In this document: positions 1 through 35,952 of the stretch, in pieces
Position numbering within the stretch: position 1 is the stretch's first letter
Layout of the letters: each line of letters opens with the position of its first letter
NCBI GenBank assembly: GCA_003157485.1
Contig: PMJQ01000215.1
Location: forward strand, 1-35,952
Length of the DNA stretch: 35,952 nucleotides
Direction of reading: 5' to 3'
Source: Ignavibacteriota bacterium
GTDB lineage: Bacteria; Bacteroidota; Ignavibacteria; UBA10030; UBA6906
Notes under the pieces: generated by a model
What the model was told of the DNA's origin: nothing
Seen by the model: only the letters and a program-made list of their open reading frames with translations
Database searches by the model: none
Position numbers and translations under genes: made by a program

Positions 1-213
1 CTGCGATGCTGCACTCCCGGCCTGCATGCGATAGAAGCAGACCGCGCCCCACAGCCTGTTTTCTTAGATTCATTCTGTGTATTGTGGATGCGGGTATGCG
101 ATTGAATACATGTGAGGCGACGAATGTCATCAACCCGTAGCCTGCGGGCTTCCTTTGAAACGAAAGACGGAAGAGCCAAGACCAGGCAGACAACATGAAT
201 TAATCCGATTCTT

Positions 214-1776
214 ATGAAAACGATATTTGATCGGTGCTCGGAACTCGCGCACATCGCCGGAAAACGCAGGGCAACTTTGAGCATCATACTTCTCGGGGTC
301 AGTTCGACTCTGTGGTTTCTCATACGCGTAGTACCCAAACCCTCAAGGGCAACCTACCCCTGCATGCAGGCGGCTTCCCCGATAATGTCCGGTTTTGTGC
401 TCTGGCTTCTCGGTTTGACAGGCTCGGCGGCTGCATTCAAAAGAGCAAACGGAAAACTCAGAGAAGCTAAATACGCTGCGGCGATTCTGTTTGTGGTACT
501 CGGGCTCATCCTCGCAAACCACAGCATTGAATCAGACGCCAGGACAAACGCGAATAGCCTGGAGATCTGGTATAAGCCAAACGTGCCGCTGGGCATTGCC
601 AGAGGGATACATCCGGGGCGGGTTGCGTGGGGTCATAACCCACACATTGCATCGTGGGACGGAAAGACCGGCTCCTGGTGGGAAGATCAATTCAACAACC
701 AGACGGAAACCGACAAACTCCTCGCGCAAACCTTGCTACGTCTGACCGGAATGCAGGATGAGAAACATTCGTGGGATGCTCTGTTTCACTTCTTCAATAG
801 AGCGAGACGGAAGAGTGATGCAGGATATGCAAAGGGTGAAAGGGTGGCGATAAAGATCAACCAGAACAACACCAGCAGCCACAGAAGCAGCGATGAAATA
901 AACGCAAATCCGCAGCTGATTCTCTCCCTCCTTAAGAGCCTCGCGAATGAAGCCGGAATTCCCCAGGAGGACATTACGGTCACCGATCCCAGCAGGTTTA
1001 TTACCGATAACATATTTGAAAAGTGCCACGCGGCCTACCCTCGCGCACATTACATCGATCATATCGGGGGCGACGGACGCGAAAAGGCCACGTTCATTGA
1101 CAATGCCATTCCATACTCTATCGACAATGGAAAAGTCGCAACGGGGCTGGCGACCTGTATCGTCGAATCAGAGTATATCATCAATATGGCGATAATGAAA
1201 GGCCACGTAACGCAGGGGGTGAGTCTGTGCGCGAAGAACTATTTCGGATGCACAAACATCGAATCCGATTGGCGCAAGAATGCTCACTCAAGCGGATTCA
1301 GCCAGAGCCGCGCGGGTCTGCATACCTATTCGGTCTATCCTGACTATCTGGGTCACAGGGATCTCGGCGGAAAAACACTCTTGTTCCTCATTGACGGGAT
1401 CTACAGCGATAAATCTGTCAACGGGATTCCCGCCTTCAAGTGGTCGCTTGTGCCTTTTAACAACGACTGGCCGGGCAGTCTATTCGCTTCACAGGACGGC
1501 GTTGCCATCGATGCCGTGGTTCTTGACTTTGCCCTTGCGGAGTGGCCTGACGCACCGGACATGATGTACAGCGACTATTCCGTCAATGAATCCGCGCTGG
1601 CAGATAATCCGCCTTCCGGAACATTCTACGATCCGGAACGCACGGGCACAAGGCTTGCCAGTCTGGGCACTTCGGAACACTGGAATAATTCAACGGACAA
1701 AAAATACAGCCGCAATCTTGACAAATCAGGGAAAGGCATCGAACTTCTGTATTCTCTGGTTGCAAAGGATCGATGA
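214..1776 (+). CDS. DUF362 domain protein with N-terminal membrane segments
   Basis: The 520-residue protein has hydrophobic stretches near residues 20-40, 50-70 and 85-103, then a long soluble region. The soluble part carries the DUF362 pattern: VAIKINQNN around residue 210, a segment predicting ligand or partner choice (ITVTDPSRF), NMAIMKGHVTQGVSLCAKNYFG near 325 and a C-terminal SQDGVAIDAVVLDFALAEW. DUF362 proteins are often annotated as possible iron-sulfur or ferredoxin-like proteins, but no ferredoxin cysteine cluster is visible here and the function is unknown. The ATG at 214 has no clear Shine-Dalgarno sequence. It stands alone on the plus strand, and the next gene is convergent. The family call is firm; any function would be a guess. 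Confidence 0.8.
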   Translation: MKTIFDRCSELAHIAGKRRATLSIILLGVSSTLWFLIRVVPKPSRATYPCMQAASPIMSGFVLWLLGLTGSAAAFKRANGKLREAKYAAAILFVVLGLILANHSIESDARTNANSLEIWYKPNVPLGIARGIHPGRVAWGHNPHIASWDGKTGSWWEDQFNNQTETDKLLAQTLLRLTGMQDEKHSWDALFHFFNRARRKSDAGYAKGERVAIKINQNNTSSHRSSDEINANPQLILSLLKSLANEAGIPQEDITVTDPSRFITDNIFEKCHAAYPRAHYIDHIGGDGREKATFIDNAIPYSIDNGKVATGLATCIVESEYIINMAIMKGHVTQGVSLCAKNYFGCTNIESDWRKNAHSSGFSQSRAGLHTYSVYPDYLGHRDLGGKTLLFLIDGIYSDKSVNGIPAFKWSLVPFNNDWPGSLFASQDGVAIDAVVLDFALAEWPDAPDMMYSDYSVNESALADNPPSGTFYDPERTGTRLASLGTSEHWNNSTDKKYSRNLDKSGKGIELLYSLVAKDR

Positions 1777-1971
1777 TTTGCCGTTCCCCGATCTCATGAC
1801 GCGCAGAGGATCGTTTCTCCGTGACAAGGTTTGATCCCGGCGGGACGGGCAAAGAGGCAAGAGCAAACAGAAATGCCGGACAATTGTACCCAACAATAAG
1901 GCGGGAGGGAATAAGAAGACTGGTTATGTATTACGCGGTGAGAGCCCGCGCCACTCCTCTCTTATCAGGAC
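1777..1971. other. Intergenic gap between convergent genes, no gene seen
   Basis: This stretch of about 195 bp separates the DUF362 gene from the minus-strand membrane peptide. The short plus-strand ORF at 1821-2024 runs into the antisense of that peptide and has no recognisable features. I see no strong hairpin followed by a T tract. Confidence 0.4.
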
Positions 1972-2127
1972 CTATTTACCGAGGCCGATCAATACTCCCG
2001 CAGCGATTGCCAGAAGGGCCATAATCACATAGAGGCCTGAGAAACCGAAATTCAGCAGCTGAATCAGTCCGGTTAAGACCAGCCAGATGCCCAACAGAAG
2101 CATGCCGAGGTTCTTGTTCACTTGCAT
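1972..2127 (-). CDS. Small two-helix membrane protein (51 aa)
   Basis: The ORF track extends this frame to 2256, but the best start is the ATG at 2127. It follows a strong Shine-Dalgarno (AGAGGAG, 8 nt upstream), whereas the longer form overlaps the end of the preceding gene. The 51-residue product (MQVNKNLGMLLLGIWLVLTG onward) is two hydrophobic helices joined by a short loop (NFGFSG) with almost no soluble part. It resembles the many small conserved membrane proteins of unknown function found across bacteria. It lies 85 nt downstream of the secreted-protein gene on the same strand and could be cotranscribed with it. A short amphipathic membrane peptide or an accessory subunit are both possible. 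Confidence 0.65.
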   Translation of the reverse strand: MQVNKNLGMLLLGIWLVLTGLIQLLNFGFSGLYVIMALLAIAAGVLIGLGK

Positions 2128-2212
2128 TGCAAATTCTCCTCTGGTGAAATTGTGAAGCGGTTTCCTGCAAAAGGCGGGACGAAATGCCCGGATATTCAGG
2201 GCGTCAATGATC

Positions 2213-3076
2213 TCATTTTTCATCACCTTGCCTTGTATAGTCAAGCAGACGATCATAGACCGTCTTCACAATGAACGTCTCAAGCCTGGCGATCGTGTTG
2301 GGTACCGAACCACGGATACCAGAAGGCGTGTACGAGACTATGATGTTATCGCGCGTTGACGGCTTCATGTCCCGGAACGACCACGTGATCGTTGAATCCT
2401 GGAGATGATAGGTGTCCGGTTCGCAGGAGACTGAATCCTGCCTGAAAGACAAGCCGCCCTTCAGCACGACCCTGACGTCGATAGACTCGATGACGTTCTT
2501 CCACACGGTGGCATGGGAGAGATCCAGGACAAAAAAGCGCCTTCCCAAAGGGATGATAACGCTATCGCGTCCCGGAATCGAGGTAAGATCGGAGAGCGAC
2601 GTCTGTGCCCAGAAGACCGCCTTCACTCTATGGTGTTCACCCGGCGCGAATCGGGACCGGATCGTGTACCAGTCTTCATTGCCGTCGTGGATGAATTCGG
2701 GCGCGATTCGCTGTCCTTCAATCCACATTTGAACGCTCAGTATCCCGTTCGAGATCCTTTCCCCGTTTTCGTCTCCTGTCCCGGCGTGTCCGGCTGAAGG
2801 AAGTGCAAATTCCTGCGAAAGCGTATCCTTCCCCGTGTTGAGGAAGTCAGCATCCGACGCTACGGCCACGGCATTACGGTAGACAAACAAAACAAATCTC
2901 TGTCGTTGAAGCTGCAGGACACTCTCACGGCCGGATGTGATCAACCGGTCATGAAGTGCCGGAATTATAGCAGAATATCTCTTCGGTTGTCCGATTGCCG
3001 GACTTAACGTTGCAATCGAAAGCAATATGACGCAGAGCGTGCGGAGGGAGACAAAACAGCGCGAGTGTTCCTTCAT
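2213..3076 (-). CDS. Secreted protein of unknown function
   Basis: The 287-residue product begins with a Sec-type signal peptide (basic MKEHSRCFVSLR, hydrophobic core LCVILLSIATLSP, likely cleavage after AIGQ). The mature part is rich in beta-strand-like sequence and has no motif I recognise. Segments such as DSVIIPLGRRFFVLDLSHATVW and DNIIVSYTPSGIRG suggest an immunoglobulin-like or beta-sandwich fold, which is inference only. The start lacks a good Shine-Dalgarno, but the signal peptide supports it. It probably acts in the periplasm or on the surface. The downstream 51-residue membrane peptide is on the same strand. Confidence 0.65.
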   Translation of the reverse strand: MKEHSRCFVSLRTLCVILLSIATLSPAIGQPKRYSAIIPALHDRLITSGRESVLQLQRQRFVLFVYRNAVAVASDADFLNTGKDTLSQEFALPSAGHAGTGDENGERISNGILSVQMWIEGQRIAPEFIHDGNEDWYTIRSRFAPGEHHRVKAVFWAQTSLSDLTSIPGRDSVIIPLGRRFFVLDLSHATVWKNVIESIDVRVVLKGGLSFRQDSVSCEPDTYHLQDSTITWSFRDMKPSTRDNIIVSYTPSGIRGSVPNTIARLETFIVKTVYDRLLDYTRQGDEK

Positions 3077-3145
3077 GAATGTCTTGTTCTTGATCTCGTC
3101 ATAAGGGCGTCCTGGCAGTATCCGTTCCTCTCACGGGAGTGCAGC

Positions 3146-4303
3146 TCACATCATCCGTTCCGCCAGTTGAAAAGCTCTCACCTTTAACCTGTCTCCTCCA
3201 CCGAACCATATGGATTCCAGGCGGGCAGCGGGATCACCCTCCATCACGTGATCTGTGTACTCCGTAACACAGTTGAACGCCCCCCAGAGCGTGCCGCGTG
3301 AAAGATCGGCGCCCTGACCGGACTCATAAAGGTCCAGGAATGTGTTCCTGATTCCGATGATCTTCGCCGTGTCCTCACCCCCTGCGCCATCCGGCACCAG
3401 TGCATTTACATAGTCCAGGAGCTGCTTTTCGCTGATCTTTGTGCGGGCCATATGATTGAAACAGGCGTCAAGCTTCTCGTAAAGATGATCTGTTAATCCG
3501 AGCAATGAAAGCGCCTGATCCTCCGATGCACCTGATGTCTGACGGAGGGTGATATCACCCGCACCTTGCAGTACAGCGGTGAGCGTATTATTGCACACAA
3601 CGCGGATAGGCATGATCTTTACCCGAACATTCAGGCTGCCTGTGTGGCTGTTTGAGAGCAACAGGTATCTGTCAACAATGTCTCTTCCGTTTACCTTGAT
3701 GAATCCCGGCAGCTTCGCCAGGATCCAGATGCGTTCACCCCGCCCGATCATCCCGGCTGTTTCAAATACCATCTCATCGGTGCTGATCAGATTGTCGAGA
3801 CATCTGAACGCGTCCCTGTTTTGGACCGGCTCACAGTCATCTTCAACAATCCCCAGCACATCGCCTGTATCCGTTCGCACAGTTACCCAGCGGTCCACCA
3901 CATCGTCGACATGCTTTCGGCGAACAAACTCCCTCATCGGCCTCTTGACCACGGTATAGTCTAACCCAGCGGCTTCAATTGCTTCCTTTGCTGATGCCGG
4001 ATTATCCAATTCGATCCCAGCTTCGTGCCACGGGTGTTGTGCCACTCCGGGATAGGGGGATGGGGTCCGTGGAATTCGGAAGTGTTGCGCCCGAAGGGTC
4101 TTCGCGGAGACAGTCGATCGGTATAGCGGGTGGCCGACTCTAAGAATTGTATAGAGCGGAAAGCAAATTTCTCCCGTTTGAGTTCTTTGCCATCCGAGGA
4201 ATATGACTTCTTGACCGTGAGTTGCCGACTTCGGGATCTCGTCCTGAGGAGGACGGGGCACGTTCAGCGTGTCGGTTCCGCCTCGAGATTGCTTCCTGAA
4301 CAT
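3146..4303 (-). CDS. DUF932 (phage/plasmid-like, TIGR03299-type) protein
   Basis: I choose the ATG at 4303 rather than the TTG at 4351. It is preceded by CGGAGG at ideal spacing, and the extra 16 residues look like leader sequence. The resulting 385-residue protein matches the DUF932 pattern: a variable N-terminus, a core with VLGIVEDDCEPVQNRDAFRCLDN, then MIGRGERIWILAKLPGFIKV, a segment like IRVVCNNTL, and a C-terminal GTLWGAFNCVTEYTDH followed by ARLESIWFGGGDRL. DUF932 proteins occur mainly on plasmids, phages and integrated elements, and their biochemical role is unknown. The 34-bp element shared with the DksA/ECF operon lies about 100 bp upstream, so this gene may belong to that sigma factor's regulon. 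A stump of a second copy lies at 6171-6299. Confidence 0.85.
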   Translation of the reverse strand: MFRKQSRGGTDTLNVPRPPQDEIPKSATHGQEVIFLGWQRTQTGEICFPLYTILRVGHPLYRSTVSAKTLRAQHFRIPRTPSPYPGVAQHPWHEAGIELDNPASAKEAIEAAGLDYTVVKRPMREFVRRKHVDDVVDRWVTVRTDTGDVLGIVEDDCEPVQNRDAFRCLDNLISTDEMVFETAGMIGRGERIWILAKLPGFIKVNGRDIVDRYLLLSNSHTGSLNVRVKIMPIRVVCNNTLTAVLQGAGDITLRQTSGASEDQALSLLGLTDHLYEKLDACFNHMARTKISEKQLLDYVNALVPDGAGGEDTAKIIGIRNTFLDLYESGQGADLSRGTLWGAFNCVTEYTDHVMEGDPAARLESIWFGGGDRLKVRAFQLAERMM

Positions 4304-4403
4304 GAAGGCCTCCGTGGGACCAACCCACTCCGATTCCATCGCGCGGGGCAAGGGGGGAAAAACCCCCGTTGCTCAATATGTTACCACTGATTGTTCATAA
4401 GTC

Positions 4404-4437
4404 ACATCAACCCAAAGAATGAAAAAGGGATTAATCC
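4404..4437 (-). promoter_or_regulatory. 34-bp shared upstream element, copy 1 (before DUF932)
   Basis: On the plus strand the element starts ACATCAACCCAAAGA and ends AAGGGATTAATCC. It matches copy 2 at 5610-5643 at 32 of 34 positions. The core GGATTAATCC is a perfect 10-bp palindrome. Both copies lie about 100-130 bp upstream of a minus-strand start codon, here the DUF932 gene. Given the ECF sigma factor between them, a sigma-specific promoter or an operator is a reasonable inference. Confidence 0.55.
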
Positions 4438-4491
4438 TCCCGGGGAATCAGGCGGAAGCAGCTCAAAAACGCGGAATTGGAGGGGGCATGA

Positions 4492-5052
4492 TCACGATAC
4501 AACCCTGTAACCGGCTTCACGGGCGTACCCTGTCAGCCGTCTTGCGAGCATGCCTCTCCCTCGATGAAGTCTGGAACGGACGGTTCCGAGCGGCACATGC
4601 AGGAACTCTGCTATCTCTTCATATGGATGACCTTCGATGTCGCTCAGGATGACTGCCGTCTGAAAAACAAGGGGAAGGCCCTGAAGAGCGGTCATCACTT
4701 CATCCCCTATGTTTCGGGAATGCGGATCGACACTGGAGCTCCCGGCCAGAAGGCCTCGTGTCGGCAACTGATACCTGGCTATATTTTCCGGGCCCGAATG
4801 CGCGGCGTCATCATCGAAATCCATCAGGATCGGCTGCCGCTGCCGGCTCCGGTATGCATTGATGAAAGAGTACCTGCAGATCTTGAACAACCACGCCTTG
4901 CAGTTGGTCCCCTGGCGGAACATTTCAAAATGGATGAAGGCCTTCAACATCGTCTCCTGGACAAGGTCTCTGGACCAATGGACGTCGTGGCAGAGCCCGT
5001 AGGCAAATCTCTCCAGCGCTTCCATATGTGGAATTGCGTCGCGTTCGAACAT
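4492..5052 (-). CDS. ECF-family RNA polymerase sigma factor
   Basis: The ORF track runs to 5412, but that N-terminus overlaps the DksA-like gene in another frame. The family start is close to MFERDAIPHMEALERFAYGL, so I use the ATG at 5052 (186 residues). A TTG 24 nt further upstream cannot be excluded, and neither has a strong Shine-Dalgarno. Region sigma-2 is clear at about residues 10-75 (DLVQETMLKAF, then KAWLFKICRYSFINAYR). Region sigma-4 is clear at about 125-180 (ALQGLPLVFQTAVIL, then YEEIAEFLHVPLGTVRSRLHRGR). ECF factors redirect RNA polymerase to a few promoters, usually including their own. The gene follows the TraR/DksA-like gene by about 43 nt, so the two are probably cotranscribed. 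No typical anti-sigma factor is adjacent. Confidence 0.9.
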   Translation of the reverse strand: MFERDAIPHMEALERFAYGLCHDVHWSRDLVQETMLKAFIHFEMFRQGTNCKAWLFKICRYSFINAYRSRQRQPILMDFDDDAAHSGPENIARYQLPTRGLLAGSSSVDPHSRNIGDEVMTALQGLPLVFQTAVILSDIEGHPYEEIAEFLHVPLGTVRSRLHRGRGMLARRLTGYAREAGYRVVS

Positions 5053-5095
5053 CTCAGACGTGTTGCTCAACAGGTCACCGGGCGTTGTTTGAACT

Positions 5096-5482
5096 TTAAG
5101 AAAGGTGAAGGCGCCCCTGGCAGGGTGTCCTCTCAAATTCCGGGTACACAGATTCAGAGACTTCGTGAACGGGACTACTGGAGTGACGCTCACAGTCGGG
5201 GCACACACTTCTGGCCGGATCGCGCAGGAGAAGTGACCATCCAATCCGGGACTTGCACGCGGAGCATTTCCCGAACGTCCCGTCCTGAAGCCGGTCGAGA
5301 GCACCGGACAACTCGTCGAGTCTCGGGTCACTGCCGAGAGAAAGAAGGGAACCGAGTTCATTGTTTGAAAATCCGTCGATCGAACGGGCCCCCCCGGGCA
5401 ACTCAATATCACAGCACTCCTTCAATCGATCAACCAGAAGCGCTATGATTGAACGTCTCATGACAAGCCGGTATACCTTCAT
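5096..5482 (-). CDS. TraR/DksA-type C4 zinc-finger protein
   Basis: The 128-residue protein has the DksA/TraR zinc-binding signature C73-x2-C76-x17-C94-x2-C97 in the usual sequence setting (LQDGTFGKCSACKSRI, then DPARSVCPDC). The N-terminal helical part is shorter than in E. coli DksA. I do not see the acidic coiled-coil-tip motif that acts in the RNA polymerase secondary channel. A strong Shine-Dalgarno (GGGAGG, 10 nt from the ATG) fixes the start at 5482. Proteins of this family bind RNA polymerase and change promoter selectivity. Here it is the first gene of a likely operon with the ECF sigma factor, where an anti-sigma gene would often sit. Copy 2 of the 34-bp element lies about 130 bp upstream. 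Confidence 0.85.
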   Translation of the reverse strand: MKVYRLVMRRSIIALLVDRLKECCDIELPGGARSIDGFSNNELGSLLSLGSDPRLDELSGALDRLQDGTFGKCSACKSRIGWSLLLRDPARSVCPDCERHSSSPVHEVSESVYPEFERTPCQGRLHLS

Positions 5483-5609
5483 AATTGATCAACCTCCCTG
5501 CAGCGGGTTGACGCTTAGTGACAGGATGAAATGCCACCCTCCGGACAGGCAAAGAAGCGCTTCTGCCCTTGCGGGACACCAGAAAAATACAGATTCGCGT
5601 CAGGGATTT

Positions 5610-5643
5610 ACATCAACCCAAAGATTGGAAAAGGGATTAATCC
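5610..5643 (-). promoter_or_regulatory. 34-bp shared upstream element, copy 2 (before DksA/ECF pair)
   Basis: This is the second copy of the element at 4404-4437, with two mismatches over 34 positions and no clear similarity outside it. Here the palindrome extends to 12 bp (GGGATTAATCCC at 5633-5644). It lies upstream of the DksA-like/ECF operon on the minus strand, as expected for an autoregulated ECF promoter or a shared operator. Which bases would be the -35 and -10 elements cannot be settled by eye. Confidence 0.55.
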
Positions 5644-5701
5644 CTTTCCGAGGGGGGGGACTGAGGAAGGATATCACGACACACGCCCGATCATTTCATT
5701 T

Positions 5702-6100
5702 TCATTTCTGAAGTCCATGTACCGAGGCCGGTCCTGACAATAACCCGGCTACTCCTCCAAGCAAAACACCGATTTCAAACGGGAGTGCGAGAAACTTGTC
5801 CATGCCCTTCCGCTTAAGATCCGCTATCCACTCTTCGTCACTATATCCGGAAAGAACCATGATGCGTGTCATTGGCCGCCGCGATTTTATCCCCGGAACC
5901 GCACTCAGGATCTGAACGGGGTTGAGACTGGTGTTCGTAACAATAACTAAATCACACTGGCTGTCCCCGCGGCCATCGGCGACATACGAACCCTCAATTG
6001 TTACACGGTAGCCGTTTGCCCGAAGTACCTCTTCGATACACGGCCCGATTTCCCGCTTCTCCGCAATGACCAGAATGTTGTGAATCGTCTCACCCCCCAT
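5702..6100 (-). CDS. Degenerate receiver-domain (CheY-like) protein
   Basis: The 132-residue protein has the size and strand pattern of a stand-alone receiver: HNILVIAEKREIGPCIEEVL, CDLVIVTNTSL, TRIMVLSGYSDEEW, then DKFLALPFEI. The key residues are altered. The acidic pair after strand 1 is AE rather than DD or ED. The phospho-acceptor position at the end of strand 3 is T55 rather than Asp. The conserved Lys before the Pro-Phe is L106, while the strand-4 Ser is kept. It is therefore probably a phosphorylation-independent pseudo-receiver that acts through protein contacts. It sits upstream of the DksA/ECF operon on the same strand, separated by the promoter region with the 34-bp element. Confidence 0.65.
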   Translation of the reverse strand: MGGETIHNILVIAEKREIGPCIEEVLRANGYRVTIEGSYVADGRGDSQCDLVIVTNTSLNPVQILSAVPGIKSRRPMTRIMVLSGYSDEEWIADLKRKGMDKFLALPFEIGVLLGGVAGLLSGPASVHGLQK

Positions 6101-6467
6101 GAAGGACGGAGCCGGTATCTGAATTGAACACCGGCGCTGTATGCCGATGGACGAGTTGTTGCCAACCGAACTACATCAGTCGCTCAACCAGCGGAAACGC
6201 TTTCCGATTCAATTGATCGCCCCGGCCGGACCAGATTGATTCCAGGCGGTTTGATGGATTAATTTCCAGCGCATGGTCAGTGTATTCCGCGACACAAAAG
6301 AGCGATAGGTGGAGTAAGGAGAAGGCCAAACGCCCCTGCGAGGAAAAGGTTGCAAACTACGGCGGGAGCGTCGAGACCGTGGTCAGGCCCTGCGTGACTG
6401 ACGTCAGATTCTTTCATACGCCCTGCGACATTTGTTCAGGGAGCGGGGTTGAACGAGCGGGAGAGGG
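6101..6467. other. Gene-poor stretch holding the DUF932 stump
   Basis: Apart from the DUF932 fragment at 6171-6299, I see no gene in this 367-bp stretch. The plus-strand ORF 6280-6609 mostly runs antisense to the zinc-ribbon end of the TatA-like gene and looks spurious. The palindrome TGACGTCA occurs near 6400 without obvious context. Confidence 0.4.
6171..6299 (-). pseudogene. 3' fragment of a second DUF932 gene
   Basis: Translating the minus strand from 6299 gives FCVAEYTDHALE, later NRLESIWSGRGDQL, ending ERLM at a TAG (6171-6173). It aligns without gaps to the last 42 residues of the DUF932 protein at 3146-4303, about 25 of 42 identical by eye. The conserved blocks EYTDH, RLESIW and AF-x-L-x-ER are shared. 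Upstream of 6299 the similarity stops at once and no open frame continues, so the first roughly 340 codons are missing. The divergence level indicates an old paralogue or a copy from a related element, not a recent duplication. Confidence 0.8.
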
Positions 6468-6821
6468 TTACAGCGTCTCTCCGCAATCACTACAGAATTT
6501 GTTGCCAAGCGGGTTTACTGCAGTACAGCGGGAGCACTTCTTCGGTTCCAATGACTGGCCGCATGAAGGACAGAATTTTGCCTCGCGATCGACCGGGGTA
6601 CTGCAGTAGAAACAGGGCTTCGTCACACCCTCCGGCACTGTGGATACGGATGAGGCGGTCCCTTCGCCGTCAGCACCAAAACCGTCTCGTGTCGCTTTCC
6701 GAAACTCTCGAATGCCTTTTCCGAGTCCCTGTGCCAGTTCCGGTATTTTCTTGCCGCCGAAGAAGACTACCATCAGAAGGACAACAATCAATATCTTTGC
6801 GGGGCTCAGATCTTCCAGCAT
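6468..6821 (-). CDS. TatA-family protein with C-terminal double zinc ribbon
   Basis: The start is set at the ATG at 6821 (117 residues), because the TatA core begins at once: MLEDLSPAKILIVVLLMVVF, then the hinge FGGKKIPELAQGLGKGIREF with its amphipathic helix. TatA proteins form the pore of the twin-arginine translocase for folded exported proteins. After a short linker this one carries two cysteine-rich zinc ribbons: CFYC...CPSCG and CSRC...CSDCG, at about residues 72-115. A normal TatA has an acidic or basic tail instead. A weak AGGGA lies upstream of the start. No tatB or tatC is in the window, so this is probably an accessory TatA paralogue. The ribbon module also occurs in bacterial membrane proteins of unknown role. 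Confidence 0.8.
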   Translation of the reverse strand: MLEDLSPAKILIVVLLMVVFFGGKKIPELAQGLGKGIREFRKATRDGFGADGEGTASSVSTVPEGVTKPCFYCSTPVDREAKFCPSCGQSLEPKKCSRCTAVNPLGNKFCSDCGETL

Positions 6822-6980
6822 GGGTTCCCTTTGAGCAGGTGTGACAACAATTTCTCCATTGAATGTAGGAAGGCATCGACCGAGAGTCAAGGTCGTGACG
6901 CAATCCACCCGCGCTCATCAGGAGTGCCGTTCTCTGCGCACAATTCACTTTCCCATCCCCTGGTGAGCGCCCTCATCCGC

Positions 6981-7011
6981 AACGTGCTCCACCGTGAGCG
7001 TGGAGCACGTT
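6981..7011 (-). terminator. Hairpin after the SPFH gene
   Basis: A perfect 12-bp stem (AACGTGCTCCAC paired with GTGGAGCACGTT) surrounds a 7-nt loop. It lies 11 nt beyond the stop codon of the prohibitin-like gene at 7023. There is no U tract after the stem, so it is either a non-canonical terminator or an mRNA 3' end stabiliser. Confidence 0.6.
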
Positions 7012-7022
7012 CCCGGCGGATT

Positions 7023-7949
7023 CTACGGCTTCTTCCCCCCAATATTCAAGAGCGGCGTCAATTTTTGATCGTACGGCAAGATTACCGTTGAATTGTTGGG
7101 GCTATTGACAAGCTCCTTGAGCTGGGAGATGTAATACCACTGCAGATAGTTCTGCGTCAATCCATTGCCAATGATCTTCTGAGCATTCGAAATGCCCTGC
7201 GCCTCAATTGCCTTTCGTTGAGCCTCTTTTTGAGCATACTGGATCGTATACTCCATCTGCTGAGCTTCCTGGGAAGCTTTGAGCTTTGCCGCAATCGCAT
7301 CGCTGACAGTCGCAGGAGGTTCCACGTTCCTGATCAGCACGTTGTCCAGAATCACCCCCCGGCCGTTGAGTTCCTGCAGCAGCAATTCAGTGACCATTTT
7401 CGTGTAGGCATCCCTCTGGAGAGACATGACATCGCTGGCATCAAACTTTGTGGCGGCATTGACGAGCGCGGTTCTGATCGCCGGCCTCACAATCACCTCT
7501 TCGTAGTCAAGCCCGATATTGCTGTACACGTTGTTCGCCTGCGCCGGATCCAGATGATACCACACGCTGACATCAAACTTCAGGATCAGCTGGTCGCGGG
7601 AAAGTGTGGCGACTGCATCATCACCCACCTTGTTCCCTTCGTTCCTGACCGAAGACATGGTGTAGGCTTTTGTTTGAATGGACATCTTGTACACATCGGT
7701 GAGAAAAAAGATCGGGTGAATGCCGGCCGGGAGAGACTGCTGGCCGACGTTACCAAACGTGACAGGCACTCCTACAAAACCCGGCTCGATAATAGTAAAG
7801 GATGCCGAGAGCAGGGCCAGCACCGCCAAGGCGAAACTCGCTAAGCCCAGTTTCTTAAAATCAACGGGGCGAGCGACATTCCTTGGTTTGACGGTCAGCA
7901 GCACGATTCCCAGAACGATAAACAACAGAATTAAGAATGAAATAGGCAT
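7023..7949 (-). CDS. Prohibitin/SPFH (band 7) family membrane protein
   Basis: The ATG at 7949 follows AAAGGAG at good spacing and gives 308 residues, so the longer frame to 8039 is rejected. The N-terminus has a hydrophobic helix (ISFLILLFIVLGIVLLTV) and a second one near residues 34-54. The SPFH domain follows (IEPGFVGVPVTFGNV, LPAGIHPIFFLTD, DQLILKFDVSVWYHLDP). A helical, charged segment comes next (SDAIAAKLKASQEAQQMEYT... AQKEAQRKAIEAQG), as in prohibitins and HflK/HflC. SPFH proteins build large ring or cage scaffolds in the membrane and often modulate proteases such as FtsH. It is followed by a strong hairpin and appears to be monocistronic. A dyad lies upstream at 8088-8117. Confidence 0.9.
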   Translation of the reverse strand: MPISFLILLFIVLGIVLLTVKPRNVARPVDFKKLGLASFALAVLALLSASFTIIEPGFVGVPVTFGNVGQQSLPAGIHPIFFLTDVYKMSIQTKAYTMSSVRNEGNKVGDDAVATLSRDQLILKFDVSVWYHLDPAQANNVYSNIGLDYEEVIVRPAIRTALVNAATKFDASDVMSLQRDAYTKMVTELLLQELNGRGVILDNVLIRNVEPPATVSDAIAAKLKASQEAQQMEYTIQYAQKEAQRKAIEAQGISNAQKIIGNGLTQNYLQWYYISQLKELVNSPNNSTVILPYDQKLTPLLNIGGKKP

Positions 7950-8087
7950 GTTTTGCTCCTTTGAGTATTGTTGTGACGCGTCCCGGAACGCCGGCAGGGC
8001 GGCCTGACATGCATTTTCAGGTCCGAGGGGAGTGAACAACCCATCAGGGATGAGATCCGGGCCGGCGGATGCCCAACCGGTCTAATG

Positions 8088-8117
8088 TACGACAAATTCT
8101 GTTACATTGTTGTCGTA
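8088..8117. promoter_or_regulatory. Inverted repeat upstream of the SPFH gene
   Basis: The 8-bp arms TACGACAA and TTGTCGTA are perfectly complementary and separated by 14 nt. The dyad lies about 140 bp upstream of the SPFH start codon in non-coding DNA, which is where a dimeric repressor or activator could bind. No matching regulator is identified. Confidence 0.4.
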
Positions 8118-8241
8118 TGACATTTCACACACAGGCTGCCCGGGAAAACATCAGATCGGATGATATGTATTCTGAGGGTACCAAAGGGAAGGCCCGATGA
8201 GATGTCCACCGGGCCTATTCCTGCTCGCGTATTCAGCGGCT

Positions 8242-8745
8242 CTACCGGCCGTGCGCAGGTATCTCGAATGGATTTGTCGATGGATGGGCCCCGGAACTCC
8301 CAACGAAAATCCGCCCCGGTTCGAACTTCGGATCCTTCTCTCCGATTGTCAGCGTGAACGAGAGCATCGGTTCCTTCCCTTTCACGCGGAAATCCACGCC
8401 GTCGATGCTCCCCTTTGTGGAGAAGTCAAAATTGATGACGTGGTGCTCGGGACCCTCGATGAACAGATCTCTCTCGGGGCCTTTGTGCTCGAGTTTGTAT
8501 CCCTTCACCTGGACAAACTCGCCTCCCCTGACTTCGATGACACCCCGGAAGTGGTGATCGAATTCCTTCGTCATTGTCCGGATATGCCAGCCCCCTTCAT
8601 CCTGCCACACCGCGTAATGCTCAACTTTTCCTGCCGCGGTATTCGGAGGCCTGCCGTGGGGGTTGAGAGGTTGATCGGCAAGTGCTGCACCTGTCATATA
8701 CGCCAAGAGAACGGCGACTCCGAGTCTTCCGGCTAGCTTCAACAT
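8242..8745 (-). CDS. Exported protein of unknown function (167 aa)
   Basis: The protein starts with a clean signal peptide (MLKLAGRLGVAVLLAYMTGAALA, cleavage before DQPLN). The mature part of about 145 residues is rich in His, Asp and Glu, for example KEFDHHFRGVIEV, LEHKGPERDLFIEGPEHH and DFSTKGSIDGVDFRVKGKEPMLSFTL, and looks beta-rich. A strong GAGGAG (8754-8759) lies 8 nt before the ATG. A TTGACA-17-GAAATT pair upstream is a plausible promoter. I do not recognise the family. The His/Glu-rich segments could bind metal, which is only a suggestion. Confidence 0.7.
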   Translation of the reverse strand: MLKLAGRLGVAVLLAYMTGAALADQPLNPHGRPPNTAAGKVEHYAVWQDEGGWHIRTMTKEFDHHFRGVIEVRGGEFVQVKGYKLEHKGPERDLFIEGPEHHVINFDFSTKGSIDGVDFRVKGKEPMLSFTLTIGEKDPKFEPGRIFVGSSGAHPSTNPFEIPAHGR

Positions 8746-8798
8746 CTGTATGTCTCCTCAAAGTTGTGATTGATGATCGCCAGAGCAGCGTGTGGCTG

Positions 8799-8827
8799 AA
8801 TTTCGACAAAGGGTGAGAGATTGTCAA
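8799..8827 (-). promoter_or_regulatory. Possible sigma70 promoter for the exported-protein gene
   Basis: On the minus strand a perfect -35 TTGACA (8822-8827) is followed after 17 bp by GAAATT (8799-8804), a 3-of-6 match to the -10 consensus. The predicted start lies about 45 nt upstream of the ATG at 8745. The -35 is convincing and the -10 is weak. Confidence 0.4.
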
Positions 8828-8949
8828 GAGAATTCCCGGCGGAAACGGGACAATATATACCATTTTGCCCTGAAACAGGGGGCTCGGTGGATTTCCGCGT
8901 CTTCTCTTCAGCAGGGAGACGAGACATTCCCTGTGCGGTCTCGAGAGAT

Positions 8950-9014
8950 CGCCAGTCCATGTTGTTCAGCCAGTTGTGCACGTTCAGCCACCGGATGGAG
9001 CACTTCTTCGGTTC
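8950..9014 (-). pseudogene. Probable decayed zinc-ribbon fragment
   Basis: An 18-bp stretch (GAACCGAAGAAGTGCTCC on the minus strand, 8997-9014) is identical to the start of the second zinc ribbon of the TatA-like gene (6531-6548). Downstream the minus frame reads EPKKCSIRWLNVHNWLNNMDW. This keeps the spacing of EPKKCSRC...NKFC but has Trp codons (TGG) where Cys codons (TGC/TGT) would be expected, plus one extra codon. It looks like an old, broken copy of the same module, although an 18-bp match alone is modest evidence. Confidence 0.35.
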
Positions 9015-9271
9015 TTCGGCCAAGAATGCCTATCAAGACCGGTCGAGATAGCAACGACCTTCGTCAGCACACATTCGATTAGCGTCTGTTTCCGCCACTT
9101 CTGTGATGTGCGGACACAAAATCGGCAGCACCCCGGACTTTTAGTGACTGTGATCACACGGGCTCCCGATTCGGGCACCACACTTGAACAACTTCCCCGA
9201 CAGATCACTGTTCACTTCATATTCGTTCGAGCCGGACCCGCCCTCCGAGGCGGCGTTCAGGAGGATTTGAA

Positions 9272-9445
9272 ATGCGCGACAAATTTTTCGAAACATACAA
9301 GACGAGAGTATTCAAGACGATCCTCGAAATCGACCGGACCGCAAACCCGTCAACGCTCGGTGATACGCTGATCAAGCATTACTTCAATGCCGGATATTCC
9401 GAGAGAAGCGCAGCGACTGCAGTGATCGAAGTCGTACGAGTGTAG
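9272..9445 (+). CDS. Small ORF, 57 aa, unknown
   Basis: This frame is too short for the ORF track. It has a textbook Shine-Dalgarno (AGGAGG at 9259-9264, 7 nt from the ATG). The product (MRDKFFETYKTRVFKTILEI, then TLGDTLIKHYFNAGYSERSA) is a compact, charged, probably helical soluble peptide with no signal sequence. It stands alone between an exported-protein gene on the other strand and a membrane-protein gene. The function is unknown. The ribosome site and balanced amino-acid composition are the only support. Confidence 0.5.
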   Translation: MRDKFFETYKTRVFKTILEIDRTANPSTLGDTLIKHYFNAGYSERSAATAVIEVVRV

Positions 9446-9514
9446 ATCCTGCTATTCGAATTCAATCATTCTCACCTCTACTCCTCGTTGCTCCACGCGA
9501 TTGACAGATTTTCC

Positions 9515-9530
9515 TCCCGGTGCTCCGGGA
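9515..9530. repeat. Short GC-rich hairpin
   Basis: TCCCGG and CCGGGA form a perfect 6-bp stem around a 4-nt loop, about 70 nt after the 57-residue ORF. Without a T run it is only a weak terminator candidate. The rest of 9446-9687 shows nothing recognisable apart from the Shine-Dalgarno of the next gene. Confidence 0.3.
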
Positions 9531-9687
9531 ACACCGACATGGGACCGGTTTGTCCAGAGTATTTCTTCTGTTCCGCGGACCTCGCGCAAGAGATTTGTTG
9601 AATCTCCTCTAATCATACAGTACCTTTCGCCCAGGAGCTGTCGGGGGGACTCCACTCCGCATGTTCTCGAGATGAAAGGAGAGAAAC

Positions 9688-10278
9688 ATGAAAAACCTGC
9701 TGACAGAACTCTGGAAGCTTGCGATCATCACGATCATCGGCGTGGCGGGCAGTGTTACACTGGGGCTCATGACGCACGGCCTCGATGTCTTCGGCCCGGG
9801 CCGGGCTGATTTTGCCTTTGTTGCATTCGGGGCAAGCGGGGCGTTCATACTCGCCATTTATCACCTGCGTGGACTCTCCAATACGATCACTGCGGCAGTT
9901 TCCATCAGCGCGATCCAATTCGTCGTGGCCACGGTCTGGCTGCCGACACTGAATGCCGCGATCTGGTCTTTCGGCGTCAACCTGCCGGTTGTATGGCTCG
10001 CATTTCTCTTCGAGCGCAAACTGGCCACGGTTCACTGGGGCAAATTCATCGTCGTAGGCATCGTGTACGGAGTGATGTTCGTTCTGCTGACTCTGCTTGT
10101 GGGAATCCTGCGCAGCGTGGAAACGATACCGGCATTGGTTTTCAGAGCGAATTTCTATGACGGATTCCTGATCGGGCTTGGGATGGGGCTCGGCGTCCAG
10201 GCGGCGGAGGCATTCCTGGAGTCGCTTACTCATTACAGGAAAGGCGACAAACCCAAACAGATGCCTTCCAGAGCCTGA
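9688..10278 (+). CDS. Integral membrane protein of unknown function (196 aa)
   Basis: The ATG follows AAGGAGAG at good spacing. The protein has about five hydrophobic segments: near residues 8-28 (LAIITIIGVAGSVTLGLM), 38-55, 65-85, 95-112 and 128-150 (GIVYGVMFVLLTLLVGIL). A short basic tail (HYRKGDKPKQMPSRA) follows. No family motif is recognised. The next gene, a UroD-family protein, starts 7 nt later, so the two are likely cotranscribed. A transport or membrane-anchoring partner role is possible but not shown. Confidence 0.65.
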   Translation: MKNLLTELWKLAIITIIGVAGSVTLGLMTHGLDVFGPGRADFAFVAFGASGAFILAIYHLRGLSNTITAAVSISAIQFVVATVWLPTLNAAIWSFGVNLPVVWLAFLFERKLATVHWGKFIVVGIVYGVMFVLLTLLVGILRSVETIPALVFRANFYDGFLIGLGMGLGVQAAEAFLESLTHYRKGDKPKQMPSRA

Positions 10279-10284
10279 GGAGAC

Positions 10285-11454
10285 ATGGGACGAAGTCCAG
10301 GATGCTGTGCCAAGCTTGAACGGATGAACAAGACTCTGCGTCACGAGGAAGCGGATCGCGTCCCCGTGAGCGACTTCTTCTGGGGAAGCTTCCTCGAACG
10401 CTGGCGCCGCGACCTGGGGCTCCCGGTCGACACGGATATTTACAAATACTATGATCTGGACTGGATCGTCACCATTCCCAACATGGATCCCCATATCAGG
10501 CAGTTCGATGTGCTTGAGGAGTCGGACAAGCATATCGTCGTCCGGACCGGCTTCGAAGCAATTATCAAGAAGCAGTTCGCCGATCCGATGCCGGCGTTCC
10601 TCAGGTTCGAGACTGATTCGGTCGAGAAAATGGACTCATTCCAGTTCGATGATCCCTGGGATGCCCGGCGGTACTTCAATGCCGGCGACAACCAGATCGC
10701 AGGGGTCGGTGACGGGTTCGCAAGGAACCCGCCGGCATGGCTCGACACGGTGAAGCAGATTCATCCTGATTTCCCGGTGTACGGCAGCGTCTGCGAGGGG
10801 CAGGAGATGCTGTGGCGCATTATCGGATCCGAGAACGTGATGCTCTGGATAGGCCTTTATCCTGACGAACTCGCCAGGTTTATCGAGCGTGTCGGCGAGT
10901 TTGCTCTCGGCATCACGAAGGCCCAGATCGAAGCGGCCGACGGCAGACTTGACGGGATGGTCATCTGGGGAGACGTCGCCTACACCCGGGATGTGTTCTT
11001 CTCCCCCGAGTACTGGCGCAGATGCTTCAAGCCCGTCGTCAAAGCGATAATAGAAGAGTGCCACGCACACGGGCTGCCGGTCATCTATCACGGTTGCGGC
11101 AATGTCCGGAGGATCTTCCAGGATTTCGTTGACGTCGGGGTGGACGCCTACAACCCGCTAGAAGTGAAGGCAGGCATGGATGTCATCGCACTTCGGCGGC
11201 AATACGGCCACAGGATCGGCTTCTGCGGCAACCTGGATGTCATTACATGGGCACACGGCACCCGGGAAGAGATCAAGAAGATGGTCCTCACCAAGCTCAA
11301 CGCTGCGAAAGGCGGCGGTTACATTGTCCAATCCGACCATTCCGTGCCGAGCAATGTTTCCGGAGAAAACTACGACTACGTCATCCGGCTTCTGAGGGAA
11401 TACGGCAACTATCCGCTGCGGCTGGGCGAATATGACATTCCCGGATTGCAGTAA
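10285..11454 (+). CDS. Uroporphyrinogen decarboxylase (UroD/MtaA)-family protein
   Basis: The 389-residue protein shows the UroD-superfamily pattern: LRHEEADRVPVSDFFWGSF at the N-terminus, a central GSVCEGQEMLWRIIG, MVIWGDVAYTRDVFFSPEYW, and PVIYHGCGNV with H269 and C271, then RIGFCGNLDV with C314. A His-x-Cys pair with a later Cys recalls the zinc site of the MtaA/CmuA methyltransferase branch. A heme-pathway UroD would have no reason to sit here. The gene lies beside a Gfo/Idh/MocA oxidoreductase and a sugar symporter, a frequent setting for uncharacterised UroD-like proteins in carbohydrate loci. GGAGAC precedes the ATG at 10285. A start at 10324 would cut the conserved ERMNKTLRHEE block. 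Confidence 0.8.
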   Translation: MGRSPGCCAKLERMNKTLRHEEADRVPVSDFFWGSFLERWRRDLGLPVDTDIYKYYDLDWIVTIPNMDPHIRQFDVLEESDKHIVVRTGFEAIIKKQFADPMPAFLRFETDSVEKMDSFQFDDPWDARRYFNAGDNQIAGVGDGFARNPPAWLDTVKQIHPDFPVYGSVCEGQEMLWRIIGSENVMLWIGLYPDELARFIERVGEFALGITKAQIEAADGRLDGMVIWGDVAYTRDVFFSPEYWRRCFKPVVKAIIEECHAHGLPVIYHGCGNVRRIFQDFVDVGVDAYNPLEVKAGMDVIALRRQYGHRIGFCGNLDVITWAHGTREEIKKMVLTKLNAAKGGGYIVQSDHSVPSNVSGENYDYVIRLLREYGNYPLRLGEYDIPGLQ

Positions 11455-11473
11455 GCCGGTCCAGATAGCCTGC

Positions 11474-12505
11474 CTACATTGTGCTGAAATCCAGAACTGC
11501 GTCCGAATCAGCGCTGCGATAGGCACCGAATGTGATCTTGAGCGTGTCGCGGACATCTTCGAGCCCTGACACCGGAGGTATGCCCCTGAGAATGTAATCG
11601 GAGAATGCCTTAGACTGATTGACAAATGATCCCGCGTATTCAACGTCGTCGTCGATCTTCCCGTCATTAAGGTACAGTCCATCGGTAATCGCCAGGCTCC
11701 CCTCGGTCCCGAATATCCTGATGCCGTTTATCATTCCGGCATGGTTGGATGTCCATGACTGCATGATGACCGCCATTGAGCCGTCAGGATAGAGAAGGCT
11801 TACCTGAGCCGTGTCCTCACAGTCCATCTTTTTCAATACCATTTTTGACTTGAATCCCTGGAGTTTGGCGGGCCTCCCCAGGAGATAAAGTGCCTGGTAA
11901 ATCAGATGGTGGCCGCTGTCAATCAATGCTCCCCCCACTCCGAGCCGTTTGTCCGCCCTCCAACCGTTTGCATGGGCCTCGGAAATCGTATGTGTCGTCA
12001 TGAACGACGAATGGATGATCCGGCCCAGTGTCCCGGCTTCAATAATGTCCTTTGCCTTCCGCACCGCTCCTCTGTAGACCAAATTGTGGGCCGGAAATAT
12101 CTTCACGCTCTTTTCCGCGCTCAGCCGTCTGATCTCATCAAGCTGGTCAAAGTCCGTGACCACAGGCTTTTCGACCATGACGTGCTTTCCGTGAGCGATC
12201 CCTGACTTAATCTGCTCAAAGTGATACGGATTGATGCTGCCAATGATCAACGCGTCAATGTCAGGATCGTCCACCATGGATTCGAAGCTCGCATGCGCCC
12301 TGACCCCCAACCCGGCACATTTCTTCTTCAGACGGTCCATTTCGGCCGCTTTTTCTTTTTCATCACCGAACGGCACATGACACATGCCTGTGATCGCCGC
12401 ATCCGGGTTATTCTTGAACCCATTGGAGTGCCAGTCAGCGATGAATCCGATACCGACCATTCCGACTCTCAGTTTTGACATCGTCGTGTCCAGCTCTGTC
12501 GTCAT
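11474..12505 (-). CDS. Gfo/Idh/MocA-family NAD(P)-dependent oxidoreductase
   Basis: The protein has the Rossmann start LRVGMVGIGFIADWH (GxGxxA-like), SINPYHFEQIKSGIAHGKHVMVEKPVV with the family EKP motif near residue 100, and the C-terminal domain with GGALIDSGHHLIYQALYLLG. Enzymes of this family oxidise or reduce sugars, inositols and sugar acids, and the substrate cannot be told from sequence. The ORF start at 12505 and the ATG at 12481 (MSKLRVGMVG) are both possible. Neither has a good Shine-Dalgarno, and the shorter form matches family length better. It converges with the UroD-like gene, leaving 19 bp between stops. It is divergent from the GPH symporter gene across the FNR-like box. Confidence 0.9.
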   Translation of the reverse strand: MTTELDTTMSKLRVGMVGIGFIADWHSNGFKNNPDAAITGMCHVPFGDEKEKAAEMDRLKKKCAGLGVRAHASFESMVDDPDIDALIIGSINPYHFEQIKSGIAHGKHVMVEKPVVTDFDQLDEIRRLSAEKSVKIFPAHNLVYRGAVRKAKDIIEAGTLGRIIHSSFMTTHTISEAHANGWRADKRLGVGGALIDSGHHLIYQALYLLGRPAKLQGFKSKMVLKKMDCEDTAQVSLLYPDGSMAVIMQSWTSNHAGMINGIRIFGTEGSLAITDGLYLNDGKIDDDVEYAGSFVNQSKAFSDYILRGIPPVSGLEDVRDTLKITFGAYRSADSDAVLDFSTM

Positions 12506-12645
12506 GCCAGTGCGAAGTTCGTTCTGTTCCCGGCCCGGGCACTGGCGACACCCCGCCGGACGGACGCTTCCCGATCCAGACCGCGAGAAGAACCTATCAG
12601 TCTCACGGGAATGAAATGGACTCTCCCACTCTGTTCTGAATGATA

Positions 12646-12659
12646 TTGATTTTGATCAA
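12646..12659. promoter_or_regulatory. FNR/CRP-superfamily box
   Basis: TTGATTTTGATCAA is a perfect match to the E. coli FNR half-site pair TTGAT-N4-ATCAA. It lies in the 248-bp divergent region between the Gfo/Idh/MocA gene and the symporter gene, about 95 bp before the symporter ATG. A CRP-family regulator with the same recognition helix could use it. No such regulator is in the window. Confidence 0.55.
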
Positions 12660-12753
12660 ACAAATGACTAGTGTCAGCATTCTACAGGTCCGCAAATTTG
12701 CAGCTTGAAGTTCTCAATACCCCACTTTCAGCCATCGTGCGAGGATACCAGCA

Positions 12754-14535
12754 ATGCAGCCCCTGAAATTAAGTGAGAAGATCGGCTACGGCTTTGGCGA
12801 TGCCGCCTCGTCGATGTTCTGGAAGCTCTTCGGCATGTACCTCATGTTCTTCTACACCGACATCTTTGGCATTCCGGCCGCCGCCGTCGGAACCATGTTC
12901 CTTGTGACCCGCATCGGCGATGCCGCTTTCGATCCGCTCGTCGGCATCATGGCCGACCGCACCAATACGCGCTGGGGAAAATTCAGGCCGTACCTGCTGT
13001 GGATGGCATTCCCGATAGGGATCATCGTGGTACTGACGTTCACGACCCCCGATATGAGCGTAAGCGGAAAGATCATCTATGCGTATGTGACCTACTCGCT
13101 GATGATGATAGTCTACTCCCTTATCAACGTCCCATATGCATCGCTTATGGGCGTCATGACCGACGACAGCAAACAGAGAACGACACTGGCGACCTTCCGC
13201 TTCATATTCGCATTCGGCGGAAGTTTCCTGGTCCTCGGACTTTTCCAGCCCCTCTTCGACGGATTTGGCACCAGGACATTCAATGAATTCGCATCCCCGA
13301 GGACCATTGAAATTACCGATACCACCGCAAAGACGACAAGCAGAATAGTGGTCTGGGAAGGGACGATCCAGAATTCAACGTTGACAAATCCCGTCGATTC
13401 ACTTCTGTTTCTTACCGCCAAAGCAAATACCACAGCCAAGGAAGCGTTCAGCCTCGGCGTGTTCAATACCAGAACCAGCCAGTATTACGGGTTCAATTTT
13501 GCCGAGGGGAAGGATACACTCGGGTTGCTGCGATCCGGCGTCACCTGCGACGTGAAGATAAGACTGGATCAAATCTCGCCCGGGGAGAACCTCTCCAATC
13601 TCGCCGATCTCAGGTTTGCGAGCAAGGGGATCGATGAGCATTCCATTGCAATTCGCAATATCGCATTAAAGGAGATCAATTACCGCACCGGAACCCAGAA
13701 GGCGGTAATCGTCATTGCCATTCTAGCGGTGATCTTCTTCCTGCTCACGTTCTCTCTGACCCGTGAAAAGGTAAAACCGATCGACGCCAAGAACGCGTTC
13801 AGAGATGATTTGAAAGACCTCAGCAAGAACGGCCCCTGGTTTATTCTTCTCGGGGCGGGCATTTCGACGATTTTCTTCAATACGATCCGCGATGGCGCGG
13901 CGGTGTACTACTTCATGTACTACTTCAAAGGGATGAACAACATCGAATTCAGTTCATCCATGATACTCGCCATCAGCACCATCTATCTGCTGCTGGGACA
14001 GGCGGCCAACATTGTCGGGGTCGTCCTTGCTAAACCTGTCTCCGATAGAATCGGCAAGAAAAACACATTCCTCTTCGCTATGGTGAATGCCGCCATCCTG
14101 AGCATTATTTTCTTCTTCCTCGACAGGACGAATATTTCCCTGATTCTCGTGTTCCAGTTCCTGATCAGCATCAACGCAGGCATCATATTCCCGCTGGTCT
14201 GGGCGATGTACGCCGATACCGCCGATTATTCCGAATGGAAGAACGGCCGCCGCGCCACGGGACTTGTTTTCTCCGCCGCCTCCATGTCGCAAAAGTTCGG
14301 AGCGTCAATCGGCATCGCGATGGTGGGCTGGGTCCTCGCCATCTACGGCTATCAGGCCAACGTGGAACAAACAGAAGCGACACAAAACGGCATCCGCATG
14401 ATGCTGAGCATTTACCCTGCGATCGGGGCCTTACTCGCCGCAGGTTTCATATTCATCTACCCGCTCAAGGAATCAGTTCTCGAGGCAATCAGCCATGAGC
14501 TGGCTGTCTTCCGTTCAACAGGCAAAAAGCCCTGA
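12754..14535 (+). CDS. GPH-family sugar/cation symporter (MelB-like) with large inserted domain
   Basis: The protein has a MelB-type N-terminus: LSEKIGYGFGDAASSMFWKL, then RIGDAAFDPLVGIMADRTNT, with D56 and D60 at the positions of the MelB cation-site Asp55 and Asp59. The third MelB Asp (124) is an Asn here (SLINVPYASL). About 12 membrane helices are present, but between helices 5 and 6 a soluble stretch of about 140 residues (171-312) is inserted. The total is therefore 593 residues instead of about 460. The insert is Thr/Asn-rich and beta-like and should face outside by homology. The sugar substrate is unknown. GAGGATACCAGCA precedes the ATG, and a perfect FNR-type box lies upstream. Confidence 0.9.
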   Translation: MQPLKLSEKIGYGFGDAASSMFWKLFGMYLMFFYTDIFGIPAAAVGTMFLVTRIGDAAFDPLVGIMADRTNTRWGKFRPYLLWMAFPIGIIVVLTFTTPDMSVSGKIIYAYVTYSLMMIVYSLINVPYASLMGVMTDDSKQRTTLATFRFIFAFGGSFLVLGLFQPLFDGFGTRTFNEFASPRTIEITDTTAKTTSRIVVWEGTIQNSTLTNPVDSLLFLTAKANTTAKEAFSLGVFNTRTSQYYGFNFAEGKDTLGLLRSGVTCDVKIRLDQISPGENLSNLADLRFASKGIDEHSIAIRNIALKEINYRTGTQKAVIVIAILAVIFFLLTFSLTREKVKPIDAKNAFRDDLKDLSKNGPWFILLGAGISTIFFNTIRDGAAVYYFMYYFKGMNNIEFSSSMILAISTIYLLLGQAANIVGVVLAKPVSDRIGKKNTFLFAMVNAAILSIIFFFLDRTNISLILVFQFLISINAGIIFPLVWAMYADTADYSEWKNGRRATGLVFSAASMSQKFGASIGIAMVGWVLAIYGYQANVEQTEATQNGIRMMLSIYPAIGALLAAGFIFIYPLKESVLEAISHELAVFRSTGKKP

Positions 14536-14574
14536 CGAAGGATAACAACGGCGCATTCTCGCGAGCATGACTCT

Positions 14575-14994
14575 ATGGACAATTTTCAGACTGTTTCCGG
14601 AATGATGATCGATGAAATGGAATCTCATGCGAGAAAGCTCGGGGTCAAGGGAGTCGCTCTCGTGGCAAGCATGGATAAATACGGCCATTCATGGCTATCC
14701 AGGATGAAAGCCGTTGAGACCATCAAAGACATCCCCGCGAACCCCGAGGGACATGAGTATCCGGGATATAACTTCATCGGGATCGCATACTCCAAAGCGG
14801 CAGAAATGGCTGACACCAGGCTAAACAGCGGGAGCAAATCGAGGCCGGTGTACCAGGGGGAGTTTGGATATCAGGGCGGGGTCATAAGGGAAGTCCCGTC
14901 CGGATTCATGCTCACGGTCTTCAGCGGGGCGAGCGGAGAACAGGACCTGGAAATAGCAAACGTCGGGATGATTGCCTATCCGCGAGAGGAATAA
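14575..14994 (+). CDS. GlcG/HbpS-like protein (tentative)
   Basis: The 139-residue cytosolic protein begins DNFQTVSGMMIDEMESHARK. It contains KGVALVASMDKYGHSWLSRM, AYSKAAEMADTRLNSG, VYQGEFGYQGGVIREVPSGF and FSGASGEQDLEIANVGM. The order (VD-G, KA-A-A, a glycine-rich turn, then G-SGA-xx-D) resembles the GlcG/HbpS heme- or small-molecule-binding family, but several family positions differ. It follows the symporter by 39 nt on the same strand and may be cotranscribed. The start has only a weak Shine-Dalgarno. It could also be a small unknown family. Confidence 0.5.
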   Translation: MDNFQTVSGMMIDEMESHARKLGVKGVALVASMDKYGHSWLSRMKAVETIKDIPANPEGHEYPGYNFIGIAYSKAAEMADTRLNSGSKSRPVYQGEFGYQGGVIREVPSGFMLTVFSGASGEQDLEIANVGMIAYPREE

Positions 14995-15107
14995 TCCTCT
15001 GTCGCTTCACTGAATTCCACACCGGGTATCCCCTCCTCTTTCGCGGGGCGCCAGGCCATCCGGCCGCGGGTATTGTCTTCTGCGTCATGCACACCCCGCT
15101 GCAGATC

Positions 15108-15608
15108 CTACTTGATGATATGCAGATCGCGGAGTACTGCTTCCGCCGGTTCCACTTCCTGGCACGGGACCATCAGTTTGAATTCGTTGATGATGTGCCC
15201 GTCATATTCTCCCGATGAACGGAACAACGTGTATTCGGGCGAACCCAGAGAGATCGGACTTGCCTTGCGGGAGAATACAAACGGATGGAGCCCCACCGTC
15301 TCCAGAGCGCTTTTAGCAAAATCCACCTGGGCCGCATCGCTGTCCCCGTACACCCTTGCCATCCCCTCGTATATTTCGAGCGTATCATGCTCGTCGCACA
15401 GGAACCGGCCGGCAACCCTCCCCCCGCAGCCGGAACAATACGGTCTCGAGCACACGACGCATACTCCGGAAGCCGCCTGATCCGGATGGCGTGTGCACAG
15501 AACATTCTCTTTGAATATCTCCCCGCATTCCGCGCAAAACTCGTTGTCGGGTTGAACCTCAGCCCTGCATTGCGGGCATATCAGAACGTCGTCATTTGAG
15601 TCTGTCAT
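15108..15608 (-). CDS. Zinc-finger protein with DUF2007 domain
   Basis: The 166-residue protein opens with a zinc ribbon (CPQC...CAECG, residues 11-29). A B-box-like Cys/His region follows (CTRHPDQAASGVCVVCSRPYCSGCGGRV...CDEHD, about 38-75). The C-terminal domain fits DUF2007, a putative signal-transducing domain: MARVYGDSDAAQVDFAKSAL, then KLMVPCQEVEPAEAVLRDL. It has no membrane segment, so it should be cytosolic. The ATG at 15608 is supported by protein length and an upstream purine-rich stretch. It is divergent from the OmpA-family gene. Its exact role is unknown, and protein-protein or nucleic-acid binding through the fingers is likely. Confidence 0.8.
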   Translation of the reverse strand: MTDSNDDVLICPQCRAEVQPDNEFCAECGEIFKENVLCTRHPDQAASGVCVVCSRPYCSGCGGRVAGRFLCDEHDTLEIYEGMARVYGDSDAAQVDFAKSALETVGLHPFVFSRKASPISLGSPEYTLFRSSGEYDGHIINEFKLMVPCQEVEPAEAVLRDLHIIK

Positions 15609-15926
15609 GTGGGACTCCTGAGGGGAGTGTTCGGATACCGGATCTGATTCGGAAATTTAGCTAAAATCTGCCAATTGCGCACATTGAGCCGTCGTTTTCG
15701 GCCCGCAACCGGGGACACGAGTCTCCATTTGACAATCTGCACTGTCCATTCTACATTTCTCCCAGTCTGCGACAATGATGAAAAGACGCAGGCGCTCCTG
15801 GGAATGCCGGTTGACGGAGAACGTGCGCGATCTCACAAAACCTATCTGCGGAGATTCGTAGATTGTGGTACCTGTTGTAGTGTCTGTCCTTTGCAGTTCT
15901 CGCTCCCGATCAGACCGCGGGTCTTG
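15609..15926. other. Divergent intergenic region before the OmpA-family gene
   Basis: About 318 bp holds the probable promoter at 15729-15757 and no gene. The ORF track's TTG start at 15675 only adds an arginine-rich, non-conserved leader in front of a clear signal peptide. Confidence 0.5.
15729..15757 (+). promoter_or_regulatory. Sigma70-type promoter for the OmpA-family gene
   Basis: TTGACA (15729-15734) is followed after 17 bp by TACATT (15752-15757): a perfect -35, 4 of 6 at -10 and ideal spacing. The start would be near 15764, leaving a leader of about 170 nt before the signal peptide codons. Confidence 0.45.
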
Positions 15927-15935
15927 ATGGCGTCC

Positions 15936-17138
15936 ATGAAGAAAACAATGAGATGGTGTCGCTCCGCAGCCCTTTGCCTGCTCATGCTGGCATGCGCTGC
16001 CTCCATTCCAGGATACGGGCAGGACAAGGAGGGGCGGTGGGCGGTCGGATTTCAGACCGGCGGCAATCTCTGGATGAACAGTTACAACGCGCGTGCCGCC
16101 GGCACGGACGGTGAACTTACATTCAAGTACGGCGTTAACGACGCATTCTCAGCCGGGTTGATCACAGGGTTTCACGGACTGAAATCCCGGGAGACCCCGG
16201 CGTTCTCCGGAACCACGCCCGACAATCTCACGCTGAATGCAATCCCGCTCGCCGTCGCCGGGTGGTTCTCACTTGCGCCCGGAAGGGCGATCAACCCGTA
16301 TTACTATGCAGGTCTCGGCGTCATGTTCTATCAGAGGGAGACAAGCCGGAACGGCGAGAGCGTCTTTCTTCCTGACAAGGAATACCGGTCCTCTCTCCAT
16401 ATCCCCGCCGGGATCGGCGTCGAAGCGCTTCTCTCAAGAAATCTCCTCGTCACCGCCGATCTCGGGTACGGACTTCTCGACAGCCACGTCGATGCCCTCA
16501 ATTCCGGCAAGATAAGCTGGTATGCCTCAGCAAGAGTCGGTGTGACCATTCTCGTCGAAACCGGCGCCGCAGAAGAGCGACTGCACATGCAGGAGAACGC
16601 CGAAGCGGCCGTGCACCAAACGAAACTGCAGGCAGAAAAACCACAGCCAAATGCACCCGTCAATGAATCGGACAAACAGCAGGTCGAAACGCCCCTCCCA
16701 CACCAGACTGCGGACGTCAACCCGCCCGATCCACCGGCTCCTCCGGTCCCGCAGAGCGTGGTGACTCCGAGGGAGACTCCCCTCTTACTCCAGAAGGGGA
16801 ACAGCTTCATACTCAAGGGGGTGAATTTCGAACTGGACAGGGCCGCGCTCACACCGAATTCCGAGCCCGCGCTCGCATCACTTCTTAATGCACTCCTGGC
16901 ACATCCGGATATCGAAGTCCTGATCGTCGGCCACACGGATCTCGCCGGTTCGCGCGATTTCAACCAGTCCCTCTCGTTTCACCGCGCGCAGGCTGTGTAT
17001 TCATGGCTCGTGAAACGGGGTATCCCTGCAAAGCGGCTGATGGTGGCAGGGAAAGGCGCCGACGAACCGATCGCCGACAACGTGACGCTGCAGGGCCGGA
17101 TCGCGAACAGAAGAATTGAAATCCGGGTCATGAAGTAG
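15936..17138 (+). CDS. OmpA-family outer-membrane protein
   Basis: The start is taken at the ATG 15936 because MKKTMRWCRSAALCLLMLAC begins a clear signal peptide (cleavage near YGQ). An ATG 9 nt upstream is nearly as good, and neither has a strong Shine-Dalgarno. The mature protein has an N-terminal beta-barrel-like domain of about 170 residues (WAVGFQTGGNLWMN, INPYYYAGLGVMFYQRE, VTADLGYGLLDSH) and a Pro/Gln-rich linker. The C-terminal peptidoglycan-binding OmpA domain follows (FELDRAALTPNSEPALASLL, VLIVGHTDLAGSRDFNQSLS, RAQAVYSWLVKRGIPAKRL, NRRIEIRVMK). It should tie the outer membrane to the cell wall and may act as a porin. It converges with the NIF3-like gene, 17 bp between stops. Confidence 0.88.
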   Translation: MKKTMRWCRSAALCLLMLACAASIPGYGQDKEGRWAVGFQTGGNLWMNSYNARAAGTDGELTFKYGVNDAFSAGLITGFHGLKSRETPAFSGTTPDNLTLNAIPLAVAGWFSLAPGRAINPYYYAGLGVMFYQRETSRNGESVFLPDKEYRSSLHIPAGIGVEALLSRNLLVTADLGYGLLDSHVDALNSGKISWYASARVGVTILVETGAAEERLHMQENAEAAVHQTKLQAEKPQPNAPVNESDKQQVETPLPHQTADVNPPDPPAPPVPQSVVTPRETPLLLQKGNSFILKGVNFELDRAALTPNSEPALASLLNALLAHPDIEVLIVGHTDLAGSRDFNQSLSFHRAQAVYSWLVKRGIPAKRLMVAGKGADEPIADNVTLQGRIANRRIEIRVMK

Positions 17139-17155
17139 CGCGCGACCCCGCCGGG

Positions 17156-18016
17156 CTATTCCGGAATCCAGAACGGTTCGCGGGCCGGAACAAATTCCAC
17201 CGGAACATCTTTCACGAACGTTTCAAGCCACCGGACACATTCTTTCATGCCGGATTGTTCCGACGGTATGTGACCGAGGATAATCAGTCCCCTCCTGTTT
17301 CCTTCCGTCACCGCGTCAGCCGCATATTCCACAGTCTCCCATTCATGCGCTTCGCCGATCACCAGTACCTCAACCCCCCGGCGCTGGAAGATATCGCGGT
17401 TGACCTCAAACCCGGGAAAACCCTCCGAGACACCCACCGTCGACACGATCGCGTCAGGATCTCCGACAACCCGAAGCGCGCGGATATCGAGCAGTTTTTT
17501 CAGATCCCCGGCCAGACCCTTGAGCGTCGTCGAGGGGATGTGGAAGACATTCCCGTCCTCCGTGTCCTGAAACTTCTCCCATCCGAGCGCGCGGACCATC
17601 CCGGTCCGTATGCCGTCCGGTCTCCGGGCGTGCCAGTGATCGTGAAAGCGCCAGACGACGAGGTGATGTTCTCGTATGAACTCCGCTTTGGCAAGGAACA
17701 CGGGATCGCGGAGGCTCTCCAGGCGCCCGGTGGAATCCAGGTGACTGTAGAACACCGGTTCATGAGTGATTATGAAATTGTCCCCTCTTGCCGCCGCCCG
17801 CTGAAGGACGTCGAGTGTCGCCATCATTGTCACGGCGATGCCGGTCACCGCGGCATCCGGGTCGCCCGCCTTGAAGACATCTACCGTGGGCTCGTGCCAC
17901 GGGACGCCGACATTCGCCTTGATGCGCTCCACAATCTGAGCGGCAGTCGGCCGCGTCCCCTGAGAAAAAGCTGTCAAGGGCACCATCAACAACAGAACGG
18001 CGATGCAAGATTTCAT
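17156..18016 (-). CDS. Exported NIF3-like dinuclear metal-centre protein
   Basis: The ATG at 18016 starts a signal peptide (MKSCIAVLLLMVPLTAFSQG), giving 286 residues. The longer frame to 18091 is therefore rejected. The rest matches the NIF3/YbgI family: GIAVTMMATLDVLQRAAARG, NFIITHEPVFY with the metal-binding His-Glu, VVWRFHDHWHARRPDG, then GEAHEWETVEYAADAV and LIILGHIPSEQSGMKE. NIF3 proteins are normally cytosolic hexameric rings with two metals per subunit and an unclear enzymatic role. A signal peptide is unusual and would place this one in the periplasm or outside. Metal ligands appear intact, so a hydrolase-like function is possible. Confidence 0.85.
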   Translation of the reverse strand: MKSCIAVLLLMVPLTAFSQGTRPTAAQIVERIKANVGVPWHEPTVDVFKAGDPDAAVTGIAVTMMATLDVLQRAAARGDNFIITHEPVFYSHLDSTGRLESLRDPVFLAKAEFIREHHLVVWRFHDHWHARRPDGIRTGMVRALGWEKFQDTEDGNVFHIPSTTLKGLAGDLKKLLDIRALRVVGDPDAIVSTVGVSEGFPGFEVNRDIFQRRGVEVLVIGEAHEWETVEYAADAVTEGNRRGLIILGHIPSEQSGMKECVRWLETFVKDVPVEFVPAREPFWIPE

Positions 18017-18136
18017 ATACGCACCGGATCGATCCTTCGGGGGGGGGTCATGCGTTCGCGGTAAGGTACTTCCGTATTGGGCGAAATGCAATTGACGGCG
18101 GGCGTGCGGCGCAAATAATGTGCGGCATGAGCACGA

Positions 18137-18168
18137 CCGGCCGGCGAGGGATCCGGGACACCGGCCGG
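18137..18168 (-). terminator. GC-rich hairpin after the methyltransferase gene
   Basis: CCGGCCGG occurs at 18137-18144 and 18161-18168 and can pair across a 16-nt loop. It begins about 18 nt past the methyltransferase stop at 18186. No T tract is present, so this is a terminator only by position and stem strength. Confidence 0.4.
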
Positions 18169-18185
18169 GAATGCCGGCTGCGGGC

Positions 18186-19532
18186 TCAGGAGGTCCGGGT
18201 GCTCCGTGGTTCCGTCAACATTCCGAGACGGTCTTTCAGCGACGTAATTTCGGTTTCCTGGCGTGCAATCATCGCCCGGAGCTTCACCTGCATCTCCCAC
18301 AGCAGGAGAAGCTGTTCCGATCCTACGGCATGCTTCCCCTTCGCGCTGTCGGCATGCCGGTCCTGCCACCGCTTCATCGCATCGGTCGCCAGAAGAAGAG
18401 TATCGGCGACAAAATCAAGACGATTCAGGCCGGTGGCGGAGATCAAATTCACGTACGGCGGGACAAACCAGAGCGGAATTTCGTATGTCGCCTCCCCGAT
18501 TTCCCTGGGCTCCGGGAGGCGGTACCGAACGCCGTCAAGCAGGTACTCCAGAACGATCCGGTCTTCATCCCCGGGGGCAAATCCGGGAGACACGACGCCC
18601 AGTGCGGCTTTCGTCTGCTGGAATCCTGCGGGAAACGTCCGCGTGGAATCCCACCCTTCCGCTGTAAGACTCCACAAGGGAGGATCGAACCGCGACGAAC
18701 CGGCGTCGTCCCCCCTCCTTTCGTACACGACGATACACTCGCTCCTGTCCACCTGCCAGCTTAACGAGGGAAAAGGAAGCGCGCCGGCCAATTCCCTCAC
18801 AGCGGCAAGAGCATCCTCATCGACAACGGGAATCGATCCAATGTGTCCGCACCTAGGACAGATGGAATTCTCCCAGCCGGCCGCCGCTCCGCTCCGGGCG
18901 CGGATTTCACGGAAGATCCGCTCGACCGGCGTCATCGGCGTCCCCGAGAAGACGATCGCCAGCACGTGCCATCCAGGTCCGAACAACGGAACAAGTTCGG
19001 CCACCCCGAAGGCACGCTGGTGATGATTGACATGACTTCCCATGCCACAGTGCGCGCAGATCATCCGGCCGGCCTGCATGTTCTCCATGAACGGAACGGT
19101 GATAAGAAGGTAACGGCCGGAGGCCCGCTGCAGCTCCGCCAGGGCGCGCGGAAACTGACTGTCCGGGATGTGTTCGATCGTGTCGTTCGCCATGACAAGG
19201 TCGAACGCGCCGTCACCGCATGGGAGCGACGTGATCTGTCCGACCAGTTTTTCCCGCCGGATATGCTTCAGGGACGCTTCACCGACATCGAGGCCGACAA
19301 CGCGGAGATTTCCCGGGAGCGCATTTGTGATGTACCCGTCTCCGCAACCGACATCAAGGACGCTTCCCGCGTCCGGCGGCAGAACTCCAAGGATGTCCCT
19401 CAGGACGTTCATCTGGTACCTGTCGGGACCCAGCCCCCAGATATCCTCTCTTCCGTAGATCGCGACGGGATCGAGGACCGGCGGGGAGAAACCGTTGCGG
19501 GAATCGTCAGCAGCGCCGGGATGATTATTCAT
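18186..19532 (-). CDS. SAM-dependent methyltransferase with C-terminal coiled coil
   Basis: The 448-residue protein has a class I SAM-binding fold: SVLDVGCGDGYITNAL (motif I, about 57-72), RVVGLDVGEASL, FDLVMANDTIEHIPDSQFPR and YLLITVPFMEN. Two CxxC pairs, ICAHCG and ICPRCG, lie at about 157 and 220 and may bind zinc, an uncommon addition. A beta-rich region follows, then a helical end (LLLLWEMQVKLRAMIARQETEITSLKDRL) likely to be a coiled coil. Its start overlaps the stop of the glycosyltransferase gene by 4 bp (ATGA), so the two are translationally coupled. It probably methylates a sugar or lipid-linked glycan made by that partner. Confidence 0.85.
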   Translation of the reverse strand: MNNHPGAADDSRNGFSPPVLDPVAIYGREDIWGLGPDRYQMNVLRDILGVLPPDAGSVLDVGCGDGYITNALPGNLRVVGLDVGEASLKHIRREKLVGQITSLPCGDGAFDLVMANDTIEHIPDSQFPRALAELQRASGRYLLITVPFMENMQAGRMICAHCGMGSHVNHHQRAFGVAELVPLFGPGWHVLAIVFSGTPMTPVERIFREIRARSGAAAGWENSICPRCGHIGSIPVVDEDALAAVRELAGALPFPSLSWQVDRSECIVVYERRGDDAGSSRFDPPLWSLTAEGWDSTRTFPAGFQQTKAALGVVSPGFAPGDEDRIVLEYLLDGVRYRLPEPREIGEATYEIPLWFVPPYVNLISATGLNRLDFVADTLLLATDAMKRWQDRHADSAKGKHAVGSEQLLLLWEMQVKLRAMIARQETEITSLKDRLGMLTEPRSTRTS

Positions 19533-21445
19533 GTTTCTCTTTCAGCGTATGCGGGAGCAAAGGGAGTGCGAGCCCCGAGACGCGGAGGAGTGTTCGTGAG
19601 ACCGTCATAGATTCCGACGATCCTGCGCCCCTCCCCGTTTTGCCAGACAAACCTTTCGCTGACTTCCGCAAGCGTCCTGCGGAACCGCTCCCTGTCGGCG
19701 GCGAAGAAACTGTCGATCGCCTGCGCAACCTCCTCCGCGCTTCCCATCGGAAGATTGGCCCCGATCCCCAGCGTCTCCACGAATCGAATCAGCTCCGGAA
19801 GATCGTTGGCGAGTATCGGAAGACCGGCGACGATGAATTCATACAGCTTGTTCGGAGTACAGAATTTCGTGTTCCAGTCGACCGGGGTGTACGGGATCAG
19901 TCCGGCATCCGCGGAGGCGGTGTACCCGAGCAATTCGCTCTGTTTGACTGCGGGATGGAAAAAAACCGTGCGGCCGAGGAGTTGACTTTCGGCTGCGAGA
20001 CCGACCAGATCCCTCCCTCCCCCGTTATCCGGCCCCATAAGTACGAGAGCGACGTCCGACCGGCGGATCAACGTCATCGCACGTATGACGTTTTCCAGAT
20101 TCCTGATTTTTGAAACGATGTTCCCCTGATACAGGAGGATCTGCATTGATTCCGGTATCCCGAGCGATTCCCGAAGTTTGTTTGTCCGCCTGACGGGAAG
20201 CAACCGGGGATCGAACGAAGGACAGTTCAGAATCACCTCGGAGTCGATGCCGTACCGCAGCTTCATCTCGTCGGTCATTGACTGGTTTACGACGATCACG
20301 GCATCGGCACGGGGAGCCAGGTGCGTCTCCATCGCGCTCAGCATCTCTTTTGACTTCCGGACGAACGACTGTTCGGGATAGAGCTCATGGGAATCGTACA
20401 CGACGTAACTCCCGTGATACATCGCGGCCATGAGGGCGACAGGAAGCTGGGGCAAATCGTGGGCGACATACACTCCCGCCGGGTGCTCCAGGGCTTCCAT
20501 GAAGTATCCACGCCGTTCGACAAAGAACCGCCGCCACAGGGGATCGGGAAGGATCGCTTTCACGTGTTCGTTCACGCGGGCGGAGTCGGGCGTCCCGCGG
20601 TCACACCGGACGTCGTACCGGAACGCTCCATCGAAGCAGGGGACAGAGAGCATCCTTTCGTTCACCCTGACGATCCGCAGGTCGGGATAGCATTCCTCAT
20701 CCCAGTACGGGTTGTCGTCCGGCGGTTCCCCGCCGATGACGGTCACTTCCCATCCAGCCTCAAGCAGAGACCGGGCCTCGTCGAGAACCCTCCGGTCGAT
20801 GCGCCGGTCTTCGACAAGCATGACAACGGACCGCGGGTTGCTTCGGTCCGGCGAACTCTTCTCCCTCTTCGACGACTTTTCCCGCATGGAGATTCGTCTC
20901 AAGGAAGCGCCCGCCTCAGAATTATCCGCACGCGTTTCCAGAATCTTCAGATAGAGGAACCGCGCGGAGTCAAAGTCACCCTCAAGTTCATAGGTCTTGC
21001 CGAGGAGGAGACAGATGTCCCAATCGTCCGGATGCGAGCGGAGGACCTCCCGGAGCGTTTCCCGGGCATCCTCGTAGTGTGCGGTCTGGATAAGAGCCAA
21101 CGCCAGCAAACGGGCCGCCTGTGTCGGACAGTTATCGAGCGCAAGCGCGCGGCGGAAAGCCTCGGAGGCGAGCTCGGGCTTCCTTGTGACGGCGTAGCCC
21201 AGCCCGAGCTGCATCTGTATGGCAGCGGAGGACGTGGACATCGCGGCTGCCTTTTCAAGAAAGGGAAGCCACTGTTCCGGGGGGTAACCCAGGCGGAGGA
21301 GGTAACTCCCCGTCCGGGAATGGACTTCCGGATCCCCGGGCGCCTTCGCATACGCCCCCTTCAGGGCCCCGAGAGCTTCGGCCCAGTGCCCCTCCCGCGC
21401 GAATGAATCCGCGGCAACCAGGTCCGCCGTGACATTGCTGTTCAA
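19529..21445 (-). CDS. TPR-repeat glycosyltransferase (GT4-like)
   Basis: The start is a TTG at 21445 with a strong GGAGG 7 nt upstream. The ORF track shows it as Met. Residues 1 to about 190 are TPR-like repeats (DSFAREGHWAEALGALKGAY, AAIQMQLGLGYAVTRKPELA, DNCPTQAARLLALALIQTAH, DWDICLLLGKTYELEGDFDS). The rest is a GT-B glycosyltransferase: RSVVMLVEDRRIDRRVLDEA with the N-terminal Rossmann fold, VYVAHDLPQLPVALMAA, ILLYQGNIVSKIRNLENVIR and the C-terminal donor site NKLYEFIVAGLPILANDLPE. Family GT4 or close is likely, acting in the cytoplasm on glycan or glycoprotein synthesis. The 4-bp overlap with the methyltransferase gene indicates one functional unit. Confidence 0.88.
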   Translation of the reverse strand: MNSNVTADLVAADSFAREGHWAEALGALKGAYAKAPGDPEVHSRTGSYLLRLGYPPEQWLPFLEKAAAMSTSSAAIQMQLGLGYAVTRKPELASEAFRRALALDNCPTQAARLLALALIQTAHYEDARETLREVLRSHPDDWDICLLLGKTYELEGDFDSARFLYLKILETRADNSEAGASLRRISMREKSSKREKSSPDRSNPRSVVMLVEDRRIDRRVLDEARSLLEAGWEVTVIGGEPPDDNPYWDEECYPDLRIVRVNERMLSVPCFDGAFRYDVRCDRGTPDSARVNEHVKAILPDPLWRRFFVERRGYFMEALEHPAGVYVAHDLPQLPVALMAAMYHGSYVVYDSHELYPEQSFVRKSKEMLSAMETHLAPRADAVIVVNQSMTDEMKLRYGIDSEVILNCPSFDPRLLPVRRTNKLRESLGIPESMQILLYQGNIVSKIRNLENVIRAMTLIRRSDVALVLMGPDNGGGRDLVGLAAESQLLGRTVFFHPAVKQSELLGYTASADAGLIPYTPVDWNTKFCTPNKLYEFIVAGLPILANDLPELIRFVETLGIGANLPMGSAEEVAQAIDSFFAADRERFRRTLAEVSERFVWQNGEGRRIVGIYDGLTNTPPRLGARTPFAPAYAERET

Positions 21446-21571
21446 TGAGTGCCTCCAGCTGAGGCAGACATATGTCCAAAGTTAGTGCCAACATGGGTTG
21501 CGCTCGTGTGACGAAATCTCCGATTTTTCGAGGGTTTTTCGGGGGAGAAGCGGGACGGCGTGGCTACTATC

Positions 21572-21990
21572 ATGCAGGTGATCAACGGCTCATCCTGTGA
21601 TGAGCCGATGCAGTGGATTCCGAGGAATACTCTGGGGGAAAAATACTCGATCTTGACGAGCATGTCGACCGGATGGAGAAGATGTTCTTCCTCAGGGTGA
21701 CCGGGACACGAGCGACTTCAATGTGGCTCCCGGGGACGTCGGAGAGGAGTTACGGCCGCTGGCCGGGGAGTGAAGATCATCGGCGCAACGAGTCACTACG
21801 CGACGGAGCTCCTCGATGACGGCCCCATTATCGATCAGGACATCATCCGGATATCTCACAAGGATTCGTTGGAGGATCTTATACGAAAAGGGGGAGGGAT
21901 CTGGAACGGCTTGTTCTGGCAAGGGCGCTACGTCTTGATCTCGAGGACCGCGTCCTCGTCCACGGACGTAAGACGGTTGTTTTCTACTGA
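21572..21990 (+). pseudogene. purU: Formyltetrahydrofolate deformylase remnant, centre deleted
   Basis: The plus strand keeps the two ends of a PurU protein. Near 21613-21690 the frame reads GGKILDLDEHVDRMEKMFFL, matching the ACT-domain start of PurU (NILD-x-x-QHVD, then FFxRV). After a short degraded stretch, 21770 onward reads [19 protein letters not shown], then [20 protein letters not shown], the conserved C-terminus. It then shifts frame at a G run to [20 protein letters not shown] and [11 protein letters not shown], ending at TGA 21988-21990. The catalytic middle (roughly 150 codons) is missing and at least two frameshifts are present. PurU hydrolyses 10-formyl-THF to formate and THF. 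This copy cannot be functional. Confidence 0.85.
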
Positions 21991-22065
21991 GGTCGTTCAG
22001 AAGGGCCCGGGGAGGGGCGCCTCAGCACGGCAAAGGATCAGTCTCTTCCCGCAGCGGCGCGGACT

Positions 22066-23388
22066 TCAATTTTCCCACCACGAGACGAGTTCGTAACTGT
22101 CCGAATACGGGAAGAGCGGGGGCTGCCTTGTCGCAAACCGGGGGTCGTTATTGATGCTGTAGGCAAATCCGTTCAAAAGTGTCAGCGGCGGCCCCCCGCT
22201 TGAGAGCCCCAGACTTCCGGCGGTGACCTGCGTGACGCCGCCGTAGAGATTCAGGCGGCCGCTCGCAGGGATGCTCCAGAAATCCTGCGCGGTCAGTTCG
22301 CCGTTCTGACAGTAGATGGCCGCCTGAATGTCAAGCTCCGAGGATGCGGTCCGGGAAAGATCCTCCGTGACGTACGCCATGCGCCCCGCGATGATGCCGA
22401 GCATGTCCGTGGAGGCCGGGTTTGTGACCGGGTTCGTCTTCGCCACCACGTCGCCGTCAATCCAGACGTTCCCCTTGTTTGTCGCCGCACCGGATCCTCC
22501 GAATGCCGCAACCGTTATCTCGCCGTTATACGTTCCCTTGATGTGCACATCGGCATTCTTCACAACGATAACACCGTTCGAGGCCAGGGCGCTCATGAGC
22601 ATCGTCGTGTCCCTGATGCTCCCCCCCGGAGGGATCTGGACACGCACCTGATCGTTGAGAAACGTAAGTGCGACGTCGTTAGACGTCGACGTCTCGTCGA
22701 AGAATCCGCCCCCCAGCGTCGCGGCAGAGGTGAGATTTGTCTGAAGCGCAGACGTGTTCGGACGGCTCTGGTAGATCGGTTGTTCAAATCCCCCTTTGAA
22801 CTGCGGGTCTGCGGAGGGACCGAGATTGGATGGGTGTGATGCCGTCACCTTCTGTGCAAAGTACGGCGTGCCGTCCAGATTGAAGGCACCATTCGTATGT
22901 GCCGGTCCGAATACAGAATCACCCGAGACCTTCCAGTCCTGGGCACCATAGTAGGGTCCATGACTTCCATCAGGCGCAAGATACCCGTTTGTCTCGTTCT
23001 CCGTAAACCAGCTGTACTTCGCGAACTGAACATGATCAAAAACTGCGTCGACGGTGTCGCGGATTACAAGGCCGTTCGCATCGAGCATGCTCGTCCATGC
23101 CACACTCCGCAGCGTCGTCCAGAGCGGCTTTGGCATGTTGGCGAGATAGTAAACCGAATCATGCCCGCCGAAAAAATCGACGCCGAAATTGGAGGGGAAG
23201 ACGGAGTACTTCAGGAGATAGGTGGTGCCGATGTTTGCAGCAGAAACAGCGATGTTGTGCACGCGCGTTGAACCGTAGTACGCGATGTACACATCCATGG
23301 AACTGGCACTTGTCTCGGCAATTCTATTGAGGACCAGCCCGACTATCAGAGTGAATCCTATGACATAGACGATGCTTGATCTGCCCAT
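22066..23388 (-). CDS. DUF4900-like surface/pilus-type protein
   Basis: The 440-residue protein has a pilin-like N-terminus with almost no leader ([20 protein letters not shown], hydrophobic helix 6-21). A long, Asn/Thr/Gly-rich beta-type ectodomain follows. It includes [40 protein letters not shown]-like segments, [11 protein letters not shown] and [14 protein letters not shown], then [19 protein letters not shown]. The hidden-object style ([29 protein letters not shown]) matches DUF4900/PilX-type proteins linked to type IV pilus-like systems. No other pilus genes are nearby. GGGGAGGCACC precedes the ATG. It is probably anchored in the inner membrane with the bulk outside. Confidence 0.7.
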
Positions 23389-23555
23389 GGTGCCTCCCCG
23401 CGTCCAGTCCCTCTGGTTGATCCCCCCCTAGCGTATTGCGGCTATAATGCAAGGTAGCAGATTTTTCGCATTTTTCAACCTTTTTGAAGATAAACTTTGC
23501 GGGCTTCTCTCACTTGTGTGCAGTCAAATCCACGGAATATGTATCAATTGAATAC
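23389..23555. other. AT-rich intergenic region before the DUF4900-like gene
   Basis: This 167-bp gap is markedly AT-richer than its surroundings and should hold the promoter of the DUF4900-like gene. On the minus strand TTGAAA and CATTAT occur but 23 bp apart, so no confident -35/-10 pair can be called. TTCAA-N5-TTGAA forms a short dyad. Confidence 0.3.
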
Positions 23556-24038
23556 TTATTTCTTAGGAGGAAGTTTCCGGGGCTTCCGTTTGACAGGCGA
23601 GATCGATTTCGTTATCGTCTTCCCTTTCAGGGGACTGCCGCCGGGCTTCATTCTCGATAGTGAATATGCATGAGCATCTTTCACAAGTCTCCTGATGTAT
23701 TCCTTTGGGAATTCCTTCTTGTCCCTTACGAGTATGTAACGATACTGATTTCCCTGACCGAGCAGCATCTTCTCAGGATCGCTGATCCGGGAGCCCCAGT
23801 AGAATCCAAAATGAACGTTGTGGCTGCTTCGTCCAATTGCGATGGAACAGAAAGTATCGCTGACCCTGTCCGTGGGCGACCATCCGATAGCAACAGCATT
23901 GTAGTTATCATAGATGAGCTCGTTCGCTCCGGGGTACATTCGCCACACAAACCTCCGGAGCCAGAGGGCGGTTTCCCTGACATCTTCAGGAAATGGTTCA
24001 AGGAATTTCAGCAGGTCTTTTGTATCTTTCTCGCTCAT
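23556..24038 (-). CDS. DUF1801 (YdhG/PF08818-like) protein
   Basis: I use the ATG at 24038 (MSEKDTKDLLKFLEPFPEDV, 160 residues), since the nine residues before it are not family-like. The sequence fits DUF1801: ETALWLRRFVWRMYPGANELIYDNYNAVAIGWSP, IAIGRSSHNVHFGFYWG, LLGQGNQYRYILVRDKKEFP and IRRLVKDAHAYS. It ends in a basic, Lys/Pro-rich tail (SPVKRKPRKLPPKK) that may contact nucleic acid. DUF1801 proteins are small and cytosolic, with an iron-chaperone-like fold (YdhG) and no settled function. It is divergent from the membrane hydrolase gene. Confidence 0.85.
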   Translation of the reverse strand: MSEKDTKDLLKFLEPFPEDVRETALWLRRFVWRMYPGANELIYDNYNAVAIGWSPTDRVSDTFCSIAIGRSSHNVHFGFYWGSRISDPEKMLLGQGNQYRYILVRDKKEFPKEYIRRLVKDAHAYSLSRMKPGGSPLKGKTITKSISPVKRKPRKLPPKK

Positions 24039-24147
24039 GGAATAAAGTACTGCACTCTCTCGCAATTATCAATGCCGGCCGAACCGGAAACAGGATCAAC
24101 CGAATTCTGTCCCCGTAGTTATTCATAAAACATTCGCGAAAAATGAA

Positions 24148-26430
24148 ATGAAGCAAACACCAGAATCTGGCCATACGCAGACTGGAGTGAAGAGAACCGG
24201 CGCCCGGATTGGGCAATTCCTGTCTCCCGTAAAGCGGCGGATGCTCGACGCCGGAAGAAAGCTCTGGCCAGGCGCCGCAATCGGTGTGACGGCCGGATGG
24301 ATACTTTTTGCAGCGATACTGGGATCGGTCCTCTCTACCGGACTTGGTTCGGGAGCGGACATTGTTCTAAGCGTTGTTGTGGGTTCGATACTCATACTCC
24401 TGGGAAATCTCCTCGTGCTGCTCGCGCTGAAACTCATCAAGAGCCTTCCGGCCCGGTTCCTCACAGCGGTTGTCGCATCAGGCGCCATGTTTCTTGCCGT
24501 CCCCGCATCAGACTTCGGAAAGCTCCTCTTCCTGTTCGCTCTCGCAAACGGGGCGTTGATCGGATTCGCGTGCATCAACGGCCTGCGGAGAGCCGCATCA
24601 ATTGCCATGCTCGCCTTTCTGGCCGCCGGGGACGTTTACGCCATTGCGAATTTCCTCGGCAGTGGAATTCATGAGACCCCGCCTGCCGTGGGTGAACGCC
24701 GCCAGAATGGAGTTTCTCTCCCCGCGGTGGATGATCCATCCGTGAACGGGACGTACCAGACGCGCACACTCTGTTACGGGAGCGGCTGGGACGCGAGGAG
24801 GCCGGAGTACGGACCATCCGTCGCACTGAGGACGCCGACCGTCGATGCCACGCCGTTCCTCGACGACACAACGGGGATCGGGACCACCCTCCGCGAGTGG
24901 TACTGGGGCTTTGATCTCAAGCACTGTCCGCTTAATGCGAGAACGTGGTATCCCGAGGGTGAAGGCCCTTTCCCTCTCGTGTTGATAGTCCACGGCAACC
25001 ACCAGATGGAAAAGTACTCAGAATCGGGGTATGATTACCTCGGAAGCCTTCTTGCAAGCCGGGGATTCATTTTTGTGTCTGTCGATGAGAATTTCCTCAA
25101 CGGCAACTGGGTAAAGGACTATCAGCAGAATGAGAACTTCACGCGGGGATGGCTTCTTCTCGAGCACCTCCAGCAATGGCGGGCATGGAACGCCGCCCCG
25201 GGAAACCCATTCTTCGGAAAAGTCGATACAGACAATATTGCGCTCATCGGTCATTCGCGCGGAGGGCAGGCGGTCGCCATCGCCGCTGCGGTCAACAGGC
25301 TCTCGCGATATCACACTAAAGCGACAATTCCGTTCGAGTTCGGATTTCACATCAGAGGGGTCATCCAGATTGCGCCGAACGATCCGTACGAGCCAACGCA
25401 CGGACACCGCATCGAACTGCGCGACATCAATTACCTTCTCCTTCAGGGCGGGTACGACGGCGACGTGTCGCTGTTCCTCGGCGAACGGCAGTACAACCGC
25501 GTGCACTTTTCCGGAACAGGTGATTTCTTCAAGTCAGCGCTCTACATCCACAGGGCAAACCACGGCCAGTTCAACACCGCATGGGGAAGGGAGGACAACA
25601 TCGCACCGGTCAGCTGGCTGATGAACCTTCGGCCCATCATGCGCCATGAGGATCAGGAGAAGATCGCGAAAATCTACGTCGCAGGTTTCCTCGAGGCCGT
25701 CCTGCACAGGAGAAAGAGCTACGTCCGGTTTCTGCGTGACTACAGGGAGATTGCGGACCGGCTTCCGGAGGACAACTATATCTCGCAGTTCGAAGACTCG
25801 GGGTTCAGGATTATCGACGACTACGAGGAGGGAATGGACGTTGCGGCCGCAACAATGAGCGGGGTGACGATTACCGGCGAAAACCTGAAGACGTGGAGCC
25901 TCAACGGACTGGAGTTCAGAAACTCACACAGTTCACCCCAGGAAAACAACGTTGTCTTTCTCGGATGGGACAGGAAAGATACAACCATAACACACGGGAC
26001 ACCGAAGTACACATTCACCTTTTCCGGAAAGAGAGCAGACTCGCTTTTGCCGGGCAAATCCTCCTCCCTCGCGTTCTTTCTCTGCAGCAACAGGGATGAT
26101 TCGGGCGATTCTCTTGATATCGCCGTGGCGATCGAAGACGCGGCGGGGGAATCCGCCGAGCTCCCGCTGAGCAGATTCGCGAAGATTTCACCCCCCCTCG
26201 CGGCGCGGCTGGGGAAATACGCGTTCATCGACGATTTCGGCGCGTCGAAGCCCGCGGAGCGGGTTCTTCAGAGATTCAGTCTCCCCGTTTCCGCATTCGC
26301 AGCGGCTAACCCGAATCTCAATCCAGCGACCCTGAGGAAACTGAGCTTCGTCTTCGACAGGAGCGCAACGGGAGAAATCGCGCTCGATGACGTGGGGTTC
26401 GAGAGCGCAGAGAGAGAAGACGGACCGTAA
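24148..26430 (+). CDS. Membrane-anchored alpha/beta hydrolase with extra C-terminal domain
   Basis: The 760-residue protein begins with about five membrane segments (roughly 44-63, 71-97, 103-120, 125-145 and 150-170). Residues 200-560 form an alpha/beta hydrolase: ARTWYPEGEGPFPLVLIVHG with the oxyanion strand, the nucleophile elbow GHSRGG (S370), LLLQGGYDGDVS for the acid, and RANHGQFN for the catalytic His. The core resembles chlorophyllase/dienelactone-type or polyester-hydrolase-like enzymes, and the substrate is unknown. A beta-rich tail of about 200 residues (SLNGLEFRNSHSSPQENNVVF, later FVFDRSATGEIALDDVGFES) looks like a carbohydrate-binding or jelly-roll domain. The hydrolase domain probably lies outside the cell or in the periplasm. 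The fucosidase gene follows about 120 bp later. Confidence 0.85.
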   Translation: MKQTPESGHTQTGVKRTGARIGQFLSPVKRRMLDAGRKLWPGAAIGVTAGWILFAAILGSVLSTGLGSGADIVLSVVVGSILILLGNLLVLLALKLIKSLPARFLTAVVASGAMFLAVPASDFGKLLFLFALANGALIGFACINGLRRAASIAMLAFLAAGDVYAIANFLGSGIHETPPAVGERRQNGVSLPAVDDPSVNGTYQTRTLCYGSGWDARRPEYGPSVALRTPTVDATPFLDDTTGIGTTLREWYWGFDLKHCPLNARTWYPEGEGPFPLVLIVHGNHQMEKYSESGYDYLGSLLASRGFIFVSVDENFLNGNWVKDYQQNENFTRGWLLLEHLQQWRAWNAAPGNPFFGKVDTDNIALIGHSRGGQAVAIAAAVNRLSRYHTKATIPFEFGFHIRGVIQIAPNDPYEPTHGHRIELRDINYLLLQGGYDGDVSLFLGERQYNRVHFSGTGDFFKSALYIHRANHGQFNTAWGREDNIAPVSWLMNLRPIMRHEDQEKIAKIYVAGFLEAVLHRRKSYVRFLRDYREIADRLPEDNYISQFEDSGFRIIDDYEEGMDVAAATMSGVTITGENLKTWSLNGLEFRNSHSSPQENNVVFLGWDRKDTTITHGTPKYTFTFSGKRADSLLPGKSSSLAFFLCSNRDDSGDSLDIAVAIEDAAGESAELPLSRFAKISPPLAARLGKYAFIDDFGASKPAERVLQRFSLPVSAFAAANPNLNPATLRKLSFVFDRSATGEIALDDVGFESAEREDGP

Positions 26431-26550
26431 GCCCGGTCGGCACATGTGGCCCGGAAGTGCAGGGCTGGAACGAATGTATGTGTGGAATGTAACAACCGCG
26501 TATGACGAGACAATGACGAAACTGTTAAGGATTTATTACTACATTACAGT

Positions 26551-27912
26551 ATGATACTCCGACTCATATCCCGATCCCTTTTCGTTCTTCTATCCGCCGC
26601 ATCCCTTGCATACGCCCGGACGGACGGAGGAGGAGGCGATGCACACCCTACACTTAAGACAAACGCGGAGTCGCTCAGGAGGTGGCAGGACATGCGATTC
26701 GGGATGTTCATACACTGGGGTCCGGTCACACTGCGCGGCACGGAAATCGGATGGTCCCGAGGGGTGCAGGTCCCGGCAGCGGAATACGACGGTCTGTACC
26801 ACGAGTTCAATCCGGCGCTTTTCGACGCCGGGCGATGGATCGGCGCGGCGAAGAGGGGAGGCATGCAATACGTCGTCATCGTCTCAAAGCACCATGACGG
26901 GTTCTGTCTGTGGGACACAAAATACACCGACTACAAGATCACAGCGACCCCCCTTGGCCGGGACGTACTCAGGGAGCTGTCGGATGAATGCGGGCGCCAG
27001 GGGATGATGTTCTGCACGTACTATTCCATACTCGACTGGCACCACCCTGACTATACGACGCGGCACGGAGCGGACGACAGGCCCGTGATCGAGTCCGGCA
27101 TGGACCGTTACCGGATCTATCTGAAAAATCAGATCCGTGAACTCGTCAACGACTATCATTCACATCTTCTCTGGTTCGACGGACAATGGGAGAAGTCCTG
27201 GACGCACAGGGACGGGATGGATCTCTACGCATATGCGAGAAGCCTCAACGACTCCCTTCTCATCAACAACCGCGTCGACAAGGGACGGGGGAACCCGGCG
27301 CGGGCCGGCGACACGGTGGCCTTTGCAGGTGACTTCGGCACTCCGGAGCAGGAAATAGGAACCCTCGACAACGAGCACCCGTGGGAGTCATGCATCACCA
27401 TAGGGACCCAGTGGTCATGGAAGCCCAACGACTCGCTGAAAACGCTCAAGGAGTGCATCCAGATACTGGCAAAGACCGCCGGAGGCGGAGGAAACCTGCT
27501 TCTCAATATCAGCCCGATGCCGGATGGAAGGTTCGAACAGAGGCAGATCGACCGGCTGGCCGGGATAGGCCTCTGGCTCGGGCGATACGGAGAGAGCATC
27601 TACGGCACGCGCGGGGGACCGTACGCGACCACGTCCCGTGTCGCATCGACATGCAGAGGCAACCTTGTCTACGTGCACATGCTGACTCCGCCGGCAGGGC
27701 CGCTCCGTCTTCCCGTCATCCCCGGCAGGACGGTCAGAGGCGCGCGCGTGCTCGGAGGCGGCGGGCTTGGTGTGCGGACGAAAGGCGAGAACATCGTCAT
27801 TGACGTGCCGTCCGCGCCGGCGGACCTCAACGACAGCGTTATCGTCCTGGAACTGGATGGTTCGGCCGAGACGGTCAGGCCGGTCGTCATCCCTGCGGGA
27901 GGGGTGCAATGA
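26551..27912 (+). CDS. GH29 alpha-L-fucosidase
   Basis: The protein has a signal peptide (MILRLISRSLFVLLSAASLA, cut near YAR). It shows the GH29 pattern: MRFGMFIHWGPVTLRG (49-62), QYVVIVSKHHDGFCLWDTKY (106-125), GMMFCTYYSILDWHHPDY and LLWFDGQW with the likely nucleophile D210. AGDFGTPEQEIGTLDNEHPWESC and a GGGGNLLLNISPMPDG-type ending (NLLLNISPMPDG) follow, then a small beta domain. GH29 enzymes release terminal alpha-fucose from glycans by a retaining mechanism. The 453-residue length is normal. No strong Shine-Dalgarno precedes the ATG, and the upstream DNA is AT-rich. It likely acts in the periplasm or on exported glycan fragments. The SDR gene follows at 85 nt on the same strand. Confidence 0.93.
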   Translation: MILRLISRSLFVLLSAASLAYARTDGGGGDAHPTLKTNAESLRRWQDMRFGMFIHWGPVTLRGTEIGWSRGVQVPAAEYDGLYHEFNPALFDAGRWIGAAKRGGMQYVVIVSKHHDGFCLWDTKYTDYKITATPLGRDVLRELSDECGRQGMMFCTYYSILDWHHPDYTTRHGADDRPVIESGMDRYRIYLKNQIRELVNDYHSHLLWFDGQWEKSWTHRDGMDLYAYARSLNDSLLINNRVDKGRGNPARAGDTVAFAGDFGTPEQEIGTLDNEHPWESCITIGTQWSWKPNDSLKTLKECIQILAKTAGGGGNLLLNISPMPDGRFEQRQIDRLAGIGLWLGRYGESIYGTRGGPYATTSRVASTCRGNLVYVHMLTPPAGPLRLPVIPGRTVRGARVLGGGGLGVRTKGENIVIDVPSAPADLNDSVIVLELDGSAETVRPVVIPAGGVQ

Positions 27913-27997
27913 CGGCAGCCGCCGCCGGGGCGGGGCACACACACACTGTCCGGCGCTCCGGTGTCAGGGAGAAATAACGAATCAGGAGAGAAGGCAC

Positions 27998-28732
27998 ATG
28001 CAGGTAACAGGCAACACGATACTCATCACCGGGGGCGGGACGGGAATAGGGCTCGGCCTCGCCGGCAAGTTCATCGAGGACGGGAATACCGTCATCATCT
28101 GCGGACGCCGCCAGGATGCGCTCAGGAAGGCGAAGGAGAAATACCCCGGCCTCATACTCCGTACGTGCGATGTCGCCGACGTGAATCAGCGGACGGATCT
28201 CCATCGCTGGGCCACGGAAACATATCCCGGGTTGAACGTGCTTGTCAATAACGCGGGGATACAGCGGAGGTTCGACCTCCTGAATGAGCAACCCTGGACC
28301 AACATCCACGATGAGATCGCGGTCAACCTCGAGGCCCCGATCCACCTTTCATGCCTGTTTGCCGGTCACCTCAGGACCGTCCCAGAGCCGGCGATCATCA
28401 ATATCGGTTCCGGCCTCGCGTTTGTCGCCATGGCATCTGCACCGGTGTACTGCGCGACAAAAGCGGCGCTCCATTCATTCACACTTTCGCTCCGGCATCA
28501 GCTCTCGAAAACACCCGTCCGGGTCATCGAAATACTCCCCCCCGCTGTCAACACGGACCTCGGCGGCGCGGGCATTCACAGCAGGGGGACACCTCTCGAA
28601 GAATTCACGACAGCGGCGTACGAGCGGCTGAAGTCAGGAGACCTGGAATTCGGGTACGGGTTTTCAGAAAAGAGCCGTAACGCTTCACGCGCCGAGCTGG
28701 ACGAGACCTACCGGAGGATGAATCCCCTGTAG
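27998..28732 (+). CDS. Short-chain dehydrogenase/reductase (SDR)
   Basis: The ATG at 27998 has AGGAGAG with a good gap and gives 244 residues. The ORF track's longer start is antisense-like leader. Family motifs are intact: the cofactor loop TGGGTGIGLGLA (residues 10-21), NNAGI, the catalytic Ser in NIGSGLAF and the YxxxK pair in YCATKAA. IICGRR after strand 2 suggests NADP preference. It resembles DltE-type SDRs. Its substrate is unknown. Placement after the fucosidase suggests sugar oxidation, for example of fucose, but this is inference. Confidence 0.88.
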   Translation: MQVTGNTILITGGGTGIGLGLAGKFIEDGNTVIICGRRQDALRKAKEKYPGLILRTCDVADVNQRTDLHRWATETYPGLNVLVNNAGIQRRFDLLNEQPWTNIHDEIAVNLEAPIHLSCLFAGHLRTVPEPAIINIGSGLAFVAMASAPVYCATKAALHSFTLSLRHQLSKTPVRVIEILPPAVNTDLGGAGIHSRGTPLEEFTTAAYERLKSGDLEFGYGFSEKSRNASRAELDETYRRMNPL

Positions 28733-28782
28733 CGCGGGCCGCGGCGGCTCCGGGAGAACCGAAGTGGAGAGCATGATGTGCG

Positions 28783-29964
28783 TCAGGCCGGGGCCGAGGT
28801 TTTCCCCCTGTACTGCAGTGCAAGCATTGTAATGTCATCGGCCTGAGGAGCACCCGCGGCAAACTCCATCAAGTCCGCATTGATGCCGTCAAGCATTTCC
28901 TTCAACGGCGATCCGTTTAGCCGGCGCAGGGAAGCTTCGAGGCGTGACTCCTCGAAGAGCTCCGCATTGCCGTTCATGGCTTCGGTCACCCCGTCTGTGT
29001 ACAGGAGGATCGTGTCCCCCGGGCGGAGGGTGATCTTGTGGACATCATATTCCATTTCATCAAGCATGCCGAGGAGAAATCCGGACTCGTTGTTAATCCT
29101 CTCAATTGCCCCCTCCTTCCTCTTGATATACGGGGGATTGTGTCCTCCAAAACTGAACTGCACTTCGCCCGTCTTTGTGTTCAGCACTCCGTAGAATATC
29201 GTCACGAACATGCGCCCGTTGCTCTCCGGGATCAGCATCGTGTTGATCCGCCTGAGGCTCTCGCCGGGATTGACGACCTGTGTGGCGATCGCCTTCAGAA
29301 GCGTGCGGCTGACCGCCATGAAGATCGCCGCCGGGACCCCTTTTCCCGAAACGTCGCCGATGACGAATGCCAGCCTGTCGTGATCGATGAAGAAGAAATC
29401 GTAGAAGTCCCCCCCCACCTCCTTGGCCGGCGTCATCTTCGCGAATATATCAAACTCCGTTCGCTCGGGGAAGGGGGGAAACGTCTGCGGGAGTATCGAC
29501 TGCTGAATCCGGGCCGCCGTGTTCAGGTCGTTTCTGACGGACAGGAGCTGTTCCCGGTCCAGTGTCGCCTGGCGGAGTACGGTGAGCTGTTCCAACGTCT
29601 TGGCGATCGTGGTTTCCAGATCGTTGAAGTCGATCGGCTTGGTCAGAAAGTCGAACGCCCCCCTGTTCATGGCGATGCGGATATTGTCCATGTCGCCGTA
29701 CGCGGAGACGATGATGGCTTTCAGCGCCGGATTCTTCAGCTCATTGAGCCGGTGCAGGAGCGTCAGGCCGTCCATCTCCGGCATGTTGATATCGGAAAGC
29801 ACGAGGCCGATCTCCGGATTGACGGCGATCTTCATCAGCGCCTCCACCCCGTTCTGAGCGAACGTGAAATCGTATTCGTTTTCCCGGATCTGCTTCCGGA
29901 ACTTCTGCCGGATCAGGACTTCGAGATCTGCTTCGTCGTCGACAACCAGAATCTTGTGTGACAT
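28783..29964 (-). CDS. Response regulator with SpoIIE/PP2C phosphatase output
   Basis: The 393-residue protein has an intact receiver at residues 1-125: ILVVDDEADLE, phospho-acceptor Asp in LVLSDINMPEMDG, SAYGDMDN and the Lys of LTKPIDF. After a helical linker (TLEQLTVLRQATLDREQLLS) comes a SpoIIE/RsbU-type Ser/Thr phosphatase domain: KEVGGDFYDFF, FVIGDVSGKGVPAAIFM, FSFGGHNPPYI, LRPGDTILLYTDGVTEAM and APQADDITMLAL. All metal-binding Asp residues are present. Such proteins dephosphorylate anti-sigma antagonists in partner-switching cascades or lower a second-messenger-like phosphoprotein. It is the last gene of the kinase operon, 47 nt after the CheY-like gene. Confidence 0.92.
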   Translation of the reverse strand: MSHKILVVDDEADLEVLIRQKFRKQIRENEYDFTFAQNGVEALMKIAVNPEIGLVLSDINMPEMDGLTLLHRLNELKNPALKAIIVSAYGDMDNIRIAMNRGAFDFLTKPIDFNDLETTIAKTLEQLTVLRQATLDREQLLSVRNDLNTAARIQQSILPQTFPPFPERTEFDIFAKMTPAKEVGGDFYDFFFIDHDRLAFVIGDVSGKGVPAAIFMAVSRTLLKAIATQVVNPGESLRRINTMLIPESNGRMFVTIFYGVLNTKTGEVQFSFGGHNPPYIKRKEGAIERINNESGFLLGMLDEMEYDVHKITLRPGDTILLYTDGVTEAMNGNAELFEESRLEASLRRLNGSPLKEMLDGINADLMEFAAGAPQADDITMLALQYRGKTSAPA

Positions 29965-30011
29965 TACGCGTTCCCCGAAGAGTCATTTCATGTGGACGTA
30001 CCGGCGTACGG

Positions 30012-30383
30012 TCAGCTGAAATTCAGCATGTCCTTCTTTATCTGGACGAAATCAATAGGTTTTGTGAAGTAGTGCTCCGCGCCTGTCGACATCGCCGCTT
30101 TGAAATTGTGCTCATCCCCGTACGCCGTGATCATCGACACCCGGATCTGCGGGTACTTTTCCTTGACGGCCTTCAGAAGCTCCAGACCGTTGATGCCCGG
30201 CATGTTGATGTCCGACAGGATGCAGACCACATCCGGCGGGGTCAGGGATCCGAGATATTCCAGCGCCTCCTCGCCCGAGAAGGCGTAGCAGAGATCGATG
30301 AGCCCATCCCTGACTTCCTTCCTGAACTGCTGGCGGAAGAGCAGCTCGACGTCCTTTTCATCATCGACAATCATGATCTTCAT
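30012..30383 (-). CDS. CheY-like single-domain response regulator
   Basis: The 123-residue receiver has no output domain. IMIVDDEKDVELLFRQQF gives the acidic pair, ILSDINMPGINGLELL the phospho-acceptor Asp, SMITAYGDEHN the Thr switch and YFTKPIDFVQI the conserved Lys, so all catalytic residues are present. Its ATG overlaps the kinase stop codon by 4 bp, so the pair is translationally coupled. It is closely similar in pattern to the receiver of the next gene (both read SDINMPxxxGLxLL and TKPIDF). It may serve as a phosphate sink or an intermediate between kinase and phosphatase. Confidence 0.93.
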   Translation of the reverse strand: MKIMIVDDEKDVELLFRQQFRKEVRDGLIDLCYAFSGEEALEYLGSLTPPDVVCILSDINMPGINGLELLKAVKEKYPQIRVSMITAYGDEHNFKAAMSTGAEHYFTKPIDFVQIKKDMLNFS

Positions 30384-33300
30384 GCCGGTGTTCCCCCCTC
30401 TTTCCCCGGAGCCCGGGGTATCGTGATGATGAACTCGGTAAACTCACCTTCCTTCGAGTCCACTTTGATCTGCCCCTTGTGCTCCTGTGTTATGATATCG
30501 TAGGAGAGGGACAACCCGAGCCCTGTACCGGCGCCCGCCGGCTTTGTCGTGAAGAACGGGTTGAATATCTTCTCACGGATGGCAAGCGGGATCCCCGCCC
30601 CGTTGTCCCGCACCCGGATCTCGACGTTCTCCCGAACGTTTCGCGCGCTGACCTTCACTACCGGGCTGAATCCGTTCTTTGCAGTTTTCCTCCTGTCGTT
30701 CGCCGCATAGCAGGCATTGTTCACGATGTTCAGGAACGCGCGGCTGAGGTCCTGCGGCACCACGCTGACATTACCTATCGAGGGATCGAATTCGGTTTCG
30801 AGCTTGACGTTAAACGTGTGATCCTGCGCGCGCATGCCGTGGTAGGCCAGGTTCGTGTATTCGGCCAGGAGCGCGTTCAGATCGGTGTCCTGGCGCTCCC
30901 CCGCCTTCCCGCGGGAATGGAGGAGCATCCCCCTGACGATGCTGTCCGCGCGTTTTCCATGCTCGTTGATCTTGCCGACGTTCGTTTCAAGGTCCTTGAG
31001 GATCCCATCGATCTCGCCCGCCCGCGCCTCGTCGACGCGGCCGCGCTCGGCGGCCAGCTCCTGGCGAAGGTCCCGGGTAAGGTCCCCGGAAAGGGCGGCA
31101 AAATTGGTTATGAAGTTCAACGGATTCTTTATTTCGTGAGCGATACCGGCGGTAAGCTGTCCCAGCGACGCCATCTTTTCCGAGAGGACGAGCTGGTTCT
31201 GGGTCTCTTTCAGGTTGTCGAGAGCACCGCTCAGCTCTTTCGTCCTGGCATCAACGAGCCGGGCCAGTTCATGCTCGCGGAGCTTGAGCTGTCTGATACG
31301 CATGAGATAGACGGTGGGCCCGCCGAATAAGAGCCCGATGAGGACGAGTGCATAGAACCACCTCGACTCGTAGAAATGAGGGGTAACGGAAAACGACGCC
31401 GACGCGCCTGTTGAATCCCATACCCCGTCGGCGTTCGCCGCGATCACGCGGAACGTGTAGCTCCCCGGGCCGAGACTCGTATAGTACGCCACATTCCGTG
31501 TGCCCGGGTTCACCCAATCCCTGTCGACGCCGTCAAGCCTGTACCTGTACTGCACCCGGTCTGCACCGATAAACGTGATCCCGACATACTGAAATTCCAG
31601 ATTGCCTGTCCCCGGAGGAAGCGTAACGGCCGCTCTCAGGTCGCGGGGGGCATTGTCTGCCGAGAACCTCTCCAGGACAACGCGAGGAGGAACAGTGTTG
31701 ATCCGGATCTTCGCCGGATCGACGACTGCCGCCCCCGCGACGGTGCAAAACATGATCTTCCCGTCTCTCGTTTTCCAGACGCTCGGCTGACCGATCACGT
31801 TTGTCTCCTGCGATTTCATCCCGTCGGCGGTCCCGTACCGGTCGAACGAGTATTCATGTGACGTCCCTGCGGCAAAATCCAGGAGGGACTGTTTCCTGAT
31901 TCGATACGCTCCCTTGTTCCCTGCAAACCACATAGAGCCAATGTCGTCCTCGGTAATGCTGCCGACACCGTATTCGAAAAACCCCGTCTCGGGAGTAAAC
32001 TGGGTGAATTTTCCCTGCCTGTAAAGATATACGCCGTCGTCCGCAGTGCCGACCCAGACATTCCCATCCCGATCCGGGTAGAGCGCATATACGCGGGACC
32101 CGGTATATCCCTGATCCGCAGTAAAATGTGTAAGTGAATCGTTCGCGTAACGATACAGGCCGGCGCCGTACGATCCTATCCAGAGGTTGTTTTCCGCATC
32201 TTCAACAACGGTACTGATGCCTCCGGGGATAAGCCCCGGAAACAACCTCTCCCACCGCTTGTCCTTCATGTGGAAAACCGAACGCACGTCGGCGACGGTG
32301 AATTCGCCCGAACGTCGGAACAGGAACGCCCGCAGCTGCGTGCTGTCGGCCTCAGGGCCCATTGAATACTTTGCGATTTTTCCGTTTCGCAGCGTATGAA
32401 GACCGTCGTCCGCAGCGAACCAGATCGTGCCGTCTGGAGCCTCGCAGATCCCCCTGACGTTCCGGGAGAGGCCGTTCTTCTGGTCGAAGACAGTCGTCGT
32501 TCCCCCGGAAAGCCTTGCGATTCCTCCGGTCGGTGAGCCGAACCAGAGATCTCCCCTGCTGTCCTCAAACACGCAGGCAATCACCGCGTCCTGTAGCCCC
32601 CATTCCTTTCCGTACGTCACGAATTTGCCTTCCCTGAGACGGTGAAGGCCGTCAGCTTCAGTCCCGAACCAGACGCTTCCCTCCGCGTCGACGAGCACGC
32701 TGAGGATCCCCTCATCGGTCATTCCATTATCATGCCCGAAACTGTCAAACGTACCGTTCCGGAAGCGCCACAGGCCGCGCGCGGTCGCAAGCCAGAGTGT
32801 GTTGTCCGGCTCCGCGAAATGCCCGTTGACCACTCCAAACGACCGGGGCGATTTATACGAGACCATCCTCCCGCCGGACAGAGTGTTTATCCCGCTCGTC
32901 GTTACGAACCAGAGAGTCCCTTCTTTGTCCTCTATGATTTCACTCACCCTGTTTTCGAGAAGTCCATCCACTTTCGTAAACGTCCGCATAGTCCCATCGC
33001 GATAGCAGACAAGTCCGGCGTTCGTCGACATCCAGATGTTGTTCCTGCTGTCCTCGAATATGCAGCTGCCGTTCCCGTTGATCCACCAGACTCGATTCTG
33101 CGGGAGTCCGTTTTGAGTCGAGAAGAGGGCAAAACTCGTTCCGTCGTACCGGGCTATCCCATCCGGCGTTGCAAACCAGAAATTACCTTTCGAGTCCTCG
33201 CTCACGGCATAGACGGTATCAGAGGGAAGGCCTTCAGCGTGACCGAACGCCGTGATGGATCCGTTTCTGAGCCTCGAAATTCCCCATCGTCCATGGATGA

Positions 33301-33763
33301 ACCATTTGCTCGAATCGCGGGTCTCGTACACAAACGAGACGTTGTCATTCCGCAATCCGTCTTTCGTGCTGAATGCCCGCGTGACGCCGTCTTTGTACAG
33401 AGCGGCGCCTTTCCCCGGCGCCGCATACGAAATCCACATTCCCCCTTCTTCATCCACATGGAGAAACCTGATCCAGGCGCTTGTGAGAGCCTTCGTATTG
33501 TTCCTGTCGAGTACGGTGAACCGGACCCCGTCGAAACGGACGAGCCCCTCCTCCGTACCGAACCAGAGATAACCGTCCCGACCCCGTGTCATGCTGTATG
33601 CGCCGTTCTGCGGCAGGCCGTCTTTCTCCGTCCAGTGATCATGGACGTACTGGCTGAGCGGACGCCTAAGGTTCGCATCCTGCGCGAAGAGCGTCGTGGA
33701 CATCAGTGCGATCAGTAAGAGGAGCGCAAGGAGACGAAACGAGTGCGTATGAAAAGTCCTCAT
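30380..33763 (-). CDS. Two-component-regulator-propeller histidine kinase
   Basis: The 1127-residue protein starts with a signal peptide ([18 protein letters not shown]). About 14 propeller repeats follow to residue 690 ([49 protein letters not shown]), forming two seven-bladed sensors. A Y_Y_Y domain ([20 protein letters not shown]...[10 protein letters not shown]) and one membrane helix ([19 protein letters not shown]) come next. A coiled coil leads to the kinase: H876 in [14 protein letters not shown] box [19 protein letters not shown] and [13 protein letters not shown]. Such sensors usually detect glycan-derived or other periplasmic ligands. Unlike many Bacteroidota hybrids, this one has no receiver or AraC output. 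Receivers are separate downstream genes. Confidence 0.95.
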
Positions 33764-34089
33764 GTTCAGATCTCTTTACCTTGTAGTGAGTCGATTGACA
33801 TCCATTGAAATACAGGGTCTGACTTCCGGGGAAGAACGGCGTGGGAGTGGGGGTTGAACGGCACGAAACGGCGCACCGGGACATCCGGGGGCTGTGTGAG
33901 AGTATCTTGATAGCTGGAGGGAAATACGGAGAAGGGGGAGGAAGAGGCGACGGAATCCTCATTGCAGGTACACGCAAGAAGTGGGGTGAGGCCTGGCATT
34001 GCGTCGCACTCGGGTGATAAAAAAGAACAGGGAACATCAACACATCTCATAGTATAGCCACAAACCTCGAGAATGTCAATCTGCTTTGT
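33764..34089. other. Long upstream region of the kinase operon
   Basis: This 326-bp stretch holds the promoter at 34051-34079 and no convincing gene. The minus-strand ORFs at 33666-34043 and 33766-34050 are Pro/Ser-rich, lack ribosome sites and overlap the kinase start or the promoter. The long leader could carry regulation but I see no named riboswitch. Confidence 0.4.
34051..34079 (-). promoter_or_regulatory. Near-consensus sigma70 promoter for the kinase operon
   Basis: On the minus strand TTGACA (34074-34079) and TATACT (34051-34056) are separated by exactly 17 bp: 6 of 6 and 5 of 6 to the vegetative consensus. It points toward the kinase gene, predicting a start near 34044 and a leader of about 280 nt. 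It sits right at the edge of the kinase-like pseudogene on the other strand. Confidence 0.6.
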
Positions 34090-34091
34090 CC

Positions 34092-34423
34092 GGCGGCATG
34101 GGAGTCGTCTATGAGGCAGAAGACCTCAAACTGCACCGCATCGTAGCTCTCAAGTTCCTCCCCGAGGAATTTAACACTTCCACGGATGATATCACCCGGT
34201 TCGAACAGGAAGCCGAGGCGATCTAAGCCCTGAACCATCCCCATATCGCCACAATCTACGACATCGACGAAGCCGAGTGGAGAAGGCCTTCGAGTGGCTT
34301 GAGAAAGCGTACCGGGAACGCGATGTCTACATGAGAAGCCTGCGCGCCGATCCGGTCTGGGACGAGGTCCGGTCGGATCCCCGGTATCTCAAGTTCGTCG
34401 AAGGGATGGCTGCCGGAGGATAG
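34092..34423 (+). pseudogene. Ser/Thr protein kinase (Pkn2-type, TPR) remnant, centre deleted
   Basis: The plus strand reads GGMGVVYEAEDLKLHRIVAL, then KFLPEEFNTSTDDITRFEQE: the glycine-rich loop and catalytic Lys region of a bacterial Hanks-type kinase. An in-frame TAA follows, then ALNHPHIATIYDIDEAE. At about 34275 the frame changes and the sequence jumps to EKAFEWLEKAYRERDVYMRS, then DPVWDEVRSDPRYLKFV, the usual C-terminus of kinase-TPR proteins, ending at TAG 34421-34423. The first 15 or so codons, the catalytic loop, the activation segment and the TPR array are all missing. It cannot be functional. Confidence 0.85.
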
Positions 34424-34454
34424 CCGGAACAGGCCCGGTAGCTCCACCCGGGGT

Positions 34455-35495
34455 TTACTTCGCCGGCTCCCAGATGTATTTTCCCGTCGCGTCGATGTAC
34501 CCCCGCGCACGGGCAATCTCGACTGCAGCGATCCCGTGTTCAAACGGCAGCGCGTAGTCAAACTGCGGTTGAATCCGGAACACTCCCGTCGTGTCGATGT
34601 ATCCCCACTTCCCGCCCGACTGAGCGGCGGAGAACCCCTCCTGAAACCCGGAGACGTCAGCGAAGCGGGGAGTGACTGCAGTCTCACCCGATCTCCGCAC
34701 AAACCCCCACATCCCCGAAGATCTCACTGCGGCAAGACCCCCCACGAACACACGGGCGTCCTCGTACACCGGAGGGATCACAAGCGTTCCCAGCGTATCG
34801 ACATATCCCCACTTGTCGCCCACGCGCACAGCGGCAAGGCCAGTGGAAAATGAACCGGCGGCATCGAACCGGGGAGCAATGACGATCTCTCCCCTGCGAT
34901 CAATGTAGCCTCTTTTCCCTCCCAGTGTGACGTTGGCAAGCCCCTCAGAGAAGTTTCCGGCCTTTTCAAACCTCGTCGGGATTACGAGTGATCCGCCCGT
35001 GTCGATGTAACCGTACGTATCGGATTTCACAAAGAAAAGAAAGTGGATCTTCTCCTCCACCCAGGCCAGCCCTTCGGAGAAATCCCCCACGGTCTCATAG
35101 TTCGTCCGGATCACGACGGCGCCGACGGAATCGATGTAGCACCAGTGCACCGCTGAAAATATCTTCACCCCGGGAAATCGGGCGGAGGCGAGTCCCTCGT
35201 GAAAATCCTCCAGCCTGTCCGCCCCGGGAATTGCGCGGAACCCCCCCTGCCTGTCGATATATCCGATCCGGCTGTCCCCCGGATGGCGGTCATCGGCCAG
35301 TCTGACGAGCGCCCTGCCGCTGGAAAACTGGTGCCATTCCACGTACGCGGGGGGTATGACAATCCGGCCGGATTCATTGATAAACCCGGTTCTCCCGCCG
35401 ACGGACACCGGGAGGAGCTGCTCCTGCGAATCAGATCTCCCCGGTGCCAGGAGAATAAGGACGAGTATCAGTGATAACGACGATGATCTGTTCAC
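34455..35495 (-). CDS. WG-repeat exported protein
   Basis: I take the GTG at 35495 as start, since VNRSSSLSLILVLILLAPGRS begins a signal peptide (cleavage near SDSQ), giving 346 residues. The ORF track's extra 26 residues do not look like a leader. The mature protein is built from about eight WG-type repeats of 35-40 residues: GRTGFINESGRIVIPPAY, DTYGYIDTGGSLVIPTRFEKAGNFSEGLA, GKRGYIDRRGEIVIAPRF, DKWGYVDTLGTLVIPPVY, GMWGFVRRSGETAVTPRF and GKWGYIDTTGVFRIQPQFDYA. WG proteins bind ligands or partners at the surface, and their role is unclear. A hairpin separates it from the upstream gene. Confidence 0.9.
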   Translation of the reverse strand: MNRSSSLSLILVLILLAPGRSDSQEQLLPVSVGGRTGFINESGRIVIPPAYVEWHQFSSGRALVRLADDRHPGDSRIGYIDRQGGFRAIPGADRLEDFHEGLASARFPGVKIFSAVHWCYIDSVGAVVIRTNYETVGDFSEGLAWVEEKIHFLFFVKSDTYGYIDTGGSLVIPTRFEKAGNFSEGLANVTLGGKRGYIDRRGEIVIAPRFDAAGSFSTGLAAVRVGDKWGYVDTLGTLVIPPVYEDARVFVGGLAAVRSSGMWGFVRRSGETAVTPRFADVSGFQEGFSAAQSGGKWGYIDTTGVFRIQPQFDYALPFEHGIAAVEIARARGYIDATGKYIWEPAK

Positions 35496-35533
35496 GGTAT
35501 CCGCACCTGGGCTTTTCTGCAAGATAACAGATG

Positions 35534-35571
35534 GCGGGGTGCGGTTCAACGCAGAGACTCCGTCACCCCGC
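35534..35571 (-). terminator. Hairpin between the E1 beta and WG genes
   Basis: GCGGGGTG pairs with CACCCCGC. A bulged 3-bp extension (CGG/CCG) closes a 15-nt loop. It lies 70 nt downstream of the E1 beta stop on the same strand, upstream of the WG gene. A short T-rich stretch follows on the minus strand, so it may terminate transcription. Confidence 0.5.
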
Positions 35572-35640
35572 AACCTCCAGGGGACTCAAACCCGGCGTCA
35601 ACGGCGGACTGACGTTTTCCGCGTCCCGGAGGCAACTATC

Positions 35641-35952
35641 TCACGGCCGCCTCCTCGAGGCAACGGCGACGGTCGTCCGGAATATTTTCTCGTCGCTTAT
35701 CATCGTTTCACGTTCAAGAACCCGTGACACGGGGAGGGGGATGTCGAGAGACGTTACACGCGTCACGGGGGCGTCCAGGTACTCGAAGAACCGTTCCATG
35801 ATCGACGCGGAAATTGTCGAGCCGATGGACTGGCTGGCCGGCGCCTCTTCCGCGATGACGAGCGCGCCCGTCTTTTCCAGCGACGCGCCGATCGTCCCGT
35901 AGTCAATCCCCGGGAGATCGAGCGTCCGCAGATCGATGAGCTCGACGGAGAC
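35641..35952 (-). CDS. 2-oxoacid dehydrogenase E1 beta subunit, C-terminal part (cut by window edge)
   Basis: The minus strand is open from the window edge to a TGA at 35641-35643 (103 residues seen). It reads VELIDLRTLDLPGIDYGTIG, then KTGALVIAEEAPASQSIGST, MERFFEYLDAPVTRVTSLDI and a PLPVSRVLER ending. This is the transketolase C-terminal domain of the E1 beta subunit of pyruvate, branched-chain or acetoin dehydrogenase complexes (VxxIDLRTLxPxD, hEAP, DYLDAPVxRVxxxDxPxP). The final tail EKIFRTTVAVASRRRP is slightly unusual. The substrate cannot be told from this part, and the rest of the gene lies outside the window. Confidence 0.85.
   Translation of the reverse strand, partial: VSVELIDLRTLDLPGIDYGTIGASLEKTGALVIAEEAPASQSIGSTISASIMERFFEYLDAPVTRVTSLDIPLPVSRVLERETMISDEKIFRTTVAVASRRRP

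Follow-up and report, generated by a model that had tools for sequence, protein, structure and literature searches.

The window analysed here, the whole stretch of 35,952 nucleotides that constitutes contig C206 of a 4.1-Mb draft genome, raises the question of why two nearly identical 34-bp elements precede two minus-strand genes and which protein reads them. The elements, at 4404–4437 and 5610–5643, are identical at 32 of 34 positions, and the chance expectation of such a pair in 36 kb was estimated at about 1e-8. Read on the minus strand, the sense of the genes, they are GGATTAATCCCTTTTTCATTCTTTGGGTTGATGT (4404–4437) and GGATTAATCCCTTTTCCAATCTTTGGGTTGATGT (5610–5643). The initial annotation had placed them about 100–130 bp upstream of two minus-strand starts, and so they are: the gene-proximal edge of the first lies 101 nt upstream of the DUF932 ATG at 4303 and that of the second 128 nt upstream of the DksA-like ATG at 5482, and both start codons have a good Shine-Dalgarno sequence. 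The features of the region are the following:

3146–4303, minus strand: DUF932 gene, the predicted target of box 1 (PF06067; TIGR03299, phage/plasmid-like protein).
4378–4383, minus strand: −10 hexamer TAACAT, at the consensus offset of 55 from the start of box 1.
4404–4438, minus strand: box 1, the putative activator-type box of the DUF932 promoter, AGGATTAATCCCTTTTTCATTCTTTGGGTTGATGT; PWM score 42.4 against a null maximum of −2.7.
4492–5112, minus strand: ECF sigma factor (regions 2 and 4; assigned by domains and tree), gene 2 of the box-2 operon, start approximate.
5096–5482, minus strand: DksA/TraR-like small zinc-finger protein (CxxC...CxxC), gene 1 of the box-2 operon; matches to DksA models lie below cut-offs.
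5584–5589, minus strand: −10 hexamer TATTTT, at the consensus offset of 55 from the start of box 2.
5610–5644, minus strand: box 2, the promoter box of the DksA-like/ECF operon, GGGATTAATCCCTTTTCCAATCTTTGGGTTGATGT; PWM score 35.3.
6174–6317, minus strand: DUF932 remnant (residues 338–385) upstream of the DksA-like operon, found by sequence comparison.

The DksA-like gene overlaps at its end with the ECF frame. As the best score against the curated DksA/TraR model was 22.4 bits (cut-off 105), covering C-terminal residues 52–99 only, and no Pfam match was found for this protein, we use "DksA-like" only as a works-like label. Directly upstream of box 2, at 5702–6100 on the minus strand, an ORF encodes a lone receiver-like protein that weakly resembles NtrC-type receivers.

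One account of the pair would be that it arose by recent local duplication and regulates nothing. The DUF932 remnant at 6174–6317 does show local duplication in the history of the region; in G001 a DUF932 fragment likewise lies immediately upstream of the DksA-like gene. Outside the boxes, however, the two window promoters agree no better than by chance (6 of 40 positions upstream, 19 of 66 downstream), so that the similarity does stop at the element edges, as had been claimed. Moreover, homologues of the DksA-like and DUF932 genes have the box in front of them in other species and genera, as do unrelated genes, and we regard the duplication account as refuted by this distribution within and across genomes, giving it next to no credence. 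The hexamer TAnnnT occurs at the identical offset, 55 nt from the box start, in both window copies, and the shared unit therefore extends functionally past the 34 bp. An Rfam search of the window found no RNA families, and thus a known RNA element is not indicated. The palindrome GGATTAATCC, which the initial annotation had taken for the core, is indeed intact in both copies; but it is present in just 8 of 156 distinct boxes and is therefore a local variant rather than a conserved core. The genome has a fourth GGATTAATCC, at L002, which does not belong to a box.

We then asked how widely the element occurs. A search of the genome with the 34-mer, allowing three mismatches, returned the two known copies only; the box family surfaced only after the pattern was relaxed and homologous promoters were used. 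A third copy in the same genome precedes an OmpA-family gene, and a profile built from the first copies matched promoters in front of DUF932 homologues across the family, and in front of DksA-like orthologues in two genomes of the same genus. With the relaxed pattern, G030 had 24 hits and the window's own genome 13, where the reversed control had 1 and 0, respectively; the family-fitted pattern gave 23 boxes in the own genome versus 0 for its reversed control. Searching the genome and its relatives and listing the genes downstream, as the initial annotation had suggested, thus yielded 23 boxes at home and 156 distinct ones over all loci fetched across relatives. The element stands at many unrelated sites, before many different genes, which is what the initial annotation had said would refute its proposal, and the earlier idea of DUF932 as its dedicated target was given up. 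In a scan of the phylum the box was confined to the class, with the other classes at control level. In many draft genomes the hits fall mostly on one strand, and on islands tens of kilobases long (G030:C2, G058:C64, G092:C2 and G367:C7) the boxes are clustered and nearly all co-oriented.

The enlarged family defined the promoter more closely. Its consensus is roughly AAGGATTARYTMCTYTTTCATCCYTTYGGNCGATT, followed by 18–19 nt and a TAnnnT −10 hexamer; a logo of 92 instances reads RRGGATTARYTMCTYTTTCATCCYTTYGGNCGATT, 18–19 nt, GGTATNCTT. Among the 156 distinct boxes, TAnnnT lies at offset 55 in 97 and at offset 54 in 28 (together 125/156), with single digits at other offsets. The box itself comprises about 34 near-contiguous conserved positions at approximately −67 to −34; the −10 is conserved (GGTATNCT-like), and there is no good −35. 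By general promoter knowledge, a box and a −10 without a clear −35 would be the layout of an activator-dependent primary-sigma promoter. The symmetry of the box is ambiguous, since it can be drawn as an inverted repeat, AGGATTAA-N7-TTCATCCT, or, nearly as strongly, as a 10-bp direct repeat, TCCTTT. An OmpR/PhoB-type reading of the direct repeat was considered and was no longer favoured after a NarL-type regulator emerged, the repeat symmetry being still ambiguous. A reading of GGATTAA and CGATT as the −35 and −10 of an ECF promoter was dropped, as the bases between them are as conserved as the ends and the −10 lies further downstream.

The initial annotation had suggested that the ECF factor reads the element as its own promoter and that DUF932 may be its dedicated target. 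This proposal would fit the position of the ECF gene as gene 2 of a boxed operon, and among 42 ECF proteins compared, five are encoded with a box directly upstream, which resembles autoregulation. In the tree, however, these five fall into two clades, neither of which includes the window ECF, and no box was found upstream of the closest relatives of the window ECF (G001, G002, G003 and the own paralogue on C234). Conversely, in G001 and G003, both of the same genus, the box lies upstream of the DksA-like orthologue and no ECF gene is adjacent. The clade of the window ECF is present in G017 and G019, which have no strict-pattern box, and no ECF homologue was found at the class-level loci that combine the box with the regulator described below. 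A protein scan for ECF relatives recovered one locus only, in a MAG of the same genus. Finally, the box promoters did not show the bipartite −35/−10 with a spacer of about 16–17 nt that ECF promoters have; instead, a TATNCT-like −10 lies 18–19 nt past the box, unlike an ECF pair. We consider it very unlikely that the ECF factor reads the element; most plausibly its gene has come to lie in a boxed operon, which makes the factor a putative target and not the reader. Three parts of the earlier proposal stood: the element is under selection, it sits in promoters, and it points to common control of the DksA-like/ECF operon and DUF932. The own paralogue (L042, G000:C234:52265-52828) is 65% identical to the window ECF, has no box, and has a cupredoxin gene and a gene for an XRE-plus-receiver protein as neighbours.

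Most boxes in the own genome precede a gene start. Behind them stand two DUF932 genes, two genes for BON-domain proteins and genes for CsbD, OmpA and a KaiC-type ATPase. Others encode phosphoglucomutase, a sigma-54 activator, a radical SAM protein that binds B12 and carries DUF4070, a protein with ASH/HYDIN-type Ig-like domains and several secreted proteins without a family. In relatives they encode CsbD, ECF sigma factors, UspA-like, DUF3185 and DUF3494-like proteins, DUF4398-like lipoproteins, response regulators, a hybrid histidine kinase and small proteins similar to the N-terminal portion of the DUF932 protein, where names ending in "-like" without a Pfam hit were assigned by reading the sequence. 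Typical stress genes recur downstream of boxes (CsbD, BON, UspA-like, KaiC-like, OmpA and DUF3185), and the boxed genes thus look like a stress-type set that would be induced by stress. The lone small proteins behind boxes (L155, L161, L187 and L095, in G030, G058, G010 and G032) match only residues ~20–87 of the window DUF932 protein; the DUF932 N-terminal domain appears to stand alone there, as if functioning on its own. In G030 a receiver-HisKA-HATPase protein (L156:16096-17256) is itself behind a box, and kinase feedback on the regulon is possible.

To find a candidate reader, we clustered the proteins of 13 islands bearing boxes or ECF genes. A NarL/VraR-type response regulator was present in 10 of the 13. 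Among dedicated DNA-binding regulators it was the most frequent family there, although other transcription factors were profiled less exhaustively than this one. The protein has Response_reg and GerE (LuxR-type helix-turn-helix) domains, both above Pfam cut-offs, and its nearest solved structures are VraR, NarL and DevR. At the order level, with presence called at E < 1e-50, 30 genomes with the regulator (the own genome included) gave 198 box-pattern hits versus 19 for the control; 30 genomes without it gave 44 versus 29. An independent test used 80 genomes of the same class, sorted solely by box hits in the phylum-wide scan: the regulator was found in 15 of 17 box-positive genomes versus 2 of 63 box-negative ones (Fisher p 2.6e-12, a value that overstates the number of independent events, as the 80 genomes are mutually related).

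The boxes also lie next to the regulator gene. A box was found downstream of it on the same strand at 23 of 30 order-level loci and at 17 of 24 class-level loci, the latter excluded from profile building, mostly at a distance of 30–250 nt. These regulator-adjacent boxes scored 25–49, and the best of 180 reversed control windows scored −2.7. The own genome has two copies of the regulator, one of which (C84:57068-57706) has a box 104 nt downstream, and in G019 a more divergent box adjoins the regulator gene. In the receiver alignment, the phospho-acceptor Asp56 and Lys106 are invariant, and the Ser/Thr switch position is an invariant glycine, Gly84; judging from this residue, activation of the regulator may be atypical and need not be driven by phosphorylation.

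This association might arise in another way, with the box read by a different transcription factor and the NarL-type regulator a mere co-resident of the same gene islands. Boxes and regulator do cluster in the same islands, so their adjacency could reflect co-inheritance in shared islands instead of recognition; in addition, no box lies within 450 nt of the regulator gene at a few loci, and in two class genomes with pattern hits, G118 and G204, the regulator was absent at the threshold used. Against this stand the near one-to-one co-occurrence of regulator and box across the 80 class genomes, the consistent order of regulator and then box across families, and the lack in the islands of an equally frequent dedicated regulator family. 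We therefore hold a different reader to be unlikely, though less so than the ECF factor.

We propose instead, with reasonable confidence, that the box is bound by the NarL/VraR-type response regulator, which would activate a class-wide stress-type regulon at primary-sigma promoters, with the ECF factor among its targets. The box would be the binding site of a transcription activator upstream of a primary-sigma promoter, and the regulator would most likely bind it, perhaps by way of the inverted repeat AGGATTAA-N7-TTCATCCT. Once bound, it would recruit RNA polymerase and so switch on a large stress-type regulon common to the class Ignavibacteria. In the own genome this regulon would have approximately 23 boxed sites, among them those of the DUF932 gene and of the DksA-like/ECF operon. 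From the sequences we infer binding and activation by this regulator, and a stress signal upstream of it.

Known systems offer parallels on several sides. By its domains the candidate is a member of the NarL/FixJ family, sharing the receiver and the LuxR-type helix-turn-helix with NarL, VraR and DevR/DosR, and the predicted regulon would work like regulons of that family. In the DevR dormancy regulons (compare PMC5069765), one regulator likewise acts through a short box that recurs in front of many scattered targets. NarL differs in having Ser at the receiver position where the Ignavibacteria candidate has Gly. The targets overlap in kind with those of general stress responses (Bacillus sigma-B, proteobacterial sigma-S and alphaproteobacterial EcfG; PMC7083833): CsbD, BON/OsmY-like, universal stress and ferritin-like proteins are encoded in the box islands, and CsbD is a stress factor elsewhere too (PMC10294668). 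In contrast, sigma-B, sigma-S and EcfG use the −35/−10 of an alternative sigma factor, whereas the Ignavibacteria promoters look like an activator box with a primary-sigma −10. Autoregulated ECF promoters are alike in that an ECF gene lies in the boxed operon, and unlike in that the box is independent of ECF clade and lacks ECF promoter spacing. A broader idea, which we raise tentatively and hold with some doubt, is that in Ignavibacteria one NarL-type regulator, whose receiver is atypical in having Gly at the Ser/Thr switch, takes the place of an alternative sigma factor at the head of the general stress response. It would act on primary-sigma promoters, and ECF sigma and DksA-like factors would form a second tier among its targets.

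In the literature searched, we found no description of the box sequence, its class-wide distribution in Ignavibacteria or its target set, nothing on a link between DUF932 and ECF factors, and no earlier description of a stress regulon in this class. A single 34-mer repeat has led to a predicted regulon in which the box is defined by sequence, its spacing to the −10 is fixed, each genome has dozens of targets and a candidate regulator can be named. The prediction is directly testable in a cultured member of the class carrying the system. Such a regulon would explain why the ECF/DksA operon and the DUF932, KaiC, CsbD and BON genes recur together, and it would give DUF932, DUF3185 and DUF4070, whose functions are unassigned, a regulatory context.

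Follow-up and report, generated by a model that had tools for sequence, protein, structure and literature searches.

The DUF34/NIF3 family is nearly universal, and a homohexameric toroid is the arrangement characteristic of the superfamily. The annotation of its members as GTP cyclohydrolase I type 2 has been challenged (PMC8469502). One described member, XynX of Geobacillus proteiniphilus T-6 (PDB 9g9u), is encoded in the Geobacillus xylan cluster, where xynX adjoins the acetylxylan esterase gene axe2 (PMC4593210). No publication was found for entry 9g9u by its code in the literature searched, which was partially covered. NIF3 proteins have also been reported outside the cell, namely secreted DUF34 homologues (YqfO03) of Pseudomonas (PMC8469502; PMC6321441). 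Within the same partial coverage, neither an exported NIF3 clade nor a NIF3 protein with a Tat leader was found to have been described.

The window analysed here, a 35,952-nucleotide stretch of DNA from an Ignavibacteriota bacterium, carries a gene of this family, as the initial annotation had proposed without assigning a strand. The ORF fills positions 17156 to 18016 on the minus strand, with its ATG at 18016 and its stop codon at 17156-17158, and encodes 286 amino acids. A plus-strand reading was rejected, there being no gene on that strand. The product matches Pfam DUF34_NIF3 (PF01784) with 60.9 bits, the cut-off being 23.4, and its nearest orthologues are 63-64% identical over the full length. 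Its score against TIGR00486, the NCBI equivalog for canonical NIF3, is 41.4 bits, below the cut-off of 130.55 bits, an early indication that the protein differs from an ordinary YbgI. A predicted Sec-type signal peptide, residues 1-18 (17963-18016, minus strand), precedes Q19, and the NIF3 domain covers residues 24-286 (17159-17947, minus strand). The AlphaFold model, computed for a single chain with 30 relatives, reached a pLDDT of 93.5 and a pTM of 0.88, and mainly the first 20 residues were poorly placed (AF2 pLDDT of 61-64 at residues 1-20 and 96-98 beyond). Foldseek ranked XynX 9g9u first for this model (TM 0.92), followed by SA1388, YqfO, HcgD and YbgI.

The metal ligands of YbgI were used as the reference for the putative metal site. 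In the profile alignment to YbgI (1nmo), the first ligand pair, H85-E86 (17759-17764, minus strand), falls on the His-His pair of IVHHG, while H249 and E253 of the conserved third motif, HxxSE (17258-17272, minus strand; canonical GHxxTE), fall on GHHATE. The second motif, H125-D-H-W-H129 (17630-17644, minus strand), was placed by alignment to YqfO on the HxxxD motif, AHTNVD or AHTNLD in canonical NIF3. Ligand identities were thus drawn from alignment and from the YbgI site, together with published descriptions (PMC1779786; PMC8469502). The canonical HH / HxxxD / HxxxE arrangement becomes HE / HxxxH / HxxxE in the window protein: four of the six positions are canonical, the second His of the first motif is replaced by E86, and the Asp of HxxxD by H129. 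In addition, the 30-sequence alignment revealed a subfamily signature, GEAHEWETVEY, at residues 221-231 (17324-17356, minus strand), in which G221, E222, W226 and Y231 are invariant.

These replacements are shared by the relatives. E86 is present in 76/76 Sec, 30/31 Tat and 9/9 near leaderless members, and is His in 11 canonical proteins; H129 is present in 76/76, 29/31 and 9/9 of the same groups, where canonical proteins have Asp. Among far leaderless relatives, 10 of 13 have Asp at the H129 position, and nearly all of these have Glu at the first. Distant leaderless NIF3 relatives of this kind, with HE...HxxxD...HxxxE, were seen in Chloroflexota and Planctomycetota (loci L126 to L147). As aligned, the HE plus HxxxD site of the far relatives appears to be an intermediate between the canonical and the XynX-like sites. 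The initial annotation had described an intact metal-ligand set. Since E86 and H129 are fixed across the Sec members where canonical proteins have His and Asp, what had been called intact is an altered set, kept across the subfamily. The window protein very probably contains a metal centre with changed ligands. It thus lacks the canonical TIGR00486 site (HH, HxxxD, HxxxE) and, carrying a Sec leader, departs from the canonical cytosolic, leaderless form, while it has both features by which we define the XynX-like subfamily, namely HE / HxxxH / HxxxE ligands and the GExxEWExxEY signature.

With its n/h/c organisation, the N-terminus (MKSCIAVLLLMVPLTAFSQ) forms a classical signal peptide, as the initial annotation had stated. 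It has a positive n-region, a hydrophobic core with a mean Kyte-Doolittle value of 3.0 and small residues at -3 and -1, as expected for Sec/SPI, and the predicted cut lies after AFS, that is, between MKSCIAVLLLMVPLTAFS and Q. The Gln at +1 resembles the Q-rule of Bacteroidetes, described as not general in the FCB group (PMC5837995). The resemblance exceeds chance: prior to correction by hand, an automatic leader rule was positive in 100 members of the subfamily and in none of the 11 canonical NIF3 controls. The rule is crude, however; 12-15% of internal or shuffled (leaderless) sequences trigger it, as do 41% of all called genes, a set that contains genuine membrane and exported proteins. About a dozen calls were reassigned by eye, and 126 proteins remained in the tree.

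Relatives were collected by a scan of GTDB species genomes, which gave 408 loci. The best 80 of these 408 are mostly from Acidobacteriota, with others from Gemmatimonadota, Bacteroidota, Planctomycetota and Ignavibacteriota. On the 126-protein tree, leader type (Sec, Tat or none) requires only 5 changes, against a mean of 47.2 when shuffled. The window protein belongs to a clade of 90 proteins (support 100/92), of which 73 have Sec leaders, 14 have Tat leaders and three are leaderless, so that the exported NIF3 proteins do form a clade, a point that the initial annotation had left to be checked. Many Bacteroidota relatives outside this clade have Tat leaders, and relatives without a leader come from Bacillota, Deinococcus and Chloroflexota. 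With nearly all close orthologues carrying a Sec or Tat leader, the comparison supports well a genuine export signal in the window protein, and the protein is very probably exported in the cell.

The distribution of this gene is patchy, as expected for a catabolic accessory gene. Three congeners lack it, and within its family it occurs in 2 of 21 genomes; judged by strong matches, its frequency in a broad phylum sample is roughly 5%, and another count gave 12/199. On the tree, Ignavibacteria are interleaved with Acidobacteriota and Gemmatimonadota in the nearest branches, a pattern that suggests horizontal movement of the gene. The same genome encodes a separate canonical NIF3 of 390 aa, so the window copy is an additional one, not the housekeeping one.

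A sugar-related gene context is clear in the cytosolic members, occasional in the exported ones and absent beside the window gene; the general association with sugar genes is putative. A Paenibacillus cytosolic relative adjoins a sugar ABC transporter, an alpha-glucuronidase and a GH2 gene, the one of L. plantarum adjoins a mannose-type PTS and a ChbG deacetylase, and further ones lie in oligopeptide-type ABC/hydrolase clusters. Exported copies were found beside GH39/isomerase/GH16 genes (locus L157), beside a xylose-isomerase-like barrel and an aldolase-SDR fusion (L066) and beside a GMC/gluconate-dehydrogenase subunit (L019). Most exported copies have no conserved partner gene, and at 33 of 73 loci no same-strand neighbour lies within 150 bp. 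The window gene itself is apparently monocistronic, its neighbours being an OmpA-type gene and a glycosyltransferase/methyltransferase pair; no conserved neighbourhood was found for it, and its two nearest relatives have no other adjacent gene in common with the window. A link to a 3-keto-glycoside pathway through neighbouring PF06439 genes (3-keto-disaccharide hydrolase) was also considered and rejected. This family occurs in 62 of 67 genomes, often in many copies, and its presence within three genes across the loci, in three independent cases against about 0.8 estimated by chance, is only a weak excess once copy number is counted.

Other parts of the window were noted in their own right. Genes for a URO-D-like protein, a Gfo/Idh/MocA oxidoreductase and an MFS_2 sugar transporter are adjacent at 10285-14535 and, with an alpha-L-fucosidase gene at 26551-27912, make up a sugar-related stretch. 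In a single ORF at 6468-6908 (minus strand), double zinc-ribbon domains follow a TatA/MttA-type protein, an unusual C-terminal extension for a Tat component, and a DUF932 protein is encoded at 3146-4351 (minus strand) amid ordinary chromosomal genes.

Taken together, the best explanation of these features is a Sec-exported, XynX-like NIF3 protein acting as a metal-dependent enzyme of glycan degradation, to which we assign a probability of about 0.5. As the sugar neighbours are mixed and the PF06439 excess is weak, a glycan-related metal enzyme is held at moderate confidence. The odds of a carbohydrate role are about even, and hydrolysis is put forward tentatively as the reaction. GTP cyclohydrolase activity outside the cytoplasm is implausible. 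The initial annotation had placed a dinuclear-metal enzyme in the periplasm or outside. Its location agrees with the leader and the clade; the enzyme itself is a role that we infer, as for no DUF34/NIF3 protein of this branch could an activity be found, and the ligand set is not the canonical one.

The protein could instead be an exported metal chaperone or insertase, which would hand metal to periplasmic or outer-membrane metalloenzymes. Such a role has been proposed in general terms for DUF34 (PMC8469502), and the window protein has both an intact NIF3 fold and metal ligands. General metal supply nevertheless fits poorly with the patchy presence of the gene and with the canonical NIF3 of the same genome, and both a ligand set unlike the canonical one and the relatives in sugar operons speak against it. 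We regard this role as unlikely.

Nine Acidobacteriota loci contain two translationally coupled NIF3 genes, with overlapping stop and start codons (ATGA, TGATG or TAATG) in all nine (L174, 5938-7667; L176, 5908-7631; L217, 3917-5646; L221, 4015-5693; and L175, L216 and L218 to L220). In these pairs, the first gene encodes a Tat-type leader and degenerate ligands (CESRRE, LGSSRE, SQSQRE, SESRRE, YEHQRE or YERQRE against HEHHHE), and the second gene encodes no leader and all six ligands. The first copies form one clade (100/99) and the second copies another (96/91), which indicates one duplication that was kept as a pair. Ligand-bearing halves of Acidobacteriota pairs account for two of the three leaderless proteins in the 90-protein clade. 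The assignment is reversed in two pairs (L222, 4000-5764; L223, 4005-5747), in which the ligandless copy is leaderless and the ligand-bearing copy has the Tat leader, and at one locus both copies have a Tat leader and the complete ligand set. The ligandless copy is predicted to have the NIF3 fold, with a model pLDDT of 75.6 and XynX as the first Foldseek match. The simplest reading of these gene pairs is a hetero-oligomer that would form and take up its metal in the cytoplasm and then leave, folded, through Tat by means of one leader. If true, the pairs would offer a clear example from nature of a NIF3 hetero-oligomer being co-exported.

The occurrence of ligandless NIF3 subunits in the subfamily also lends something to the idea that the window protein is an exported scaffold or pseudo-enzyme with no catalysis. 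The window copy, however, keeps all six subfamily ligands, which are invariant across its clade, and this makes such a role improbable.

About as improbable, or slightly more so, is a protein that is cytosolic after all, either because the leader is not cleaved or because the true start lies downstream. Leaderless relatives do exist (in the three groups named above), and the ATG of the window gene is not preceded by a Shine-Dalgarno sequence at good spacing. Against this, the window gene has no usable downstream start: the next in-frame ATG past the leader is M64, within the domain, and GTG29 as a start would cut the first helix. A downstream internal start that removes the signal peptide was searched for in orthologues and was not found in the close ones. 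In orthologues whose mature parts are 60-69% identical, the leaders have only 3-6 of 23 ungapped positions in common and still begin with a basic stretch, followed by a hydrophobic core and often by a small-x-small junction before Q. In close pairs, pN/pS falls from 0.45 in the leader region to 0.11 over the initial 60 aa of the domain, indicating that the leader region is translated and mildly constrained. The leader is thus kept under purifying selection in the sampled close orthologues and evolves as coding sequence, and an artefact of start choice was rejected. Moreover, Tat leaders replace Sec ones in Bacteroidota relatives.

Regulation of glycan-degradation genes, reported for XynX in a review table that lists it as negatively regulating xynA, the gene of a secreted xylanase (PMC8469502), is hardly credible here, since Sec or Tat leaders are present in over 100 relatives on the tree and an extracytoplasmic protein cannot act on DNA; we argue that this role is at most local to XynX itself and not the shared function of its subfamily.

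For the glycan-degradation enzyme that we favour, the following course may be proposed. The protein would be translated with its cleavable leader, cross the inner membrane unfolded via Sec and be cut between AFS and Q. The mature protein would then fold outside the cytoplasm into a NIF3 oligomer, which would load a two-metal site made of H85, E86, H125, H129, H249 and E253. Its most likely task, while polysaccharides are broken down, would be the conversion of oligosaccharides or their substituents, as a metal-dependent hydrolase or a small-molecule enzyme of a similar kind. In bacteria that begin by importing the oligosaccharides, this task would fall to cytosolic relatives. XynX, the closest solved relative, lies in a xylan cluster, which suggests that the exported clade serves sugar degradation outside the cytoplasm and not general housekeeping. 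A patchy, Sec- or Tat-exported branch alongside a canonical cytosolic NIF3 is set apart from the ideas of folate, DNA and general cytosolic metal supply, and it makes a defined enzyme assay worth trying. More broadly, the XynX-like branch may be an extracytoplasmic class of NIF3-fold enzymes with a rebuilt two-metal site, engaged in glycan breakdown, in which part of the Acidobacteriota would have an obligate two-subunit enzyme whose ligandless Tat subunit brings its leaderless partner, the bearer of the ligands, through the membrane in a folded complex; we consider this possible, at somewhat less than an even chance.

Among known systems, XynX is like the window protein in sequence (39% identity), in structure (TM 0.92) and, by alignment, in its HE / HxxxH / HxxxE ligands and GExxEWExxEY signature. 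It differs in that its chain has no leader and comes from a xylan cluster, whereas the window protein is exported and its gene stands alone. YbgI, SA1388 and YqfO have the same fold (Foldseek E of 1e-12 to 1e-15) and three ligand motifs at homologous places; unlike them, the window protein has two ligand replacements, a leader and no PII insert. HcgD of Methanocaldococcus jannaschii (MJ0927) also has the NIF3 fold, with a two-metal site, but it is cytosolic, has the canonical site and takes part in [Fe]-hydrogenase cofactor biosynthesis. The Pseudomonas YqfO03 proteins are set apart by their description as truncated homologues with a proposed nematicidal role. The exported, ligand-swapped NIF3 of the XynX-like kind is a variant form of a known family.
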